The notes beneath the pieces were generated by a model that was not told where the DNA came from, did not search any database, and saw only the letters and a program-made list of their open reading frames with translations. From contig CACXMZ010000009.1 of the NCBI GenBank assembly GCA_902768975.1, positions 1 through 64,000 on the forward strand: a DNA stretch of 64,000 nt. Direction: 5' to 3'. Origin of the DNA: an uncultured Coriobacteriaceae bacterium (GTDB lineage Bacteria > Actinomycetota > Coriobacteriia > Coriobacteriales > Eggerthellaceae). Below, in pieces: positions 1-64,000 of this stretch (the first letter of the stretch is position 1; the number at the start of each line of letters is the position of its first letter). Made by a program: the position numbers and the translations under genes.

Positions 1-2402
1 GCAGCACCTTTCTTGATTCGTGGGTCATAGATGGTGACGGGTTTCTGTGGTACGTGGACCAGGACGGATCACAGTGGTTTTTCGAATCAAGTTATTACTC
101 TATAGGAGAGCACCTTGTTAATGAGCAGCCGATAACACCATTATCTTCACAAGCACTTAATATGGTTGCCGCAATGCTTGCTCCTGAGAAGGCATACGCA
201 TTCGATCTTAGGACAACGCAGTATTTCTCAATTATTGACGACAGCATATCTATTTACTACGAGCTATCAATGATTGACATTGCTCTTGACTATGAAACAG
301 GTACCCTCGCATATACGAACGAGCAGAAAATAAAGTTTGGCACTTCTTATGGATCAGATAAGATCTACAGCATAGAGAAAAATGAGTGTTTTAATAAGAG
401 CGTCCCCCTTCATCTTCAGACCGGACCCTTTGATTTTGATTTGTACTTCTCTCTTGGAGTAGAGCTGTTCGGAAAACTGGCTCTTGAATATAACCACGAG
501 GAACGACACGCGTTATTATTTGATATCAATACTGGTGAAGTCACAGAAGTCGGCAGTGGATACGAGAATAATAGCCATTCTGTTCACGGCTCAGTCGAGG
601 GCGCAGCAAAATTTTTTGTGTCGTGTATTTTTGGAACTGGATTTGTGGACCTGTTTTCAGCTGATATATGCCCTATAGGTTTGTCTTTCTGTGTTGAGAC
701 TATTGGTAACATTGACCAGCAGTGTGCTTCGCTCTCATTAAAAGGTATGGGTTACGTTCAGACACCTAGTGTTTATGATGCTCATGCTGCGAATGGTGTT
801 GTGCTGTGTCCTGAGGGTGCTTCATTTTATACACTAGAAGGCATTATTTTGGGCGCGGTGGGTGCAAAATATGAATGCATTCTTTACGAAATTGAAATAG
901 CAGAGGGTCATCTTGAAAATGGGACATGGGTGGATCAGTGTACAGCAGGACTTCCAGTGACAATTCACCGTGATATGGTTTCTTGGAAGGATGAGGCGTC
1001 AATGAGCTATGTTTACAATGGTTCAGCAAAAGCGCCTGCTGTAGAAATTAGGAATGGTAACACAATACTAGTACGTGGCGTTGACTACTCTCTTTCCTAC
1101 GGTAATAACGTTAATGCAGGAACTGCGGAGGTCGTCATCATTGGGAAAGGTATTTATTCAGGTAGGGTGACCCTGAATTTCGAAATCAAGAAGATGCCCC
1201 TGAAGGACGCCGTTGTATCCGAGGTTAACAATGTAGTTTACACAGGGAAGGCTTTTACACCTAAACCATCAGTAAAACTTAATTCAAAAGCTCTTTCGCT
1301 GGGCAAAGATTACCTTATTTCTTATAGCAACAACCTGAATGTTACAAGTGAATCACGGCTTGCAACTATAACAATTACAGGAACTGGAAACTATACAGGG
1401 ACTATCAAGAGGACATTCAAGATCTCTCCTAGGCCAATCGGCGATAGTGTCTGTACCTTTTCAAGAGTAAAAACTTTTCTTTACACAGGAAAACAAGCAA
1501 CTCCAAAAGTTGAAGGATATTATGCTGTGCCAAGTATCGGATCAACTCCACTGCGAGAAGGCAGTGATTATTCTTTAAGTTATAAGGATAATACTAAGGT
1601 CGGTACGGCAAAGATTATTGTATCTGGTAAAGGAAATTTTTCTGGGAAAAGAGAGCTTACCTTCAAGATTAGTAAATCTGTTGTTATGAGTACGGATGTG
1701 CAGTTTAGTAGCTTGCCCTCTGAGAAGCCATATCCATTTCGTCCCACAGGACTTGATTATCAATATAATCCTGTTCTAAAGGTAAATGATGGAGCTATTA
1801 CACTTAAAAAAGGAATCGATTATAAGGTCTCTTTTTCTAATGCAAAAGATTGTAAGAGTGCAACTGCAGTTTTTTCTGGTATTACAACGGATAAAACAAA
1901 TGGAGTGATAGTGACTGGTTCCAAAACAATGTTACTGACAATTTCTGCAGTTAGTATTTCAGGATGCGATTATGCGAGTATTCCAGAGTACGTGTATTCG
2001 GGAAGCCAATTAAAGCCTAAGCCAGTAATTAAGTTTTTGGGGAAGCAGCTTAAGGAGGGAACAGATTATTCTTTGTCGTATAAAAATAATGTCAACATAG
2101 GAACGGCAACAGTTGTAGTAACTGGCAAGGGCGGTTTTACTGGGGTGAAGAACCTTACATTTAAGATTTCAAAAACAGTTCCTATTTCCCGCGCGGTGGT
2201 AACCTTAAATACCGAAAGAAACTATACAGGAAAGGCAATAACACCTGTTCCTGTTGTAAAGATTAATGGGATTGCTTTAACAAATGGAGTAGATTTCTCA
2301 TTAAGCTATAAGAACAATATTAAACGGGGGACTGCAAGTATTGTAATAACAGGAAAGGGGAAGTATACGGGGTCGAAAACTGTGACATTTACGATAAAGT
2401 AA
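1..2402 (+). CDS. Partial surface protein with repeated Ig-like (MBG-type) modules
   Basis: The reading frame is open to the left window edge, so the true start and any signal peptide lie outside; the GTG at 54 is only the first start-like codon inside. The N-terminal 330 or so visible residues match nothing I recognise. The C-terminal part holds five clear and one degenerate copies of a module of 60 to 80 residues with the pattern Y-T-G-K-x-x-T-P, then G-x-D-Y-S-L-S-Y-K-N-N, then G-T-A-x-V-V-I-T-G-K-G-x-Y-T-G and T-F-x-I, roughly at 1012-1185, 1238-1425, 1480-1670, 1690-1950, 1995-2170 and 2224-2402. Such modules are common in secreted proteins of Coriobacteriia and Firmicutes. No LPXTG or membrane anchor follows the last module. 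The gene is clearly AT-richer than all neighbours, which suggests transfer or an accessory locus. An extracellular role is inferred. Confidence 0.8.
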   Translation, partial: STFLDSWVIDGDGFLWYVDQDGSQWFFESSYYSIGEHLVNEQPITPLSSQALNMVAAMLAPEKAYAFDLRTTQYFSIIDDSISIYYELSMIDIALDYETGTLAYTNEQKIKFGTSYGSDKIYSIEKNECFNKSVPLHLQTGPFDFDLYFSLGVELFGKLALEYNHEERHALLFDINTGEVTEVGSGYENNSHSVHGSVEGAAKFFVSCIFGTGFVDLFSADICPIGLSFCVETIGNIDQQCASLSLKGMGYVQTPSVYDAHAANGVVLCPEGASFYTLEGIILGAVGAKYECILYEIEIAEGHLENGTWVDQCTAGLPVTIHRDMVSWKDEASMSYVYNGSAKAPAVEIRNGNTILVRGVDYSLSYGNNVNAGTAEVVIIGKGIYSGRVTLNFEIKKMPLKDAVVSEVNNVVYTGKAFTPKPSVKLNSKALSLGKDYLISYSNNLNVTSESRLATITITGTGNYTGTIKRTFKISPRPIGDSVCTFSRVKTFLYTGKQATPKVEGYYAVPSIGSTPLREGSDYSLSYKDNTKVGTAKIIVSGKGNFSGKRELTFKISKSVVMSTDVQFSSLPSEKPYPFRPTGLDYQYNPVLKVNDGAITLKKGIDYKVSFSNAKDCKSATAVFSGITTDKTNGVIVTGSKTMLLTISAVSISGCDYASIPEYVYSGSQLKPKPVIKFLGKQLKEGTDYSLSYKNNVNIGTATVVVTGKGGFTGVKNLTFKISKTVPISRAVVTLNTERNYTGKAITPVPVVKINGIALTNGVDFSLSYKNNIKRGTASIVITGKGKYTGSKTVTFTIK

Positions 2403-2407
2403 TATAT

Positions 2408-3280
2408 CTATTCGTTTTCGTACCCGAAGAGGGGGTCGAGGACAGGTGAGTACCAGGTTTCGGGTGCCTTGATATCGTTCAGGGTCACAGTGCGCAGGAT
2501 CTCTGCCGCACTCGGTTCACCGCCTTCTGAAAGCCCCACGACCGTCACGGCATTTTCCCCTTGCTTCACCCAGCCGTATTGGTCGCGCGCGCGGTCTTCC
2601 ATGCCTGCTTCGCTGGTAAGCAAGGCCACGTCTTCAATGAGCGCGGCGTTACGCGTGGTCACAACTTCAAGCGCCATTTCAGCCTTTGCTTGATCGCGCA
2701 CTGCAGTGTAATAGTTCTTCACCGGAACATACATAAGCGCACATGCCACAATAAGGCAGGTGCATACCATAAGGCCAATAGTGCTTGCGCGCCCCAGCTG
2801 CAGCTTGCCCAGTTTAAGGCCAGTTTCCGTCGTGGAAATAGGGAGCTTTGGCAGCGTGAAGTTAAAGCTTGGCAACGTGAAATTAGGCAGGGTAAATGAA
2901 CGTTGCTTGCTCGAAGCCGCCCTGCCACGCCGCGACTGCTTGGTGTTTCGCTTGGTGCTCTGCGCTTTGCTCGCTTGGCTGAGTTTTTGTGAGTTGCGCG
3001 ACTGGCGCAGCGACTGCGAGTTGCGTGCTGAACCTGACTTGCGCGTGCTGCTTGAAGTGGCGCTGCTCGACGCAGTACGACCCGAAGCAGTGCTGCGCTT
3101 GGTGCTTGATTTACGGGCAGAGCTGGTGGAGCGGCTTGAAGCACTTGAGCGTGCAACATTGCTCCCGCGCGTGTTGCGCGTAGAGCGGCTGCGCGACGAA
3201 CTCTTCTTGCTTGAAGATGTGCGCGTAGAAGCAGCGGCCCGCGCTTCGCCGAAGTCTAGTATTCGTGCTTGTCCTGCCAT
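2408..3280 (-). CDS. FtsB/DivIC-family septum formation protein with basic Ser-rich N-terminus
   Basis: The C-terminal third has the FtsB/DivIC layout: one membrane helix (about residues 165-187), a short coiled coil, then the motif with E-D-x-A-R-D-Q-Y-G-W-V-K-x-G-E. This family works in the divisome with FtsL and FtsQ. Ahead of the helix lie about 110 residues made almost only of Ser, Arg, Lys, Ala and Thr, then an F-T-L-P motif repeated four times with variation; both are predicted to be disordered and cytoplasmic. The frame stays open upstream to 3403, but a TATGAT box on this strand (3344-3349) would start transcription near 3337. I therefore prefer ATG at 3280 or 3297; the Shine-Dalgarno (SD) sequence is weak for both. 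It is convergent with the previous gene (5-bp gap) and divergent from moeA. Confidence 0.75.
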   Translation of the reverse strand: MAGQARILDFGEARAAASTRTSSSKKSSSRSRSTRNTRGSNVARSSASSRSTSSARKSSTKRSTASGRTASSSATSSSTRKSGSARNSQSLRQSRNSQKLSQASKAQSTKRNTKQSRRGRAASSKQRSFTLPNFTLPSFNFTLPKLPISTTETGLKLGKLQLGRASTIGLMVCTCLIVACALMYVPVKNYYTAVRDQAKAEMALEVVTTRNAALIEDVALLTSEAGMEDRARDQYGWVKQGENAVTVVGLSEGGEPSAAEILRTVTLNDIKAPETWYSPVLDPLFGYENE

Positions 3281-3427
3281 GAAGTTTGCCCTGCCATGCA
3301 TTTGCTTCATTTTTACTACGTTTATGCCCAACGGGCTGGTGCAATCATACCACGTAAGTGCCCTGTTCGGGTAGGATTTATGTAATAATACTTGCTGAAA
3401 CATAATGAATGTAAACCAGGAGGAAAA

Positions 3428-4681
3428 ATGTCAGAACTGGTCCAAATCAAAGAGGCACAGGATGCAATACTCGACTCAGTCGTTGCCATGCCTGCAGAAC
3501 GTATTGCGCTCGAAAGCGCACTGGGACGCACCCTTGCAGCGGACTGTGTAAGCGACATTGATATCGCGCCATTCGACAATTCTGCCATGGACGGCTTTGC
3601 CTTGAAGGCAGAAGATGTGGCTGCGGCAAGCGAAGGCGCACCCGTTCAGCTTGAAATTGTGGCTTATATTCCAGCAGGCGCATGCTACGAAGGCGAACTT
3701 CAGGCGGGCCAAACAGCACGCATTATGACAGGTGCCATCATGCCCGCAGGTGCCGACACGGTTGAAGTAATTGAAAAAGTGAGCTTTACGGGCGAAGGCA
3801 TGGTAGGCGACACTCTTACGCTTAATCAATCGATTGACCTGGGCAAAAATGTTCGTTACAAGGGCGAAGAAGCCCAGGCGGGCAGCCTGGTTTTGCCAGC
3901 GGGCGCCACGATTGATTCAGCTGGGATGGGCCTTTTGGCGTCTACGGGCAATGTGGAAGTGTCCGTGCATAAGAAGCCTTTGGTGGGCATTATTTCTTTG
4001 GGAACAGAATTGGTGGAAGCCAAAGACTTGCCCGGCCCTGGCCAGATCAGAAACTCCAACGTATATGCGCTCATTGGCTGTGTTCATAATGCGGGCGCTG
4101 AAGCGAAATCGTACCCCATTCAGCCCGACGACTACGGCGCCATTAAGGCAACGCTTGCCTTGGCCATAAGCGAATGCGACTTCGTGGTGTCGAGCGGCGG
4201 CGCAGGGGGTGGAGACTACGACTTCATTACTGAAATCGCGGGCGAACTTGGCCACGTTTTCTATAAGTATGTGAATATGCGTCCTGGCAAGGCCCAGACC
4301 TTTGCCATGATTGAAGGGACGCCCTTCTTGGGCCTGGCTGGCAACCCAGCGGCTGCCATTTGCGGCTTTGAAATGCTGGTGTACCCTGCGCTACAAAAAA
4401 TGCAGGGCAAGGCGCAGCTGTTCCATCCTATTCAGCGTGCCATATTGGGAGCCGACGCCAAGAAAAAAGGCGACCGCTGGAATTTCCAACGGGCAAGTCT
4501 TGCCCGCAACGAAGAAGGCAAGCTGGTCGCCACGCCTTATAGCAACCAGAGTTCGGCCCTCTTTGGTGTTTTCCACAACAGCGATTGCCTGGTAATTGTG
4601 CCCGGCGAAGTGAACCATATTCCTGCCGGCGAAGAGGTCGACATCGTCCATTTCGACATTGGTTCGAACGGCGTTATTTAA
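3428..4681 (+). CDS. moeA: Molybdopterin molybdotransferase MoeA
   Basis: Inserts molybdate into adenylylated molybdopterin, the last common step of Mo-cofactor synthesis in the cytosol. The 417-residue product has the family marks: the P-F-D-N-S-A-M-D-G-F-A segment near residues 48-58, the S-S-G-G-A-G-G-G-D-Y-D loop near 255-265 (a variant of SGGVSVGDYD), and G-L-A-G-N-P near 301. The start at 3428 is fixed by a perfect AGGAGG at 3418-3423; an in-frame start upstream at 3392 has no such site. It is followed after 38 bp by mogA and then a ModE-like regulator, so the three are a molybdenum operon. The window itself holds a client enzyme, NapA. Confidence 0.95.
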   Translation: MSELVQIKEAQDAILDSVVAMPAERIALESALGRTLAADCVSDIDIAPFDNSAMDGFALKAEDVAAASEGAPVQLEIVAYIPAGACYEGELQAGQTARIMTGAIMPAGADTVEVIEKVSFTGEGMVGDTLTLNQSIDLGKNVRYKGEEAQAGSLVLPAGATIDSAGMGLLASTGNVEVSVHKKPLVGIISLGTELVEAKDLPGPGQIRNSNVYALIGCVHNAGAEAKSYPIQPDDYGAIKATLALAISECDFVVSSGGAGGGDYDFITEIAGELGHVFYKYVNMRPGKAQTFAMIEGTPFLGLAGNPAAAICGFEMLVYPALQKMQGKAQLFHPIQRAILGADAKKKGDRWNFQRASLARNEEGKLVATPYSNQSSALFGVFHNSDCLVIVPGEVNHIPAGEEVDIVHFDIGSNGVI

Positions 4682-4719
4682 GGTCCGACCGAAGCCAAGC
4701 ACCTACGTAAGGAGTAGTC

Positions 4720-5193
4720 ATGAGTATACGTTTTGCCATAATCACGTGTTCAGACACGCGCAGCATCGAAGAAGACACGGCGGGTGCCGCCCTTGCCACG
4801 CTCATTGAAGAGCAGGGCTGGCAGCTAGTTTCGCATATCGTTATCCCAGATGAACGAGCAGAAATTTCCCGCGCCATCGTGGAAGCCGCCGACGAATTGA
4901 AGGCAGAAGTGGTTCTTACTTGTGGCGGCACCGGCCTTTCCCTGCGTGACGTAACGCCTGAAGCCACTCAGGATGTGTGTGAACGTAATGTGCCTGGAAT
5001 TGCGGAAGCTATGCGCAGCTATTCGCTCGCCAAAACGGAACGTGCTATGCTTTCCCGTGCGGTTTGTATGCAACGAGGCGCGACACTCGTCATTAATTTA
5101 CCCGGCAGCGAACGTGCAGCCCGCGAAAATTGGGAAGCTGTTTATGGGCAGCTCGAGCATGCGGTTGCCATGACAGCTGGTGCGGGACATTAA
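4720..5193 (+). CDS. mogA: Molybdopterin adenylyltransferase, MogA/MoaB family
   Basis: Activates molybdopterin by adenylylation so that MoeA can add molybdate. The protein is 157 residues, normal for the family, with the signature C-G-G-T-G-L-S-x-R-D-V-T-P-E-A at residues 68-82 and a conserved Asp (C-S-D-T-R) near the N-terminus. An AAGGAG site precedes the ATG by a good distance. MogA and MoaB cannot be told apart safely from sequence alone; the position directly after moeA supports the adenylyltransferase role. The stop lies 16 bp before the next start, so co-transcription is likely. Confidence 0.9.
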   Translation: MSIRFAIITCSDTRSIEEDTAGAALATLIEEQGWQLVSHIVIPDERAEISRAIVEAADELKAEVVLTCGGTGLSLRDVTPEATQDVCERNVPGIAEAMRSYSLAKTERAMLSRAVCMQRGATLVINLPGSERAARENWEAVYGQLEHAVAMTAGAGH

Positions 5194-5209
5194 TATAAAG
5201 GAGAACTAC

Positions 5210-5548
5210 ATGAAGTTAACGAGCCTCAAGCCCAGGGTTAAGCTCACTATTGAAAACCCTAAGTCAAAGGAAAGCGTAGCGCTTGGCCCGGGTGTAGCAG
5301 CTCTGTTGGAAGGGGTGCGTGAAACGGGGTCCTTGAACGCTTCGGCCAAACGTATGGGCATGGCCTATAGCAAGGCATGGCGCATCGTGAAAGAAACCGA
5401 AGACGTCCTGGGAGTAAACTTTCTTGACCGCGATGGGGCGCGTGGTTCAACGCTTACCCCGAACTGCATAAAGCTACTCGACACCTATTGGGCACTTCAG
5501 AAGGAAATGCAAGAGAAAAGTGAAGCGGCGTTTCAGAAGCTTCTGTAA
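5210..5548 (+). CDS. ModE-like winged-helix regulator, DNA-binding domain only
   Basis: The 112-residue protein matches the N-terminal LysR-type winged helix of ModE: E-T-G-S-L-N-A-S-A-K-R-M-G-M-A-Y-S-K-A-W near residues 38-57 is the helix-turn-helix. It ends after this domain; the MOP-type molybdate-binding domains of full ModE are absent. So it either senses nothing itself, uses another ligand, or relies on partners. I chose ATG 5210 because AAGGAG lies just upstream; the longer frame from 5180 overlaps mogA and lacks a site. Its place as third gene of the moeA-mogA operon points to control of molybdenum or nitrate-respiration genes, but this is inferred. Confidence 0.85.
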   Translation: MKLTSLKPRVKLTIENPKSKESVALGPGVAALLEGVRETGSLNASAKRMGMAYSKAWRIVKETEDVLGVNFLDRDGARGSTLTPNCIKLLDTYWALQKEMQEKSEAAFQKLL

Positions 5549-5592
5549 TAGTGGGGCGTAAAGGCGCCTCGGCAAATACGAAAGGGAATACC

Positions 5593-6396
5593 ATGTCAGG
5601 ACATTCAAAGTGGGCAACAACGAAACATCGTAAGGCTGCGCAGGACGCAAAGCGCTCGGCCCTGTTTGGCAAGCTGTCGCGTAATATTACCGTGGCTGCT
5701 AAAGAAGGTGGCGACCCGAACCCTGAAAATAACGCGTCGCTTGCGGCGGCTATTGAAAAGGCCAAAGGCTATTCGCTGCCCAAGGACAAGATCAAGGCCG
5801 CTATCGACAAGGCCTTTGGTTCTGGCAAGGACGCTGCCAACTATGAAACCGTTATTTACGAAGGCTATGGTCCTGCAGGCATTGCCATTTACTGCGAAGC
5901 ACTTACCGACAACCGCAACCGCACCGCAGCCGACGTGCGCGCTGCCTTTACCCACCATGGTGGCAACCTGGGCACGAGCGGTTCGGTGGCCTTCCAGTTT
6001 GAACGCAAGGGCCAGATTATGGTTCCCAAGATCGTGGAAACCGACGACAAGAAGAACCCCACCAAGCCCAACGGAGCAGCAGCCGACGAAGAAGAATTCA
6101 TGATGGTGGTTATGGAAACAGGCGCCGACGACTTTGAAGACGCCGAAGACGAGTGGATCGTCTATACCAGCCCCACGGAGCTTATGGCGGTAAAGAATGC
6201 GCTCGAAGCTGCAGGGGTCGAAACCAAGGGTGCGGAATTCACCATGGAGCCCACCACGCCCGCAAGCGTTTCGGTTTCTGACGCGAAGAAGGTCATGCGT
6301 TTGGTGGACAAGCTTGAAGAACTTGAAGACCTTCAAGGCGTCTTCCATACCATGGATATCACCGACGAAATCGCCGAAGCCCTCGAAGAAGAATAG
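5593..6396 (+). CDS. yebC: YebC/PmpR-family protein (transcription or translation factor)
   Basis: Begins with the family signature M-S-G-H-S-K-W-x-x-x-K-H-R-K, followed by the helical N-terminal domain with N-I-T-V-A-A-K-E-G-G-D-P. Members are described as DNA-binding regulators (PmpR) and, more recently, as factors that help ribosomes through proline stretches (TACO1/YebC). The product is 267 residues, slightly longer than the usual 240-250, because of a charged insert rich in Lys, Asn, Asp and Glu around residues 150-170. The ATG at 5593 is chosen because it begins the signature; an upstream in-frame start at 5551 has no ribosome-binding site. Stand-alone gene between the Mo operon and ppx. 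Confidence 0.92.
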   Translation: MSGHSKWATTKHRKAAQDAKRSALFGKLSRNITVAAKEGGDPNPENNASLAAAIEKAKGYSLPKDKIKAAIDKAFGSGKDAANYETVIYEGYGPAGIAIYCEALTDNRNRTAADVRAAFTHHGGNLGTSGSVAFQFERKGQIMVPKIVETDDKKNPTKPNGAAADEEEFMMVVMETGADDFEDAEDEWIVYTSPTELMAVKNALEAAGVETKGAEFTMEPTTPASVSVSDAKKVMRLVDKLEELEDLQGVFHTMDITDEIAEALEEE

Positions 6397-6433
6397 TTAT
6401 AAAAGGGTGCCCGGCATCCTCTTATGCGACCGC

Positions 6434-6439
6434 TACAAT
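6434..6439 (+). promoter_or_regulatory. -10 box of ppx, probable leaderless start
   Basis: TACAAT ends 7 nt before the ppx ATG at 6447, so transcription should begin at or within two bases of the start codon. There is no SD-like sequence ahead of the ATG and no good -35. Confidence 0.4.
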
Positions 6440-6446
6440 TGCTTTC

Positions 6447-7373
6447 ATGAGATATGCGGCGATAGATATTGGGACGGTGACGGCGCGCTTGCTGGTGGCC
6501 GACGTCGACGCGCAAGGCCGGCTTCACGAGCTGTGCCGGCGTTCTGAAATCGTGAACCTGGGTGCGGGTGTTGACGAAACGGGCATGCTTGCCCCTGACG
6601 CTATCGACCGCGTGTGCCAGGTGGTGGCGCAATACCGTGCGGCCATCGACGAGCTTTCGCAGGACGAACCCATGGTGGTGCGCTGCTTGGCAACGAGTGC
6701 AAGCCGCGACGCAGGCAACGCAGACGAATTCGCAAAACGCTTGGCTGACCTGGGCATTGAGCTTAGCGTTATCCCCGGTGAATACGAAGCCCAACTTTCC
6801 TTCTTGGGCGCTTCAGGTAGCTTTATAGGTGAGCGCTTGCTCGTTTCCGACGCGGGCGGTGGTTCGACTGAACTCATTGCGGGCATTGCCGGTGAAGGCG
6901 TCGTCCATGCCCATTCATTCAACATTGGCTGCCGCCGTGCTACGGAACGCTTGCTGAAAACCGACCCGCCAACGGCAGAGGAGCAGGCGGCCCTCGCCGC
7001 GTGGGTCCGCGAGGAATTCACGAGCTTTTTCGACGAACTGCGCGCCATGGATTTTGTCCCGCAGCGCTTTGTGGCGGTGGCTGGCACGGCAACGTCGGCT
7101 GTCTCGATCGACAAGGTCATGGAAGTTTACGATTCGAAGGCGGTTCATGGAGCGGAAGTGAGCGCTGAAATGCTTGCGTCAATCACGAGCCGTCTGGCAG
7201 CTATGCCGCTCGAAGACCGCATGAAGGTGGTAGGTTTGCAACCCAAACGAGCCCCCGTCATTGTGGCAGGTTTCATCATATTGCAGCAGATACTGGCGCT
7301 TTCGGGTTTGCCTTCCTACACCGCCAGCGAAACCGACATCCTCGAAGGAATCATTCTCGACGCAGCACGCTAA
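6447..7373 (+). CDS. ppx: Exopolyphosphatase Ppx/GppA family
   Basis: Hydrolyses polyphosphate or pppGpp; the family uses an actin-like ATPase fold. Visible marks are the phosphate-1 loop A-I-D-I-G-T-V-T-A-R-L-L at residues 5-16 and D-A-G-G-G-S-T-E-L near residues 135-143. The 308-residue length fits the short, two-domain type (as in actinobacterial Ppx) without the C-terminal HD-like domain of the E. coli enzyme. Polyphosphatase and pppGpp phosphatase activity cannot be separated from sequence. The bifunctional rel gene is in the same window. The ATG has no Shine-Dalgarno sequence and seems to be used leaderless. Confidence 0.88.
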   Translation: MRYAAIDIGTVTARLLVADVDAQGRLHELCRRSEIVNLGAGVDETGMLAPDAIDRVCQVVAQYRAAIDELSQDEPMVVRCLATSASRDAGNADEFAKRLADLGIELSVIPGEYEAQLSFLGASGSFIGERLLVSDAGGGSTELIAGIAGEGVVHAHSFNIGCRRATERLLKTDPPTAEEQAALAAWVREEFTSFFDELRAMDFVPQRFVAVAGTATSAVSIDKVMEVYDSKAVHGAEVSAEMLASITSRLAAMPLEDRMKVVGLQPKRAPVIVAGFIILQQILALSGLPSYTASETDILEGIILDAAR

Positions 7374-7404
7374 CGGTTTGGTAGAATGTATAGCACTCAA
7401 AAGC

Positions 7405-7489
7405 GGGGGTGTGGCGGAATTGGCATACGCAGCAGACTTAAAATCTGCCGCCGCAAGGCTTCAGGGTTCGAGTCCCTGCACCCCTACCA
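7405..7489 (+). tRNA. tRNA-Leu (anticodon TAA)
   Basis: Cloverleaf seen by eye: acceptor GGGGGTG (7405-7411) pairs with CACCCCT (7479-7485) with one G-U pair, anticodon stem GCAGA/TCTGC around the loop CTTAAAA, long variable arm typical of Leu, T-loop GGTTCGAGTCC, and encoded CCA at 7487-7489. Anticodon TAA reads UUA and UUG. Confidence 0.95.
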
Positions 7490-7497
7490 AGTTCATT

Positions 7498-7526
7498 AAG
7501 CCCGTTCTATCGAACGGGCTTCTTTC
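7498..7526 (+). terminator. Intrinsic terminator after tRNA-Leu
   Basis: Ten-bp stem AAGCCCGTTC / GAACGGGCTT with a TATC loop, followed by CTTTC. It lies 8 bp after the tRNA. Confidence 0.75.
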
Positions 7527-7597
7527 ATGCCATGGGCGACCTGCAACTCACCCCGTGAAACCTGTGGCATAATGGAACAAAGACAGAGGGGGTTCCT

Positions 7598-8665
7598 ATG
7601 ACACCAGATACCAGTTCGCGCAATATTCGACAGATTCTAGATTCGGCAGACCATCTGCCAACAAGCTTCGAAGAATACCTCGACCTGTATGCCAGCCAGG
7701 TTGGCGACCTGGTCAACACCTATATTCCTAGCGGTTCCCACCCCGACATGGACCGCTACCTGTATGGTCCCTTGCGTGAATACAGCCAAAACGGTGGCAA
7801 GCGTCATCGCCCGCTCATTTGCTTCGCTGCTTGCTTGGCCGTCGGGGGCGACCCGGTGCGCGCAACGAGCGCGGCAGCGGCCATTGAGCACTTCCATACG
7901 GCGGCTCTTATTCACGACGACATCGCCGACGGCGCCGAACTGCGTCGTGGCGAACCATGCATTCACCTTTCCGAAGGCCTTGGCCTTGCCATCAACATGG
8001 GCGACCTGGGCCTTTCGCTGGTAAACGGCACGGTCATGAACGACTCTTCGCTCGACGACGCCACGAAAGTGCGCGTGGTAACCGAACTCATCAAGATGAC
8101 GCGTCGCACCATTGAAGGCCAGGCCCTCGACATTGGCTGGGCGCGCGACGGCCGCTACGACGTCACGCCTGAAGACTACCTCATTATGGCAACGCACAAG
8201 ACCGCCCACTATTCAGGCGCGGTGCCCTTGGCCATTGGTGCCATCATAGGTGGCGGCACGGAAGCCCAGATAGAAGCCCTGCGCAATTATGGGTTAGACA
8301 CCGGCTTGGCCTTCCAGATCCAGGACGACCTACTCAATCTTATTGGAACGAAGGAAGCTACTAAGAAGGACTTCCGCCTGGACATTACCGAAGGCAAGCG
8401 CACCTTGGTCGTTGTGCACGCGCTCGAAAATTCCCCCGACCGCGAGCGCCTCATCGAAATTCTTTCTTCGAAAAACAAGGATCGTGCGGTGCTCGACGAA
8501 GCAGTGGAAATCATGCAGGCATCGGGCAGCATCGACTACGCACGCAACTACGCCGAAAACCTCACGAGCATTGCAAAGAACCGCCTGCTCGACATGCTTG
8601 ACCCGTCGCCTTCGCGCGATATGCTTATTTCGATGGGCGACTGGTTTGTGCGGCGCCTTAAATAA
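7598..8665 (+). CDS. Polyprenyl (geranylgeranyl/heptaprenyl-type) diphosphate synthase
   Basis: A trans-isoprenyl diphosphate synthase that condenses isopentenyl diphosphate onto allylic diphosphates, for quinone side chains or other isoprenoids. First Asp-rich motif D-D-I-A-D near residues 107-111 with the expected L-R-R-G downstream; second motif F-Q-I-Q-D-D-L-L-N near 236-244; E-G-Q-A-L-D-I between them. Length 355 residues is usual. Chain length cannot be read safely. Because this organism must have a quinone for CydAB and Nap, a menaquinone tail role is plausible. The ATG follows AGAGGGGG, a G-rich ribosome-binding site. Separated from tRNA-Leu by a terminator, so it has its own promoter (CATAAT at 7568-7573 is the best -10). 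Confidence 0.88.
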   Translation: MTPDTSSRNIRQILDSADHLPTSFEEYLDLYASQVGDLVNTYIPSGSHPDMDRYLYGPLREYSQNGGKRHRPLICFAACLAVGGDPVRATSAAAAIEHFHTAALIHDDIADGAELRRGEPCIHLSEGLGLAINMGDLGLSLVNGTVMNDSSLDDATKVRVVTELIKMTRRTIEGQALDIGWARDGRYDVTPEDYLIMATHKTAHYSGAVPLAIGAIIGGGTEAQIEALRNYGLDTGLAFQIQDDLLNLIGTKEATKKDFRLDITEGKRTLVVVHALENSPDRERLIEILSSKNKDRAVLDEAVEIMQASGSIDYARNYAENLTSIAKNRLLDMLDPSPSRDMLISMGDWFVRRLK

Positions 8666-8731
8666 ATGCTGAAATGCTGAAAATGCATATGCGTTTCTCG
8701 CTGACTTTCCAACGCTAATCTGCGCTTCTGA

Positions 8732-8737
8732 TACTAT
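8732..8737 (+). promoter_or_regulatory. Extended -10 box giving a probable leaderless mRNA
   Basis: TGATACTAT carries a TG extension plus TACTAT. Only 8 nt separate it from the ATG at 8746, which has no SD sequence. Confidence 0.45.
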
Positions 8738-8745
8738 TTATATCT

Positions 8746-9645
8746 ATGGAAACTATTCAACAAAACGACACGGGTGCGGCAGTACAAGACGTACAACAAA
8801 AATTGGCCGCGCTCGGTTTTTTGGACGAAGAAGACGTAAGCGGCACCTTTGGTGAAGAAACTGCCGCTGCTGTTGAAGCCTTTTGTCGCGCCCATGCCCT
8901 GAACGTTTCACGGGTTGTGGACGACGTGGTTTGGGCGGCACTTCTGGACGCCTCCTTTGTCTTGGGCGACCGCACCCTGTACTTGCGCATGCCCTATTTC
9001 CATGGCAACGACGTGCTTCAGCTGCAAAATGCCCTGGGTGCCCTCGGCTTCCCCTGCGGCGACGGCGACGGCATTTTCGGCGCCACGACCGAAGCGGCGG
9101 TACGCAAGTTCCAAACCAATATGGGCCTGCCCACCGACGGCATTGCGGGCGCCTTCACCTATCGCGCCATTCGCAACCTTCAACATTCGTGGGACGGTAA
9201 GCATGGTCCCAGTTCGGCGCATATGGGCTTCGCTCGTGCAGCCAACGTGCTCGAACAGAATGCCCTCTGCCTCTTTGGCACCTGCGAATTCACGCGTTCG
9301 GTGGCAGCGCGCATGTCCAACTTGGCGCTTGCCACTAACCCCACTTCGAAAATCGTCAGCGCCGACTCTTTGCTCGTGGCTCCCGACGAAAACATGCTGC
9401 TCGTGCACATAGTTTTGCCAGGGGGCAGCCACGAAGAAAACGCACCCTTGCTTGTTTTCGACGAAGAAGACAGCTTTGCCGTGCGTTTGCGTTCAACTAT
9501 TGCCGCTGCTACGGGCAAGCCGCGTCGCATTGCTATCCAGCTGCCTGGCCAGCAATGGGAAGACGCGGGCGAAGGGCGTTCGGCCCAGCATTATGCAATC
9601 ACGCTTCTCGACGCGCTTTGTACAGCGCTCGAAACTGAAGGCTAG
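8746..9645 (+). CDS. Peptidoglycan-binding (PG_binding_1) repeat protein
   Basis: Two copies of the PG_binding_1 three-helix module are visible: residues about 5-65 (G-A-A-V-Q-D-V-Q-Q-K-L-A-A-L-G-F with G-T-F-G-E-E-T) and about 80-145 (G-N-D-V-L-Q-L-Q-N-A-L-G-A-L-G-F with G-I-F-G-A-T-T-E-A-A-V-R-K-F-Q). The C-terminal half (about 150-299) has no catalytic motif that I recognise; similar actinobacterial proteins carry an N-acetylmuramoyl-L-alanine amidase domain here, but I do not see its zinc ligands. No signal peptide or membrane helix is present, which is odd for a wall-binding protein and suggests a cytosolic or co-exported role. The next gene, glmU, makes a peptidoglycan precursor and starts 9 bp later, so the two are likely co-transcribed. 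Confidence 0.8.
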   Translation: METIQQNDTGAAVQDVQQKLAALGFLDEEDVSGTFGEETAAAVEAFCRAHALNVSRVVDDVVWAALLDASFVLGDRTLYLRMPYFHGNDVLQLQNALGALGFPCGDGDGIFGATTEAAVRKFQTNMGLPTDGIAGAFTYRAIRNLQHSWDGKHGPSSAHMGFARAANVLEQNALCLFGTCEFTRSVAARMSNLALATNPTSKIVSADSLLVAPDENMLLVHIVLPGGSHEENAPLLVFDEEDSFAVRLRSTIAAATGKPRRIAIQLPGQQWEDAGEGRSAQHYAITLLDALCTALETEG

Positions 9646-9654
9646 GAGTTAAGC

Positions 9655-11019
9655 ATGAACGTAACCGCAATCGTACTGGCTGCCGGGGCAGGCACGCGTA
9701 TGAAGTCCGAAAAACCCAAGGTGGTGCACGAAGTTCTGGGTAAGCCGCTTATTCGTTGGGTGGTAGACACGGCGCGTCAGGCGGGTGCTGAACAGATTAT
9801 TTGCGTGCTTGGCCACAAGCGCGAACAGGTGGAACCCCTGGTGGCAGACGACACGACGGTGGTGGTGCAGCTTGAACAAAAGGGCACGGCCGACGCGGTA
9901 GCCGTGTGCCGCACCGCTGTTTCGGAAGGCACCAAGTCGGTGCTGGTCCTAAATGGCGACTGCCCCCTCATTACGCCGCAGACCTTGACCGAATTGGTGA
10001 AGGCGCGCGAAACGAGCAACGCCGGCGTTGCAGTGCTCACGATGGAAGCCCCCGACCCGCAGGGTTATGGCCGCATTGTACGCGACGCGGGCGGCATGGT
10101 GGAATGCATTGTGGAACAAAAGGACTGCGACGAAGTGCAGGCAGCTATCACCGAATGCAATTCGGGCTTCTATTGCTTCGACGCTTCCATGCTTTTCGAA
10201 GCGCTAGCAAAGGTCGACAGCAACAATTCGCAGGGCGAATTCTATCTTACCGACGTTATTCAGATTGCGCGCGAAAGCGGTCGTGCTGCCATTGGCGTTA
10301 AGGCTGAAGACGTGAACGAATGCCTGGGCGTTAATACCCGCGTTCAACTGGCTGAAGCAACCAAGATTTTGCAGCTGCGCATTAACCATGCTCACATGCT
10401 CGACGGCGTGACCATTATCGACCCCGACCAGGCCTGGATTGGGCCTGACGTGGTGCTGGAAAACGACATCGAAATTTGGCCCCAGACCTTCCTGGCGGGG
10501 CATACCCATATTGGTGAAGGCACGGTCATTGGCTACAACAGCCGCCTCATCGACACCCAGGTGGGGGCCCAGTGCAACATCTATGAAACCGTTGCCGTGG
10601 ATGCCATCATCGAAGACGGGTGCACCTGTGGGCCGCGTGCTTACCTGCGCCCCGGTGCTCATTTGTGCAAGGGTGCGAAGGTGGGAACTCACGTCGAAAT
10701 AAAGAAGTCGGTCGTGGGCCCTGGTTCGAAGGTGCCGCACCTTTCCTACATCGGCGACGCCACCATTGGTGAAGGCGTCAATATTGGGGCAGGTACCATC
10801 ACCTGCAACTACGACGGTGTAAACAAACACGCAACCACCATTGGTGATAACACCTTCATTGGCAGCGACACTATGCTGGTTGCTCCGGTTAGCGTTGGCT
10901 CGGACGTAGTGGTTGGCGCTGGTTCGGTTATTACCGACGACGTGCCCGACGGCGCCTTGGCCCTCGGTCGTGCCCATCAGGTTGTGAAAGAAGGGTATAA
11001 AGAATCCCTCGAAGGCTAA
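9655..11019 (+). CDS. glmU: Bifunctional GlmU: GlcN-1-P acetyltransferase and UDP-GlcNAc pyrophosphorylase
   Basis: Makes UDP-N-acetylglucosamine from glucosamine-1-phosphate, acetyl-CoA and UTP for wall synthesis. The N-terminal uridylyltransferase shows L-A-A-G-x-G-T-R-M at residues 7-15 with the K-x-x-K-V-x-H loop after it. The C-terminal half is a left-handed beta helix with hexapeptide repeats, ending in the acetyltransferase site (T-C-N-Y-D-G-V-N-K-H). The 454 residues are normal for the full bifunctional enzyme. Confidence 0.96.
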   Translation: MNVTAIVLAAGAGTRMKSEKPKVVHEVLGKPLIRWVVDTARQAGAEQIICVLGHKREQVEPLVADDTTVVVQLEQKGTADAVAVCRTAVSEGTKSVLVLNGDCPLITPQTLTELVKARETSNAGVAVLTMEAPDPQGYGRIVRDAGGMVECIVEQKDCDEVQAAITECNSGFYCFDASMLFEALAKVDSNNSQGEFYLTDVIQIARESGRAAIGVKAEDVNECLGVNTRVQLAEATKILQLRINHAHMLDGVTIIDPDQAWIGPDVVLENDIEIWPQTFLAGHTHIGEGTVIGYNSRLIDTQVGAQCNIYETVAVDAIIEDGCTCGPRAYLRPGAHLCKGAKVGTHVEIKKSVVGPGSKVPHLSYIGDATIGEGVNIGAGTITCNYDGVNKHATTIGDNTFIGSDTMLVAPVSVGSDVVVGAGSVITDDVPDGALALGRAHQVVKEGYKESLEG

Positions 11020-11090
11020 GTGGCGCAAAAAGTGGAGTAAGCTGCAAGAAGAAGCTAATAAGGCACAATGACATAAAGAAGGAGCGCGCA

Positions 11091-12071
11091 ATGTCAGAAC
11101 CAATTCAGATGACAAAATCCTTGGCAGTCTTTTCGGGTTCGGCAAACCCTGAACTGGGCGACCAGATTGCAGAAGAGCTGGGCATTTCCCTGGGTAACGT
11201 TAAGCTTGAAAAGTTTGCTAATGGCGAAATCTACGCGCGCTATATGGAAACCGTTCGCGGTGCCGACGTCTTCATTATTCAATCGGTAGCGGGCGAACAC
11301 GTTAACGACGCGCTCATGGAATTGCTTATTATGGTGGACGCCGCCAAGCGCGCTTCGGCCCGCACCATTACGGCCGTGGTTGCCCACTATGGCTATTCGC
11401 GCCAGGACCGCAAAGCCGCCGCGCGTGAACCCATTACGGCCAAGCTTGTGGCTGATCTGCTAACCGTGGCAGGCACCACGCGCATTATCACCGTCGACTT
11501 GCACCAGGGTCAAATCCAGGGCTTCTTCAATATTCCTGTGAACCACCTAACGGCCCTCGACCTGCTGGCCGACTACTTCAAGTCGAAAAACTTCGACCCA
11601 AGCAACTTGTGCGTAGTTTCTCCCGACCTGGGGCGCGCCAAGGCAGCCAAGAAACTGGCCGATATCATGGGCGCCGACCTGGCCATCATGCACAAAGGTC
11701 GCCCCAAGCACAACCAGGCAGAAATTACCGCGCTCATTGGCGACGTGAATGGCAAGATCTGCATCCTCAACGACGACATGATCGACACGGCTGGTTCGCT
11801 CGTGGCTGCTATCGACACCCTGAAGAACAACGGGGCCGACAAGGTGTATGCTTGCGCCACGCACCCCGTTTTCTCTGGTCCGGCGTACGAACGCCTTGAA
11901 AATGCACCCGTGGAAGAAGTGGTGGTATGCAACACCATCCCTGTTCCGCTGGAAAAGCAAACGGGCAAGATTAAGGTTGTAAGTGTGGCACCGCTTTTCG
12001 CACGCGCCATCAACAACGTCTTTAGCAACGGCAGTATTTCGGTCTTGTTTGACCCCGACTTTGCGCTCTAG
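11091..12071 (+). CDS. prs: Ribose-phosphate pyrophosphokinase
   Basis: Makes PRPP from ribose-5-phosphate and ATP for purine, pyrimidine and His/Trp synthesis. Marks seen: H-Y-G-Y-S-R-Q-D-R-K flexible-loop region, D-L-H-Q-G-Q-I-Q-G-F-F near residues 133-143, V-S-P-D-L-G-R-A-K, and the PRPP loop N-D-D-M-I-D-T-A-G-S. Length 326 is slightly above the usual 315. AAGGAG precedes the ATG. The glmU-prs order is common in Gram-positive bacteria. Confidence 0.96.
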   Translation: MSEPIQMTKSLAVFSGSANPELGDQIAEELGISLGNVKLEKFANGEIYARYMETVRGADVFIIQSVAGEHVNDALMELLIMVDAAKRASARTITAVVAHYGYSRQDRKAAAREPITAKLVADLLTVAGTTRIITVDLHQGQIQGFFNIPVNHLTALDLLADYFKSKNFDPSNLCVVSPDLGRAKAAKKLADIMGADLAIMHKGRPKHNQAEITALIGDVNGKICILNDDMIDTAGSLVAAIDTLKNNGADKVYACATHPVFSGPAYERLENAPVEEVVVCNTIPVPLEKQTGKIKVVSVAPLFARAINNVFSNGSISVLFDPDFAL

Positions 12072-12099
12072 ATTTCGCTGTTCTATCGAACAGCGAAAT
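12072..12099 (+). other. Perfect 12-bp stem-loop directly after prs
   Basis: ATTTCGCTGTTC (12072-12083) pairs with GAACAGCGAAAT (12088-12099) around a TATC loop. It begins at the prs stop codon. No T-run follows, so it may work as an mRNA 3'-end structure rather than a classic terminator. Confidence 0.6.
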
Positions 12100-12133
12100 G
12101 AATCGACGTTGCGCTCAGTTCATGTACTTCATC

Positions 12134-12191
12134 TTGCCCCTTGTTTTGCACTTCGTGTACCCTAGTACACGTCAGTGCAAAGGCGGGGCAA
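12134..12191 (+). other. 58-nt composite imperfect hairpin between prs and pth
   Basis: Three nested stems: TTGCCCC (12134-12140) with GGGGCAA (12185-12191), TTGCACT (12146-12152) with AGTGCAA (12174-12180), and GTGTAC (12155-12160) with GTACAC (12165-12170). AGTTCA at 12117 could also pair with TGAACT at 12203. Purpose unknown; could be a cis-acting leader of pth. Confidence 0.5.
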
Positions 12192-12246
12192 TCTAAAGCG
12201 CCTGAACTAATGCTCACTGACTTTTATTTGACCAAGGAGTTCTGCA

Positions 12247-12804
12247 TTGTTTCTGATAGTCGGTTTAGGAAACCCAGGTGAAGAATATGAAAACACGCGG
12301 CATAACGCAGGTTTTCAAGTAATTGATGCGCTTGCGAAAGACGCAGGTGCGAACTACTGGAAAACCGAATGCGGCGCCCTAACGGCGAAGGGTGTCCTAG
12401 CCGACATCGACGTTGTGCTTGCCAAACCCATGAGCTTCATGAACGTTTCGGGTGGGCCCGTGAAGCAACTGTGCAATGCCTACGGCGTGGATCCGGCCCA
12501 CCTTATTGTTGTGCACGACGACCTCGATATTGAACCTGCCCACATTCGCGTGAAGCAGGGTGGGGGTAGCGCGGGGCACAACGGGCTGAAATCCATTACC
12601 GAAAAGCTGGGGACACCTGAATACTTCCGTGTACGCGTGGGTATAGGGCGCCCACCTGGGCGTATGGAGTCTGCCGACTACGTGCTGGCGCAAATCAAAA
12701 AGGCTGACCTCGACGACTTTGTGGCGTCATGCGTGCAGGCTATTCGCGCCATTCCGTGCCTTATAGAATACGGCCTCGAAGAAACCCAACAGCAATTTAA
12801 TTAA
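12247..12804 (+). CDS. pth: Peptidyl-tRNA hydrolase
   Basis: Releases tRNA from peptidyl-tRNA that drops off ribosomes. The N-terminus reads F-L-I-V-G-L-G-N-P-G-E-E-Y-E-N-T-R-H-N-A-G, with catalytic His at about residue 19, and H-D-D-L-D and G-G-G-S-A-G-H-N-G-L-K-S further on. The start is a TTG, supported by AAGGAG 7 bp upstream and by the fact that the family motif begins at residue 2-3. The 185-residue length is normal. The structured repeat copy A begins 50 bp after the stop. Confidence 0.95.
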   Translation: MFLIVGLGNPGEEYENTRHNAGFQVIDALAKDAGANYWKTECGALTAKGVLADIDVVLAKPMSFMNVSGGPVKQLCNAYGVDPAHLIVVHDDLDIEPAHIRVKQGGGSAGHNGLKSITEKLGTPEYFRVRVGIGRPPGRMESADYVLAQIKKADLDDFVASCVQAIRAIPCLIEYGLEETQQQFN

Positions 12805-12853
12805 ATAGTTCAAGCAACACTTCAGAGCAAATGGGTTCCGGATTGCTTTTTCC

Positions 12854-12983
12854 CGACCGCTCTCGCTGTTCGTGAAAACAATTCACTGGATTGTTTTCAC
12901 TCATGCGCTCCGCTTGACGTTCGTTAACTATTAAAGTGCGAATTTCGCTCGCGAAATCCGCAGTATTTGTACTCTCGACATCG
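12854..12983 (+). repeat. Structured intergenic repeat, copy A
   Basis: About 130 bp shared with copies B and C. Hairpin 1 is GTGAAAACAAT / ATTGTTTTCAC around TCACTGG (12872-12900). Hairpin 2 is GCGAATTTCG / CGAAATCCGC (12938-12961) with one mismatch. The conserved ends are CGACCGC and CGACATCG. This is the most divergent of the three copies, yet hairpin 1 keeps full pairing. It fills the gap between pth and recJ. Confidence 0.8.
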
Positions 12984-13064
12984 GAAAAAGCAACCCAGAA
13001 CCCATTTACTATGTTGTAGAATACTAGGTGAAACATTTACTCGTACGCGTTAGGTATTTCTTAA

Positions 13065-16000
13065 GTGTCAGCACGGTTCTACATTAAGCCGGCGGAAGGC
13101 TCCGCTGTTGCCACCTTGCAGCAACAGCTTGGTTTGCCACGTTTTATGGCAACCACGTTGGTGGCGCGCGGCATTACCAGCCCGCAGGACGCACGCGAAT
13201 TCCTGGAGCCCAGCCTGGACCGCGACTGGCTCAACCCCTACGACATTCCTGGCATGCAAGACGTGATCGACGTGCTCGAGCGCGCCGTTAAGCAGCAGCA
13301 ACGCATCCTGGTTTTTGGCGACTTCGACCTCGACGGGCTTTCGGCCACAACCGTGCTTACTCGCGGTTTGCGCGCCTTAGGTGCCGACGTCATTCCCTTC
13401 GTGCCGCGCCGCAGCATGGAAGGCTATGGCATCACCGAAGCGGCCATCGAACGTTGCATGCTCCACAAGCCCGACGTGCTGGTAACGGTGGACTGTGGCA
13501 TTTCCTGCCGCGACGAAGTAAAGGTGCTCCAGCGCCGTGGCGTGGAAGTGCTTATTACCGACCATCACGAACCTGCCGAACTGGTGCCTGAAGGGGTGCC
13601 CCTGTGCGACCCTAAGCTCGAAGACAACAACAGCTGCGGCATGCTGGCCGGGGTGGGCGTAGCCCTCATGTGCGTGCAGGCCTTAGGCTCGCGTTTTGGC
13701 CAGCCCCATCTCTGGCGCGAAATGACTGACTTCGCCACCTTGGGCACCATCGCCGACCTTATGCCTATGACGGGTGCCAACCGTGCCTTAGTGGCCGACG
13801 GCGTTCAACGCATGAATGAAAAACCGCGTCCTGCTATTAGCGCCTTGCTAGCTTCCGCAGGGGCAGGCGGCACACCCATTGCAGCGAATGGCCTTTCCTT
13901 TAGCATTATTCCGCGCCTGAACGCAGCAGGGCGCATGGGCGACGCGCAATTAGCCCTTGACCTGCTCTTATGCGACGACTTCGACGAAGCAAGCCGCCTT
14001 GCTGCGGAACTTGAAAGCGTCAACGACCAGCGCCGTACTATCGAAGCTGAACTTGTTGAAATCGCCAGCATGCAGGCTGAAGAAATCTATACGGGCCAGC
14101 GCGCCTTGGTCGTTTCGGGCGTGGGCTGGCATGAAGGCGTGAAGGGCATTGTGGCCAGCCGCCTCGTGCGCACCTATGGCGTACCCGTCCTGCTTTTTAC
14201 CATCGACGAAGACGGCCAGGCACGCGGGAGCGGCCGCAGCGTGGGCCAGGTTAATCTCTTTAAGGCCGTGGAGTCCTGCGCCGACTTGCTCACCCGTTTT
14301 GGTGGCCATGAAGCCGCCGTGGGCGTTACGCTTCCTGCCATAAACCTGGGGGAATTCACGCGCCGCCTCTGTGCCTACATGGACGAACTTCCCGCCGACA
14401 ATTTCCATCCGCGGGTCGACATCGATGCCGTCGTAGACCTGAGCGACCTCACGCTTGAAAACGTCAAAGCTCTTGCTGCCATGGCACCCTATGGTCAGGA
14501 AAATACCTCGCCGGTTTTTCTTGCCCAGGACGTGATGATTTCACGCTGCCGTGCGGTTGGCGCTGAAAAGAACCACTTCTCGTGTTTCCTCACCAATGGG
14601 CGCGACGAAGTGGCGGGCATCATGTTCCATTGCTCCGACATCGACATGCTCATGCAGTGTTCCTGCATCGTCAATGTTGCCTTCGAACTCCAGATTGACG
14701 AGTGGCGCGGCCGCGAAACCGTCAAGGCCATGATCGACTGCCTTGAACCGGCGGCACCGTGCGCTGCTCTCAAGGACTGGCTCGACCCTGAAACCTCTGC
14801 CTTTGTCGACAAGCTTTATGCTGCGGGCGACGTAGAACTGGTTGCCGACGAAGTGGGTTCGGCGGAAGAAGAAGAGCTCACCGAAATTGAACGTGAAGCA
14901 AACCGCGAAAGTTGGGTAGCCCAGGCAGCGCAGAACCCCCAGGCCCTGCGCACCGACATAGTTAAGGCCTTTATTGGGGAAAGCCCGCTCTTGCCTGCGC
15001 AGGCTGAAGTCTTGGATTACTTGGATCGCGGCGAATCCGTGCTGGCTGTTATGGCAACGGGGCGCGGCAAATCGCTCATTTTCCAGGTCCATGCAGCCAT
15101 GCGCGCGCTTGCCAAAGGGGAAGCGAGCCTGTTTGTGTACCCCCTGCGTGCCCTCATCGCCGACCAGGCCTTCCACCTGCGCGAAGCGCTCGTTCCCTTT
15201 GGCGTGGTAACCGAAGTCCTGACGGGCGAAACGAGCCCTGAAGAACGCAAGCGTATTATGGCGGGCCTTGCGGACGGTTCGGTCGACATTGTGGCAACCA
15301 CACCTGAATACCTCAGTTTCCATGCTGCTGAACTGGCAGAATGCAAGCGCATTCGTTTTGCAGTGGTGGATGAAGCCCACCATATCGGGCTTGCCAAGGC
15401 AGGGAACCGCCCCGCGTACGCCAAGCTCGGCGAAGCCTTCGAACGCATGGGAAACCCCGTCGTGCTTGCTCTCACGGCAACAGCGGGGCCAGACGTAACC
15501 GCCACCATTGAAGGCAAGCTTAAAACCAAGCAGCGTGTGGTTGATGCCACGGCGCGCAGTAATATGGAATTCGACGACCAGCGCAACCTCAAGAACCGTG
15601 AACAGTACTTAGCAAGCATTATTGCGTCGGGCGAAAAAACGGTCATCTACGTGAATTCGCGCAGTGCTTCGGTTGCCTTGGCGCGCACCCTGCGTGAACA
15701 GGTGCCCCAGATTGCGCCTCTTATTGGTTTTTATAACGCCGGGCTCAACCGCCGCGAACGTAAACGCGTGGAAGAACTCTTCCGCAAGGGTACTCTGGCG
15801 GTACTGGTTTCCACTTCGGCCTTTGGCGAAGGCGTCAACATTCCCAATATTCGCCACGTGGTGCTCTATCACATGCCTTACAACGAAGTTGAGTTTAACC
15901 AGATGAGCGGCCGGGCAGGGCGCGACGGCGAACCAGCCATTGTGCATGCCCTGTTCAGCGACGAAGACGCGCGCGTCAACGAAGGAATTCTGACCGAAGC

Positions 16001-16424
16001 AACGCCCAACCACGACACGCTTGCCCAGGTGTACCGCGAACTGCGGCGAAGCCAGCAAGAAGGCGGCGGTGCACCTTTCGCAGCGAGCAACGCCGAACTG
16101 GCGGAAAGTTGCAGCGCCCGCGACGCCCACCATGAAGTGAGCCCCCAAAGCGTGGAATGTGCAGTTGCCGTTTTCCGCGAACTGGGTCTTATCGAAACGC
16201 GCCCCGGCGAAGGCCCCGACCGTGTGCGCAGCATTCGCGTAGTGGAAACGCAGAGCAAGGTCGAACTTGAAGACAGCGTGCGTTACCGCGAAGGGCTCGA
16301 TGAAATTGATATTTTCAAGGACTTCCGCGACTGGGTCCGTTCAAGCAACGCTGAAGTCTTGCATAAGCGCATTATTGCCCCTATTCTTCCTACTAGTGAA
16401 GTGGAAGGGGGTGAAGGCGCGTGA
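13065..16424 (+). CDS. recJ: Single-strand exonuclease RecJ fused to a RecQ-like DEAH helicase
   Basis: Residues 1 to about 560 are RecJ: D-F-D-L-D-G at 86-91, V-D-C-G-I-S at 142-147 and D-H-H at 166-168 are the DHH metal-binding motifs, followed by a DHHA1 domain and an OB-like region. After an acidic linker, a superfamily 2 helicase runs from about 625 on: A-T-G-R-G-K-S (Walker A, near 662), D-E-A-H near 768, L-T-A-T-A-G, and Q-M-S-G-R-A-G-R-D-G. A winged-helix-like tail follows. At 1119 residues it is about twice a normal RecJ. A helicase that unwinds DNA and a 5'-3' nuclease that digests the freed strand would sit in one chain. GTG start; the stop overlaps the rel start by 4 bp (GTGA). 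Related fusions may exist in other Coriobacteriia. Confidence 0.9.
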   Translation: MSARFYIKPAEGSAVATLQQQLGLPRFMATTLVARGITSPQDAREFLEPSLDRDWLNPYDIPGMQDVIDVLERAVKQQQRILVFGDFDLDGLSATTVLTRGLRALGADVIPFVPRRSMEGYGITEAAIERCMLHKPDVLVTVDCGISCRDEVKVLQRRGVEVLITDHHEPAELVPEGVPLCDPKLEDNNSCGMLAGVGVALMCVQALGSRFGQPHLWREMTDFATLGTIADLMPMTGANRALVADGVQRMNEKPRPAISALLASAGAGGTPIAANGLSFSIIPRLNAAGRMGDAQLALDLLLCDDFDEASRLAAELESVNDQRRTIEAELVEIASMQAEEIYTGQRALVVSGVGWHEGVKGIVASRLVRTYGVPVLLFTIDEDGQARGSGRSVGQVNLFKAVESCADLLTRFGGHEAAVGVTLPAINLGEFTRRLCAYMDELPADNFHPRVDIDAVVDLSDLTLENVKALAAMAPYGQENTSPVFLAQDVMISRCRAVGAEKNHFSCFLTNGRDEVAGIMFHCSDIDMLMQCSCIVNVAFELQIDEWRGRETVKAMIDCLEPAAPCAALKDWLDPETSAFVDKLYAAGDVELVADEVGSAEEEELTEIEREANRESWVAQAAQNPQALRTDIVKAFIGESPLLPAQAEVLDYLDRGESVLAVMATGRGKSLIFQVHAAMRALAKGEASLFVYPLRALIADQAFHLREALVPFGVVTEVLTGETSPEERKRIMAGLADGSVDIVATTPEYLSFHAAELAECKRIRFAVVDEAHHIGLAKAGNRPAYAKLGEAFERMGNPVVLALTATAGPDVTATIEGKLKTKQRVVDATARSNMEFDDQRNLKNREQYLASIIASGEKTVIYVNSRSASVALARTLREQVPQIAPLIGFYNAGLNRRERKRVEELFRKGTLAVLVSTSAFGEGVNIPNIRHVVLYHMPYNEVEFNQMSGRAGRDGEPAIVHALFSDEDARVNEGILTEATPNHDTLAQVYRELRRSQQEGGGAPFAASNAELAESCSARDAHHEVSPQSVECAVAVFRELGLIETRPGEGPDRVRSIRVVETQSKVELEDSVRYREGLDEIDIFKDFRDWVRSSNAEVLHKRIIAPILPTSEVEGGEGA

Positions 16425-18871
16425 GTGCATATGAACCATATGAACCAATCGTAGAAGACGTTTCGGTCGACCCTGTGGCGGGTGCCCAGTCTGCGGCAGA
16501 ACGCATTACGCGGCGCGACGCCGTGCAGGCGCAAGCTCAGCGTACTTCCAGCCATCCTTCGACTGCAGAGTACAGTTTTCTTACCGACGCTGCGACCGCA
16601 AGCCCTGAACTTATCGTGCAGGAAAAAAGCCCTGAAGAACGCTTTAAGGACCTTCAGGACATAACAAGCATGTACCTTTCCGCCGAAGACGAAGACATGC
16701 TCGCGCGCGCCTTTGCCTTTGCCGCTAAAGCCCATGAAGGCCAGAAGCGCAAAAGCGGCGAGGCCTTCATCGCGCACCCTCTGGAAGTTGCCATTATCTT
16801 GGCCGACTTGCATATGGACGTGGAAACCATTTGCGCGGCTATTCTGCACGACACGGTGGAAGACTCCGACGTCACGCTTGAACAGGTTGCGAAAACCTTC
16901 AACGAAAACGTTGCGTCCCTCGTAGACGGTGTAACCAAGATCACGCGTATTGAAGTCGAAAACCTTTCCGACGAACAGGCCCAGACTATTCGCAAGATGC
17001 TGGTGGCCATGAACAAAGACATTCGCGTGGTGGTTATTAAGCTGGCAGACCGCCTGCACAACATGCGTACGCTATCTGCCCTCGGTGAAGACCGCCGTAT
17101 TTTTAAAGCGCGCGAAACCATGGAAATTTACGCGCCTATCGCACACCGCTTGGGCATTAGTTCCATTAAATGGGAACTGGAAGATCTTTCCTTCTACTAC
17201 TTGGAGCCGAACCGCTTTAAGCAGGTTTCGCGCATGGTGGCGGAAAGCCGCACCGAACGCGAAGCCTACCTCAATAACGTCATTGAAATCTTGTACAAGG
17301 AAATGGATCAGGTTGGCGTGGACGCCCAGATAGCAGGTCGCCCGAAGCACCTGTGGTCCATCTACCGCAAGATGACTACGCGCGGTAAAGACTTTTCGGA
17401 AATCTATGACCTTATTGCCGTGCGCATTATCGTCGACACCGTGGGCGACTGCTATTCGGCACTTGGTGCGGTCCACAGCCTGTGGCAGCCTATGCCGGGC
17501 CGCTTCAAGGACTATATTGCCATGCCCAAGTTCAACATGTACCAAAGCCTACATACGACGGTTATAGGCCCCGCGGGTCGGCCGCTTGAAGTGCAGATTC
17601 GTACCGAAGAAATGCATCGCATGAGCGAATATGGCGTGGCGGCGCACTGGCGCTACAAAGAAGGTGGCGGCAAGGTTGACGCTGCCTTCGACCGTCAGCT
17701 TGCCTGGCTGCGCCAGATGGTGGACTGGCAGGACGAAAATCAGGACTCGCGCGAATTCCTGAAGGACCTTAAGGTCGACCTCGCTCCCACCGAAGTCTTT
17801 GTGTTTACGCCCAAGGGCGAAGCCATGAGCCTGCGTGCAGGGTCCAACCCGGTCGACTTTGCCTATGCCATCCACACCGAAGTAGGGCACCATTGCGTGG
17901 GCGCGAAGGTTAACGGCGTTATCGTGCCCCTTACCTATGAACTACAAAACGGCGACCGCGTGGAAATCCTTACGCAAAAAAGCGCGGCGCCTTCGCGCGG
18001 GTGGCTCAACACCGTGCGGACCCCTTCGGCGCGCAGCAAGATTCGCGCCTATTTCAGCAAGATGTCTCGATCGGACGACTTGCAGGCAGGCCACGACAAA
18101 CTCACGCGTGAAATGCGCAAGCACGGCTTGGGTATTTCGAGCGCCCAGCACCAGCGTGCCTTGAAGATGGTTGCCGAAGGCATGGGCTTCAAGGACTCCG
18201 ACGACATGCTCGTGCAAATTGGCGCCGGTAAGGAAAGCGCCCAGCATGTGGCGAATCGCCTGCTCAAGCTTTTGGTTGATCGTGGCAATGAAGCCGACGA
18301 AACGGCCCCGGGTCAGTCGGAATTTTCAACGGGCAAACTGCCCCCCATGCTCACGAGCGTCAAGACGCCCAAGAAGCATGAAGCCCATTCGTCGAACGGC
18401 GTGGTGGTTAAGGGTATCAATGGTGTGCTCGTGCGCCTTTCGCGCTGCTGTAATCCCGTACCAGGCGACAATATCGTAGGTTTCGTAACGCGTGGTCGCG
18501 GTGTTTCGGTTCATCGGGCCGACTGCCCCAATGCCATGAGCCTCATGGACCACCCCGAACGCATCATCGACGTTTCCTGGGAAGACGACCCCACGTTTTC
18601 GACTTCGTACAAGGCAGAAATTATTATCGAAGCGCTTGACCGCATGAACCTGCTGCGCGACGTGGCAACGGTGCTGGGCGAAGAAGGCGCTAACGTGCTT
18701 TCGTCTTCTTCGGTGGCGCACCGCGACAACATGGTCGAAATGCGCTTCCTATTCCAGGTAAGCGACGTGGGCGCCATCGACTCTATTCTGCAAAAAATGC
18801 TGGCCATCGAAGGGGTATTCGACGCCCACCGCATGATGCCCGGCGAAGCGGTAAAGCAAAAGAAACACTAG
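16421..18871 (+). CDS. rel: Bifunctional (p)ppGpp synthetase/hydrolase Rel
   Basis: Sets the stringent-response alarmone level. An N-terminal extension of about 85 residues precedes an HD hydrolase domain with the intact H-D-T-V-E-D motif near residues 143-148, so hydrolase activity is expected. The synthetase domain follows (Y-D-L-I-A-V-R-I-I, P-K-F-N-M-Y-Q-S-L-H-T, E-V-Q-I-R-T), then TGS (V-F-V-F-T-P-K-G-E), a Cys-rich zinc-finger-like region with S-R-C-C-N-P-V-P-G-D, and a C-terminal ACT domain. 816 residues. The GTG start overlaps the recJ stop, so the two are translationally coupled. Confidence 0.95.
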   Translation: MSAYEPYEPIVEDVSVDPVAGAQSAAERITRRDAVQAQAQRTSSHPSTAEYSFLTDAATASPELIVQEKSPEERFKDLQDITSMYLSAEDEDMLARAFAFAAKAHEGQKRKSGEAFIAHPLEVAIILADLHMDVETICAAILHDTVEDSDVTLEQVAKTFNENVASLVDGVTKITRIEVENLSDEQAQTIRKMLVAMNKDIRVVVIKLADRLHNMRTLSALGEDRRIFKARETMEIYAPIAHRLGISSIKWELEDLSFYYLEPNRFKQVSRMVAESRTEREAYLNNVIEILYKEMDQVGVDAQIAGRPKHLWSIYRKMTTRGKDFSEIYDLIAVRIIVDTVGDCYSALGAVHSLWQPMPGRFKDYIAMPKFNMYQSLHTTVIGPAGRPLEVQIRTEEMHRMSEYGVAAHWRYKEGGGKVDAAFDRQLAWLRQMVDWQDENQDSREFLKDLKVDLAPTEVFVFTPKGEAMSLRAGSNPVDFAYAIHTEVGHHCVGAKVNGVIVPLTYELQNGDRVEILTQKSAAPSRGWLNTVRTPSARSKIRAYFSKMSRSDDLQAGHDKLTREMRKHGLGISSAQHQRALKMVAEGMGFKDSDDMLVQIGAGKESAQHVANRLLKLLVDRGNEADETAPGQSEFSTGKLPPMLTSVKTPKKHEAHSSNGVVVKGINGVLVRLSRCCNPVPGDNIVGFVTRGRGVSVHRADCPNAMSLMDHPERIIDVSWEDDPTFSTSYKAEIIIEALDRMNLLRDVATVLGEEGANVLSSSSVAHRDNMVEMRFLFQVSDVGAIDSILQKMLAIEGVFDAHRMMPGEAVKQKKH

Positions 18872-18907
18872 CTTCACACCACCACTTTTAGAAAGGCGGA
18901 ACTTGAA

Positions 18908-19582
18908 GTGCTGCACGAAATTCATACGATAGAAAAGGCATGCGCGCGTGTTCGTTTTCGCGAACTGGGCCGCTTGGCAAACAATGTGTACTGCATCGAA
19001 GACGGTGCCGGTGGCGTTATTGTGGTCGACCCAGAATATAGCGCCGAACTCATTTTGGACATGGCGGAAGGCGCACCCGTGAGCGCAATTTTTGTCACGC
19101 ACCGGCACGCCGACCACACCGGTGCCCTGCGCGCACTCAAGGACGCAACGGGGGCACCTGTGTATGCTTCGAGCGTCGACGCGCCCGACATTGAAGACCC
19201 GCGCGAACCCCCTTTCGGGAAGCGCCCCGAACCCTGCCCCGTGGACGTGCAGCTTAAAGACGGCGAAACCATCAAGGTGGGTGCCTGCGAGTGGCGAGCC
19301 ATGCTGACACCTGGTCATACTGAAGGAAGCATGTGCTATTTCCTCGACCCCAGCTTGGCGCCGCAAAGCGAAGAACGTCCCATACTGCTTTCAGGCGACA
19401 CCCTCTTCCGCGGCACGATTGGCCGCACCGACTTCGAAGGGGGAAGCATGGCCGACATGGCCCAGTCTATGGCGAAACTCGCTGAATTGCCCGACGAAAC
19501 ACTTGTGTTGCCTGGGCATGATCCTATGACAAGTATTGGCGACGAACGCGCTCGTACGATAGAATTTTACGGCAAGCTATAA
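18908..19582 (+). CDS. MBL-fold metallohydrolase (glyoxalase II-like)
   Basis: Zinc hydrolase of the metallo-beta-lactamase fold: T-H-R-H-A-D-H-T-G near residues 63-71 is the HxHxDH motif, with T-P-G-H-T-E-G-S and G-D-T-L-F later and a C-terminal L-P-G-H-D. This order is that of hydroxyacylglutathione-hydrolase-like enzymes, but many actinobacterial members have unknown thioester or other substrates. Starts at a GTG after AAAGGCGGA. It follows rel by 36 bp and precedes the DUF47 gene by 18 bp. The true substrate cannot be named. Confidence 0.85.
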   Translation: MLHEIHTIEKACARVRFRELGRLANNVYCIEDGAGGVIVVDPEYSAELILDMAEGAPVSAIFVTHRHADHTGALRALKDATGAPVYASSVDAPDIEDPREPPFGKRPEPCPVDVQLKDGETIKVGACEWRAMLTPGHTEGSMCYFLDPSLAPQSEERPILLSGDTLFRGTIGRTDFEGGSMADMAQSMAKLAELPDETLVLPGHDPMTSIGDERARTIEFYGKL

Positions 19583-19600
19583 GCTAAAGAAGGAGAGCCC

Positions 19601-20227
19601 ATGGCCAAGCAAAAGCATGACTACTTCGCAGCGTTTGCCAAGCAAATTGAACTTGCGGTAAAAGAAGCAGAACTGCTTATCGACACCATTGAGAACTTCA
19701 CCACGGCAGAAGCGGTGCGTGAAGTAATGGACCAGGCCCATGAACTTGAAGCCCAGGCAGATGACGTAGCCCATTCCAACTATAGTGCCATCGCCGTGGA
19801 CTTTATCACGCCGCTCGACCGTGACGACATTATCGACTTGACTCACGCCATCGACACGGTGGTCGATCGCATCGAAGCGGTTATCCAATCCTTCTATATG
19901 ACAGACGTGCACCATATTCCTGAATCGGCGGTTATTTTGGCGCAGCTTATCAAGGAAGGTTGCCAGTCTCTGCAGGAAGCCGTTGGTTTCTTTTCTACTT
20001 TCAAGAACAACGACGCATTCCGTGCGGCAATCATGAAGGTGAACGACTGCGAAGAACAGGCCGACCGCATCTATATCGACGCTATTCGCAACCTGCATAC
20101 CAAGGAACGCGAAAACCCCGTTCGCTTGCTGGTGTGGAGCCGTATCTTAAGCAGCCTCGAGTCCTGCTGCGACGCCTTTGAACACGTCGGCGACCTCATG
20201 GGCTCCATCTATTTAAAGAACGCTTAA
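19601..20227 (+). CDS. DUF47 family PhoU-like protein
   Basis: An all-helical 208-residue protein of the DUF47 (PhoU-related, TIGR00153) family: I-E-N-F-T-T, E-A-Q-A-D-D-V, F-I-T-P-L-D-R-D-D-I and a C-terminal C-C-D-A-F-E-H-V-G-D-L motif. Members usually sit beside a Pit-type low-affinity phosphate transporter and seem to control it. No pit gene lies in this window, so its partner must be elsewhere. AAGGAG precedes the ATG. Confidence 0.88.
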   Translation: MAKQKHDYFAAFAKQIELAVKEAELLIDTIENFTTAEAVREVMDQAHELEAQADDVAHSNYSAIAVDFITPLDRDDIIDLTHAIDTVVDRIEAVIQSFYMTDVHHIPESAVILAQLIKEGCQSLQEAVGFFSTFKNNDAFRAAIMKVNDCEEQADRIYIDAIRNLHTKERENPVRLLVWSRILSSLESCCDAFEHVGDLMGSIYLKNA

Positions 20228-20259
20228 GGTATTCCAATAATCAACGACTTGAAGCTGGG

Positions 20260-20313
20260 AAGCTCGGGGCCCTACCCTTGGCTGCCACGCCTTCGGGCAG
20301 GGCCCCGCAGCTT
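20260..20313. terminator. Strong hairpin between convergent genes, likely two-way terminator
   Basis: AAGCTCGGGGCCCTACCC (20260-20277) pairs with GGGCAGGGCCCCGCAGCTT (20295-20313) with a few mismatches, about 15 bp. Genes converge on it from both sides. T-runs are weak on both strands. Confidence 0.55.
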
Positions 20314-20351
20314 CTTTACTGCTGACTCTTCGACTACCTGTGAGACTTTTT

Positions 20352-20375
20352 CGAACAGCGGAAGCGGTCGCGATT
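20352..20375 (-). repeat. Fragment D of the structured repeat
   Basis: 24 bases identical to the outer end of copy C (CGAACAGCGGAAGCGG and on). The two hairpins are missing, so this is a truncated remnant, just before the PAP2 stop codon. Confidence 0.7.
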
Positions 20376-20402
20376 AGTAGGCGCGAAACCCACTGTCCTT
20401 GT

Positions 20403-20933
20403 TTAAGGAATGAGGAGGAAGCCGACGGCGGCGGCAATGATGGCCGCAACGGCAGCGACGGCGATGTCGCGCGGAAAGTGAACCCCACCTACGATGCGCA
20501 CATAGGCAACCCCCACGCACGCCACCGAAGCAATCAGCGCCAAAACCCACAAGGCCATGCGGTCGGTTGTTGCCGCCACCCACAGCAGCGTGCAAGCAAT
20601 GATGCTGGCACTTGCCATGTGGCGGCTTGGCATACTTTTGCCCTGCGTGTCCTTTTTAATGAGCGGGTCAATGTCGTGAAGTTCGTAGGGGCGTTTCCAG
20701 TTAATGCCCGCGCGCCACAGGCTCACCACAACAAAGGTAACGAGCGGGACTACAACAGCGTGCAGCAGCAGGGGGCTTTGGTTCAGCACAAGCCAAATAA
20801 GCAAGATGAAATACAGGCTTGCCACCAAACCGCGTAAGCCATTGTCGATGCCCGAAAGGAGCAAGCTACCATTCGGCATAGCCCGCCAAGGCCTTGAAAT
20901 CTTTTCGTAATACTCTTCGTACATAGCGCTCAT
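20403..20933 (-). CDS. PAP2-family membrane phosphatase
   Basis: Acid-phosphatase-like membrane enzyme, 176 residues, about five membrane helices. Marks: K-x-x-x-x-G-K-S-M-P-S-R-H-M-A and G-G-V-H-F-P-R-D, which hold the catalytic His pair. Such proteins dephosphorylate undecaprenyl diphosphate or phosphatidic/phosphatidylglycerol phosphates; which one is not decidable. Short for the family, with little beyond the catalytic core. Convergent with the DUF47 gene. Confidence 0.82.
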   Translation of the reverse strand: MSAMYEEYYEKISRPWRAMPNGSLLLSGIDNGLRGLVASLYFILLIWLVLNQSPLLLHAVVVPLVTFVVVSLWRAGINWKRPYELHDIDPLIKKDTQGKSMPSRHMASASIIACTLLWVAATTDRMALWVLALIASVACVGVAYVRIVGGVHFPRDIAVAAVAAIIAAAVGFLLIP

Positions 20934-21020
20934 TATACCGTGTGGAAAACAGGAGCATTTCTCTTGCTTTTCCTGGCGGCTGCGCGTGCTCCTGTTACAC
21001 TTACAAAGTCATGAGCACAT

Positions 21021-21121
21021 GCCTTGAATGGACTTGGGCGGCGACATGTTCCGAACCTGGTCAGGTCCGGGAGGAAGCAGCCATAAGGGGCCTCTGACGA
21101 GCGCCCAAGTCTATTCAGGGC
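21021..21121 (+). ncRNA. ffs: Signal recognition particle RNA (small bacterial type)
   Basis: Contains the classic apical domain GGTCAGGTCCGGGAGG followed by AAGCAGCC. The outer stem GCCTTGAATGGACTTGGGCG (from 21021) pairs with the complementary arm ending at 21121. About 101 nt, the 4.5S-like form without an Alu domain. It binds Ffh to target membrane proteins. Position upstream of dnaX is common in Gram-positives. Confidence 0.93.
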
Positions 21122-21169
21122 ATTTGTATAACCACCTGCCCCAAGAAGGCTTAAAAAGGAGCATTGACC

Positions 21170-21832
21170 TTGGGTTTTTTTGATTTCATAGTGAATCTTC
21201 TGCGCGACCCGCGTGCCTTTATCGCGGCCTGGATCGTGTCCTTGGGGCCCGTAATGGTCTACACCCCGCTTTTCCTTATTGTGTTTATCGAAACGGGCGT
21301 GGTCGTTTTTCCCTTCCTGCCCGGCGACAGCCTGCTTTTCACCGCGGGCATTTTTTCCGCTGAAGGGGGCGGGCTCAATATTGTGGCCACACTGCTTGTG
21401 TTTTATGCGGCAGCTATCTTGGGTAACACGTCAAATTACTGGATTAGCCGCTTCTTCGGAAGCCGCATCATTGACTCAGGCAAGGTGAAGGCGCTTACGC
21501 CTGAACGCATCGCCAAGCTCGATTATTTCTTCGAAAAGTACGGCGGCTTAACCATTATTATCACGCGCTTTATGCCCTTCTTCCGCACCTTTGCCCCCTT
21601 TATTGCGGGCACGGGCCACATGGACTTTGGCAAGTTTACCTTCTACAACATCGTGGGTGGCCTGTTGTGGGTCAGCCTCTTTGTACTGGTCGGCTATTTC
21701 TTTGGCGGCGTTCCTTTTGTGCAGGAACATTTTGAGATAATCGTTTTGGGTATCGTGGGCGTTTCGGCCTTGCCTGCCATTATTGGCGCCATTAAAGGCA
21801 TCCTGGCCGGCCGCCGCGCGAAGCAAGACTAA
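21170..21832 (+). CDS. DedA-family membrane protein
   Basis: An integral membrane protein of the DedA (VTT/SNARE-associated) family, linked to undecaprenyl-phosphate and phospholipid recycling. Seen: F-P-F-L-P-G-D-S-L-L-F near residue 47, the G-N-x-x-N-Y-W-I-S-R-F-F-G pattern, and F-M-P-F-F-R-T-F-A-P-F-I-A-G-T-G, the family signature. Two TTG starts are possible; I prefer 21170, because AGGAG (21157-21161) sits 8 bp ahead of it and only 2 bp ahead of the TTG at 21164. About 220 residues, normal. Confidence 0.9.
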   Translation: MGFFDFIVNLLRDPRAFIAAWIVSLGPVMVYTPLFLIVFIETGVVVFPFLPGDSLLFTAGIFSAEGGGLNIVATLLVFYAAAILGNTSNYWISRFFGSRIIDSGKVKALTPERIAKLDYFFEKYGGLTIIITRFMPFFRTFAPFIAGTGHMDFGKFTFYNIVGGLLWVSLFVLVGYFFGGVPFVQEHFEIIVLGIVGVSALPAIIGAIKGILAGRRAKQD

Positions 21833-21853
21833 GAAACGGGAAGAGGACACGGC

Positions 21854-23857
21854 ATGGCTGAAGCACTGCATAGAAAATATAGGCCCCAAGTTTTTTCCGA
21901 CGTGGTGGGGCAGGACCATATTGAACGCACTCTCAAAAATGCCATTGACTCTGACCAGGTTTCGCATGCCTACCTATTCAGCGGCCCACGTGGCACGGGC
22001 AAAACCACCACGGCGCGCCTGCTTGCCAAGGCATTGCTGTGCGAACACGGGCCCACGTCTGAACCCGACGGTACCTGCCCGGAATGCGTTGAAATTGCCA
22101 ACGGCACCCACCCCGACGTCTATGAACTCGACGCGGCAAGCCGCACTGGCGTCGACAATGTGCGCGAAGAAATCATCAGCCGCGTGAACTTTGCACCCAC
22201 GCGGGGTAAGTACAAGGTTTATATCATCGACGAAGTGCATATGCTTTCAACGGCGGCCTTCAACGCCTTGCTTAAAACCATTGAAGAACCGCCCGAGCAC
22301 ATCATTTTTATCCTTTGCACAACCGACCCGCAAAAGATTCCCGAAACCGTGCAGTCCCGCTGCCAGCGCTTTGAGTTTCATCGTCTGTCTAACGACGAAA
22401 TCGTCACGCGCCTCGGGGCTATTTGCGTGGCGGAAGGCGTGGAGTTTGAAGGCGACGCCTTGGACCTCATTGCGCATCGTGCTGAAGGCGGCATGCGCAA
22501 TGCCCTCACTTCGCTTGAGCAGCTGATTGCTTTTGGCGAAGGCCGCGTAAGCGTGCAAGGCGCCGAAGACCTCCTCGGTTCTTTGGCGGCAAGCGAAATG
22601 GCCGAAATCATTCAAGCGGTGGGGAAGCGCGACATTGCTCGCTGTTTTACCTGGACGGCTGACTATGTTGAATCGGGCGCTGACCTGGCACAATTTGCCC
22701 GCGACATGGCTGAACACGTGCGCAACCTGTACGTGATGAGCCTCGCAGGAACGGACGCCGTTCTTGAAATTCCCGAAGCGGAGCGCCGCCAGCTCAACGA
22801 AGAACTGGGCCTGTTTGGAAGCGATCGCTTAGCGCGTTTGCTGGGCGTTTTGGGCGACCTAATTGGCGACATGCGCACCGCAACCAATCCGCGTCTTTGT
22901 TTTGAAGTCGCCCTCACGCGTATGGTGCGCCCCGACTCTGACCTGACTTTGGAAGCCTTGGCTGAACGCATTGAAGCACTGGAAAGTGGTTATTCCGCTG
23001 TTCTGCCAAGCAGCGGAATGGTCGACGCTGCGGCACCGGCGGCACCCGCTGCCCCCGCCGTTGCAGCACCCGCCGTTGCACCTGCTGCGGTACCCGCCAC
23101 CGTACCTGCCCCCGACTCCGCCACTCTGGCATCTACGGCACCCGCCGTACCCGAAACTACGCCTGCTACGGCGTCTGCAACCCCAGCCGCCGCTCCTGTC
23201 GTGGCTACTGCCGCTGGCTCCGGCCTCGAAGCATTGCTTGCCAACCCAGCGGGCCTCCAGCGTGCCTGGATGCACGTGATGTCGACTATCAAAAAAGAAA
23301 AGCAGGCCTTTGCCGCCATGCTCGTAGGGGTTCGTGCCTGTGCCGACCAAAATGGCAAAGGCGTTGTGGTCGAATTTCCTCCTTCGAACCCCATTGCGCT
23401 TTCTATGGCGCAAAAGCCCGACATGCAGGAATTGCTCGCGCGCGCCTTCAACGAAGCAGCCGGTTTTGCCGTTCCCTTTGAACTGCGTTCAGCTGCCCCT
23501 GGGAGCGCTCAAGCTGAAGCGCCAGCACCTGCTCCTGCCCCTGCGGCAGCACCCGCGGCACCCGCGCCTAGCCCTGAACCAGCGCCAGCGCCCGCAGCTG
23601 CTCCTGCCCCCGCATTGAACACACCTGCTTCCGAACCGGTACCAGCGGCACCGGCAGCCCCTGAACCAGAGCCGGTTCCCGTCGACGCCTACGAAAGCGT
23701 TCCCTTCGAACCCGACGCGCCTGCGGATGCAGCTCCCCAAGCCCAAGCGGTGCCTGAACAAAGCACCGAAACCGAACAAATGGGAGCCGAAGATTTCAGT
23801 AAAATGTTGTCCGATACCTTTTCTTCTTCGATCACCTTCGAAGAAGTCGACGAATAG
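21854..23857 (+). CDS. dnaX: DNA polymerase III subunits gamma/tau
   Basis: Clamp-loader ATPase. Walker A G-P-R-G-T-G-K-T near 43-50, D-E-V-H Walker B, and L-C-T-T-D sensor 1 are intact. In the zinc module the usual C-x8-C-x2-C-x2-C reads C63-x8-D72-x2-C75-x2-C78: the second Cys is Asp. The C-terminal half has two long Ala/Pro-rich linkers (about 390-450 and 555-630) that flank a folded segment, ending in an acidic S-S-S-I-T-F-E-E-V-D-E tail. No obvious frameshift site for a short gamma form was found. 667 residues. Followed by ybaB and recR, the usual trio. Confidence 0.95.
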   Translation: MAEALHRKYRPQVFSDVVGQDHIERTLKNAIDSDQVSHAYLFSGPRGTGKTTTARLLAKALLCEHGPTSEPDGTCPECVEIANGTHPDVYELDAASRTGVDNVREEIISRVNFAPTRGKYKVYIIDEVHMLSTAAFNALLKTIEEPPEHIIFILCTTDPQKIPETVQSRCQRFEFHRLSNDEIVTRLGAICVAEGVEFEGDALDLIAHRAEGGMRNALTSLEQLIAFGEGRVSVQGAEDLLGSLAASEMAEIIQAVGKRDIARCFTWTADYVESGADLAQFARDMAEHVRNLYVMSLAGTDAVLEIPEAERRQLNEELGLFGSDRLARLLGVLGDLIGDMRTATNPRLCFEVALTRMVRPDSDLTLEALAERIEALESGYSAVLPSSGMVDAAAPAAPAAPAVAAPAVAPAAVPATVPAPDSATLASTAPAVPETTPATASATPAAAPVVATAAGSGLEALLANPAGLQRAWMHVMSTIKKEKQAFAAMLVGVRACADQNGKGVVVEFPPSNPIALSMAQKPDMQELLARAFNEAAGFAVPFELRSAAPGSAQAEAPAPAPAPAAAPAAPAPSPEPAPAPAAAPAPALNTPASEPVPAAPAAPEPEPVPVDAYESVPFEPDAPADAAPQAQAVPEQSTETEQMGAEDFSKMLSDTFSSSITFEEVDE

Positions 23858-23887
23858 CATTAATAACAACCTGCAAAGGAGTTAGCC

Positions 23888-24202
23888 ATGGACATGAAGC
23901 AAATGATGCGCCAAGCGCAAAAGATGCAAAAGCAGCTTAACCAAGCTCAGGAAGAAATCGCGACGCTTTCGTATGAAGCGACGGCTGGCGGCGGCATGGT
24001 AAAGGCCGTGGTGGCCGGCGACATGAGCCTAAAGTCGCTCGAAATCGACCCTGAAGCCGTGGACCCTGAAGACGTTGAAATGCTCCAGGACATGGTGCTT
24101 GCGGCAGTCAACGAAGCCCTGCGTGGCATGGCCGAAGTTTCTGAAGCCCGCCTTTCCGCAGTTACGGGTGGCATGAACATTCCTGGCATGCCCGGTTTCT
24201 AG
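23888..24202 (+). CDS. ybaB: YbaB/EbfC nucleoid-associated protein
   Basis: 104 residues, with the family start M-K-Q-M-M-R-Q-A-Q-K-M-Q-K and G-G-G-M-V-K-A-V-V-A-G-D. Forms a tweezer-like dimer that binds DNA, often tied to recR. AAGGAG precedes the ATG. The recR start lies 9 bp after the stop. Confidence 0.95.
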   Translation: MDMKQMMRQAQKMQKQLNQAQEEIATLSYEATAGGGMVKAVVAGDMSLKSLEIDPEAVDPEDVEMLQDMVLAAVNEALRGMAEVSEARLSAVTGGMNIPGMPGF

Positions 24203-24211
24203 GCGCGGCGT

Positions 24212-24808
24212 ATGCAGTCGGCTCCTTCCATACAGGTCTTGCTCGACGAACTCGAGCGCATGCCCGGCATCGGTTCCAAGAGTGCCCAGCGCATAGCCTA
24301 CTGGGTGCTTAATTCCGAACGCGCTTCGGCTGAACGCCTGGCGGAAGCCATTGTGGAAGTGAAGGACAAGGTGCATTTTTGTCCGCAGTGCTTCAACTAC
24401 GCGGAAAGCGAGCTGTGCGACATCTGCGCTTCACCGCGCCGCAACCGCAGCCTGCTGTGCGTGGTATCTGAACCGCGCGACATTCCGCCCATTGAACGCA
24501 CGCATTCCTTCGACGGGCTCTACCATGTGCTCGGTGGGGAACTTTCGCCCTTGTCAGGCATTGGCCCCGACGACCTGCACATCGCTGAACTCATGAAGCG
24601 CCTGGCGAGCGACGAAGTGGAAGAAGTTATCCTGGCCACCAATTCCAACGTGGAAGGTGAAACCACGGCAAGCTATTTGGCGCGCCTTATCCGCCCGCTC
24701 GGCATTAAACTCACGCGTTTGGCGAGCGGCCTGCCGGTGGGTGGGGAACTCGAATACGCCGACGAAGTCACCCTTGGGCGTGCTATTGAAAGCCGTCGCG
24801 AGTTCTAG
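24212..24808 (+). CDS. recR: Recombination mediator RecR
   Basis: Forms a DNA clamp with RecO and RecF in gap repair. Helix-hairpin-helix start (L-E-R-M-P-G-I-G-x-K-S-A-Q-R-I-A), a C4 zinc finger (C-P-Q-C near 55-58 and C-D-I-C near 69-72), and a TOPRIM domain with H-V-L-G-G-E-L-S-P and a C-terminal G-G-E-L-E-Y-A-D. 198 residues, the normal size. Confidence 0.96.
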   Translation: MQSAPSIQVLLDELERMPGIGSKSAQRIAYWVLNSERASAERLAEAIVEVKDKVHFCPQCFNYAESELCDICASPRRNRSLLCVVSEPRDIPPIERTHSFDGLYHVLGGELSPLSGIGPDDLHIAELMKRLASDEVEEVILATNSNVEGETTASYLARLIRPLGIKLTRLASGLPVGGELEYADEVTLGRAIESRREF

Positions 24809-24838
24809 GAAAGCGGGACGTGGGTATGCATCTTTTAC

Positions 24839-24972
24839 CGACCGCTTCCGCTGTTCGTGCAAACAATTCACTGGATTGTTTGCACTCATGCGCTCTCGCT
24901 TGGCGTTCGTCAACATTTAGAGTGCAATTTTCGGCAACAGCGAAAATTGCGATATTTGAACTCACGACATCG
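24839..24972 (+). repeat. Structured intergenic repeat, copy B
   Basis: 134 bp. Hairpin 1: GTGCAAACAAT (24857-24867), loop TCACTGG, ATTGTTTGCAC (24875-24885). Hairpin 2: GCAATTTTCG (24924-24933), loop GCAACAG, CGAAAATTGC (24941-24950). CGCTGTT near the 5' end could pair with AACAGCG at hairpin 2. Starts 31 bp after recR and ends 44 bp before dgt. Confidence 0.85.
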
Positions 24973-25015
24973 GAAAAGACGCATGCCCACGCCCCACTTA
25001 ACCAGGAAGACTACT

Positions 25016-26221
25016 ATGACTAATCCGTTATTTGAATACACAGCTGAAGAGGCGGCGTACTTGCGCGAGGGCTACGATACCGCCCAGTCCCAGCTTTCAC
25101 CTTATGCCACGCGCCATGAAGACGCCATCTTCGAATACGAAGACCGCGAAACCGACCCCGTGCGCCCTGCCTTCGTGCGCGACGTAGACCGCATTCTGAA
25201 CAATGCCTTCTACAACCGCTGCATGGACAAGACGCAGGTCTTTCCCTTCTACAAGAAAGACGACCTCACGCGCCGCTCCTTCCATTTGCAGCTGGTTTCG
25301 CAAACAGCGCGCAAGATTGCCACGGCCCTGCGCCTGAACGTCGCGCTCACCGAAGCCATCGCGCTGGGCCACGACATGGGCCATACACCTTTTGGCCATG
25401 GCGGGGAATACATCCTCAACGACCTGTACCTAGAACACGCTGGTCGTTGCTTTAACCACAATGTGCACAGCGTGCGCCTGCTCCGCACCGTGGCGGGCCG
25501 CAACCTTTCGCTGCAAACGCTAAACGGCATGCTTTGCCATTGCGGCGAAAAGGCTTTCTTGGAATACCACCCCGCACCTTGCGACTCCTTCGAACAGCTG
25601 GACGCCATGATGAACCGCTGCATGCTTGAGCCAGGCGCCAGCCAGGACTTGCGCCCCTCAACCCTCGAAGGCTGTGTCGTACGCATTTGCGACATCCTGG
25701 CCTATATGGGCAAGGACCGGCAGGACGCGCTTTCTGTGGGCGTGCTCGACGAAGAAAGCTATTACATTCGCGACAATATCCTGGGCGAAACCAATTGGGA
25801 ATTCATCCAGAACGCGAGCGCCAACATTATTAAGAACAGCATCGAGCGCAACTACCTCGGCATGGATCAGGAAGTCTTCGACGCCATCATTGCCATCAAG
25901 GATCAAAACAACGCCGAGATTTACCAAACCGACGCGGCGCACAAAACGCTCGACACCTATATCGCGCCCATGATGGCCCGTCTCTACGACCAGTTCCTGG
26001 CCGACCTTGAAGCAGGCGACGAAAGCAGCTACATCTTCCGCCATCACCTTAATGCATGGATGCTGAAGAATAATGCTGCTTACCGCGGGGAAGACCCCAA
26101 CGCCATCGTGGTGGACTACATCGCGTCTATGACCGACGAATACTTCATCGACTTGTTTAACAAGCTTTACCCTGAAGACGCAGTTTCGACTGACGTGCTT
26201 TACGTTCCTCACTTTAAATAA
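25016..26221 (+). CDS. dgt: Deoxyguanosinetriphosphate triphosphohydrolase (dGTPase-like, HD domain)
   Basis: Cleaves dGTP or other dNTPs to deoxynucleoside and tripolyphosphate. The HD-domain signature is clear: S-Q-T-A-R-K-I-A near residue 92, then G-H-D-M-G-H-T-P-F-G-H-G-G-E near 117-130, and the distant Asp in V-R-I-C-D-I-L-A-Y. 401 residues from ATG 25016. The frame is open further up to 24857, but that part overlaps repeat copy B and is not coding; an AGGA (25003-25006) lies ahead of the ATG. Confidence 0.9.
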   Translation: MTNPLFEYTAEEAAYLREGYDTAQSQLSPYATRHEDAIFEYEDRETDPVRPAFVRDVDRILNNAFYNRCMDKTQVFPFYKKDDLTRRSFHLQLVSQTARKIATALRLNVALTEAIALGHDMGHTPFGHGGEYILNDLYLEHAGRCFNHNVHSVRLLRTVAGRNLSLQTLNGMLCHCGEKAFLEYHPAPCDSFEQLDAMMNRCMLEPGASQDLRPSTLEGCVVRICDILAYMGKDRQDALSVGVLDEESYYIRDNILGETNWEFIQNASANIIKNSIERNYLGMDQEVFDAIIAIKDQNNAEIYQTDAAHKTLDTYIAPMMARLYDQFLADLEAGDESSYIFRHHLNAWMLKNNAAYRGEDPNAIVVDYIASMTDEYFIDLFNKLYPEDAVSTDVLYVPHFK

Positions 26222-26248
26222 GCGGCCGCAGTTGCCTGCGCCTGGGGA

Positions 26249-26291
26249 AAGAAAAGTCCGCAACCAGTTCCTCCCCAGGCCAGTTGCGGAC
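26249..26291 (-). terminator. Intrinsic terminator on the minus strand between dgt and purL
   Basis: On the minus strand GTCCGCAAC pairs with GTTGCGGAC and is followed by TTTTCTTT. The same bases form a weaker hairpin for dgt on the plus strand. An alternative stem, CCTGGGGA with TCCTCCCCAGG, overlaps it. Confidence 0.65.
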
Positions 26292-26369
26292 TCATTTGTC
26301 GTCTTAAAGACGACACCCTCCTAAACAGCTTCCAGTTTTACCTTTCAGCTGTGAAGTGGCTTCTCACAA
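26249..26369 (-). ncRNA. Candidate small RNA from its own promoter
   Basis: A promoter-like pair lies just upstream and a terminator ends the region about 120 nt later. The span holds an ACAGCT / AGCTGT stem and a GTCGTC / GACGAC stem. It lies in the gap downstream of both purL and dgt. The plain alternative is the purL 3' untranslated region. Confidence 0.35.
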
Positions 26370-26375
26370 GAGGTA

Positions 26376-26403
26376 ATTATAGTCCTCTTCGGAAAAAAGT
26401 GAA
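26376..26403 (-). promoter_or_regulatory. Predicted minus-strand promoter downstream of purL
   Basis: -35 TTCACT (26398-26403) and a perfect -10 TATAAT (26376-26381) with a 16-bp spacer, read on the minus strand. Confidence 0.45.
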
Positions 26404-26451
26404 GTATTATTGACCTGGGATAATGCGCTTTGATTCCAGGTTCGTAGGCTT

Positions 26452-29400
26452 TTAGGCAAAGTATGCGACGCCTCCTTCGATGAGTGGTTGGAAGACGTAG
26501 TCGGGAATGTTTTTGTACAGACCGGCGCCTGCACGTTCGGTGTGGCCCATTTTGCCCAGGATGCGCCCGTCGGGGCTCGTAATGCCTTCAATGGCCCAGA
26601 TGCTTCCGTTGGGGTTGGCGTCCAGGTCCATGGACGGGTTGCCCGCGGCGTCCACATACTGGGTGGCAATTTGGCCCGCCTGCGCCATTTGCAGCAGCAG
26701 CTTTTCGCTTGCCACAAAACGCCCTTCGCCATGGCTGATGGGCACGCTGTGAATGTCGCCCACTTCGCACTTAGAAAGCCAGGGCGAAAGGGTGGAGCCC
26801 ACGCGCGTGCGCACCATCTTGGACTGGTGGCGGCCAATGGTGTTGAAGGTAAGTGTGGGGCAGGTGGCGTCGGTTTCAATGATGTCGCCGAAGGGCACCA
26901 AGCCCAGCTTGACGAGGGCCTGGAAGCCATTGCAGATACCCAAGATAAGGCCGTCGTTGGCAAGCAGTTCGCGCACGGCTTCGGTAACTTCGGGGGCGCG
27001 GAAGAAACTCGTGATGAACTTCGCGCTGCCATCGGGTTCGTCGCCGCCGGAAAAGCCGCCGGGGATCATAAGGATCTGCGACTGACGAATGCGGTTTGCA
27101 AGTTCGTGGGTGCTTTCCGCAACGGCCGCAGGTGAAAGGTTATTCACAATGAAGGTTTCTGCGCTTGCGCCTGCGCGTTCAAATGCCGCTGCACTGTCGT
27201 ACTCGCAGTTGTTCCCCGGGAAGACAGGTATTACCACTCGAGGTTTGGTAATGCTTGGCGTATGGTGAAGCTTGTGGGTGGGTTCGTAGGCGGGAACAGG
27301 GTCAACGGTTTCGCCCGTGGCGCGGTAGTTGAATACGCCTTCGAGGGGCTGCTCCCATGCTTCCTGGAGTTCCGCCAGGCTAATGCTTTCGCCTGCAACC
27401 TGCCAGTAGTAGTCGCTTGTGGTTTGGCCCAGTGGCGCCATGTTGACCATGGCGAATTCAGCAGGAATGGTGGCGTTGGCGTCGAGTTCCAAAACAAATG
27501 CGCCATAGCTTTGCATGAAGAGCATGTCGCCATTGGCAACGGCAGGAAGGCTTAAGCCCAGCTGGTTGCCAACGCACATCTTAAAGAGGGTGTCGGCCAG
27601 GCCGCCGTAGCCGCAGGTGGCCGCAGCCAGCACCTTGCCAGAAGCAATGGCATTTTGCACGGCGTCGAACACCTGCACCAAGGAAGCCGCATTGGGCCGC
27701 AGGCTGCCAGCATCGTAGCGCGGAGCCACCAGAACAACCTGGCTGCCCGCCTGCTTGAATTCAGGAGAGACAATATCTTTCGTATGCCCCGTGCCCACGG
27801 CAAAGCTCACGAGCGTCGGTGGTACGTCGAGGTCTTCAAAGCTGCCGCTCATGGAGTCCTTGCCACCAATGGCGCCCACGCCCAGGTCCACCTGGGCCAT
27901 AAGTGCGCCCAGAACAGCCGCGGTTGGCTTGCCCCAACGCTCGGGCACGTCGCGCAGTTTTTCGAAGTATTCCTGCAGCGTCAGGTACATGGTTTCGCGC
28001 TTAAAGCCGGTAGCAATAAGCTTGGCCACGCTTTCGACAACGGAAAGGTAGGCGCCCGTGAAGGGGTCGGCCGACATGATATAGGGGTTGTAGCCCCAGG
28101 CCATGCCTGAAACGCTCGTGGTTTCCCCCTGGACGGGGAACTTGGCAACCATGGCTTGAGCAGGGGTGAGCTGCGTGCTGCCTCCAAAGGGCATGAGCAC
28201 CGTTGCCGCGCCAATGGTGGAGTCGAAGCGTTCCACCAAGCCCTTGCGGCTGCAGTTATTCAGGTCGGTCACGCAATTGCGCAGGCGTTCGGTAAAGCTT
28301 TCGCCCTTGGGCATGGCAGCTTGGGCGTTGCCGGCAAGCACATGCACGTCTTGGGCCTTGGGGGCACCATTGCTGGCCAGGAATTCGCGGCTGACATCCA
28401 CGATGGTTTGGTTGCGCCAGACCATGCGTACGCGCGGCTCCTGCGTCACGATGGCCACGGGCGTTGCTTCAAGGTTTTCTTCGCGTGCGTAGCCCAGGAA
28501 TTCTTCCACGTCTTCGGGGGCAAGGGCTACTGCCATACGTTCCTGCGACTCGGAAATGGCAAGTTCGGTACCGTCGAGGCCGTCGTACTTCTTGGGAACT
28601 TTGTCCAGTTCGATGTAGAGGCCGTCGGCCAGTTCGCCAATGGCTACGCTCACGCCGCCCGCACCAAAGTCGTTGCAACGCTTGATAAGACGGCAGACAT
28701 CGCCGCGGCGGAACAGGCGCTGAATCTTGCGTTCAACGGGTGGGTTACCCTTCTGGACTTCCGCACCGCAGGTTTCCAAGCTTTCGACCTTGTGGGCCTT
28801 GGAAGAACCAGTAGCGCCGCCGATGCCGTCGCGGCCCGTGCGCCCACCCAGGAGCACCACGATGTCGCCCGGCGCCGGTTCTTCGCGGCGCACATGGGAC
28901 TGTGGGGTCGCACCAAGCACGGCACCAATTTCCATGCGTTTGGCCGCATAGCCCGGGTGGTAGAGTTCGTCCACCACGCCTGTGGCCAAGCCAATCTGGT
29001 TGCCATAGCTGGAATAACCCGCAGCTGCCGTAGTAACCAGCTTGCGCTGGGGCAGCTTGCCGGGAATGGTTTCGCTCACGGGCACCGTCGGGTCGGCTGC
29101 ACCGGTGACGCGCATAGCCTGGTACACATAGCTGCGGCCAGAAAGTGGGTCGCGGATGGCGCCGCCCACGCAGGTGGCTGCACCACCGAAGGGTTCGATT
29201 TCGGTGGGGTGGTTATGCGTTTCGTTCTTAAACAGGAAGAGCCAGTCTTCGTTGGTGCCGTTCACGTCAACCTTCACCTTAACGGTGCAGGCATTGATTT
29301 CGTCCGACTCATCGAGGCCAGTCAGGATGCCGCGCGCCTTCAAATACTTAGCGCCAATGGTGCCCATGTCCATGAGGCAAACCGGCTTTTCTTCGCGCCC

Positions 29401-30174
29401 GAGTTCGCGGCGAATGGCCAGGTAGCGGTCGAAGGCTTCGCGCACCACTTCGTCGTCAATCTGTACGCTCGTCAGTTCGGTGCCAAAGGTGGTATGGCGG
29501 CAATGGTCCGACCAATAGGTGTCTACCATCTTAACTTCGGTAATCGTAGGCGGGCGTTCTTCGCCGCGGAAATATTCCTGGAACATCTTGATATCGGCCA
29601 GGTCCATGGCCAAGCCGCGTTCTTCAATAAAGGCAGCAAGTTCAGCTTCGTTAAGCGCGTCAAAACCTTCGAGCACTTCCACGTCGGCGGGCTCTTCATA
29701 GTCCATGGCCAGGGTTTCGGGCTTGTCCATAAGGGCAGCGCGCGCTTCAACCGGGTTGATGACATAGTTCATGATGGCGGGCAGGTCGGCCTTGCGCAGC
29801 ACGCCATAGAGCACATAGACCTTGGCGCTGCGCACGGTGGGGCGCTCGCCTTGGGAAATAAGCTGGATGCATTCGCTGGCGCTGTCGGCGCGCTGGTCGA
29901 ATTGACCAGGTAGGTATTCAACGGGGAAGGCCGCCGCGCAGCCTTCAATTTCACGCTCGATTTCGCGGTAAGTAATATCAACCTGGGGTTCGCTAAAGAC
30001 GGTAGGAATGCATTGTTCAAACAGTTCTTCCGAAATGCCTTCCACGTCGTAGCGGTTGATAAGGCGAAGCTTTTCCAAGCGTTCTATGCCAAGGATGTCG
30101 CGCAATTCTGCAAGTAACTGCTGCGCTTCAACGTCGAACCCGGCTTTTTTCTCTACAAAAATGCGCGAAACCAT
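26452..30174 (-). CDS. purL: Phosphoribosylformylglycinamidine synthase, single-chain PurL
   Basis: Fourth step of purine synthesis: turns FGAR into FGAM using ATP and glutamine. 1240 residues carry all parts that PurS, PurL and PurQ share out in most Gram-positives: an N-terminal PurS-like domain, a linker with T-Y-W-S-D-H-C-R-H-T-T-F, the ATP and FGAR site (N-E-T-H-N-H-P-T-E-I-E-P-F), and a C-terminal glutaminase with V-F-P-G-N-N-C, catalytic Cys in G-I-C-N-G-F-Q and the H-G-E-G-R-F motif. This size and order fit the clostridial-type single-chain enzyme (TIGR01857). It stands alone, not in a pur operon. Confidence 0.96.
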   Translation of the reverse strand: MVSRIFVEKKAGFDVEAQQLLAELRDILGIERLEKLRLINRYDVEGISEELFEQCIPTVFSEPQVDITYREIEREIEGCAAAFPVEYLPGQFDQRADSASECIQLISQGERPTVRSAKVYVLYGVLRKADLPAIMNYVINPVEARAALMDKPETLAMDYEEPADVEVLEGFDALNEAELAAFIEERGLAMDLADIKMFQEYFRGEERPPTITEVKMVDTYWSDHCRHTTFGTELTSVQIDDEVVREAFDRYLAIRRELGREEKPVCLMDMGTIGAKYLKARGILTGLDESDEINACTVKVKVDVNGTNEDWLFLFKNETHNHPTEIEPFGGAATCVGGAIRDPLSGRSYVYQAMRVTGAADPTVPVSETIPGKLPQRKLVTTAAAGYSSYGNQIGLATGVVDELYHPGYAAKRMEIGAVLGATPQSHVRREEPAPGDIVVLLGGRTGRDGIGGATGSSKAHKVESLETCGAEVQKGNPPVERKIQRLFRRGDVCRLIKRCNDFGAGGVSVAIGELADGLYIELDKVPKKYDGLDGTELAISESQERMAVALAPEDVEEFLGYAREENLEATPVAIVTQEPRVRMVWRNQTIVDVSREFLASNGAPKAQDVHVLAGNAQAAMPKGESFTERLRNCVTDLNNCSRKGLVERFDSTIGAATVLMPFGGSTQLTPAQAMVAKFPVQGETTSVSGMAWGYNPYIMSADPFTGAYLSVVESVAKLIATGFKRETMYLTLQEYFEKLRDVPERWGKPTAAVLGALMAQVDLGVGAIGGKDSMSGSFEDLDVPPTLVSFAVGTGHTKDIVSPEFKQAGSQVVLVAPRYDAGSLRPNAASLVQVFDAVQNAIASGKVLAAATCGYGGLADTLFKMCVGNQLGLSLPAVANGDMLFMQSYGAFVLELDANATIPAEFAMVNMAPLGQTTSDYYWQVAGESISLAELQEAWEQPLEGVFNYRATGETVDPVPAYEPTHKLHHTPSITKPRVVIPVFPGNNCEYDSAAAFERAGASAETFIVNNLSPAAVAESTHELANRIRQSQILMIPGGFSGGDEPDGSAKFITSFFRAPEVTEAVRELLANDGLILGICNGFQALVKLGLVPFGDIIETDATCPTLTFNTIGRHQSKMVRTRVGSTLSPWLSKCEVGDIHSVPISHGEGRFVASEKLLLQMAQAGQIATQYVDAAGNPSMDLDANPNGSIWAIEGITSPDGRILGKMGHTERAGAGLYKNIPDYVFQPLIEGGVAYFA

Positions 30175-30277
30175 GCGTGCCCCTTCGTGTGCGACTGCCT
30201 GTGTTGTTGTGGTTCAATTGAGCTGCGATTTGTTATGTCCATTATGGCACAACTGGGCACGCTCCAAGGCCTTTATA

Positions 30278-30736
30278 CTACGCGCGGTGCCTAAAGCGTT
30301 TTATTTTTTCTGAAAGGGCTGTCAGTTCTTCGGGGCTTAGTTCGGGCAAATGCTCGAGTTGGTCAATAAAATGAGCAATACTGGTGTCGCGTTGGAAGCG
30401 CATGCGTTCGTTGCAGTAGCTCACCATAACGCCCGTAATGAGAGCCAAAAATAGAATCGAGTATCCCGAAAGCAGCATGGCCATGGCACGGCCGATGTCG
30501 GTCGTGCAGGTGTAGTCGCCCAAGCCGATGGTGCTTATTACCTGGAACATAAGCCAGGCAGCGTTTTCGAAGCCGTGGATATGCGGTTCGACTTCGGCCA
30601 CCACGAGTGAAGAGACGATAAACAAAACGATGAAGGCTATGACCCACGGGCCAAGTCCGGCAGCGCGAATAACAGGGAGAATCGCACGCGGGTGCATGGT
30701 GCTGCTCGTGGTGTGTTCTTCGACATAGTTAGTCAT
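30278..30736 (-). CDS. Two-helix potassium channel
   Basis: 152 residues. One membrane helix (about 28-50), a pore loop with the selectivity filter S-T-I-G-L-G-D-Y near 71-78 and a second helix (about 88-112) make a minimal K+ channel (Ion_trans_2). The C-terminal cytosolic tail of about 40 residues is charged and too short for an RCK domain. The ATG overlaps the end of the upstream ClC gene by 8 bp, so a K+ channel and an anion channel are made from one mRNA, which suggests joint charge or volume balance. Confidence 0.88.
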   Translation of the reverse strand: MTNYVEEHTTSSTMHPRAILPVIRAAGLGPWVIAFIVLFIVSSLVVAEVEPHIHGFENAAWLMFQVISTIGLGDYTCTTDIGRAMAMLLSGYSILFLALITGVMVSYCNERMRFQRDTSIAHFIDQLEHLPELSPEELTALSEKIKRFRHRA

Positions 30737-32090
30737 GGCTGAGTCCTTCTTTCGCTTGCAATATATATGGTAAGGGGAGTGCCCCCACGATTAAAGCAGC
30801 CAGGGCGCTCCAAAGAAGCCCGGTGAGGGGGAAGCAGAGCGCCAAAATAGCCACGCTGAGCAGGGGCTTTCGTGTGGCGCCCGCCAAAAAGCCCGACGTG
30901 GTTATGGTAACGAGGAGCATAGGGTCCACGCCGGTGATGGTGGCCAGCCCATAGCCGCAGGCAACGCCCGCGAAAATACAGGGGAAGAAAACGCCGCCAA
31001 TCCATCCAAGGCGTATGCAGAGGGGCGTGGCAGCAGCCTTGAGCAAACCCGTTGCAAGCAAGGCCACAGCGGTCCAGCTTTGCCAGGTGCCCATAAGTTC
31101 ATGCGCCTGTGATTCGCCCGGAAAGAGGACAAGGGGGAAGGCCATGGCAACGAGCCCAATAATAAAGCCCGCCACGACTGGTTTGGCAATGGTACCAAAG
31201 GGTAGGGTGTCCAAGATGCTTGCCCCTGTGCGGCTCCCAAAGTCGCTGGCATGGAATATAAGAGTGAGTAGGTAGGCCAAGGCCAGGCAGGGAACAATCC
31301 AGAGGAATTCAGTACCCGTTGCAGCAATGGCACCAAAGCGGGGCAGGCCCGAAGCATTGCCCAGCAAAGTCGAAAACAGGTGAATGCCCCCAAAGGCGCC
31401 TACGGCAGCAGCCAGGTAGAGCACTAGTTTTACGCTGCGGCGCATATTGTAGTCGTCAACGTCGTGTGAACTTTCGGCAGCAGCCACAAGGCCTGCGAGG
31501 GGCGCACCAAAAATGGCCGACAGGCTTGCCGCGATGGTTGCATCTGCCACTTCGGCTTGGGCGAGCCCCATGGCCTTAAGCCGGTCGCGAATCCAGCAGC
31601 AGCCTGCGGTAATCAGGCCCGTCAAGCCTGCTTCAAAACCAACGGAGCCGCCAAAGCTAAGTGGCAGCAAAAAGCTGACCACGGCCTTGCCGGGGCTTTC
31701 CAGGTGGAAGCTGCCCGTGGTTTTGAATTTGTACAGGACTTCTTCGAGTTCATGAACCTTGTCGTGTGAAAGGTGGGTCCATATGCCAATGACCAGGCCA
31801 CCCAGGGTGCAGACCACCACAGAAAACCAGGGGAAACGTGGCGTGGTGCCCGTGCCATTCCAAATTAATTCAGTAAGCCAAATGGACAGGTTCATCACGG
31901 CAAATACCGCAAGCCCAATAACAAAACCGAGCGCAAGTGCCAGTGCCACCATCGCAATCCCCGCACCTGCCGTTTGACTTGGCGTGCTACCCAAGTCCCA
32001 GCTTTCGCGAATATAGGGGCGTGCGTCGCGTGGCTTGCGCGGCTTGCGCAGGACACGCTTCGTCTGGTCGTTGTGTAGCCGTGTAGTCAA
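30729..32090 (-). CDS. ClC-family chloride channel or H+/Cl- antiporter
   Basis: About 450 residues with 10 or more membrane helices. Motifs seen: G-G-S-V-G-F-E-A-G-L-T-G, a variant of G-K/R-E-G-P with the gating Glu in place, and W-I-G-G-V-F-F-P-C-I-F-A-G near the C-terminus. The G-S-G-I-P motif is not recognisable, so this is a divergent member. No C-terminal CBS domains. The start is unclear: TTG at 32090 and TTG at 32141 are both in frame, neither with a good ribosome-binding site, and the second would overlap the NSS gene. Confidence 0.82.
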   Translation of the reverse strand: MTTRLHNDQTKRVLRKPRKPRDARPYIRESWDLGSTPSQTAGAGIAMVALALALGFVIGLAVFAVMNLSIWLTELIWNGTGTTPRFPWFSVVVCTLGGLVIGIWTHLSHDKVHELEEVLYKFKTTGSFHLESPGKAVVSFLLPLSFGGSVGFEAGLTGLITAGCCWIRDRLKAMGLAQAEVADATIAASLSAIFGAPLAGLVAAAESSHDVDDYNMRRSVKLVLYLAAAVGAFGGIHLFSTLLGNASGLPRFGAIAATGTEFLWIVPCLALAYLLTLIFHASDFGSRTGASILDTLPFGTIAKPVVAGFIIGLVAMAFPLVLFPGESQAHELMGTWQSWTAVALLATGLLKAAATPLCIRLGWIGGVFFPCIFAGVACGYGLATITGVDPMLLVTITTSGFLAGATRKPLLSVAILALCFPLTGLLWSALAALIVGALPLPYILQAKEGLSHD

Positions 32091-32094
32091 AGGA

Positions 32095-33492
32095 CTACTT
32101 AATGCCAAATACCGGCAGCCAACCCATAATAAGCACCACAATAATGAGCGCAGGAATAACGTAGCTTACATAGGCACGCGCCCACTGGGGGTACTTCGGA
32201 CCCTTGCCCTTGTCGGCTTCAGCCGTGAAGTTTTCCCAGCCCCAACCCTTCTTGCTCGTGCAGAACAGGAGGATGATCAGCGATCCAATAGGCAGCATAT
32301 TGTTCGACACAATGAAGTCTTCAATAGCCTGGATGTCGCCAATATTGGGAATGGTGAAGCCACTCCATACGTTGAAGCCCAGCGCGCAGGGCAGGGAAAG
32401 CAGGATAAGCAGGATGCCATTGATAACGGTGGCCTTGCCGCGGCTCATGCCCCACTGGTCCATGGAAAATGCGATGATGTTTTCGAACACGGCGATAACG
32501 GTGGACAGGGCCGCGAAGCTCAGGAACACGAAGAACAGCGTGCACCACAGCTGGCCAAGCGGCATCTGGTCGAACACGTTAGGCAGGGTTACGAACACAA
32601 GGCCCGGGCCTGCACCTGGCTCTACGCCAAAGGCGAAGCAGGCGGGGAAGATAATGAGGCCAGCCATGAGGGCCACACCCGTGTCCAGGGCGCCAATACG
32701 GAGCGACTCGCCCATGAGCGTGTGGTTGCGGTCAATGTAGCTGCCGAAAATAAGCATCGAACCAATACCAAGGGACAGTGTGAAGAAGGACTGACCCATG
32801 GCCGCGTAAGCCACTTGCCCAAAGTGGGCAATGCCGCTGCCGAAGAGGTTGCCGAAGTCGGGCATGAGGTAGAACCTGATGCCCTCGGCCGCGCCCGGTA
32901 GCGTGACAGAACGAATAACGAGCAGCACCATAACCAGCAGCAGGGCCAGCATCATGTATTTCGTTACACGTTCCACGCCCTTGCGCAGGCCAACGGCGCA
33001 TACCGCCAGGCCAACAACCGAAACAACAACCATCCATAAGATGAGTTCGCCTGGGTTGGCGAGCATGGCGTCAAAGACACCGCCCACGGCTTCTGGCGTT
33101 TGGTTGTTAAACACGCCCACGGCACTCTTCTGTACGTAGGCAAGCATCCAGCCGGCGACCGTGGTATAGAACATCATGAGCAGGAAGTTGCCTGCCAGGG
33201 CCATCCACTTCACCCAATGCCATTTGCTGCCCGCAGGTTCCAGCACGTCGTAGGCACGGGCAGGACCACGCTGGGCCCCACGGCCAACGGCGAATTCCAT
33301 AACCAGGATGGGCAGGCTGAACATTACCAGGAAGATAATGTAGAGCAGCACGAATGCGCCGCCACCATATTCGCCCGTGATGTAAGGGAAACGCCAAACG
33401 TTGCCCAAGCCAATGGCGCAACCTGCGCTGATGAGCAAAAAGCCCAGGCGGCTTCCGAAACGTTCGCGTTCATGAGTGTTGTTGGTAGTCAT
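32095..33492 (-). CDS. Sodium-dependent transporter, NSS (SNF) family
   Basis: 465 residues with 11 or 12 membrane helices. The N-terminus has the NSS signature F-G-S-R-L-G-F-L-L-I-S-A-G-C-A-I-G-L-G-N then V-W-R-F-P-Y, the Na+ and substrate-site segment (TM1). Bacterial members take up amino acids such as tryptophan, tyrosine or leucine. The aryl-amino-acid route (iorAB-paaK) in this window makes an aromatic substrate attractive but unproven. First gene of the minus-strand trio. Confidence 0.92.
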   Translation of the reverse strand: MTTNNTHERERFGSRLGFLLISAGCAIGLGNVWRFPYITGEYGGGAFVLLYIIFLVMFSLPILVMEFAVGRGAQRGPARAYDVLEPAGSKWHWVKWMALAGNFLLMMFYTTVAGWMLAYVQKSAVGVFNNQTPEAVGGVFDAMLANPGELILWMVVVSVVGLAVCAVGLRKGVERVTKYMMLALLLVMVLLVIRSVTLPGAAEGIRFYLMPDFGNLFGSGIAHFGQVAYAAMGQSFFTLSLGIGSMLIFGSYIDRNHTLMGESLRIGALDTGVALMAGLIIFPACFAFGVEPGAGPGLVFVTLPNVFDQMPLGQLWCTLFFVFLSFAALSTVIAVFENIIAFSMDQWGMSRGKATVINGILLILLSLPCALGFNVWSGFTIPNIGDIQAIEDFIVSNNMLPIGSLIILLFCTSKKGWGWENFTAEADKGKGPKYPQWARAYVSYVIPALIIVVLIMGWLPVFGIK

Positions 33493-33583
33493 AGTGCTCC
33501 TTCGTCTGAAAACACAGGCACATATTCTACCCGAGTTTGCTCAATAGTTCGCCTATACTTGCAACAAAGAGAAAGGAATGTCT

Positions 33584-34192
33584 ATGTCACATCGTACTAT
33601 CGACCAGGTTCCCGCAGAAGCACCCGAAATGGAACAGATACTTGAAGCAGTATTGTTGCAAGCACTTGAAATTGCGCGCGAAAAGTTGGACGCAGGCGAA
33701 TTGCTCGTGCCTTTTACGGCGCTTGCCGTGGGCGAAACCCTGTTTCTAGAAACTCATCCTTCTGAAGACCCTGAAGACTGTTTCAAGATGGCCCAGCATA
33801 CGGTGCAGCATGCAAGCGGTGCCCTGGCCTATGCCTTCTGCTATGACGGCTACGTGGAAACCGACGAAGGCGAACTCGACGCCATCATCGCTGAAGGCGG
33901 CGTTCCTGGCGGCGGGTCGGGCCATGCAGTTGGTTACCTGTATACCGTGGAAGGCGAAGGGGAAGACCTGAAGTTTAAGGTTGAAGAAAACCCACTCTAT
34001 ATTGGTCAAGCGCCCAACTTCATGGAATTCACGGGCCTGTTCGCAGCCGAAGACGAAGAATTCGAAGACGGTAGTGGCGAAGATGATGTGCCTGGCGAAG
34101 AAGGCGAAGTCGAACGCGAAGACGAAGATGGAGAAGAAAGCCACGTCGACCACGAGGCCGACGAAGAAGCCGAAGACGAAGACGACGACTAA
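33584..34192 (+). CDS. Hypothetical protein with very acidic C-terminal tail
   Basis: No family recognised. The N-terminal 145 residues look globular (Q-I-L-E-A-V-L-L-Q-A-L-E-I-A-R-E-K, then P-F-T-A-L-A-V-G-E-T-L-F-L-E). The last 50 or so are almost all Glu and Asp with a few His. I start at ATG 33584 rather than 33578, because AAAGGA directly abuts the first ATG but is 6 bp from the second. A strong terminator follows at 34279. Two imperfect 39-nt direct repeats straddle the stop codon (34187-34260), so the tail may vary in length. Confidence 0.7.
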   Translation: MSHRTIDQVPAEAPEMEQILEAVLLQALEIAREKLDAGELLVPFTALAVGETLFLETHPSEDPEDCFKMAQHTVQHASGALAYAFCYDGYVETDEGELDAIIAEGGVPGGGSGHAVGYLYTVEGEGEDLKFKVEENPLYIGQAPNFMEFTGLFAAEDEEFEDGSGEDDVPGEEGEVEREDEDGEESHVDHEADEEAEDEDDD

Positions 34193-34278
34193 AGAGGCGA
34201 GCGCGTAGAAGGCAACGAAGACCACGTCTAAAGAGGCGAAGCGCGTACAACAGCGTCGAAATAATGGAGAAATAGCGA

Positions 34279-34310
34279 AAGGGCCCTCTTCCGGAAGAGA
34301 GCCCTTTTTT
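34279..34310 (+). terminator. Intrinsic terminator after the acidic protein gene
   Basis: AAGGGCCCTCTT / AAGAGAGCCC around CCGG, followed by six T. A second short hairpin CCCCT GAAC AGGGG follows. Confidence 0.85.
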
Positions 34311-34328
34311 AGGCCCCTGAACAGGGGT

Positions 34329-34430
34329 GAGACATTTCTGTGAGCTTTTTGATGAGTGTTTGTTGACCTTTCTGCGGAGCAATTGGAGACCTTTTTGAGA
34401 CCTTTTGGTTGAGTAATCTGAGACCTTTTG
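34329..34430 (+). repeat. Array of degenerate GAGACCTTTT repeats with ~11-bp period
   Basis: Clear copies start at 34386, 34397 and 34420; weaker ones at 34329, 34342, 34363, and traces at 34354 and 34409. Gaps are 11 or 12 bp or twice that, so the copies lie on one face of the helix. It fills most of the 416-bp gene-free gap before rpsF, between a terminator and the rpsF promoter. Confidence 0.6.
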
Positions 34431-34508
34431 TGCGTATGCTGGGTGTACTGCGGTATTCGTTGTGCAAACAGCTTGTGGTGCAAACGTGAAGTTTTGACAA
34501 GGGCTTTC

Positions 34509-34537
34509 TTGCATACGGGTATCGGGTTTGCTACTAT
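34509..34537 (+). promoter_or_regulatory. Promoter of the rpsF-ssb-rpsR-rplI operon
   Basis: -35 TTGCAT (34509-34514), 17-bp spacer, -10 TACTAT (34532-34537). A TTGACA at 34494 might serve a second, overlapping promoter. Confidence 0.65.
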
Positions 34538-34609
34538 ACCCAAGCTATTCCTGCTTCGGGTTAAGTAAGCTTCATCGCCCGAAGCCGTAAGTCCAGAGGA
34601 GGTGAGCTG

Positions 34610-34903
34610 ATGAAGTCTTATGAACTGCTGTATTTTATGGCACCGTCGTCCGACGAAGAAGTCCGCGTAGCTGTTTCCAACCGCATCGAAAGCACCCTTA
34701 CTGAAATGGGTGGCACGATCGACAACGTCGAAGAGTGGGGCAAGCGCAAGCTGGCTTACGAAGTTGACGGGCTGGCAGAAGGCGACTACGTTCTCGTCGA
34801 TTTCCATGCAGAAGCAAAAAACATTGCTGAACTTGACCGCGTTCTGCGCATTACCGACGCTGTGAAGCGTCACATGATCGTTCATCGCGGCGACCGCAGC
34901 TAA
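34610..34903 (+). CDS. rpsF: 30S ribosomal protein S6
   Basis: 97 residues starting M-K-S-Y-E-L-L-Y-F with the S6 pattern W-G-K-R-K-L-A-Y-E-V-D-G and a C-terminal D-A-V-K-R-H-M. Binds 16S rRNA with S18. A perfect AGGAGGTGA precedes the ATG. First gene of the classical rpsF-ssb-rpsR-rplI operon. Confidence 0.97.
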   Translation: MKSYELLYFMAPSSDEEVRVAVSNRIESTLTEMGGTIDNVEEWGKRKLAYEVDGLAEGDYVLVDFHAEAKNIAELDRVLRITDAVKRHMIVHRGDRS

Positions 34904-34958
34904 ACGATTTATTATTTTTGGCGGTGGTCCCGCCAAGTACGTAGCAAAGGAAGAGACC

Positions 34959-35381
34959 ATGAGCATCAATCGAGTAATTATTAGTGGCAACCTCACGCGT
35001 GACCCTGAACTGCGCCAGACGGCCAGTGGGCTTCCCGTGCTTGGTTTTGGTGTTGCGGTAAACGACCGTAGGAAGAACCAGCAGACGGGCGAATGGGAAG
35101 ACTATCCGAACTTTGTGGACTGCACCATGTTTGGCACCCGTGCCGAAAGTGTTGCGAAGTTCCTGAGCAAGGGCAGCAAGGTTGCAATCGAAGGCAAGCT
35201 CCGCTGGAGCCAGTGGGAGCGCGACGGTCAGAAGCGCAGTAAGATCGAAGTCATCATCGACGAACTTGAATTCATGTCAAGTCGCGAAGGTGGTTCGAAC
35301 GGCGCTTCGGCAACCTATACCGCGCCTCCGGCAGCGCCTGCGGTTAATGCTTCGGTCTATGACGAAGACATTCCCTTCTAG
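34959..35381 (+). CDS. ssb: Single-stranded DNA-binding protein
   Basis: 140 residues: N-R-V-I-I-S-G-N-L-T-R-D-P-E-L-R at the start of the OB fold, a short Gly/Ala/Pro linker, and the acidic tip D-E-D-I-P-F that recruits repair and replication proteins. Placement between rpsF and rpsR is standard. Confidence 0.97.
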   Translation: MSINRVIISGNLTRDPELRQTASGLPVLGFGVAVNDRRKNQQTGEWEDYPNFVDCTMFGTRAESVAKFLSKGSKVAIEGKLRWSQWERDGQKRSKIEVIIDELEFMSSREGGSNGASATYTAPPAAPAVNASVYDEDIPF

Positions 35382-35404
35382 GGAAGAGATAAGAGGTAAG
35401 AACT

Positions 35405-35668
35405 ATGGCCGATTATGTAAAGCAGCCGCGTAAGAAGTATTGCCAATTCTGCAAGGAAGACGCGGGCTACATTGACTACAAAGACACGCAGATGCTGCGC
35501 AAGTTCGTTACCGACCGTGGCAAGATTAAGCCGCGCCGCGTAACGGGCTGCTGCACCCAGCATCAGAGCGACATCGCTAACGCCGTAAAGCGTGCACGCC
35601 AGATGGCTTTGCTGCCGTTTGCTGTGCCTGCCGTAAGCGGCCGTGGCGAACGTAGGCGTCGCGATTAA
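35405..35668 (+). CDS. rpsR: 30S ribosomal protein S18
   Basis: 87 residues with K-K-Y-C-Q-F-C-K near the start (a Cys-containing, C+ type S18), D-Y-K-D, and R-R-V-T-G-C-C-T-x-H-Q. The extra Cys residues could hold zinc, so this may be the zinc-dependent version; that is inference. Confidence 0.96.
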
Positions 35669-35683
35669 GGCAGGGGGTAAAAG

Positions 35684-36373
35684 ATGAAAGTTATTTTGCT
35701 CCAAGAACTGAAGGGCAAGGGCATCGAAGGTGATGTCGTAGATGTGTCCAGCGGTTATGCCAACAACTACTTGCTGCCGAACAACCTTGCCGTGCGCGCC
35801 ACGGAAGGTCAGCTCAAGCAGCTTGAACAGCGCCGCCACAATATTGCCAAGCGCGAAGAAGAGCGCATGGCTGCGGCAAACGAACTGAAGGAAAAGATGG
35901 ACGGCTTGTCCGTGAAAATCGAAGCACGCGTGGGCGAAGAAGGCCAGCTCTTCGGTTCGGTTACCACTCAGCAGATTGCTGCTGCCCTGCTTGAACAGCA
36001 TGGTATTGAAGTGGACAAGAAGCTTATCGACCTGAAGGCCGCCATCAAGACGGCGGGCGAACATGGCGCTGTGGTTTCGCTGCACCGCGACATCAAGAGC
36101 GAAATCAAGCTCGTCGTGGGCGACCCTGAAGCCATCGCTGCTGCCGAAGCCGCTGCCGCTGCTGCTGCCGCCGAAGAAGCTGCTGCTAAGGCTGCCGCTG
36201 CTGAAGCAGAAGCCGCTGCCGCCGCCGCTGCTGAAGCTGCCGAAGCCGAAGAAGTGGCCGAAGAAGCTGAAGCAACGGAAGAAGCTGCTGAAGAAGCTGC
36301 TGAAGCAACCGAAGAGGCTGCCGAAGCTACTGAAGAAGCTGAAGAAGCTGCTGCGGAAGGCGAAGAAGCCTAA
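35684..36373 (+). CDS. rplI: 50S ribosomal protein L9 with long Ala/Glu tail
   Basis: Residues 1 to about 148 are a normal L9: M-K-V-I-L-L-Q-E-L-K-G-K-G, G-Y-A-N-N-Y-L-L-P, and the C-terminal domain ending near V-V-G-D-P-E. A further 80 residues are made almost entirely of Ala and Glu, first Ala-rich, then E-E-A-A-E blocks. L9 is usually about 150 residues, so the tail is extra. It lies in frame with normal codon use and before the operon terminator, so it is part of the gene. Confidence 0.95.
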   Translation: MKVILLQELKGKGIEGDVVDVSSGYANNYLLPNNLAVRATEGQLKQLEQRRHNIAKREEERMAAANELKEKMDGLSVKIEARVGEEGQLFGSVTTQQIAAALLEQHGIEVDKKLIDLKAAIKTAGEHGAVVSLHRDIKSEIKLVVGDPEAIAAAEAAAAAAAAEEAAAKAAAAEAEAAAAAAAEAAEAEEVAEEAEATEEAAEEAAEATEEAAEATEEAEEAAAEGEEA

Positions 36374-36396
36374 GGCATCGCTGCTAGCTAAAAAAT

Positions 36397-36423
36397 CTTT
36401 TCCACCGCTGCGGTGGTGGAAAG
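36397..36423 (+). other. Hairpin after rplI
   Basis: CTTTTCCACCGC / CGGTGGTGGAAAG forms a near-perfect stem with almost no loop. May act with the terminator that follows. Confidence 0.5.
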
Positions 36424-36428
36424 TGTTG

Positions 36429-36470
36429 AAAACCCCTCCTTTGCACAGGTAAAAGCACGGAGGGGTTTTT
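36429..36470 (+). terminator. Intrinsic terminator of the rpsF operon
   Basis: AACCCCTCC (36431-36439) pairs with GGAGGGGTT (36459-36467) and ends in a five-T run. Confidence 0.85.
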
Positions 36471-36590
36471 GCATCTATGTGGATAAAAAACTGGCTGCTT
36501 TTCGACCATAAAAAATGCACATGACCTGCGCTTTTTATGCGTTAGGATAGGGACACGAAAAACTGGCACAAGCAAGAAGAAAGGCAAGTT

Positions 36591-37982
36591 ATGGCGCCAT
36601 ACGAAGACACGCGAGCAAATTCCGCACAAAAAGAAATTCCCCAAAACATCGAAGCAGAAAAGTCGGCATTGGCAGCTTGTATGCTCAGCCAGAATGCCTT
36701 GGACGAAATTACCACGCGCCTCGTGCCCGAAAACTTCTTCCGCCCAGCGCATCAGCTTATCTTCGCAGGCATTATGGACCTGCATACGCGCAACCTTCCC
36801 GTCGACCAAATTTCCTTGGCCGAAAACCTCCGCGCTTCGGGGCAGCTGGAAGCCGCTGGTGGCAAAACCTACCTGCTCGAATTGGCGGACAATAGCTTTG
36901 CGCTTACCAATTGGCTCACCCACGCCGACATTGTTAAGCGCACGTCGGTCTTGCGCGAACTCATTTATGCCTCGGCCGAAATTACCGCCCTTGCCTACGA
37001 CGCACCCGACAACCTCGACGAAGTGGTTGAAGAAGCAGAAAAGTCGCTCTTCAAAGTTACGGAAAAGCGCGTGTCTTCTTCTTTCGCTCAGATCGACACC
37101 CTGCTTGAAAGTGCCTTTGCTGAAATAACGACGCTCGCGGAACAGAAGAGCCACATGGCCGGTGTGCCCACTGGCTTCAAGGACGCCGACGCCCTCTTCC
37201 ATGGCTTCCGTCCGGGTGACCTTATTATTTTGGCGGCACGCCCTGGCGTCGGTAAAACGGCACTCGCCCTAAACATGGCGGTGAACGCTGCCAAGGCTGG
37301 CGTGCCTACCACCTTCTTCAGCTTGGAAATGAGCGCGTCGCAGCTGGTCCAGCGTATCATGTGTTCTGAAGCAAAAATCGACCTCGCAAAGGTGCGCAAC
37401 GGCTTCATGGTTGAACAGGACTGGCAGGCCTTGGCCGACGCCATTGGCCGCCTTTCCCAGCTCGAACTCTACATCGACGACACCCCAGGGCTTTCTATTT
37501 TGGAAGCGCGTGCCAAAGCACGCCGCGAATTGCGCGACAAGAAACAGGGCTTCATCGTGGTTGACTACTTGCAGCTCATGAACCCGCCCGCCACGCGCAG
37601 GCAAGACAGCCGCGCTGTTGAAGTGGGCGAAATTTCACGTGGCTTGAAGGTGCTCGCCAAAGAAATGGGCATGCCTGTTCTGGCGCTTTCCCAGCTTTCC
37701 CGTGCGGTTGAACAGCGTGGCAAAAGAGACAAGCGCCCGCAGCTTTCCGACCTGCGCGAATCGGGCTCTATCGAACAGGACGCCGACATTGTTATGTTTA
37801 TCGACCGTTCGCTTAACCAGATGGAAGCCGAGGAAGACGGCCGCCCTGAAGCGGGCACGGCTAACCTTATTGTGGCAAAGCACCGTAATGGCCCCACGCG
37901 CGACATTACGCTTTCTTGGACGCCCGAATCAACCACGTTTGGTGACTACTTCGACACATCGCGCTACGCGGGTGCCGTGTAA
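36591..37982 (+). CDS. dnaB: Replicative DNA helicase DnaB
   Basis: Hexameric helicase that opens the replication fork. N-terminal domain I-E-A-E-K-S-A-L-A-A-C-M-L, Walker A A-A-R-P-G-V-G-K-T near residue 213-221, F-S-L-E-M-S, D-Y-L-Q-L-M Walker B, and L-R-E-S-G-S-I-E-Q-D-A-D near the C-terminus. 463 residues, no intein. Lies after rplI as in many Gram-positives but behind a terminator, so separately transcribed. Confidence 0.97.
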   Translation: MAPYEDTRANSAQKEIPQNIEAEKSALAACMLSQNALDEITTRLVPENFFRPAHQLIFAGIMDLHTRNLPVDQISLAENLRASGQLEAAGGKTYLLELADNSFALTNWLTHADIVKRTSVLRELIYASAEITALAYDAPDNLDEVVEEAEKSLFKVTEKRVSSSFAQIDTLLESAFAEITTLAEQKSHMAGVPTGFKDADALFHGFRPGDLIILAARPGVGKTALALNMAVNAAKAGVPTTFFSLEMSASQLVQRIMCSEAKIDLAKVRNGFMVEQDWQALADAIGRLSQLELYIDDTPGLSILEARAKARRELRDKKQGFIVVDYLQLMNPPATRRQDSRAVEVGEISRGLKVLAKEMGMPVLALSQLSRAVEQRGKRDKRPQLSDLRESGSIEQDADIVMFIDRSLNQMEAEEDGRPEAGTANLIVAKHRNGPTRDITLSWTPESTTFGDYFDTSRYAGAV

Positions 37983-38035
37983 GCCGGCGCAAGTCTTACA
38001 CTAACGCTTGAATAATCAAGGCTGAGCAGGAGTAT

Positions 38036-39301
38036 ATGGGTAAACGAATCACATTCCTTCATGCGGCGGACCTTCACCTGGGTGCGCCCATGCGTGGCCT
38101 GCGAGCGCTTTCGGAAAAGTGGGCAAGCCGCGTGGCGGAAGCCATCCCTGAAGCCTTCGACAGCTTGGTCGAAGCGGCCATCGAACGCGAAGTGGACTTC
38201 GTCATTCTTGCGGGCGACATCTTTGACCAAGCCCAGCCTTCGTATGCAAATTACCTGCGCTTCGCCGCGGGCCTCGCGCGCCTCGACGCCGCGGGTATCC
38301 CGAGTTATTTGTGCACGGGAAACCACGACCCCTACGTGAGCTGGCGTACCGACCTCGTGGACCTGCCACCAAGCACCCATATGTTTCCTGCTGAAAAGCC
38401 CGGCTTTGCGGTGTTCGAAAAGGTGGGGGAGCCACTCGCGCTGTTGGGCGGGCGCGGTTTTTACCATAAGGTATTCGAAGCGGGCGCAAACATTGCCGAA
38501 GGCATTAGCCGCAGGGCGGCGCAGGAAGCCTGCGGGGTGAACGCCCCCTTTGCCGTGGGTGTTATTCACACAGGCCTTAACCTGGACGTAAACAAGGCGC
38601 CCGTTAACCCCAGGGACCTGCTGCGAAGCGAAATGGACTACTGGGCGCTCGGGCATATTCACCAGCCTTGGGTGGACGACCAGGACGACCCGCATATCGT
38701 CTTTTCTGGCTGCATCCAGGGGCGCGACGTAAACGAAGCGGGCGCGCGTGGCTGCTACCTGGTTACCCTTGAAGAAGGGAAGTCCAACCATATCGAGTTT
38801 CTTTCTTTGGCAAGCATCGTGTGGCAAACGCTTAATGTGGACGTGTCCGCCTGCCAGACGGTCGACGAAATTGCTACTGAAGCGAGCAAGGAACTGTTCC
38901 GTGCCAACGCACAAGCTCAGTGCGACAGTATGGTGGTGCGCCTGCGCTTGGTGGGGCAAACGCCGCTCCATGGCATCTTGCAAGAGCCAGGAATCTTGAG
39001 CGACATGCGCGACCAAATCAACGCGGCCCATTCCACTTTCTTCTGCGACAGTTTGCGCGACGCCACAAAAGCCCCCTGGGACAAAGACGCCCTTCTAGTG
39101 GAAGGCTTGTTCCCAGCGGTGCTTCTTGAAACCGCGGAACGCATAAAGGCCAATGAAGGTGAAACCCTGCGCTATATCCAAGACGAATTCTTGCAGCGCG
39201 ACTTGAAGCTTCCCCATGGCCTACACGAACAATGCGAAAGCATGCAAGACAAGGCCAGCGAAATCGCGCTCGACATTTTGCGCTGCGAGGTGGGTCAATG
39301 A
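38036..39301 (+). CDS. yhaO: SbcD/YhaO-type metallophosphoesterase (DNA repair exonuclease)
   Basis: Calcineurin-like nuclease: H-A-A-D-L-H-L-G at residues 9-16, G-D-I-F-D near 61-65, G-N-H-D near 97-100, V-I-H-T-G and G-H-I-H-Q. These are the metal ligands of the Mre11/SbcD fold. 421 residues. The stop overlaps the next start (ATGA), so the two proteins are coupled and should form an Mre11-Rad50-like pair, as in YhaO-YhaN of Bacillus. Confidence 0.9.
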   Translation: MGKRITFLHAADLHLGAPMRGLRALSEKWASRVAEAIPEAFDSLVEAAIEREVDFVILAGDIFDQAQPSYANYLRFAAGLARLDAAGIPSYLCTGNHDPYVSWRTDLVDLPPSTHMFPAEKPGFAVFEKVGEPLALLGGRGFYHKVFEAGANIAEGISRRAAQEACGVNAPFAVGVIHTGLNLDVNKAPVNPRDLLRSEMDYWALGHIHQPWVDDQDDPHIVFSGCIQGRDVNEAGARGCYLVTLEEGKSNHIEFLSLASIVWQTLNVDVSACQTVDEIATEASKELFRANAQAQCDSMVVRLRLVGQTPLHGILQEPGILSDMRDQINAAHSTFFCDSLRDATKAPWDKDALLVEGLFPAVLLETAERIKANEGETLRYIQDEFLQRDLKLPHGLHEQCESMQDKASEIALDILRCEVGQ

Positions 39302-41499
39302 ACAAGCCTCGTAAAGCATTCGGAACTCACTATTTGCAGCGCGTGCACATCGACGCCTTTGGCGCATTCTTCCAGCGCAACATCGGGCCATTTTCTGAAG
39401 GCATGAACTTAGTCTATGGCGCCAACGAAGCAGGGAAGACAACCGCAAGTACCTTTATTGGAGGCGTTCTGTTTGGCTGGCCCGACGCTCGCGGTTCGCG
39501 CAATGCCTACCGGCCTGCGGGGGCTCATCGGGCGGGTTCACTTACCTTTGAAGCGCGCGAAGGGCTCGCCGCTTCCGCCATTGAATGTAGGCGCGAAAGG
39601 AACGCGGGCGGCATCATGCCCGACCCGAACCCTGCCGTGCTTGCCGACATCGACGAAGCTACCTATCGCACGATTTTCTCTTTGAATTCCGACGAACTGC
39701 TGGACCTTGGCCGGGGCACCGACATTACCGCCCACCTTTTAACGGCGGGTGCCGGTACGGCAGTTTCGCCTGCTCATGCGCTTGCAGAAATTCAGGGGCG
39801 CATTAATAATTGCCTTTCGAATTCCGCCCAGTACCCCAATGCCATTCCTCGAATTGAAGGGGAACGGGAAGGGGTGCGTGAAGCCCTTGAAGCGGCGGCT
39901 GAAGAAGCGCAAGTATTTAAGAAGGAAGCGCGCGAATACGAAGAATTGGCACCGCGTCTTGAAGCCATGAAGCTTCAACTGGCAGAAAAGAATGAACAGC
40001 TTGAACACCTGGCGGCGCAGGGTAAGGTAATAGAAGGCTTGCTCGAAGAACGCGAACGCCTGGAAGCAGAACATGCCAAGGTGCTTGCCCAGGAAGCAAA
40101 ACTTTCCCAGCAGCCCGAAAGCCGCACAGAAGCATTCCCTGTTGGAATCGATCCCACGCGAGCACGGGCCCTGCGGGAAGAAATCGAAGACTTGCTCGTG
40201 CGCCAGTCGCAGCTTGAAAGCGACGTGCAGCACGCCGAAGACAACTACGCACAAGCCAAGGCGCATTTTGCTGCACTCGCACAGAGTGGTGCCCACCTGC
40301 GCCAGCAGCAAGCCGAAGCCCAGAAGCGGCGCTTTGCTTCGGTGGCAAGCATCGCCCTGCCGGCAATATTTGCCCTCGCGGCATTCCTTATGTTTATGCT
40401 GCGGCGCGACTCAAACGACTTGGCACCCCTCGTTGCCGCCATCGTGTTCGCCCTCGCGGCGGTACTTTGCGCTTTCCTCGTGCCCACGCTTCTTATGCGG
40501 GGCGGTGGGCAGCGTTCTGCAGAAGAGCAAAGCATTGAAGATGCCACGAATGACTTGAGCAAGGCCGAACAACAAATGTCCGCAGCGGCTGAAAAGCAGG
40601 ACACCTTTGCTGCCCAGGTTGCCCAAAGCCTGGAAGCAGCGGGCCTTGCCCTGGCAGACGGCGACCTGCGTTATGCGCGTGCCTTGCTTGACGACATGCG
40701 CGAAGCCCAAAGCGCCCAGCAGGTTTTTGAAGAACAGCGCAATAATGTGTGCGCTACGCGAGCAAGTCTCGACGCCAACCGCGCCCGCAATGCGCAACTT
40801 TTGCACGAAGCCTATGCAAGCCTGGGTTACGAAGAGCAGGTTTCACTTGGGCACATTCAGGCACGTGTTCAGCAAGAAAGCGCCAGGCGCCAGGAATTGA
40901 GCAACGAAGTCACGGAGCTTTCGCAGCGCATGGGCCAGCTTCAGAAGGACCTCGAACGCGCTGAACACCTGCAAGACTTCGACCGCCTGAAGCTTGAAGA
41001 TGCGCAACTTGCAACGCGTTTGAAAGACACGAAAAAGGAGCTCGCCCAGCTGTTGGTGGTGCGCCAGCTACTCGAGCAATCCATTGCCGCCTGGGAAGAC
41101 AAAAGCCAGCCGGAAGTTTACAAAAAAGCGGGGGAACTCATGGCCCTTATGACGGGTGGCGCTTGGGTGGAAGTGCGCATGGGTGCGCAGGAACACATAG
41201 AAGTGGTCGACGCCTTCGGCCAGTCGCGCGAGCCGCAGTTCCTTTCCTTGGGCACCTGCCAGCAGCTCTACCTTGCCTTGCGCATAGCCTTGCTCATGAC
41301 GGCAGAAAACGTAGGGCGCTCCATTCCCATTTTGGCAGACGACATCCTCGTTAACTTCGACGCCTGCCGCCGCGTGGGAGCCGTTTCTGCCTTGCAGGAA
41401 CTTTCGAAGGTGCGCCAGGTTATCGTTTTTACCTGCCATGAAGAAGTGAAGCAGCTCATGCTAAGCACCTGCGAAGAACTAAATGTAGTGGAACTGTAG
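39298..41499 (+). CDS. yhaN: YhaN-type AAA ATPase with coiled coil and two membrane helices
   Basis: SMC/Rad50-like ATPase. Walker A G-A-N-E-A-G-K-T-T at residues 41-49, Q-loop region, long heptad-rich coiled coils either side, and near the C-terminus S-L-G-T-C-Q-Q-L-Y-L-A (signature) and L-A-D-D-I-L-V-N-F-D (Walker B). In the middle, two hydrophobic segments (about residues 346-368 and 377-402) would put the hinge in the membrane, as in Bacillus YhaN. 733 residues from ATG 39298. Works with the upstream nuclease; the exact DNA substrate is unknown. Confidence 0.88.
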   Translation: MNKPRKAFGTHYLQRVHIDAFGAFFQRNIGPFSEGMNLVYGANEAGKTTASTFIGGVLFGWPDARGSRNAYRPAGAHRAGSLTFEAREGLAASAIECRRERNAGGIMPDPNPAVLADIDEATYRTIFSLNSDELLDLGRGTDITAHLLTAGAGTAVSPAHALAEIQGRINNCLSNSAQYPNAIPRIEGEREGVREALEAAAEEAQVFKKEAREYEELAPRLEAMKLQLAEKNEQLEHLAAQGKVIEGLLEERERLEAEHAKVLAQEAKLSQQPESRTEAFPVGIDPTRARALREEIEDLLVRQSQLESDVQHAEDNYAQAKAHFAALAQSGAHLRQQQAEAQKRRFASVASIALPAIFALAAFLMFMLRRDSNDLAPLVAAIVFALAAVLCAFLVPTLLMRGGGQRSAEEQSIEDATNDLSKAEQQMSAAAEKQDTFAAQVAQSLEAAGLALADGDLRYARALLDDMREAQSAQQVFEEQRNNVCATRASLDANRARNAQLLHEAYASLGYEEQVSLGHIQARVQQESARRQELSNEVTELSQRMGQLQKDLERAEHLQDFDRLKLEDAQLATRLKDTKKELAQLLVVRQLLEQSIAAWEDKSQPEVYKKAGELMALMTGGAWVEVRMGAQEHIEVVDAFGQSREPQFLSLGTCQQLYLALRIALLMTAENVGRSIPILADDILVNFDACRRVGAVSALQELSKVRQVIVFTCHEEVKQLMLSTCEELNVVEL

Positions 41500-41567
41500 T
41501 GTGCCCTGTGCTAAATATGGGGGAACTGTACTACAATATCTTGGTTTGATTTACGAAAGGACCGCGC

Positions 41568-42863
41568 ATGCCATCAACAGTGCTTGTGGGCGCCCAATGG
41601 GGCGACGAAGGTAAAGGTAAAATTACCGACCTTATTTCTTCCGACTACGACTACGTCGTGCGTTTCCAAGGCGGGAACAACGCGGGGCATACCGTTATTG
41701 CCGACGGTAAAAAACTTGCTTTGCGCTTGACGCCTTCGGGTGTAATGAGCCCCCACTGCGTGCCCGTCATTGGCAATGGCGTGGTGGTGGACCCGCGCGT
41801 CTTGGCAAGCGAAATGGACATGCTGGCTGAAAATGGCATCTCAACTGAAAAGCTTGTTATTAGTTGCGACGCCCATGTCATTATGCCCTACCACATTGCC
41901 CTCGACGGCGCCCAGGAAATGCGCTTGGGCAAGCATGAAATCGGCACGACGAAAAACGGCATCGGCCCGGCTTACAAAGACAAGGCAGGGCGCACGGGCA
42001 TTCGCATTCAGGACTTGCTCGACGAAAAGATCTTCCGCGAAAAGCTCGAAACTGCCCTTGAATACAAGAACCAGGTGCTCGAAAAGATTTATGGGCTGCC
42101 CACCTTTACGGTCGACCAGATTCTGGAAGAGTACCTGCCCTATGCCGACCTTATTCGCCCGCATATGGCAGAAACGGCCCAGCTGCTCAACGAAGCCCTG
42201 CGTGCCGAAAAGAACATCCTCTTCGAAGGCGCCCAAGGCACCTTGCTCGACATCGACCATGGCACCTATCCCTTCGTTACCAGTTCCAGCTGCTGCGCGG
42301 GTGGCGCACCCACGGGCAGCGGGGTGGGGCCCAAGGCTATTACGAAGGTGCTGGGCATTACCAAGGCTTACATCACGCGCGTGGGTTCGGGCCCATTCCC
42401 CACGGAACTCAAGGACGAAACGGGCGAACTGCTCGGCCAAGTGGGCGGTGAATTCGGCGTGGTAACGGGGCGCAAGCGTCGCTGCGGCTGGTTCGACGCG
42501 GTTATCGCGCGCTACGCTGCCGACGTGAACAGCCTCACCGACATTGCCCTTACCAAGCTCGACGTGCTTTCGGCTGTGGACACTATTAAGGTGTGCGTGG
42601 CTTACGAAGCCGACGGCGTGCGTTACGACTATTTCCCCATGCAGCATTCGGTTATTTATCCGAAAAACGTGACACCCATCTACGAAGAACTGCCCGGCTG
42701 GAAGGGCGAAGACATTACGGCTTGTCGTAGCTTCGAAGACCTTCCCGCTAATGCGCAGGCCTACGTTGAATACCTGGAAGCAAAGATTGGCGTGCCCATG
42801 AGCATTATCGCCGTGGGCCCAGACCGTGAACAAACTATCTTTAGAGGTTGGAGTTCTCGATGA
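41568..42863 (+). CDS. purA: Adenylosuccinate synthetase
   Basis: Joins IMP and aspartate with GTP on the way to [14 protein letters not shown] at residues 8-18 and N-N-A-G-H-T near 38-43 hold the catalytic Asp and His; R-K-R-R-C-G-W-F-D is the later signature. 431 residues. The stop overlaps the purD start (ATGA). Confidence 0.97.
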
Positions 42864-44152
42864 ACATAGCAGTACTTGGTAGTGGCGGGCGCGAGCATGC
42901 CATTTGTTGGGCGCTTGCAAAGTCGCCCAAGACCGAAACCCTTTTCGCCATTCCTGGCAATGGGGGCACGGCTGCTGTTGCTGAAAACGTGGCCAGCTTG
43001 GACATTTGCGACGCCGAAGCCCTGGTAGGTTTTGCCCAGGACCGCAACATCGACTTGGTGGTCATTGGTCCGGAAGCTCCGCTCGTGGCAGGCATGGCCG
43101 ACGCCCTGCGTGGTGCCGGCATTGCCGTCTTTGGGCCCGACGCCCAGGGTGCCGCCCTGGAAGGGAGCAAGACGGTCGCCAAGGAATTCATGGACGCTAA
43201 CCATATTCCCACGGCAGCCTATGGCAGCTTCACCAGTGAAGTGGAAGCTATCAATTATGCACGCCAGCTGGGTGCGCCCCTGGTTGTGAAGGCCGACGGC
43301 CTTGCAGCGGGTAAGGGCGTTATCGTGGCCGAAGAATTAGACACGGCCGAAGACGCTATTCGCATGTGCTTTGAAGGCGAATTCGGTGAAGCGGGCAACC
43401 GCGTGGTGGTCGAAGAATGCCTCACGGGTCCCGAATGTTCGCTCCTTGCTTTCGTCACAGACGGCAAGGCGTTTTGCATGGCAACCGCCCAGGACCACAA
43501 GCGCGCCTACAACGGCGACATGGGTCCCAACACGGGTGGCATGGGCGTGTATTCACCGGTACCCATCGTGACCGAAGAAGAAATGGCCACCATGGTGCGC
43601 GTGATGGAAGAATCGGCTGCGGCAACAGCTCGCGCTCCGTTTGAAAACGACTACCGCGGTGTGCTCTATGGCGGCTTCATGCTCACGCCTGAAGGCCCCA
43701 AGGTGCTGGAATTCAACGCCCGCTTTGGCGACCCTGAAACCCAGGTTATCCTTCCGCGCCTCGAATCCGACTTGGTAAGCATAATGTATGCGGTTGCTAC
43801 GGGCGACACGGCTTCCATCGACCTTCAGTGGTCGCCGCTGTGGGCTGTATGCGTCGTGCTTGCGAGCGAAGGCTACCCTGGAGCCTATGAAAAAGGTAAG
43901 GTCATCCTGGGTGTCGACGAAGCGGAAGCCCTCGAAAATGTGGTGGTCTTCCATGCGGGAACCACGCTCAATGCCGACGGTGAATTGGTTACTGCAGGCG
44001 GCCGCGTTTTGAATGTGGTGGCCATGGGCGAAAGCTTCGACGAAGCGCGCGAACGTGCCTACGAAGCCTGCGAGCTCATTAACTTCGAAGGCAAGCAATA
44101 CCGCACCGACATTGGCGCCAAGGCGGCTGCAGGTCGTTCTTCCTGGGAATAG
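42860..44152 (+). CDS. purD: Phosphoribosylamine-glycine ligase
   Basis: ATP-grasp enzyme of the second purine step. Starts [15 protein letters not shown]; has [20 protein letters not shown] and [10 protein letters not shown]. 430 residues. Translationally coupled to purA. Confidence 0.97.
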
Positions 44153-44158
44153 AAAAGG

Positions 44159-45484
44159 GTGCAGCACTCCTTGTTAAGAGAACGCGCCCTTTCAAAAGTT
44201 GTTGCCACCTTAGGCGACAAAATCCTGCGGCTCAGTCCCGTAAAACAAAAGTCGTTTCCCGTTCCCGACTTGGGGCGGAAATATATGCTGTACGCCCATG
44301 TGCCCTTTTGCGAGCGCTTGTGCCCGTATTGCAGTTTTAATCGATTTCCCCATGCTGAAGATCGGGCCATTCCGTATTTCGAAAACCTGCGTGAAGAAAT
44401 GCGCATGCTTGCGCGCGCGGGTTACGACTTTCATTCTTTATATATTGGTGGGGGCACGCCTACCATTATGGTGGACCAGTTGTGCGAAACCATCGACCTG
44501 GCCCGTGAATTGTTTTCGCTTGAAGACGTTTCTACGGAAACAAACCCGAACCACCTTATTCCTGAAATTTTGGAACCCCTTTCGGGCCGCATTCAGCGCT
44601 TGAGCGTGGGCGTGCAAAGTTCCAACAACGCACTGCTTAAGGCCATGGACCGCTATGAAAAGTACGGTTCAGCCGAAGAAGTTTTTGAGCGCATTCAACA
44701 TGTGGCTCAGTACCCCTTTACCTTTAACGTGGACATGATTTTCAACTTCCCTGCGCAAACGGAAGACATGCTCATTGAAGACCTTGCCTTTGTTATAGAA
44801 AGCGGCTGCAACCAGACGACTTTCTACCCACTCATGGCTTCACCTTCGGTGGAACAGAAGCTGGCGGAAACCGTGGGGCAGGTGGACTATGTACGCGAAC
44901 GGCATTATTACGACATCATCTGTCGTTCGCTCATCGAGGCGGGTTTTGATTTTTCAAGTGCCTGGACTTTCAACCGCAGCACGGGTGGTGCCATGGTGGA
45001 CGAATACGTGGTCAAGGCCGAAGAATATCCCGCCATTGGTAGCGGCGGCATTTCGTATTTGGGCGGCAATCTGTACGTGAATACTTTCTCCTTGCGCGAA
45101 TATAATGCAGCCGTAGCTGCGGGCACGCAGGCACTCATGGGGCAGGTGCGTTTGCCCAAGCGCGGACAAATGCGTTACCGCTTTCTTATGCAGCTCTTTG
45201 GCTTGCGCCTAGACAAGAAACAATTCAAGGCGGACTTTGGCGTGAGCGTGGAAGCGGGCCTGCCTATAGAAATGGCATTCATGCGCGCCAATGGAGCCTT
45301 CGCCACCGACAACGAATTCGAACTCACGCTCACACCAGCAGGGCGCTACCTGACGGTGGTTATGATGCGCCAGTTCTTTATTTCGGTTAACACCTTACGC
45401 GACCAGGCCCGTGCGGCTCTTCCTGAAGAAGAACGCGACCTCATTTTTGGGGAAGGCGTCATGGGTCTTCCCGTGTGTCACTAA
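44159..45484 (+). CDS. HemN/HemW-like radical SAM protein
   Basis: The 4Fe-4S motif C-E-R-L-C-P-Y-C-S-F near residues 51-60 follows Y-A-H-V-P-F, exactly the HemN/HemW pattern with a further aromatic; I-G-G-G-T-P-T and V-G-V-Q-S come later. Candidate roles are oxygen-independent coproporphyrinogen oxidase, haem chaperone HemW or a haem-degrading ChuW/HutW-type enzyme. The S-F-N-R-F continuation after the cluster motif and the 441-residue length are closer to the latter group in my view, but this is not decisive. Downstream cytochromes (bd, NapB) need haem. GTG start; the ribosome-binding site is too close to be ideal. Confidence 0.8.
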   Translation: MQHSLLRERALSKVVATLGDKILRLSPVKQKSFPVPDLGRKYMLYAHVPFCERLCPYCSFNRFPHAEDRAIPYFENLREEMRMLARAGYDFHSLYIGGGTPTIMVDQLCETIDLARELFSLEDVSTETNPNHLIPEILEPLSGRIQRLSVGVQSSNNALLKAMDRYEKYGSAEEVFERIQHVAQYPFTFNVDMIFNFPAQTEDMLIEDLAFVIESGCNQTTFYPLMASPSVEQKLAETVGQVDYVRERHYYDIICRSLIEAGFDFSSAWTFNRSTGGAMVDEYVVKAEEYPAIGSGGISYLGGNLYVNTFSLREYNAAVAAGTQALMGQVRLPKRGQMRYRFLMQLFGLRLDKKQFKADFGVSVEAGLPIEMAFMRANGAFATDNEFELTLTPAGRYLTVVMMRQFFISVNTLRDQARAALPEEERDLIFGEGVMGLPVCH

Positions 45485-45545
45485 TTGTTTAAGCGCTCGC
45501 ATCGCCTCATTCCTTAGGGTAAAACTACTAAGTCAATATGCTTTG

Positions 45546-45605
45546 TTGACGAACTGTTTTTTAAATGCTACTATTGCGGTAGCAATTGATACTAAATAAG
45601 TATCA
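45546..45605 (+). promoter_or_regulatory. cydA promoter with two inverted-repeat operators
   Basis: -35 TTGACG (45546-45551), 17-bp spacer, -10 TACTAT (45569-45574). TGCTAC-7-GTAGCA (45566-45584) overlaps the -10. Just after the start site comes TGATACTAAATAAGTATCA (45587-45605), a perfect 7-bp inverted repeat with 5-bp centre, typical of a dimeric repressor site. Confidence 0.7.
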
Positions 45606-45664
45606 TTTATGGATTTGGTATGGGGTTGTAACCCCAGGGAGAAGAAAAGGAAGGGGATGAGGGC

Positions 45665-47104
45665 ATGGATGTAGAGATTCTGGCACGTTTGCAATTCGCA
45701 TTTACGGCAGCGTACCACTTCTTGTTCGTTCCGACCAATGTTGGTCTGGGCCTTATAGTCGCACTCATGCAGACGCGCTACTATAAGACTCGCAAGCCCG
45801 AAGACCTGGCAGTGGCAAAATGGTGGGTGAAGTTCTTTACTATCACCTTCGCCATGGGTGTTGCTACCGGTATTACGATGGAGTTTAGTTTTGGTACCAA
45901 CTGGGCCAACTACGCTCGTTTCGTAGGTGACATCTTCGGTGCACCGCTGGCCGCCGAAGCCCTGCTTGCATTCTTTATGGAGTCCACGTTCCTGGGCGTT
46001 TTGCTGCTTGGTCGTGGCAAGGTAAGCGAAAAATTCATGACAGCTGCTGCCTGGCTCGTGTGGGCCGGTTCAACCTTCAGCTGCCTGTGGATCCTTATCG
46101 CTAACTCCTGGATGCAGACGCCGGGTGGTTATGCAATCGAAGGCGGCAAGGCAGTCCTGACTGACTTTTTTGGCGCAGCGTTCAACCCGTCGACGTTAGC
46201 TCGCTTCACCCACACGGTGGACGCTATCATCATCATGGGTTCGTTCCTCGCTATTGCCATTGGTGCTTACAACCTGCGCAACAAGAAGAACGAATACTTT
46301 GGCAAGCGCCAGATTCAGGTTGGCACTATAGTGGCCCTGGTTGCTGTTATTCTCATGCTTCCGTTCTCGCACATGCAGGCAACGGTTGTCGCGGACGAAC
46401 AGCCCGAAAAGCTGGCTGCTATGGAAGGCCAGTATGAAGACGGCCCGGCAGACCTGTATCTGTTCGGCTGGGTCGACGAAGCCAACCAGACGGTCAATGG
46501 TATTAAGCTCATGGACGGCGGCACTTCGCTGCTGGCTTGGGGCGACCCCACTAAGGAAACCATTGGTCTGAACACCGCTTCGAAGAATATTGAACAGCGC
46601 ATCGCTGAAGTCCGTTCGGGCGAATACCTGCGCAACGGCGAACAGTTCTATCAGACGGTCGGTTCCAACGAAGAATCTTACGCACCTGCCACCACGGCTC
46701 CCGTGCAGATCACCTTCCAGAGCTACCACCTGATGGTTGCCCTGTACGGCTGCATCGTACTGTGGCTTATCTTTGCCTTTATCGTGCGCGGCAAGATTAA
46801 CAAGGGCCAAGAAGCTTCCAGCGGCTTGCTGAAGGCGCTCTACTTTGCCCCCTTGTTCCCCATTCTTGCTATCGAAGCTGGTTGGTTTGTTGCCGAATTC
46901 GGTCGCCAGCCCTGGATCGTATGGAACGAACTGCTCATGGTAGACGCCATTTCGCCTGCCGTTGACGCTCCGCAGCTTATCATCACCATGGTTCTGTTCC
47001 TGGCGGTGTATGCTCTGCTGCTGTTCATCCTGTTCAAGAATGCCTTCCGCATTATCAAGGAAGGTCCGGAACAGGTAGAAGTTATTGAAGGGGAGGTGGC
47101 CTAG
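45665..47104 (+). CDS. cydA: Cytochrome bd quinol oxidase subunit I
   Basis: Membrane oxidase that reduces oxygen with quinol electrons at very low O2. Starts with R-L-Q-F-A-F-T-A-A-Y-H-F-L-F, which has the haem b595 His, and carries G-R-Q-P-W near residue 413. 479 residues with nine or so helices; the Q-loop is of the short kind, as in most Gram-positives. Three haems expected. Starts at ATG 45665. Confidence 0.96.
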   Translation: MDVEILARLQFAFTAAYHFLFVPTNVGLGLIVALMQTRYYKTRKPEDLAVAKWWVKFFTITFAMGVATGITMEFSFGTNWANYARFVGDIFGAPLAAEALLAFFMESTFLGVLLLGRGKVSEKFMTAAAWLVWAGSTFSCLWILIANSWMQTPGGYAIEGGKAVLTDFFGAAFNPSTLARFTHTVDAIIIMGSFLAIAIGAYNLRNKKNEYFGKRQIQVGTIVALVAVILMLPFSHMQATVVADEQPEKLAAMEGQYEDGPADLYLFGWVDEANQTVNGIKLMDGGTSLLAWGDPTKETIGLNTASKNIEQRIAEVRSGEYLRNGEQFYQTVGSNEESYAPATTAPVQITFQSYHLMVALYGCIVLWLIFAFIVRGKINKGQEASSGLLKALYFAPLFPILAIEAGWFVAEFGRQPWIVWNELLMVDAISPAVDAPQLIITMVLFLAVYALLLFILFKNAFRIIKEGPEQVEVIEGEVA

Positions 47105-47105
47105 C

Positions 47106-48173
47106 ATGTTGACCTTGTGGAATGTTATTTGGTTTATCCTCATCTTCGTCGTTATTACTGGCTACTTTATTCTTGACGGTTTCGACCTGGGCGTGGGTGC
47201 GTTGTACCCCTTCCTGGGTAAGGACGAAGTCAAGAAAGCCACCCTGCGTCGCGCCATTGGCCCGACCTGGGACGGCAACGAAGTGTGGCTGCTCACTGGT
47301 GGCGGCGCGCTGTTCGCAGCATTCGCACCTGCCTATGCAACCACCTTCTCGGGCTATTACATTGCCATTATGTTGGTGCTGTTCTGCCTCATCGTGCGCG
47401 CCGTTTCCCTTGAAACCCGCGGGCACGACCCCGAGCGCGCCAAGTTCTGGGACGCACTGTTCTTCCTGGGCAGCGCGCTTCCGGCACTACTCTTTGGCGT
47501 GGCGGTGGGCGACACCATGATGGGTATCCCCATGGACGCTCAGGGCAACATGGCCTTGGCGTTCCCCATTAGCTTTGTGTTCCTGCTTCGCCCCTTTGCT
47601 CTGCTGTGCGGCCTGGTTGGCCTCATGCAGTTCCTCCTCTTGGGCGCATGCTGGATCGCCGTTAAGACTGAAGGTGAACTGCACGACAAGGCCGCGGCGC
47701 TTCGCCCGAAGTTCGCTCTGGCCGAAATCGTTCTGTTCGTGCTGGCAAGCATCCTTTGGTTTATTGGCATGGGTATCGACCCGCAGGCTGGCCCCATGGG
47801 CGCCGTATTTGGCATCGCTGCTACGCCTTCGCTGACCATCGTGTCTGCCATCTTTGCCGTAGTTGCCTTGGCTGGCATGGCTCTGACCTTCCTGTGGGCT
47901 ACCAAGGGCGAAGCCGACCTGAAGGTCTTTATCGTGGCTGCGGTTATTTGCCTGGGCCTGTGCTTCACGGCTGCCTTCGGCATGTTCCCGAATTGGGTAC
48001 CCGACAGCCTCATGGCTAACCCGGTAACGGTTGCCGAAGCTGCTTCCGAAGACTTCACGCTTATTTGGATGTTTGGCATTACCATCGTTGGTCTGCCCAT
48101 CCTGCTGTTCTATCACTTCCTGTGCTATCGCGCCTTTGCTGGCAAGATTACGGAAGCTGACTTGGAATACTAG
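47106..48173 (+). CDS. cydB: Cytochrome bd quinol oxidase subunit II
   Basis: Partner of CydA; 355 residues, eight to nine helices. F-I-L-D-G-F-D-L-G-V-G near residues 19-29 and G-P-T-W-D-G-N-E-V-W are the family marks. ATG 47106 lies 1 bp after the cydA stop with GGGGAGG upstream. No cydCD genes are in the window. Confidence 0.95.
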   Translation: MLTLWNVIWFILIFVVITGYFILDGFDLGVGALYPFLGKDEVKKATLRRAIGPTWDGNEVWLLTGGGALFAAFAPAYATTFSGYYIAIMLVLFCLIVRAVSLETRGHDPERAKFWDALFFLGSALPALLFGVAVGDTMMGIPMDAQGNMALAFPISFVFLLRPFALLCGLVGLMQFLLLGACWIAVKTEGELHDKAAALRPKFALAEIVLFVLASILWFIGMGIDPQAGPMGAVFGIAATPSLTIVSAIFAVVALAGMALTFLWATKGEADLKVFIVAAVICLGLCFTAAFGMFPNWVPDSLMANPVTVAEAASEDFTLIWMFGITIVGLPILLFYHFLCYRAFAGKITEADLEY

Positions 48174-48225
48174 GCATCCTATAACTACGCGGTGCTTTTA
48201 ACCCCTGTCGCCGCCGTAGTACCGA

Positions 48226-48257
48226 GACCCTGCTACAGTCCCGTAGCAGGGTCTTTT
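48226..48257 (+). terminator. Intrinsic terminator after cydB
   Basis: GACCCTGCTAC (48226-48236) pairs perfectly with GTAGCAGGGTC (48243-48253), followed by TTTT. Confidence 0.88.
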
Positions 48258-48287
48258 CCGTGTTACCAAGTTGTAAAGTGAATGCTC

Positions 48288-48333
48288 TTGAAAATAGTAA
48301 GTATGCTTATTAAAATACTAAGCAATCTTACTA
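48288..48333 (+). promoter_or_regulatory. Promoter and operator of the MarR gene
   Basis: -35 TTGAAA (48288-48293), 17-bp spacer, -10 TAAAAT (48311-48316). AGTAT (48300-48304) and ATACT (48315-48319) form an inverted repeat over the -10, nested in TAGTAAG (48295-48301) and CTTACTA (48327-48333). The AGTAT/ATACT core also occurs in the cydA operator. Confidence 0.6.
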
Positions 48334-48350
48334 ATTGAGAGGAGAGCATT

Positions 48351-48956
48351 ATGACTATTGCAAATGAAGATCTGTTAATGGAAATGCAACGAGTGGGTTC
48401 CTTGATGCGTCGTGCCCGCCACCGCAAGATGCACGAGCACTTCATGAAAAAGGTCGCCCAGATGGCTGAAGCTGCTCCCGAAGGCGCGCCGGAAGGTATG
48501 CCGCCCATGCCGCCCTTTGGCGGGCCGCATGGCGGTCCCCACGGTGGGCGTTGTGGGCACGGCCCGCATGGCCATGGTCATGGCCACGGCAAATGTCGCA
48601 AGGGCCACGGCAAATTTGGGCAAGCGCGTATTCTGGCCTTGCTTCAAGTACAAGACGGTATGAGCCAGAAGGATTTGGCCTTCCTGTTGGGCATTCGCCC
48701 GCAGTCGCTCACGATTGCGCTTGAAAAGCTCGAAACAGAAGGGCTTATCGAACGCAAGCAGGACGAAGATGACAAGCGCACGCGCCGTGTCTTCATTACC
48801 GAAGCAGGTAAGGCCAAGGCTAACGAAGCAGCGGAGGAACGCGCCGCCCGAGCAGATGAAGTTTTCGCAGTATTGAGCGACGAAGAAAAGGACCAGCTTG
48901 GCGCCATCCTTTCTAAGCTGGCAGCCAGCATGGAAGAACAGCAGCACACTGAATAG
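48351..48956 (+). CDS. MarR-family regulator with His/Gly/Cys-rich insert
   Basis: The winged helix is clear: M-S-Q-K-D-L-A-F-L-L-G-I-R-P-Q-S-L then L-E-K-L-E-T-E-G-L-I-E-R and D-D-K-R-T-R-R. Between the N-terminal helix and the DNA-binding domain (about residues 57-89) lies a stretch with eight His and two Cys among Gly and Pro (H-G-G-R-C-G-H-G-P-H-G-H-G-H-G-H-G-K-C). This looks like a metal or haem binding site and is not in ordinary MarR. 201 residues. It sits after cydAB behind a terminator and its own autoregulatory-looking promoter. Likely roles: control of itself and of cydAB. Confidence 0.88.
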   Translation: MTIANEDLLMEMQRVGSLMRRARHRKMHEHFMKKVAQMAEAAPEGAPEGMPPMPPFGGPHGGPHGGRCGHGPHGHGHGHGKCRKGHGKFGQARILALLQVQDGMSQKDLAFLLGIRPQSLTIALEKLETEGLIERKQDEDDKRTRRVFITEAGKAKANEAAEERAARADEVFAVLSDEEKDQLGAILSKLAASMEEQQHTE

Positions 48957-49074
48957 CCTGTTTTGCCATGGTGGAGGGCATGGTTATGGAGGCGTGTGCC
49001 GACTGTTTTCCATTGCTTGACCTGCGCTTGATACGCGGGTAAAATATCCTCTCGCGCTATAGGCGCACCCATAA

Positions 49075-49150
<76 letters not shown>

Positions 49151-49240
49151 TGAAACTTGCAGGTCCAGAAATCTCTGGACCTGTTTGTTATTTCTGGACA
49201 AGTTGTTCTAGGTTGGTCAAGGGCTGGGGCGTCCTAAAAG

Positions 49241-49375
49241 CGATGTCGTGAGTTCAAATATCGCAATTTTTGCTGTTGCCAAAAATTGCACTTAACTAAG
49301 TGAACGAGCGTCAAGCGAGAGCGCATGAGTGCAAACAATCCAGTGAATTGTTTGCACGAACAGCGGAAGCGGTCG
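49241..49375 (-). repeat. Structured intergenic repeat, copy C
   Basis: 135 bp, opposite orientation to A and B, nearly identical to B. Hairpin 1 at 49329-49357 is the same as in B. Hairpin 2 (49263-49289) reads GCAATTTTTG / CAAAAATTGC on the element strand: the C:G pair of B has become T:A. It lies in the 357-bp gene-free gap between tRNA-Phe and the DUF4013 gene. Outside the element I see only a weak TATACT box at 49477. Confidence 0.85.
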
Positions 49376-49508
49376 CGATTTAGGACACCCCAGCCTTTAT
49401 GCCTCAGAAGAGCGACTGCTCCATAACAGCATGGAAACAAACGGTACGTGGAGCTTATTTGTTGCGTGGGCACGTCTATACTCAAACAAAGCGAGAAAGG
49501 GGTAGACC

Positions 49509-50597
49509 ATGCAGCAGTTCAAATATTTCTCCACCGCATGGAACGACATCAAGAATTCTCCAGGTTGGAAAGGCAAGATTGCCTTGCTCGCCCTGTTGCA
49601 GATTATTCCCATCTTTGGGCAGATCGTTTTGTTCGGTTATATCTATGGCTGGGCGCGCGACATTGCTTGGGGCGTTCATTCGCCCATGCCTGCAAGGATT
49701 TTTGGCAATGAAGACGGCAAGCTTTATAGCCGCGGCTTCTTTATTTTTGTCATACTGTTTGTCTTGTCGCTTATTCCCAGCGTCATAACTGCTATTCCAG
49801 GTCTTTTTGTGGGCTTGGGCTCCATCGGCGACAGTTCGCCTGGTGTGGTGGCTGCTTCTTTTTCTGGATTGCTTGCAACTTTGAGCTTGGTGATTTCATT
49901 CGCCATCCTTATTGTCTTTAACATTGCAGCTATGCGTACTGCCATCTATGACCGCATTTCTGCTGGCTTCCAGGTGGACAAGCTTTGGTCTATGTTTAAG
50001 CACGACAGCAATGGCGCCTTGCGCATCTTTGGCATGGAATTGCTCGTTGGCTTTATTGGTGCCGCCGTTATTAGCATTATTGCGGTTATTGTCTTTTCCG
50101 TTGCGGGCATTGCTTTCATTCCTGCCATCATGCAGCTTAGCGCCGACCCCGAACCCTACGAAGTCTTCGCAATCTTGGGGCCGGGGCTTACCTTATTGGT
50201 CATCTTTGGTCTTATCTTTGGCTTTATTGGTGCGATCTTCACCGTCTTTGTGTATACCTTAGTGGCGCGTGCTTCGGGTTATTGGACCCAGCAGTTCCAG
50301 GTAGCCCAGTGGCGCGGCCAGGACGACCCCATGCCTTTCGAAGCCGATGCTGCTGCCCGTGCGGCCCAGCAAGCCCAGTATGCGGCTCAGGCTCAATACG
50401 CCCAAGCGCAAGCCCAGTATGCCCAGGCTCAGGGCCAGCAGATTAACTACGCGCACCAGCAGGCGCAGGCAGCATACGCTCAGGCACAGCAAGAATCTAC
50501 CCAGGGCGTTCCCGCGCAGCAACCTGCAACACCTGAAGTGCCCGCAGATCCCGCTCCGAATGCCGATTCTGCGAACATCTCGGGGCAGAGCGAATAG
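49509..50597 (+). CDS. DUF4013-type multipass membrane protein
   Basis: 362 residues. Five or six membrane helices (from about residue 20 to 260) with the DUF4013-like start D-I-K-N-S-P-G-W-K-G-K. The C-terminal 100 residues are a soluble, Ala/Gln/Tyr-rich repeat (A-Q-Y-A-Q-A-Q units) and then Pro-rich. The function of this family is unknown. The ATG follows AAAGGGG. Confidence 0.75.
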   Translation: MQQFKYFSTAWNDIKNSPGWKGKIALLALLQIIPIFGQIVLFGYIYGWARDIAWGVHSPMPARIFGNEDGKLYSRGFFIFVILFVLSLIPSVITAIPGLFVGLGSIGDSSPGVVAASFSGLLATLSLVISFAILIVFNIAAMRTAIYDRISAGFQVDKLWSMFKHDSNGALRIFGMELLVGFIGAAVISIIAVIVFSVAGIAFIPAIMQLSADPEPYEVFAILGPGLTLLVIFGLIFGFIGAIFTVFVYTLVARASGYWTQQFQVAQWRGQDDPMPFEADAAARAAQQAQYAAQAQYAQAQAQYAQAQGQQINYAHQQAQAAYAQAQQESTQGVPAQQPATPEVPADPAPNADSANISGQSE

Positions 50598-50640
50598 CGT
50601 GCGCTCGGGGGTATAATTCCCCTAGAACATTTTCGAGAAG

Positions 50641-50668
50641 GGCCGCCTCGAAATGGGGCGGCTTTTTT
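50641..50668 (+). terminator. Terminator or attenuator ahead of purE
   Basis: GCCGCC (50642-50647) pairs with GGCGGC (50657-50662), then six T. It is only 8 bp before the purE ribosome-binding site and after a TATAAT at 50612-50617. TTTCGAG (50631-50637) can instead pair with CTCGAAA (50647-50653). Confidence 0.7.
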
Positions 50669-50684
50669 ATTGAAGGAGAACCGC

Positions 50685-51143
50685 ATGGACACAGCATTAG
50701 TTGGCATCATTATGGGCAGCGAATCCGACATGCCCGCCATGGAACCTTGCATGGCTCAGCTTGACGAATTCGGCATCCCCTATGAAGTGAAGGTAGCGAG
50801 CGCCCATCGCAAGCCCGCGGAAGTACACGAGTGGGCTAGCCATGCCCATGAAAATGGCATGAAGGTTGTTATTGCCGCCGCTGGCAAGGCGGCCCACCTG
50901 GGTGGCGTGGTGGCAGCCTATACGCCGCTGCCCGTTATTGCCGTGCCCATGAAAACGAGCGACTTGGGCGGCCTGGACAGCCTGCTTTCCATGGTGCAAA
51001 TGCCCAGCGGCGTGCCCGTGGCGTGCGTGGCTATAAACGGCGCAAAGAATGCAGCCATCCTTGCCGCACAGATTCTGGGCTCCAGCGACGAAGCCATGCG
51101 CGACAAGATTATTTCCTTCAAGGAAGACATGGCTAATGCCTAA
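50685..51143 (+). CDS. purE: 5-(carboxyamino)imidazole ribonucleotide mutase
   Basis: Converts N5-CAIR to CAIR in purine synthesis. G-I-I-M-G-S-E-S-D-M-P, V-A-S-A-H-R-K-P and A-A-A-G-K-A-A-H-L-G-G are the class I PurE motifs. 152 residues from ATG 50685 (AAGGAG upstream). No purK is seen nearby. The end overlaps the iorA start by 8 bp. Confidence 0.95.
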   Translation: MDTALVGIIMGSESDMPAMEPCMAQLDEFGIPYEVKVASAHRKPAEVHEWASHAHENGMKVVIAAAGKAAHLGGVVAAYTPLPVIAVPMKTSDLGGLDSLLSMVQMPSGVPVACVAINGAKNAAILAAQILGSSDEAMRDKIISFKEDMANA

Positions 51144-53124
51144 GCAACTCTTAATGGGAAATGAAGCGGTTGCCCATGCGGCCCTGGCTGCAGGTGTTTC
51201 TGTGGTGGCGGGCTACCCGGGCACGCCTTCTTCCGATGTGGTAGAAACCGTTGCCAAGCTGCACGCAGCGGGCCTTGCCCAGGGCGTGCACGTGGAATGG
51301 TCCACCAATGAAAAAGCAGCCCTTGAACTGGTTTTTGGGGCAAGTGCTTCGGGCGCTCGTGGCCTGTTCACTGCCAAACAAATGGGTCTGAATGTGGCAA
51401 GCGATGCGCTCATGTCGCTCAATTATGTGGGCGTACGCGGCGGCTTGGTGCTTTATGTGGCCGACGACCCAGGCCCTATTTCAAGCCAGACTGAACAGGA
51501 CACTCGCCGCTTTGCTTCCTTCGCAAAGGTTCCCGTGCTCGACCCGAGCACACCCGAAGAACTCTACGCCATGATTGGCTCCGCCTTTGAACTTTCGGAA
51601 TGCTATGGCACACCCGTTATCGTGCGGCCTACCACGCGCATTTGCCATGCGTCGACCTTCTTCGACGTGCCTGGCACTTACGCCGCGCGCCCCACTCCTG
51701 AAGGCGGTTTTGAAAAGGACGACAGCCAGTGGGTTATTTTCCCGTCGCGCTCCTTTAGGGCACACGGTGAAATTAACGAACGCCTTACCGCCATCGCTTC
51801 CGACTTTTCTGCCCCGGAAGGCGACGGGGGAGAAATGGGACAGGCTGCCCCAGGCGACGGGGAAGAAGCGGCGTGCTCGGCAATGGGGCAGTTTAACTCC
51901 GTTGCTCAAGAAGGCACTGAAGCCAAGCTGGGCATCGTGGCTGGCGGCGTGAGTGCTGCCTATGTGCGCGAAGCCCTTGTCCTGCTGAAGGCGGAATGCA
52001 GCGAACTACCTAGCTACCGTTTCATGCAGGTGGGCACCCCGTACCCCTTCCCAGAAGAAGCGGCCCTGCATTTTGCCGAAGGCCTTGAACGTATCCTGGT
52101 TTTTGAAGAGCTCGACTATGTGCTTGAAGACGAATTCTTGAAGCTGGCGGGCAAGCACCATCTTCCTTTCGCGGTCCATGGCAAGCTGGATGGGAGCACG
52201 CTTACGCGTGGTGAAAACTCTACCGAAGACGCCTGTGGGCGGCTCTGTTCCTTCTTCGCCTGCAACGAGGACGACAAGAAGGCATGCTGCACCAGCAGCG
52301 AAGCATCGTGCTGCACTGAAGCCGATGCTCCTGCCATAGACCCACCCGTGCGCCCGCCGGTGCTGTGCGCGGGCTGCCCGCATCGCGGCAGTTTCTATGC
52401 CGTCAAGGAAGCGCTCCGTTCGTACCGGGGTAAGCACAAGGCCGTCTTTTGCGGCGACATTGGCTGCTACACCCTGGGCAACGCCAAACCCTTGGCTGCG
52501 GTCGACACCTGCCTGTGCATGGGCGCGGGCATTACTATGGCTCAGGGAATCGCGGCGGTTGAACCCGGGCGCAAGGCTCTCGCCTTCATTGGCGACTCAA
52601 CCTTCTTTGCCAGCGGCCTGACGGGTGTGGCAAACGCGGTCTACAACAACCACGACATAACGGTCTGCATTCTGGACAATTCCACGACGGCTATGACGGG
52701 CAGCCAGCCCCACCCGGGGACAGGCGCCACGCTCATGGGCGGGCAATCCAAGCCCATTAATATTGAAGAAACCCTGCAGGCTCTTGGCGTCCAGTACATC
52801 AAGCGCGCCAATGCCTTTAACTTCATGGAAGCGAAAACGGCAGCGAAACAGGCCATCGACTTTGAAGGCCCTTCGGCTGTTATCTTCGAAGGTCCGTGCA
52901 TCCAGCTTTCAAAACCGAGCACAGCTCCAACGGTCGACGACCAGGCATGCACCGGTTGTTCGGGTTGCATCAAGAGTATTGGCTGCCCCGCAATGAGCAT
53001 GGGGGAGCGCGAAGGTCGCGAAAAACCCCTGATGGAAATAAATGAAAGCCTCTGCTGGGGTTGCAACCTCTGTGTTGCCACTTGCCCCTTCGGCGCTATA
53101 CGCAAGGGGGCCAACAATGCTTAA
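51136..53124 (+). CDS. iorA: Indolepyruvate:ferredoxin oxidoreductase alpha subunit
   Basis: TPP enzyme that oxidises aryl-pyruvates to aryl-acetyl-CoA and reduces ferredoxin. Pyrimidine domain (V-A-G-Y-P-G-T-P-S-S-D-V-V), TPP domain (G-D-I-G-C-Y-T-L-G, then V-C-I-L-D-N-S-T-T-A-M-T-G) and two C-terminal 4Fe-4S motifs (C-T-G-C-S-G-C and C-W-G-C-N-L-C-V-A-T-C-P). 662 residues, above the usual 600 or so. Two inserts explain it: a Gly/Ala/Glu stretch near 230-258, and a Cys-rich stretch of about 35 residues (364-395) with seven Cys, just before the C-A-G-C-P-H-R motif. The start overlaps the end of purE. Confidence 0.94.
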   Translation: MPKQLLMGNEAVAHAALAAGVSVVAGYPGTPSSDVVETVAKLHAAGLAQGVHVEWSTNEKAALELVFGASASGARGLFTAKQMGLNVASDALMSLNYVGVRGGLVLYVADDPGPISSQTEQDTRRFASFAKVPVLDPSTPEELYAMIGSAFELSECYGTPVIVRPTTRICHASTFFDVPGTYAARPTPEGGFEKDDSQWVIFPSRSFRAHGEINERLTAIASDFSAPEGDGGEMGQAAPGDGEEAACSAMGQFNSVAQEGTEAKLGIVAGGVSAAYVREALVLLKAECSELPSYRFMQVGTPYPFPEEAALHFAEGLERILVFEELDYVLEDEFLKLAGKHHLPFAVHGKLDGSTLTRGENSTEDACGRLCSFFACNEDDKKACCTSSEASCCTEADAPAIDPPVRPPVLCAGCPHRGSFYAVKEALRSYRGKHKAVFCGDIGCYTLGNAKPLAAVDTCLCMGAGITMAQGIAAVEPGRKALAFIGDSTFFASGLTGVANAVYNNHDITVCILDNSTTAMTGSQPHPGTGATLMGGQSKPINIEETLQALGVQYIKRANAFNFMEAKTAAKQAIDFEGPSAVIFEGPCIQLSKPSTAPTVDDQACTGCSGCIKSIGCPAMSMGEREGREKPLMEINESLCWGCNLCVATCPFGAIRKGANNA

Positions 53125-53716
53125 CGTTCTTATTGCTGGCGTGGGTGGCCAGGGGAGCGTGCTGGCCGCCAAGATCCTTGCTCAAGCAGCTACGGAAAAG
53201 GGCTGGCAGGTGCGCACCGCAGAAACCATCGGCATGGCCCAGCGTGGTGGTAACGTGCTTTCCCATGTGCGTATGGGCAACGCCGGCGAAGATATTTATG
53301 CCCCCTTGGTGCCCCGTGGCAAGGCGGACTGTGTTATCGCGCTTGAACCAGGCGAAGGCCTGCGTGCCTTGCCTTACTTGGCCCCAAATGGCTTGCTCGT
53401 AAGCGCACAAACGGGCATTGCTTCAGTCACGGCCGACTTGTCGGGCACGCACTACAGCCCAGCTGCCGTGTTGGAGCACCTTGTCCAGGCGACCCCGCAT
53501 TTTGTAGCCGTGGATGACAAAGCTCTAAGTGAAGCCGCGGGAAGCGGCAAGGCGCTTAACGTGGGCATGTTGGCCGCGGCTATTCAAGCATCTGAGTCGC
53601 TCGACTGTGGCCTGGGTGCCGCGCTTTCTGTCGACGACTTGAAGAGCGCCCTCGTCGCATGCGTTAAGCCGCAATTTTTGGATATGAACCTAGCTGCCAT
53701 CAACGCAGCCTTGTAG
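53117..53716 (+). CDS. iorB: Indolepyruvate:ferredoxin oxidoreductase beta subunit
   Basis: Gamma/beta-type 2-oxoacid oxidoreductase subunit: N-V-L-I-A-G-V-G-G-Q-G-S-V-L-A-A-K at the start and A-E-T-I-G-M-A-Q-R-G-G then V-L-S-H-V-R after it. 199 residues from ATG 53117, overlapping the iorA end by 8 bp. The pair forms the IOR complex. Confidence 0.94.
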   Translation: MLNVLIAGVGGQGSVLAAKILAQAATEKGWQVRTAETIGMAQRGGNVLSHVRMGNAGEDIYAPLVPRGKADCVIALEPGEGLRALPYLAPNGLLVSAQTGIASVTADLSGTHYSPAAVLEHLVQATPHFVAVDDKALSEAAGSGKALNVGMLAAAIQASESLDCGLGAALSVDDLKSALVACVKPQFLDMNLAAINAAL

Positions 53717-53731
53717 AAAAAGGATTCTATT

Positions 53732-54970
53732 ATGCACATGTCGCCCGAACAACTCCAGATGATTACCGGCCAACTGGCAACGCTCAAGGAAAAGAGTCCC
53801 TTCTACGCGAAGAAGTTTGCCGACATTGACCTGGCCGACATTCGCACGCAGGAAGACTTTGAAAAGCTGCCCTTCACCGACAAGGCCGACCTACGCGAAG
53901 CTTACCCGCTGGGAATCGCTGCGGTGCCGCCCGAAGAAATCGTGCGCATCCATTCGTCCAGTGGCACAACGGGCACGCCCGTTATTATTCCTTACACCAA
54001 AAAGGACGTGGAAGACTGGGCCATCCAGTTCGCCCGCTGCTATGAATATGCGGGCATTACACCCGAAGACCGCATCCATATAACCCCAGGTTATGGTCTG
54101 TGGACAGCAGGTATTGGCTTCCAGCTGGGTGCCGAACGCCTTGGTGCCATGGCTATTCCCATGGGCCCAGGCAACACCGAAAAGCAGCTCCAAATGATGG
54201 AAGACCTTCAGTCCACGGTGCTATGCGCCACCAGTTCCTATGCGCTGCTGCTCGCTGAAGAAATTGCCAAGCGCGGTGTGCGCGACCGCCTGAAGCTACG
54301 CAAGGGCGTTATTGGCTCGGAGCGTTGGGGTTCCAAGATGCGCGCCCGCATCGCCAACGAATTAGGCGTGGAACTCTACGACATCTATGGCCTGACCGAA
54401 GTCTACGGCCCGGGCATTGGTATTAACTGCAAGGCCGACTCCGCCATGCATATTTGGTCCGACTACGTTTACCTGGAAATTATCAACCCCGAAACGGGCG
54501 AACTCGTACCCGACGGCGAATCGGGCGAAATTGTGCTGACCACCCTTCAGAAGGAAGGCGCGCCGCTCATTCGCTTCCGCACGCACGACCTGTCGCGTAT
54601 TGTGCCCGAGCCCTGCAGCTGTGGCCACAACGAACACCCGCGCATTGACATCATCTTCGGCCGTTCCGACGACATGGTGAAGGTCAAGGGCGTGAACATG
54701 TTCCCGGCTCAGATTGAAGAAATCATCAAGTTCACCGACGGCGCCTCCAGCGAATACCAGGTCATGATCGACCACATGGAAGGCAAGGATATTCTGACGG
54801 TCTTCTTTGAAACCGACGCCCTGGGTGAAGAATTAGCGGCCGTTGAAGCGCAAATGGCAGCCCTCTTTAAGGCCAAGATGAACATTACGCCCAACCCGCG
54901 TGGTGTGCCCATTGGCGACCTTCCTCGCAGCGAAAAGAAGACCAAGCGCATCTTTGACAACAGGTACTAA
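53732..54970 (+). CDS. paaK: Phenylacetate-CoA ligase family protein
   Basis: Adenylate-forming enzyme of 412 residues. H-S-S-S-G-T-T-G-T-P near residues 73-82 is the nucleotide loop, Y-G-L-T-E-V-Y-G-P-G follows, and S-D-D-M-V-K-V-K-G-V-N near 310-320 the hinge. Beside IOR it would run in reverse: aryl-acetyl-CoA, ADP or AMP and phosphate to free aryl-acetate and ATP (compare acetyl-CoA synthetases of amino-acid fermenters). The forward direction (uptake of phenylacetate) is possible, but no phenylacetate degradation genes are here. Confidence 0.9.
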   Translation: MHMSPEQLQMITGQLATLKEKSPFYAKKFADIDLADIRTQEDFEKLPFTDKADLREAYPLGIAAVPPEEIVRIHSSSGTTGTPVIIPYTKKDVEDWAIQFARCYEYAGITPEDRIHITPGYGLWTAGIGFQLGAERLGAMAIPMGPGNTEKQLQMMEDLQSTVLCATSSYALLLAEEIAKRGVRDRLKLRKGVIGSERWGSKMRARIANELGVELYDIYGLTEVYGPGIGINCKADSAMHIWSDYVYLEIINPETGELVPDGESGEIVLTTLQKEGAPLIRFRTHDLSRIVPEPCSCGHNEHPRIDIIFGRSDDMVKVKGVNMFPAQIEEIIKFTDGASSEYQVMIDHMEGKDILTVFFETDALGEELAAVEAQMAALFKAKMNITPNPRGVPIGDLPRSEKKTKRIFDNRY

Positions 54971-55037
54971 GAGGCGAATACAGCACACGCCAAGAGGCAA
55001 GTACAGCACACGCCAAGAGGCGAATACGGCACGCACC
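54969..55037 (+). repeat. Three tandem 23-bp repeats after paaK
   Basis: Units begin AAGAGGCGAATACAGC at 54969, 54992 and 55015, with small changes; a partial fourth unit follows. The first unit starts inside the paaK stop codon. Confidence 0.75.
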
Positions 55038-55124
55038 AGGAGGCAATGCGTGAATTATTCGACCGAAAGAATAAAGCCTGTTCAGTAGCACTTTTGTCTG
55101 CTTAGGGGAAAACCCGCTGAATTA

Positions 55125-55154
55125 ATACCCTAGTTGCTTGCTAGGGTATTTTTC
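55125..55154 (+). terminator. Intrinsic terminator before napG
   Basis: ATACCCTAG (55125-55133) pairs with CTAGGGTAT (55141-55149), then TTTTTC. It separates paaK from the nap genes. Confidence 0.85.
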
Positions 55155-55196
55155 TGCTATCTTATGCTCAGCGAGAAACTTATAGGGGAGGTTCTT

Positions 55197-55931
55197 GTGG
55201 GGCAGTCTGAGGCAGTCTCATCAGGCGAAGATAAGTCTTTATCTCGTCGAACTTTTATTTCAGGTGCTTCTATTGCTGGCGTTACGCTTGCGACTTTGGC
55301 CCTCGGTGGCCAAGCGGTTGCATTTGGCATGAGCACCCAAAGCGAAACTCTGCGCCCTCCCGGCGCCCAGTCCGAAACTGACTTTTTAGCACGTTGCGTG
55401 CGTTGCGGTAAATGCATCGAAGCATGTCCGCATGAATCCATTTTTGCCATAAAGGATTTCTTGAGCGCTACGAGTGGCACGCCCACCATAGACACGCGCG
55501 CAAAGGCCTGCCGCATGTGCCATGACGTTCCATGCGTACCAGCGTGCCCCACGGGTGCCCTGCGCGACGTTGTGGGACCCGAAGAAATCAATATGGGCTA
55601 TGCCGTGGTGGACCGCGAAACCTGCATTTCCTTTAAGGGCCTGCGCTGCGAAGTATGCTATCGCGCCTGCCCCTTAATCGACCGCGCCATTGTTATCGAC
55701 TATCGCAAAAACGAAAACGACGCGACCCATTCCATTTTTGCGCCCATCATCGACCAAGAACTGTGCACGGGCTGCGGCTTGTGTGTTGAACGCTGTATTA
55801 CCGACGAACCTGCCATCCGCATTGTGCGCGAAGGTTGGACAATTTACGAAAACGAGCAGGAAGGCTGGGTGCCCAGTGCTCGCGAAAACTTACCTGGAGT
55901 CCAGGGCGAAGGGGCCTGGGTTAGAGAATAG
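55197..55931 (+). CDS. napG: NapG-type 4Fe-4S ferredoxin, Tat-exported
   Basis: Twin-Arg signal S-L-S-R-R-T-F-I-S-G near residues 14-23 and a hydrophobic stretch, then four cluster motifs (C-V-R-C-G-K-C-I-E-A-C-P, C-R-M-C-x-x-x-P-C-V-P-A-C-P, C-E-V-C-Y-R-A-C-P, C-T-G-C-G-L-C-V-E-R-C). This is the NapG layout; with NapH it passes quinol electrons to NapA/B. GTG 55197 is chosen because GGGGAGG lies 5 bp upstream; in-frame upstream starts exist. 244 residues. A weak promoter (TTGCTT, then TATCTT at 55158) is buried in the terminator. Confidence 0.88.
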   Translation: MGQSEAVSSGEDKSLSRRTFISGASIAGVTLATLALGGQAVAFGMSTQSETLRPPGAQSETDFLARCVRCGKCIEACPHESIFAIKDFLSATSGTPTIDTRAKACRMCHDVPCVPACPTGALRDVVGPEEINMGYAVVDRETCISFKGLRCEVCYRACPLIDRAIVIDYRKNENDATHSIFAPIIDQELCTGCGLCVERCITDEPAIRIVREGWTIYENEQEGWVPSARENLPGVQGEGAWVRE

Positions 55932-55970
55932 TCCAAAAAGGGGACTTGTCTCTTTCTTTTGGTTCTGAGT

Positions 55971-56001
55971 CAGGCGCAGCATTCCCTCCCCGCTGCGCCT
56001 G
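55971..56001 (+). other. Hairpin in the napG-napA gap
   Basis: CAGGCGCAG (55971-55979) pairs perfectly with CTGCGCCTG (55993-56001). No T-run follows. Confidence 0.6.
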
Positions 56002-56018
56002 GCCAGGCAAAAGGAAGG

Positions 56019-56058
56019 GTAAGCATAAAAAGTGTAAGAGCGTGTAAGTAACAGTAAG
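56019..56058 (+). promoter_or_regulatory. Four GTAAG direct repeats upstream of napA
   Basis: GTAAG at 56019, 56034, 56044 and 56054. The last three are exactly 10 bp apart, as in response-regulator binding arrays. They lie between the hairpin and the napA ribosome-binding site. Confidence 0.4.
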
Positions 56059-56088
56059 GGAAAGTTGTTCAACAGAGGAGGAACAAAG

Positions 56089-58728
56089 ATGGATGTTACT
56101 AGACGACAGTTCGTCAAGGCTGCAGCAGTATCTGCGGCAATGGCGGCCGCTGGTGGCTCGCTCGTCATGGGCGCGCAAAACGCCAGTGCGGCAACCAGCT
56201 CTGCTGAAGCAGAAGCTGCTGCTGGCGGTTCTACCATCACATCGGGCGTATGCCGCTATTGCGGCTGCGGCTGCGGCGTGTTGGTGGAAACCAATGCGGA
56301 AGGGCGCGTAATTGCGGTAACGGGCGACCCGGACAACCGTAGTTCTAAGGGCCTGAACTGCGTAAAGGGCTATTACCTTTCCAAAGCCCTTTATGGCGAA
56401 GACCGCCTGACTGTCCCGCTGATTCGCGACGATCCGTCCACCAAGGGCACGGGTAGTGGTCTGCGCGAAGCTACGTGGGAAGAAGCCCTGGACCTGGCAG
56501 CAAGCAAGCTGAAGACCGCCTGGGAAACCGCCGTTGTAAAGGGCGACGGCAGCACCGTCAAGGGCTCTTCGCGTATTGCATTCTGGGGTTCTGGCCAGAT
56601 GCCCATTACCGAAGGCTACCTGCTTTCTAAGTTCTGGAAGGCCGGCCTGAAGTCCAACAACGTCGACCCGAATGCACGTCTGTGCATGGCTTCGGCTGTA
56701 GTGGGCTTTATGAACGTATTCCAGACCGACGAACCCGCCGGTTGCTATGCGGACCTCGAAAACGCCGACGTTTTCGTAACCTGGGGCGCCAACATGGCAG
56801 AAGCTCACCCCATTCTGTATTCACGCTTGACCGCTCACAAGCTGGCTGACTCCAATGTCAAGCACTACGACCTGACTGCTCTGCGCACCCGCACGAGCGC
56901 CACGGCCGACAAGGTCATGGTCTTCAAGCCAGGTTCCGACATTGCTATTGCTAACGCCATCCTGAAGTACTTGGTCGACAACAACCTCTACGACGAAGCT
57001 TTCGTCAACGACCATGTACAGTTCAAGGTAGGCGAAGAAAACATCGGCAACGCCTACGAAGACACCTACGACAAGTCTCCTGACGGCAGCCGTGTTGACA
57101 AGGTCGAAGTCGTTGAATTCGACGCTTGGAAAGAACGCCTCGCTCCTTACACGCTGGAATATGCAGAAGAAATCTCTGGTGTTCCTGCCGCCGACATCGA
57201 AGAACTTGCTAAGGTCTTCGGCGACAAGGAAAAGAAGGTCATGAGCCTGTGGACCATGGGTGTTAACCAGCACAACCGTGGTACCTGGATGAACCATTGC
57301 ATCTACAACATCCACCTGCTCACTGGCAAGATCGCCAAGCCGGGTAACGGCCCCTTCAGCCTCACTGGCCAGCCCACCGCTTGCGGTACGGCTCGCGAAG
57401 TTGGTACCTTTAGCCACCGCCTCCCCACAGACCTTGTTGTTGCCAATGAACAGCATCGTCGCTTCACCGAAGCTATTTGGGACCTTCCCGAAGGCTACCT
57501 GGACGCCATCAAGGCTCCTGGTTTCCACACGGTCAAGATCTTCCGCGAAATGTCCAAGGGCAATATCGACTTCCTGTGGACGGCGCACAACAACTGGGCA
57601 GTTTCCATGCCTAACCTCACGCGCTTCCTGGGCAAGAAGGAAGACTTCGACGGCATCTTCAAGACCTTCGTCGTGGTCAACGAAGTTTACCCGACCGCTT
57701 CTACCGACTACGCCGACGTGGTATTCCCCGTTGCTATGTGGGTTGAAAAAGAAGGTCAGTTCGGTAACGCCGAACGTCGTACCACCGTATTCCAGAAAGC
57801 TGCCACCCCTCCGGGCGAAGCTCAGTGGGATCAGTGGGTTCTCATGCAGATGGCTCAGCGCGTACTCGAAGGCCATAAGGTTGCGGGCGAAGACCGCTTC
57901 GACAAGCTCTTTGGCGCCTTCTGGGACAAGAGCGCTCAAAGCCCCAATGGCCTGGCTGGTAACTGGGTAGCTGGCGAAGACCAGACCGAAGTTAACCGCG
58001 CTATTTGGAGCGAATATCGTCTGTTCTCCAACCCGAAGGAAGCTTCCGAACGTGCTCAGGAAATCGCCACCACCAAGGACGAAGAAAAGAACTGGGCACC
58101 GCTGAAGATGGAAAACAAGCAGCTGGCTCCGTACGACGAATACATCAAGCAGCACGGTATTGCTTGGCCGGTTCGCGAAGTCAACGGCGAATGGGTCGAA
58201 ACCAACTGGCGCTTCAGCGGCGGTAAGCAAGAAGAAGGCTTCGACCAGTACGGTATCGAAGAATACGGCAAGGCTGGCATGGCCAACGACGTATGCTTCT
58301 ACAAGTCCGCTGGCATGAAGCCTTCTGTGGTCTTCCGTCCGTGGGAACCACCGGCGTATCAGCCCGACGAAGAATATCCATTCTGGCTGTGCACGGGCCG
58401 CGTGCTTGAACACTGGCACTCTGGCTCCATGACCGGTCGTGTTCCTGAACTGCAGCGCGCCGTTCCTGAAGGTCTTATTTACATGAACGCTGAAGACTGC
58501 AAGAACCTTGGCATCAACGACGGTGACATGGTTAAGGTCACGAGCCCCTACGGCACCACCGAAGTAAAGGCTACGACCGACCAGCGCTTCGCTCCTGAAC
58601 CAGGCATGACCTTCGTGGCTATGCACGACAACAAGGTTCTCATCAACCTGGTTGTAGAAGACGTGTACTGCCCGCTGTCTAAAGAACCTGACTTCAAGAA
58701 GACCGTTATCAAGATTGAAAAGGCATAA
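56089..58728 (+). CDS. napA: Periplasmic-type nitrate reductase catalytic subunit NapA
   Basis: Mo-bisMGD enzyme of the DMSO-reductase family. Tat signal (D-V-T-R-R-Q-F-V-K-A-A-A), then one 4Fe-4S site C-R-Y-C-G-C-G-C with N-C-V-K-G-Y-Y-L-S-K-A-L-Y-G, then N-A-R-L-C-M-A-S-A-V-V-G-F with the Mo-ligand Cys, and G-Q-P-T-A-C-G-T-A-R-E-V-G-T, which is characteristic of NapA rather than NarG or formate dehydrogenase. 879 residues from ATG 56089 with AGGAGG upstream; the earlier in-frame start at 56065 lacks a site. Slightly longer than E. coli NapA through inserts after residue 290 and in the last third. Confidence 0.95.
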   Translation: MDVTRRQFVKAAAVSAAMAAAGGSLVMGAQNASAATSSAEAEAAAGGSTITSGVCRYCGCGCGVLVETNAEGRVIAVTGDPDNRSSKGLNCVKGYYLSKALYGEDRLTVPLIRDDPSTKGTGSGLREATWEEALDLAASKLKTAWETAVVKGDGSTVKGSSRIAFWGSGQMPITEGYLLSKFWKAGLKSNNVDPNARLCMASAVVGFMNVFQTDEPAGCYADLENADVFVTWGANMAEAHPILYSRLTAHKLADSNVKHYDLTALRTRTSATADKVMVFKPGSDIAIANAILKYLVDNNLYDEAFVNDHVQFKVGEENIGNAYEDTYDKSPDGSRVDKVEVVEFDAWKERLAPYTLEYAEEISGVPAADIEELAKVFGDKEKKVMSLWTMGVNQHNRGTWMNHCIYNIHLLTGKIAKPGNGPFSLTGQPTACGTAREVGTFSHRLPTDLVVANEQHRRFTEAIWDLPEGYLDAIKAPGFHTVKIFREMSKGNIDFLWTAHNNWAVSMPNLTRFLGKKEDFDGIFKTFVVVNEVYPTASTDYADVVFPVAMWVEKEGQFGNAERRTTVFQKAATPPGEAQWDQWVLMQMAQRVLEGHKVAGEDRFDKLFGAFWDKSAQSPNGLAGNWVAGEDQTEVNRAIWSEYRLFSNPKEASERAQEIATTKDEEKNWAPLKMENKQLAPYDEYIKQHGIAWPVREVNGEWVETNWRFSGGKQEEGFDQYGIEEYGKAGMANDVCFYKSAGMKPSVVFRPWEPPAYQPDEEYPFWLCTGRVLEHWHSGSMTGRVPELQRAVPEGLIYMNAEDCKNLGINDGDMVKVTSPYGTTEVKATTDQRFAPEPGMTFVAMHDNKVLINLVVEDVYCPLSKEPDFKKTVIKIEKA

Positions 58729-58740
58729 GGGGGAACTAAG

Positions 58741-59172
58741 ATGAAAAAACAATTCATTGTTCTTCTCGCAGTAGTAAGTGCCCTGCTCGCCGCCCTGTTC
58801 CTGGCTGCCTGCAGCCAGCCGGCCGCCACGGGCGCAGCTAGTGCCAGTGCAGACGCCGCCGCCAGCGCAGACGCTGCTGCCAGTGCGGACGCCGCTGCTA
58901 GTGCAGACGCTGCCGCCAGTGCTGAAGCAGAAGCAAGCGCTGAAGCCGCCGCAAGTGCTGAAACAGCAGCTGCTCCTGCCGACAGCGAATTCAAGGGTAT
59001 TCCTACGGCAATCCCCGCCGACCATGAAGGTCGTACGGTTGACATGTGCCCGACCTGCCATACCACTGGCTCGGGCGGCGCAGCAGCCATCCCCGATGAC
59101 CACTTCATCGACGGCGAACTTGACGGCGCACGCAACCAGTGCACCACTTGCCATCTGCCGAGCACAGAATAG
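58741..59172 (+). CDS. napB: NapB-like dihaem c-type cytochrome, lipid anchored
   Basis: 143 residues. A lipoprotein signal ends in L-A-A-C (Cys at 22), followed by a linker of five S-A-D-A-A-A units and similar S-A-E-A units. The C-terminal 60 residues carry C-P-T-C-H and C-T-T-C-H with D-D-H-F-I-D between, as in the second half of NapB. The stop of napA is 12 bp upstream. NapB is normally a soluble periplasmic protein; here, without an outer membrane, it would be held at the membrane by a lipid on a flexible linker. A tandem 18-bp DNA repeat encodes the linker, so its length can change. Confidence 0.85.
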   Translation: MKKQFIVLLAVVSALLAALFLAACSQPAATGAASASADAAASADAAASADAAASADAAASAEAEASAEAAASAETAAAPADSEFKGIPTAIPADHEGRTVDMCPTCHTTGSGGAAAIPDDHFIDGELDGARNQCTTCHLPSTE

Positions 59173-59189
59173 CAAGATTTGCCTCTCAA

Positions 59190-59218
59190 CCTGCGCGGTG
59201 GTGCCTCTGCCGCGCAGG
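59190..59218 (+). other. Hairpin after napB
   Basis: CCTGCGCGG (59190-59198) pairs perfectly with CCGCGCAGG (59210-59218). No T-run directly after. May trim or stop the napG-napA-napB message. Confidence 0.55.
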
Positions 59219-59220
59219 TG

Positions 59221-59299
59221 CCCTTGAAAGGGTCGATTGTGCGTAGAGTATCCCGATAACTTTTTCCCTAACTCTATAATCAGTCGTCCCTTTCAAGGG
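59221..59299 (+). promoter_or_regulatory. 12-bp inverted repeat with inner -10 box before napD
   Basis: CCCTTGAAAGGG (59221-59232) is the exact reverse complement of CCCTTTCAAGGG (59288-59299). Between them AGAGT and ACTCT form a further pair, and TATAAT lies at 59275-59280 with no good -35. Together with the hairpin before it, this 184-bp gap is unusually structured. Confidence 0.45.
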
Positions 59300-59356
59300 C
59301 GGTATTATTAGTGGAACAGGGGACGGGTTTTTGTTCCAAAAGCAAAGAAGGAAGAA

Positions 59357-59683
59357 ATGACCGAAGAACATTGCGTAATATCAAGCCTCATTGTTGAAAC
59401 GCTGCCAGAAAACATGGCAAGCGTTGAAGCGGCACTTGCCCAGCTCGACGGGGTGGAAGTGCACGGCAGTGAACAAGGCAAAATTGTTATTACTATTGAA
59501 AAAGAATCCGTTTCTGCTTCGCACGATCTGGCAAACGACATCACCAAGATGCCAGACGTTTTGGCCGTAAATCTTATTTACGCAAACTTCGAAGACGACC
59601 CGGAAACTCAGGCTATGTTCGAAAGAGTGCAGGAACGTGCGCGTGAAAGCCACGATGTCCTCTACGGGAAAGAGGGGGAATAG
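59357..59683 (+). CDS. napD: NapD chaperone
   Basis: Binds the Tat signal of NapA until the cofactor is loaded. 108 residues with C-V-I-S-S-L-I-V-E-T at the start, the ferredoxin-like fold pattern and V-L-A-V-N-L-I-Y-A-N-F near 78-88. A charged tail of 20 residues is added. The stop touches the napH GTG. Confidence 0.88.
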   Translation: MTEEHCVISSLIVETLPENMASVEAALAQLDGVEVHGSEQGKIVITIEKESVSASHDLANDITKMPDVLAVNLIYANFEDDPETQAMFERVQERARESHDVLYGKEGE

Positions 59684-60550
59684 GTGGCACCTAAAAAGAC
59701 CAAGCATACCTTTACCATAGCGCGTCGCATTGTGCAGTTTGCGGCCCTATTGCTGTTTATGGCACCCTTGCTCGTGGTGGGTTATGGGCTTTTCGGTAAT
59801 GTGAGCGGCATGGAAAAGGTTCCCCAGACGGCGGCCGAGCTGCCCTTCTTTGGTTCGCTTTCTTCGTCGTCCATTTTGGGCATTGTGCTGCTCGATCCCT
59901 TTGCTATTTTGCAGGCTGCTGCGGCCGCCAAGGACTTCACCATGGGTTGGCTTATTGGCATTCTTCCCATCGTGGTGTTCTACGGCATTATTCGTGGCCG
60001 TGCATTCTGCGGTTGGGTGTGCCCGGTAAACCTGCTGCTTGAAGCGGTGGACTGGCTGCGCGCTAAGCTCAATATCAAAGTGGTTGAACACGCCATTCCG
60101 CGCCATGCAAAGCTTTGGGTTGCCCTGGGTATCCTGGTGCTTTCGGCTATTACCGGCAGGCTTGTGTTTGAAATGTTCAGCCCCATTTCGCTTATCAATA
60201 AGGGCATTCTGTTTGGTAGCCTTACGGGCCTTATTACCCTGCTGGCCATCGTGCTTATTGAACTTCTGTGGGCACGCCGTGTGTGGTGCCGCGCCCTGTG
60301 CCCCCTGGGTGGTTTCTACGAAGCCCTGGGTACGGTTGGCCTGTTCAGCGTGAAGATGGACTTCGACGCTTGCACCCACTGCGGCCATTGCGAAGCCGTG
60401 TGCTTGGCGGACCCTGAAATCTTGCAGCCCGCACTTTCGGGTGAAAAGAATCGCGTCGTAGCGGGGGACTGCATGCTCTGCGGCGAATGCGTCGACGCGT
60501 GCCCAACGCGCGCCTTAAGCATTGGTCCGGCATCTCCGTTCCCAAAGTAG
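59684..60550 (+). CDS. napH: NapH quinol dehydrogenase membrane subunit
   Basis: 288 residues, four or more helices, with C-G-W-V-C-P near residue 107 and R-A-L-C-P-L-G between helices, then two 4Fe-4S motifs (C-T-H-C-G-H-C-E-A-V-C and C-M-L-C-G-E-C-V-D-A-C-P) at the C-terminus. Oxidises menaquinol and hands electrons to NapG. GTG start immediately after the napD stop. Confidence 0.92.
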   Translation: MAPKKTKHTFTIARRIVQFAALLLFMAPLLVVGYGLFGNVSGMEKVPQTAAELPFFGSLSSSSILGIVLLDPFAILQAAAAAKDFTMGWLIGILPIVVFYGIIRGRAFCGWVCPVNLLLEAVDWLRAKLNIKVVEHAIPRHAKLWVALGILVLSAITGRLVFEMFSPISLINKGILFGSLTGLITLLAIVLIELLWARRVWCRALCPLGGFYEALGTVGLFSVKMDFDACTHCGHCEAVCLADPEILQPALSGEKNRVVAGDCMLCGECVDACPTRALSIGPASPFPK

Positions 60551-60563
60551 TTATAATAACTGC

Positions 60564-61154
60564 ATGAAAAAGCTCCTCCTTATATGCGCCATGCTTTTGG
60601 CGCTTAGCCTTTCGGCCTGTGCGAATGCGCCGGCTAGTTCTGCCAACTACACGTCGCTGGACGCCTACCCCGTCGCCGACATGAGCGGCTATGCCTGCGC
60701 CGCCGAATACGACAAGGAATACCATTTCAGAAACATGACCGTTGCTGAAATGGCTGCTGAAATGGACGCCCATTCAACCTTCATTGTCTATACCGGTTTT
60801 GACAATTGCCCCTGGTGTAACGTTGTTTTGAACCCCCTCAACGACATTGCAATTGAACGTGGTATTGAAATTGCCTACATCGATACGCGAAGCGACCCTT
60901 CGTGGAAGTCGAACCTCGACCTGCTCGACTACGACCTGTTTATTGAACGGGTGGGGAGCATCCTTGCCGAAGACGACAATGGTGTCCCGCATTTGTATGT
61001 GCCGCACTGCTTCTTCATACGCAATGGCCAGCTTGTTCACGACCATTCAGGTACCGTCCCAAGCCAGGCAAGCCCCAGTGACCCTCTCTCCGAAGAAGAA
61101 CTCAAGGAATACCACGACACAATAAACGGCTATATCGACGATATCCTGCGATAG
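60564..61154 (+). CDS. Lipoprotein with thioredoxin-like CPWC motif
   Basis: Signal M-K-K-L-L-L-I-C-A-M then lipobox L-S-A-C (Cys near 17). The body has F-I-V-Y-T-G-F-D-N-C-P-W-C-N-V, a thioredoxin-fold strand and CPWC active site, near residues 76-89. 196 residues. It could reduce apocytochrome Cys pairs (for NapB) or disulfides in surface proteins. Starts 13 bp after napH. I choose ATG 60564, since earlier in-frame starts would spoil the signal peptide. Confidence 0.82.
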   Translation: MKKLLLICAMLLALSLSACANAPASSANYTSLDAYPVADMSGYACAAEYDKEYHFRNMTVAEMAAEMDAHSTFIVYTGFDNCPWCNVVLNPLNDIAIERGIEIAYIDTRSDPSWKSNLDLLDYDLFIERVGSILAEDDNGVPHLYVPHCFFIRNGQLVHDHSGTVPSQASPSDPLSEEELKEYHDTINGYIDDILR

Positions 61155-61156
61155 CC

Positions 61157-61178
61157 AAGGCTTGTGTAAAGCCTTTTT
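61157..61178 (+). terminator. Intrinsic terminator ending the nap operon
   Basis: AAGGCTT pairs with AAGCCTT around a short loop, followed by a run of T and CC. Confidence 0.75.
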
Positions 61179-61294
61179 CCCATGCCTAAATTGAGCCAAT
61201 TAATTGTTAATTCTTTGTCATAAAAGCCCAGGTGAGTGGTAAACTTATCTATTACATAGGAAAAGACGTAGATGCATAATGCACAGGGGTTTGC

Positions 61295-62362
61295 ATGAAC
61301 ATCATTCTCATCGTAGATGACGACACTACGAGCCTTAAGCTCGCAAAAGGTATTTTGGACGACGAATACCGCGTGGCCACCGTAAATTCGGGTGCCATGG
61401 TCTTTAAGTACCTCACGAACAATACTCCGGACCTTATCCTGCTCGACATTAACATGCCCGACATGGACGGCTTTGAAGTCCTCGGCCGCCTGAAGGAAAA
61501 GAACGAATGGGCTTCCATCCCCGTTATCTTCTTAACGGCAAACCAGGACCCACAAAGTGAAGCGCGCTGCCTGGAAGCGGGCGCCATCGACTACGTAGGC
61601 AAGCCCTTTGTGCCGGTGGTCCTGCTCAACCGTGTGCGCCGCATTATGGAACTCTATGGCTACCGCCACCAGCTCGAATCCATGCTGGCAAACCAGTCGC
61701 AGGTAATTCTGAACCGTACCGAACGTATTGCCCGCATGCAGAACTCCATCATTTTGGGCATGGCAAACTTGATCGAATTGCGCGACAACAATACGGGCCG
61801 TCATGTGAAAAACACCCAGGTCTATGTTGAAATGATCTGCACGGCTTTGCGCGAGCGCAATCTTTTTACCACAACGCTTACCGACGACTATGTTAACAAT
61901 ACGGTTCGTGCCGCACCTTTGCACGACATCGGTAAGATCAAGATTTCTGACACTATCTTGAATAAGCCGGGCCCTTTGACCGACGAAGAATTCAAGATTA
62001 TCCAGGACCATACGCGTTATGGTGCCGACATCGTGGACGACTTGTTGGGCGACGTGGAAGAACCTGGCTACTTGGAAGTGGCGCGCGACATCGCCCTGCG
62101 TCATCATGAACGCTGGGACGGCACGGGTTACCCCGACCGCATTTCGGGCGAAAACATTCCTTTGTGCGCGCGCATCATGTCGCTTGCAGATGTCTTCGAC
62201 GCGCTCTATGAAGACCGCGTTTACAAGGCGGGTATACGCCCCATGCGTGCCTGCCTCGACATTATCGAAGACGCACGTGGCCTTCAATTCGACCCCGTAA
62301 TCACGGATGTCTTCCTTGAACTTGAACCTCAGCTCAAAGAATACCTAGGCGAAGAAGAATAA
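61295..62362 (+). CDS. Response regulator with HD-GYP phosphodiesterase domain
   Basis: N-terminal receiver: D-D-D near 8-10, phospho-acceptor Asp in L-L-D-I-N-M-P-D-M near residue 51, and K in G-K-P-F near 102. C-terminal HD-GYP: H-D-I-G-K-I-K-I, then H-H-E-R-W-D-G-T-G-Y-P and A-D-V-F-D-A-L, complete. Expected to break down cyclic di-GMP when phosphorylated. 355 residues. No GGDEF protein is in the window. The histidine kinase 47 bp downstream is the probable partner. Confidence 0.93.
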   Translation: MNIILIVDDDTTSLKLAKGILDDEYRVATVNSGAMVFKYLTNNTPDLILLDINMPDMDGFEVLGRLKEKNEWASIPVIFLTANQDPQSEARCLEAGAIDYVGKPFVPVVLLNRVRRIMELYGYRHQLESMLANQSQVILNRTERIARMQNSIILGMANLIELRDNNTGRHVKNTQVYVEMICTALRERNLFTTTLTDDYVNNTVRAAPLHDIGKIKISDTILNKPGPLTDEEFKIIQDHTRYGADIVDDLLGDVEEPGYLEVARDIALRHHERWDGTGYPDRISGENIPLCARIMSLADVFDALYEDRVYKAGIRPMRACLDIIEDARGLQFDPVITDVFLELEPQLKEYLGEEE

Positions 62363-62409
62363 TGTCCAGCACCGTAGGCAAAGCACTATAAGGACGAAAG
62401 AGAGAGCGT

Positions 62410-64000
62410 ATGGCTTTATCGGAATCGGGGCTTATCCGCGAACGTAAACGCGAGTCCCTTATTACCATTTCCTTCACCATTTTTTCGGTCTTTTTGGCCT
62501 ACGTTGCTATGAAAAATGGCTGGTCACCAGTCATTATTCCCGTTATCGCTGTTGAAGTTGCGTTTGTGTGGTGGGCATATATTTCGGGCTTCCAGGACCA
62601 CATGACACGCGCCATTGTTATTACCCTTGCTTCCTGTTTCAACATTATGTTCTATGGCGTTTATAGCTTGGACTTCATGGTTATTGTTCCCACCCTGTGC
62701 GTGTTTGCTGTGTTGTTCCATCTGTACCAGCTGCGCCCCATTATCGACATAGTCATTGGCACCCAGTTCGTCCTTTTGCTGTACCACATTTTCATTAAGC
62801 AAAGTATGGTTATCCCCGAAGGAGGCGTGGAGCTCGACCGCATGCTGCTCCAGTTCCTTTCGCTCATTATTGTCGACATGCTGTGCGTGTACGCCATTCG
62901 CCGTTCGCAGGACATGGAAGAAGAAGTTTCGGACCTCAATGAACAGATCAGCAAGGTCCAGAAGATCAAGGACGACTTCGTAGCTAACACAAGCCACGAA
63001 CTCCGCACGCCCATCAACACCGTTTCGGGCATGAGCGAAATCCTACTCGCCGAAGACTTGCCTGAAGCGGCCCACAACCATGCCCTCGACATTCAAATGA
63101 CGGGCATCGAACTGCAAACCATCGTGACCGACATTCTGGACTACGCGGCCCTCGAAGCAGGCACGCATACCTTAAGCCCGCGTGCCTACAACATCACGAG
63201 CACCATAAACGACGTCATGAACATGACGGTGTTCCAGAACCGCGAAAAGAACCTCAAGCTCATCTTCGACTGCGACCCGCGCATCCCGTGCCTGCTCTAT
63301 GGCGACGAACAGCAGCTGCGCCGCATTATGAACAACCTCATCGGCAATGCCATCAAGTTCACTAACGAAGGTGGCGTGGTGGTAAACGTTAGCTTCCGCC
63401 CCGAAGAATATGGCGTGAACCTGATCGTTTCCATCCGCGACACGGGCATTGGCATGAGCCGCGAAAGCATGGAAAAAATCTTCCAGGACTTCTACCAGGT
63501 CGACCCTGAACGCAACCGCAACGTGGAAGGCATGGGCCTGGGCCTTACCATTTCCAATGCCCTCATCAAGAAGATGGGCGGCTTCCTTACCGTGCGTAGC
63601 CAGGAAGGCAGGGGGAGCGAATTCACCTTCTCTATCCCGCAGGAAGTGCGCGACGAACGCCCGTGTATTGCGGTTACCCACCCCGACCGCGTTCGCGCCA
63701 TTTGGTACTACAACGCCGAAGAAGCCGAATCCACCATGCGCGACAGCTATATTTCGCACATTAGTCATATCGCTGAACACCTGGACATTTTCGTCCAGCG
63801 CGTTACTTCGCTTGCCGAACTCAGGCGCCGCCTGCGCCAGGGCAACTACACCCATCTGTTCATTGGCATAGAAGAATACGAAGAAGACCCAAGCTTCTTC
63901 GACACTACCGCTACCCAGCTTTCCACAGTCCTTATTTTGGACCGCCAGCATGAAGCGCCCACCAATCGCATGCATGCGCTCTATACGCCCTACAACGCCA
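62410..64000 (+). CDS. Membrane histidine kinase, cut by the window end
   Basis: The frame is open from ATG 62410 to the right edge. Five or six membrane helices (to about residue 170), a coiled coil, the phospho-His site F-V-A-N-T-S-H-E-L-R-T-P near residues 193-204, then N-L-I-G-N-A-I-K-F-T (N box), D-T-G-I-G-M-S (G1) and G-M-G-L-G-L-T-I (G2). About 110 further residues after the ATPase domain look like the start of a degenerate receiver or pseudo-receiver, as in hybrid kinases. Only the first 530 residues are visible. Confidence 0.92.
   Translation, partial: MALSESGLIRERKRESLITISFTIFSVFLAYVAMKNGWSPVIIPVIAVEVAFVWWAYISGFQDHMTRAIVITLASCFNIMFYGVYSLDFMVIVPTLCVFAVLFHLYQLRPIIDIVIGTQFVLLLYHIFIKQSMVIPEGGVELDRMLLQFLSLIIVDMLCVYAIRRSQDMEEEVSDLNEQISKVQKIKDDFVANTSHELRTPINTVSGMSEILLAEDLPEAAHNHALDIQMTGIELQTIVTDILDYAALEAGTHTLSPRAYNITSTINDVMNMTVFQNREKNLKLIFDCDPRIPCLLYGDEQQLRRIMNNLIGNAIKFTNEGGVVVNVSFRPEEYGVNLIVSIRDTGIGMSRESMEKIFQDFYQVDPERNRNVEGMGLGLTISNALIKKMGGFLTVRSQEGRGSEFTFSIPQEVRDERPCIAVTHPDRVRAIWYYNAEEAESTMRDSYISHISHIAEHLDIFVQRVTSLAELRRRLRQGNYTHLFIGIEEYEEDPSFFDTTATQLSTVLILDRQHEAPTNRMHALYTPYNA

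Follow-up and report, generated by a model that had tools for sequence, protein, structure and literature searches.

The cytochrome bd oxidase genes cydAB are probably repressed, as members of an oxygen-defence regulon, by an Rrf2-family protein with three conserved cysteines, and the MarR-family regulator encoded next to them seems to act apart from this circuit, mainly on its own gene, and may respond to metal. The first-pass annotation of the window (the whole 64-kb stretch of DNA analysed here) had assigned control of both cydAB and marR to the MarR protein; what it observed was confirmed in part, and its interpretation is partly supported.

Table 1. Features of the cydAB-marR region (positions are those of the window).
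Feature	Position	Strand	Details
cydA promoter	45546..45574	+	-35 TTGACG, 17-bp spacer, TG-extended -10 TACTAT; 9/12 consensus matches
cyd operator 1	45566..45584	.	TGCTACTATTGCGGTAGCA, TGCTACT-N5-GGTAGCA; over the -10; one arm mismatch
cyd operator 2	45587..45605	.	TGATACTAAATAAGTATCA, TGATACT-N5-AGTATCA; perfect palindrome
cydA, cytochrome bd oxidase subunit I	45665..47104	+	Pfam PF01654, E 4.9e-134
cydB, cytochrome bd oxidase subunit II	47106..48173	+	TIGR00203 above cut-off; Pfam PF02322
Hairpin into TTTT, likely cydAB terminator	48224..48255	+	Fold -24 kcal/mol, z -6.9
marR promoter	48288..48316	+	-35 TTGAAA, 17-bp spacer, -10 TAAAAT; 10/12 consensus matches
marR operator 1	48296..48311	.	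AGTAAGTATGCTTATT; within the promoter spacer
marR operator 2	48317..48332	.	ACTAAGCAATCTTACT; just past the -10; offset from operator 1 by 21 bp
marR, MarR-family regulator, 201 aa	48351..48956	+	Pfam PF01047, 51.7 bits, cut-off 24.6

Paired operators at the cydA promoter

The two consecutive inverted repeats described in the first-pass annotation are present in front of cydA, the second being perfect as claimed (Table 1). They are offset by 21 bp, and the TACTAT -10 hexamer falls within operator 1. The same -35 sequence and promoter spacing, as well as a site in the position of operator 1, are found in genomes G001 and G004, and in both of these, as in the genome that contains the window (G000), a second full palindrome lies past the -10. 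Lone perfect 7-5-7 repeats are not rare, with five in the 64-kb window. Tandem pairs with like arms 20–22 bp apart occur in two places in the window, the other of which is a low-complexity stretch of the GAAGCTGCTGAAG type, and 20 block-shuffled copies yielded one such occurrence in total. The operator pair before cydA is real.

Exact cyd-type sites in the 1.89-Mb genome are confined to cydA: the pattern TGMTACY-N5-RGTAKCA is found in exactly two places, both before this gene, and the wider TGHTACY-N5-RGTADCA has no exact match in this genome beyond the same pair. None of the three one-mismatch places, all of which were inspected, lies 5' of a regulon gene (see below), and neither does any of the eight two-mismatch places inspected from a total of 31. 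The Rex box is presumably unlike these sites.

Cyd-type sites in genomes of the family

We scanned 99 genomes, drawn from 138 of the family, for cyd-type sites. The total of 40 exact sites is not above the 41 obtained with a reversed control pattern in the same genomes, and only their placement is informative. Of these 40 sites, 32 are located from -20 to 260 bp 5' of genes in eight classes, all of which, except for cydA, were named after the sites had been inspected: cydA (12 sites), desulfoferrodoxin (5), cydD (4), ahpC and sufC-like genes (3 each), trxA (1) and two small genes (2 each). Sites at cydA, cydD, desulfoferrodoxin, ahpC and the sufC-like genes each recur in at least two genera. 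The eight unlinked exact sites are L093, L097, L098, L100, L101, L114, L115 and L120.

Among 30 cydA promoters, taken out of 42 genomes with a cydA match, 11 carry the cyd motif at no more than one mismatch (shuffle mean 0.01); 13 have no site at two mismatches, and five of the latter genomes have the Rrf2 candidate described below. In six promoters (cydA in G000, G001 and G004; the sufC-like gene in G032, G069 and G102) a TTGAC is placed so that the left arm of the operator overlies the -10.

The assignments of the target genes were checked on examples. Those of CydD, AhpC, thioredoxin and thioredoxin reductase score above the NCBIfam cut-offs and that of desulfoferrodoxin above the Pfam cut-off. 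The sufC-like proteins have SufC as their best family but, at 135.8 and 128.4 bits, stay below the NCBIfam cut-off of 212.8, and the product of the adjacent gene is weakly SufD-like (27.4 against a cut-off of 222). Judging by their placement, the cydA sites look like operators of an oxygen/oxidative-stress regulon that extends across this Eggerthellaceae-like family and would include cydAB, cydDC, the sufC-like operon, desulfoferrodoxin/superoxide reductase, ahpC and trxA-trxB.

A candidate repressor of the Rrf2 family

The cydA sites have the layout of Rrf2 operators, i.e. a 19-bp palindrome arranged 5-9-5 (TGNTA-N9-TANCA), and their arms (TGATA, TGCTA or TGTTA) are not the arm bases of the known Rrf2 operators of SifR, HypR and RisR. 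The genome that contains the window has three Rrf2 genes. The proposed regulator, G000:C5:93894-94418, is encoded in an apparent operon, after a gene for an uncharacterised 498-aa protein and before a mutY-like gene, and is not beside Fe-S assembly or cyd genes in this genome. It scores 87.5 bits with the Rrf2 superfamily model TIGR00738 (cut-off 73.3) and 58.4 bits with the IscR equivalog model TIGR02010, well short of the cut-off of 207.55. Cys 91, Cys 98 and Cys 104, possible Fe-S ligands, are invariant in all eight aligned members of the subfamily.

Members of this subfamily are found in 53 of the 99 genomes at E <= 1.2e-56, the next match being at 2.4e-27. Where a genome has exact sites they are present in 24 of 27 cases, and where it has none in 29 of 72 (Fisher p 9e-6, from genome lists transcribed by hand) and, counted by genus, in 11/11 with gene-linked sites versus 15/37 (p 3e-4). 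In the same 99 genomes there is no association for the reversed control pattern (p 0.87) or for the MarR protein (p 0.35), the latter listed as orthologues at E <= 1e-57 (11 genomes); at E <= 1e-20, 12 of the 27 site-bearing genomes contain some MarR match. Gene-linked sites occur without a member of the Rrf2 subfamily in G112 and G116 (84% and 85% complete, respectively), and an unlinked site in G071. Co-occurrence of the subfamily with the sites can reflect lineage. In G018, the proposed subfamily accounts for the only Rrf2 match, and sites are found at ahpC and desulfoferrodoxin, along with near-exact sites at cydA.

Near-consensus sites were also found 5' of the upstream partner gene of Rrf2. 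Among 37 of the 39 loci (G023 was too short and G005 had no partner gene), sites with two mismatches or fewer precede the Rrf2 operon in six genomes from four genera (shuffle mean 0.34, maximum 2). Six of the seven such sites in the Rrf2 loci fall within the operon-upstream intervals, which make up 7.7% of the bases and were picked after three such sites had been noticed. The genome that contains the window has only a three-mismatch sequence at this place and no site at up to two mismatches directly beside any of its three Rrf2 genes; 30 other Rrf2 loci gave two weak matches, both far from the Rrf2 gene.

It is unlikely, if by no means far-fetched, that the regulon is controlled instead by a repressor of another family (HxlR, LysR or another MarR) or by a different member of the Rrf2 family, for example the product of the IscR-like gene G000:C1:53298. 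Only the layout of the operators, the co-occurrence and the weak self-sites led to the proposed protein, in a genome with three Rrf2 genes, and we take the cyd-type half-sites to be compatible with the T-N11-A layout of LysR operators as well. However, G018, with its single Rrf2 match and its sites, and the sites in front of the proposed operon both speak for the proposed subfamily, and the overlap with the -10 favours a repressor, whereas LysR proteins are mostly activators that act from upstream. HxlR was considered as the regulator and rejected: a match is present in 34 of 60 relatives and absent from 26, including G012, which has a cyd-type site. The regions 5' of the HxlR genes contain no match of at least 12 of 14 positions that could be attributed to the HxlR gene.

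The MarR protein and its own operator

The stretch of eight His and two Cys noted in the first-pass annotation is present at residues 56–91 (36 residues) of a protein with 12 His and two Cys overall. The His/Cys-rich linker, at about residues 45 to 86, connects helix 1 to the winged helix and is disordered in the AlphaFold2 model (pLDDT < 50). Since all 14 aligned relatives carry 6–16 His and 2–4 Cys N-terminal to the winged helix, metal sensing by this protein is plausible, and we infer that it may take place through the linker. The fold matches include MexR, MarR, SlyA, the zinc-sensing ZitR and the haem-sensing PefR (PDB 7dvu). Despite this common fold, the protein differs from AdcR and ZitR in that the NCBIfam AdcR model NF038251 gives 30.2 bits, against a cut-off of 175, and its His/Cys stretch is a disordered linker; its operator is presumably unlike the AdcR box. 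It differs from PefR, which controls haem efflux, in that the excess of its sites is found at its own promoter only.

As for that promoter, the AGTAT-N10-ATACT repeat previously reported there does exist, at position 48300, but is ordinary, as the window contains 98 perfect 5-bp repeats of equal spacing. The operator conserved in relatives is a different sequence, the tandem ANTMAG-N4-CTKANT, found exactly within ~125 bp 5' of marR in 15 of 17 genomes (out of 19 with the MarR subfamily). The motif is present in 13 of 15 marR promoters, i.e. those of the 19 loci minus four in which the script found no start, versus a shuffle mean of 0.03. Of the 53 exact marR-type sites in the 17 genomes, 26 are at marR and the remaining 27 are not above the reversed control (30); among five non-marR places inspected outside the genome that contains the window, the best, 5' of threonine synthase in G029, is isolated. 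The excess of sites is thus limited to the marR promoter. Regulation of this MarR by itself, through its own tandem operator, is strongly supported by this conservation, and the protein seems to be a regulator separate from cydAB control that acts mainly on itself.

We consider it very improbable that the His/Cys-rich MarR represses cydAB as well as itself through a shared core, tying the oxidase to metal or haem, as originally suggested. The two genes adjoin in the genome that contains the window and in G004, the linker His and Cys are conserved, and haem-binding PefR and zinc-binding ZitR are among the fold matches. Nevertheless, no core is common to the two promoters, whose repeats differ in both sequence and geometry (ATACT..AGTAT with N5 at cydA, AGTAT..ATACT with N10 at marR). 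In related genomes, none of the 15 marR promoters carries the cyd motif and none of the 30 cydA promoters the marR motif at up to one mismatch; at two mismatches, the cyd motif appears in a single marR promoter (G140). G025 and G088 possess the operator together with the MarR, and their MarR operators, AATCAGGTACCTGATT and ATTAAGGTTCCTGACT, are unlike the cyd-type operator. Relatives do keep the cyd-type operator without the MarR: the orthologue (E <= 1e-57) is missing from 20 of the 24 genomes with a gene-linked operator, and 13 of the 24 still lack it when any match at E <= 1e-20 is accepted. The absence of MarR in G001 carries little weight, as the contig stops 157 bp past cydB.

Linkage of marR to cydAB is confined to the genus of the window. 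Only one of the 19 Coriobacteriia marR loci, several of which end at contig edges, has cydAB nearby, and that one is from the same genus (the contig of locus L242 is apparently identical to that in G004). The strong hairpin between cydB and marR, which the terminator scan did not list, is a likely terminator, which would make marR a transcription unit of its own. The proposed self-regulation survives, via another operator, and the proposed repression of cydAB is contradicted on the terms of the first-pass annotation itself, by relatives with the operator and no such MarR.

Discussion

That the cydA repeats are simply by-products of promoter sequence (an extended -10, TGNTACTAT) with no regulator involved is hardly credible. 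In several promoters the left arm does fall on a TG-extended -10, but constraint is as strong on the right arm, which lies outside the promoter hexamers. A second full palindrome follows the -10 in three genomes, and cydA promoters carry the site far in excess of the shuffle mean.

The sequence itself shows two types of operator with the genes that they precede, the tandem site at marR, the co-occurrence of Rrf2 with the cyd-type sites and, in some genomes, sites at the Rrf2 operon; from these we infer a scheme for Rrf2 binding, its cluster, its signal and the direction of control. An Rrf2 repressor whose presumed Fe-S cluster is intact would occupy the -10 and the transcript start of cydAB; loss of the cluster to oxygen or superoxide would vacate the operators and switch on bd oxidase. 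The MarR would repress itself from its own tandem operator.

In the sections of PMC9218516 cited here, SifR, HypR and SaiR are described as Rrf2-family repressors of Gram-positive bacteria, with TGTAA-N9-TTACA as the canonical 19-bp operator of SifR and HypR. The cydA sites share with these systems the 19-bp near-palindrome with 5-9-5 arms and a redox-stress role, trxB being a potential target there, and differ in the arm bases (TGNTA instead of TGTAA). SifR reacts with quinones via Cys102 (PMC9218516), whereas the proposed Rrf2 has three invariant cysteines, possibly arranged for an Fe-S cluster, and its putative regulon includes bd oxidase and superoxide reductase. RisR of Myxococcus xanthus, an Rrf2 protein with a [4Fe-4S] cluster that represses isc and suf, resembles the proposed regulator in the AC-N7-GT core spacing, the overlap with promoter hexamers and the suf target. 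It differs in its GAC-N7-GTC core and in controlling Fe-S assembly genes, with no cydAB, ahpC or superoxide reductase among the targets described in the cited part of PMC9973013.

Our literature search found no report of this oxygen-defence regulon or of this MarR, and nothing on oxygen sensing together with bd oxidase induction in Eggerthella-group Actinobacteria, which live as anaerobes in the gut. With an operator consensus and a named candidate repressor, the question of oxygen control becomes directly testable, and its focus moves to a gene elsewhere in the genome, away from the MarR beside cydAB. We propose, tentatively and with slightly less than even confidence, that these gut Coriobacteriia sense oxygen mainly through an Rrf2 subfamily that has not been described so far. 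Besides its own operon it would jointly control bd oxidase, the CydDC exporter and a SufC-like operon for Fe-S assembly, as well as superoxide reductase, AhpC and thioredoxin, acting as an Fe-S repressor from TGNTA-N9-TANCA over the -10. If so, this subfamily would do the job that PerR, OxyR, Rex or FNR does elsewhere, and different lineages would have retained different subsets of the regulon, with the genus represented by the window retaining a doubled site at cydA.

Tandem operators at the cydA promoter

The pair of consecutive inverted repeats reported before cydA in the first-pass annotation is present, and its two members are alike and lie 21 bp apart (see the table). Two genomes from the same genus, G001 and G004, carry TTGACG and two palindromes at equivalent positions. 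In an exact search, TGMTACY-N5-RGTAKCA had two matches in the 1.89-Mb source genome (G000), both of them the cydA pair. The genes themselves, cydA and cydB, encode plain cytochrome bd subunits.

Promoter and operator elements around cydAB and marR in the window
Feature	Position	Sequence	Remark
cydA promoter	45546-45574	TTGACG-17-TACTAT	-10 inside operator 1
cyd operator 1	45566-45584	TGCTACTATTGCGGTAGCA	inverted repeat upstream of cydA
cyd operator 2	45587-45605	TGATACTAAATAAGTATCA	inverted repeat upstream of cydA
marR operator copies	48296-48311 and 48317-48332		flank marR -10 on both sides

Another tandem arrangement of two 7-5-7 repeats, again with 21 bp spacing, at window positions 36313-36352 within a low-complexity stretch of the GAAGCTGCTGAAG type, looks like a coding repeat rather than an operator. 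The radical SAM gene directly upstream of cydA (44159-45484) belongs to a coproporphyrinogen-oxidase-like family (NF006385 over cut-off), is related to ChuW/HutW and HemW, also neighbours cydA in relatives (loci L102, L103, L105, L106 and L107) and is possibly a haem-related partner of the bd oxidase. In the relative G039, a ModE-type molybdate regulator-like gene, read by eye (L108:9164-9511), follows cydAB on the opposite strand.

The marR gene and its own operator

The MarR protein encoded downstream had been proposed to repress both cydAB and its own gene through a core common to the two promoters. We rejected this shared core: AGTAT-N10-ATACT in the marR promoter is commonplace, being one of 98 such repeats in the window; its order and spacing are unlike those of the cydA sites; and at up to one mismatch the two motifs are mutually absent from the promoters compared. 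With up to one mismatch, the marR-type site (ANTMAG-N4-CTKANT) was found in none of 30 cydA promoters (the loci obtained from 42 genomes with cydA) and the cyd-type site (TGHTACY-N5-RGTADCA) in none of 15 marR promoters (19 loci minus four in which the script found no start); at two mismatches the latter occurs in one of the 15 (G140). In G025 and G088, which hold both MarR and cyd-type sites, the two operator types differ.

Between cydB and marR there is a strong hairpin running into TTTT, followed by a separate marR promoter. The product is a MarR-family member whose His/Cys-rich stretch has, as first described, 8 His and 2 Cys; it spans 36 residues and falls in the region linking helix 1 to the winged helix (residues 45-86), which is disordered in the AlphaFold2 model. 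All 14 aligned members have 6-16 His and 2-4 Cys before the winged helix, and this linker is possibly a metal sensor. Gene surroundings varied among 19 Coriobacteriia loci from named records, several of them cut by contig ends, with cydAB nearby in one (L242, Red_deer_4_mag_2, same genus), whose contig is apparently that of G004; the lack of MarR in G001 may be an assembly gap. More distant relatives (L261-L269) come from Glycomyces, Actinomyces, Cellulomonas, Propionibacterium, Rothia and an Oscillospiraceae genome.

The marR-type operator travels with marR, often in 2 or 3 copies. In the 17 genomes searched (of 19 with the subfamily), an exact copy lies no more than about 125 bp upstream of marR in 15, and none was found there in G140 and G023; among the 15 marR promoters, 13 contain the exact motif, where shuffling gives 0.03 on average. 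Since 26 of the 53 sites in these 17 genomes are at marR and the remaining 27 show no excess over the reversed control (30), MarR appears to regulate mainly itself.

Genes behind cyd-type sites across the family

Exact cyd-type sites were sought in 99 of the 138 genomes of the family, and 40 were found in 27 genomes. This total does not exceed that of the reversed control (41), so site number alone is uninformative; the positions are informative. Thirty-two of the 40 lie -20 to 260 bp before the start of a gene in one of eight classes (named, other than cydA, after inspection of the sites themselves) and eight are unlinked. The targets are cydA (12), desulfoferrodoxin (5), cydD (4), ahpC (3) and sufC-like genes (3), each in at least two genera, together with trxA (1), a small HCTCCGKHCP protein (2) and an NRDD-like protein (2). 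Among the targets, representatives of CydD, AhpC, thioredoxin and thioredoxin reductase score over the NCBIfam cut-offs, and the best family of the sufC-like proteins is SufC, at a score under its cut-off.

The site is present in 11 of the 30 cydA promoters at one mismatch (shuffle mean 0.01) and in 17 at two (shuffle mean 0.28); the other 13 lack it even at two mismatches. TTGAC is spaced in six promoters so that the left arm of the site covers the -10. In G000, exact sites occur nowhere but at cydA, and no weaker match precedes a regulon gene at the places opened (3/3 with one mismatch, 8/31 with two). Across the family, the site positions suggest a repressor for oxygen and oxidative-stress defence.

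In G115 and G025 a small basic protein with PHCTCCGKHCPLTKPRCGKGRK is encoded 38 bp after a cyd-type operator (L117, L119); the L119 copy, when scanned, had no Pfam match. A short gene 59 bp after such an operator in G012 and G081 (L091, L092) matches the C terminus of anaerobic ribonucleotide reductase.

A candidate Rrf2 regulator

In layout, the cyd-type sites (TGNTA-N9-TANCA) match TGTAA-N9-TTACA, which PMC9218516 gives as the canonical Rrf2 operator for SifR and HypR, and their AC-N7-GT core is spaced like the GAC-N7-GTC given for RisR in PMC9973013. G000 has three Rrf2 genes. The product of one, G000:C5:93894-94418, is a member of a subfamily in which three Cys are invariant; it scores over the Rrf2 superfamily cut-off and under those for IscR, NsrR, RirA, CymR and the Xanthomonas-type SUF regulator. 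A second (L158:2985-3401, G000:C7), without the three Cys, is divergent beside cysteine desulfurase-like and mnmA-like genes (neighbours read by eye).

The three-Cys subfamily is sharply bimodal (53/99 genomes at E <= 1.2e-56, next match 2.4e-27). It is found in 24 of the 27 genomes with exact sites versus 29 of the 72 without (p 9e-6) and, by genus, in 11/11 with gene-linked sites versus 15/37 others (p 3e-4), a co-occurrence that lineage can inflate. Reversed control sites showed no link to Rrf2 (13/28 versus 40/71), nor did MarR to cyd-type sites (4/27 genomes with sites versus 7/72 without). In G018 a three-Cys member is the sole Rrf2 match, and sites lie at ahpC and desulfoferrodoxin and, near-exact, at cydA. 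The three-Cys Rrf2 is missing from two genomes, each about 85% complete, that carry gene-linked sites. For nine of the 13 genomes with site-less cydA promoters Rrf2 status is available: G010, G022, G029 and G033 also lack it, and G006, G016, G026, G028 and G034 have it. We put the likelihood that the three-Cys Rrf2 protein is the regulator at somewhat over one half, because of lineage inflation and the two exceptions.

The Rrf2 gene usually directly follows a gene of about 500 aa, and the operon promoter should therefore lie some 1.5 kb upstream. In 310-bp stretches around the start of that gene, a cyd-type site with up to two mismatches occurs in 6 of 37 genomes (shuffle mean 0.34, maximum 2), representing four genera: G001 and G016 at one mismatch, and G018, G027, G085 and G090 at two. 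Six of the seven such sites in these loci fall within the stretches, which make up 7.7% of bases (binomial p 1e-6) and were picked after three of the sites had been noticed. G000 and G004 have a 3-mismatch sequence, TGATACCCAAAGCATGTCA, at this position. This gene of about 500 aa (L337:2098-3594, G000:C5) is uncharacterised; most of the 37 loci have it at the same position, and it is possibly a partner for the Rrf2 regulator.

Proposed mechanism

What is observed is the overlap of the operators with the -10 and the start, together with the target set and the co-occurrence. MarR would stand apart from cydAB control and damp its own promoter. Without oxygen, each palindrome would be occupied by a holo Rrf2 dimer that blocks RNA polymerase; oxygen or superoxide would break the presumed Rrf2 cluster, and its loss would turn on cydAB and the defence genes.
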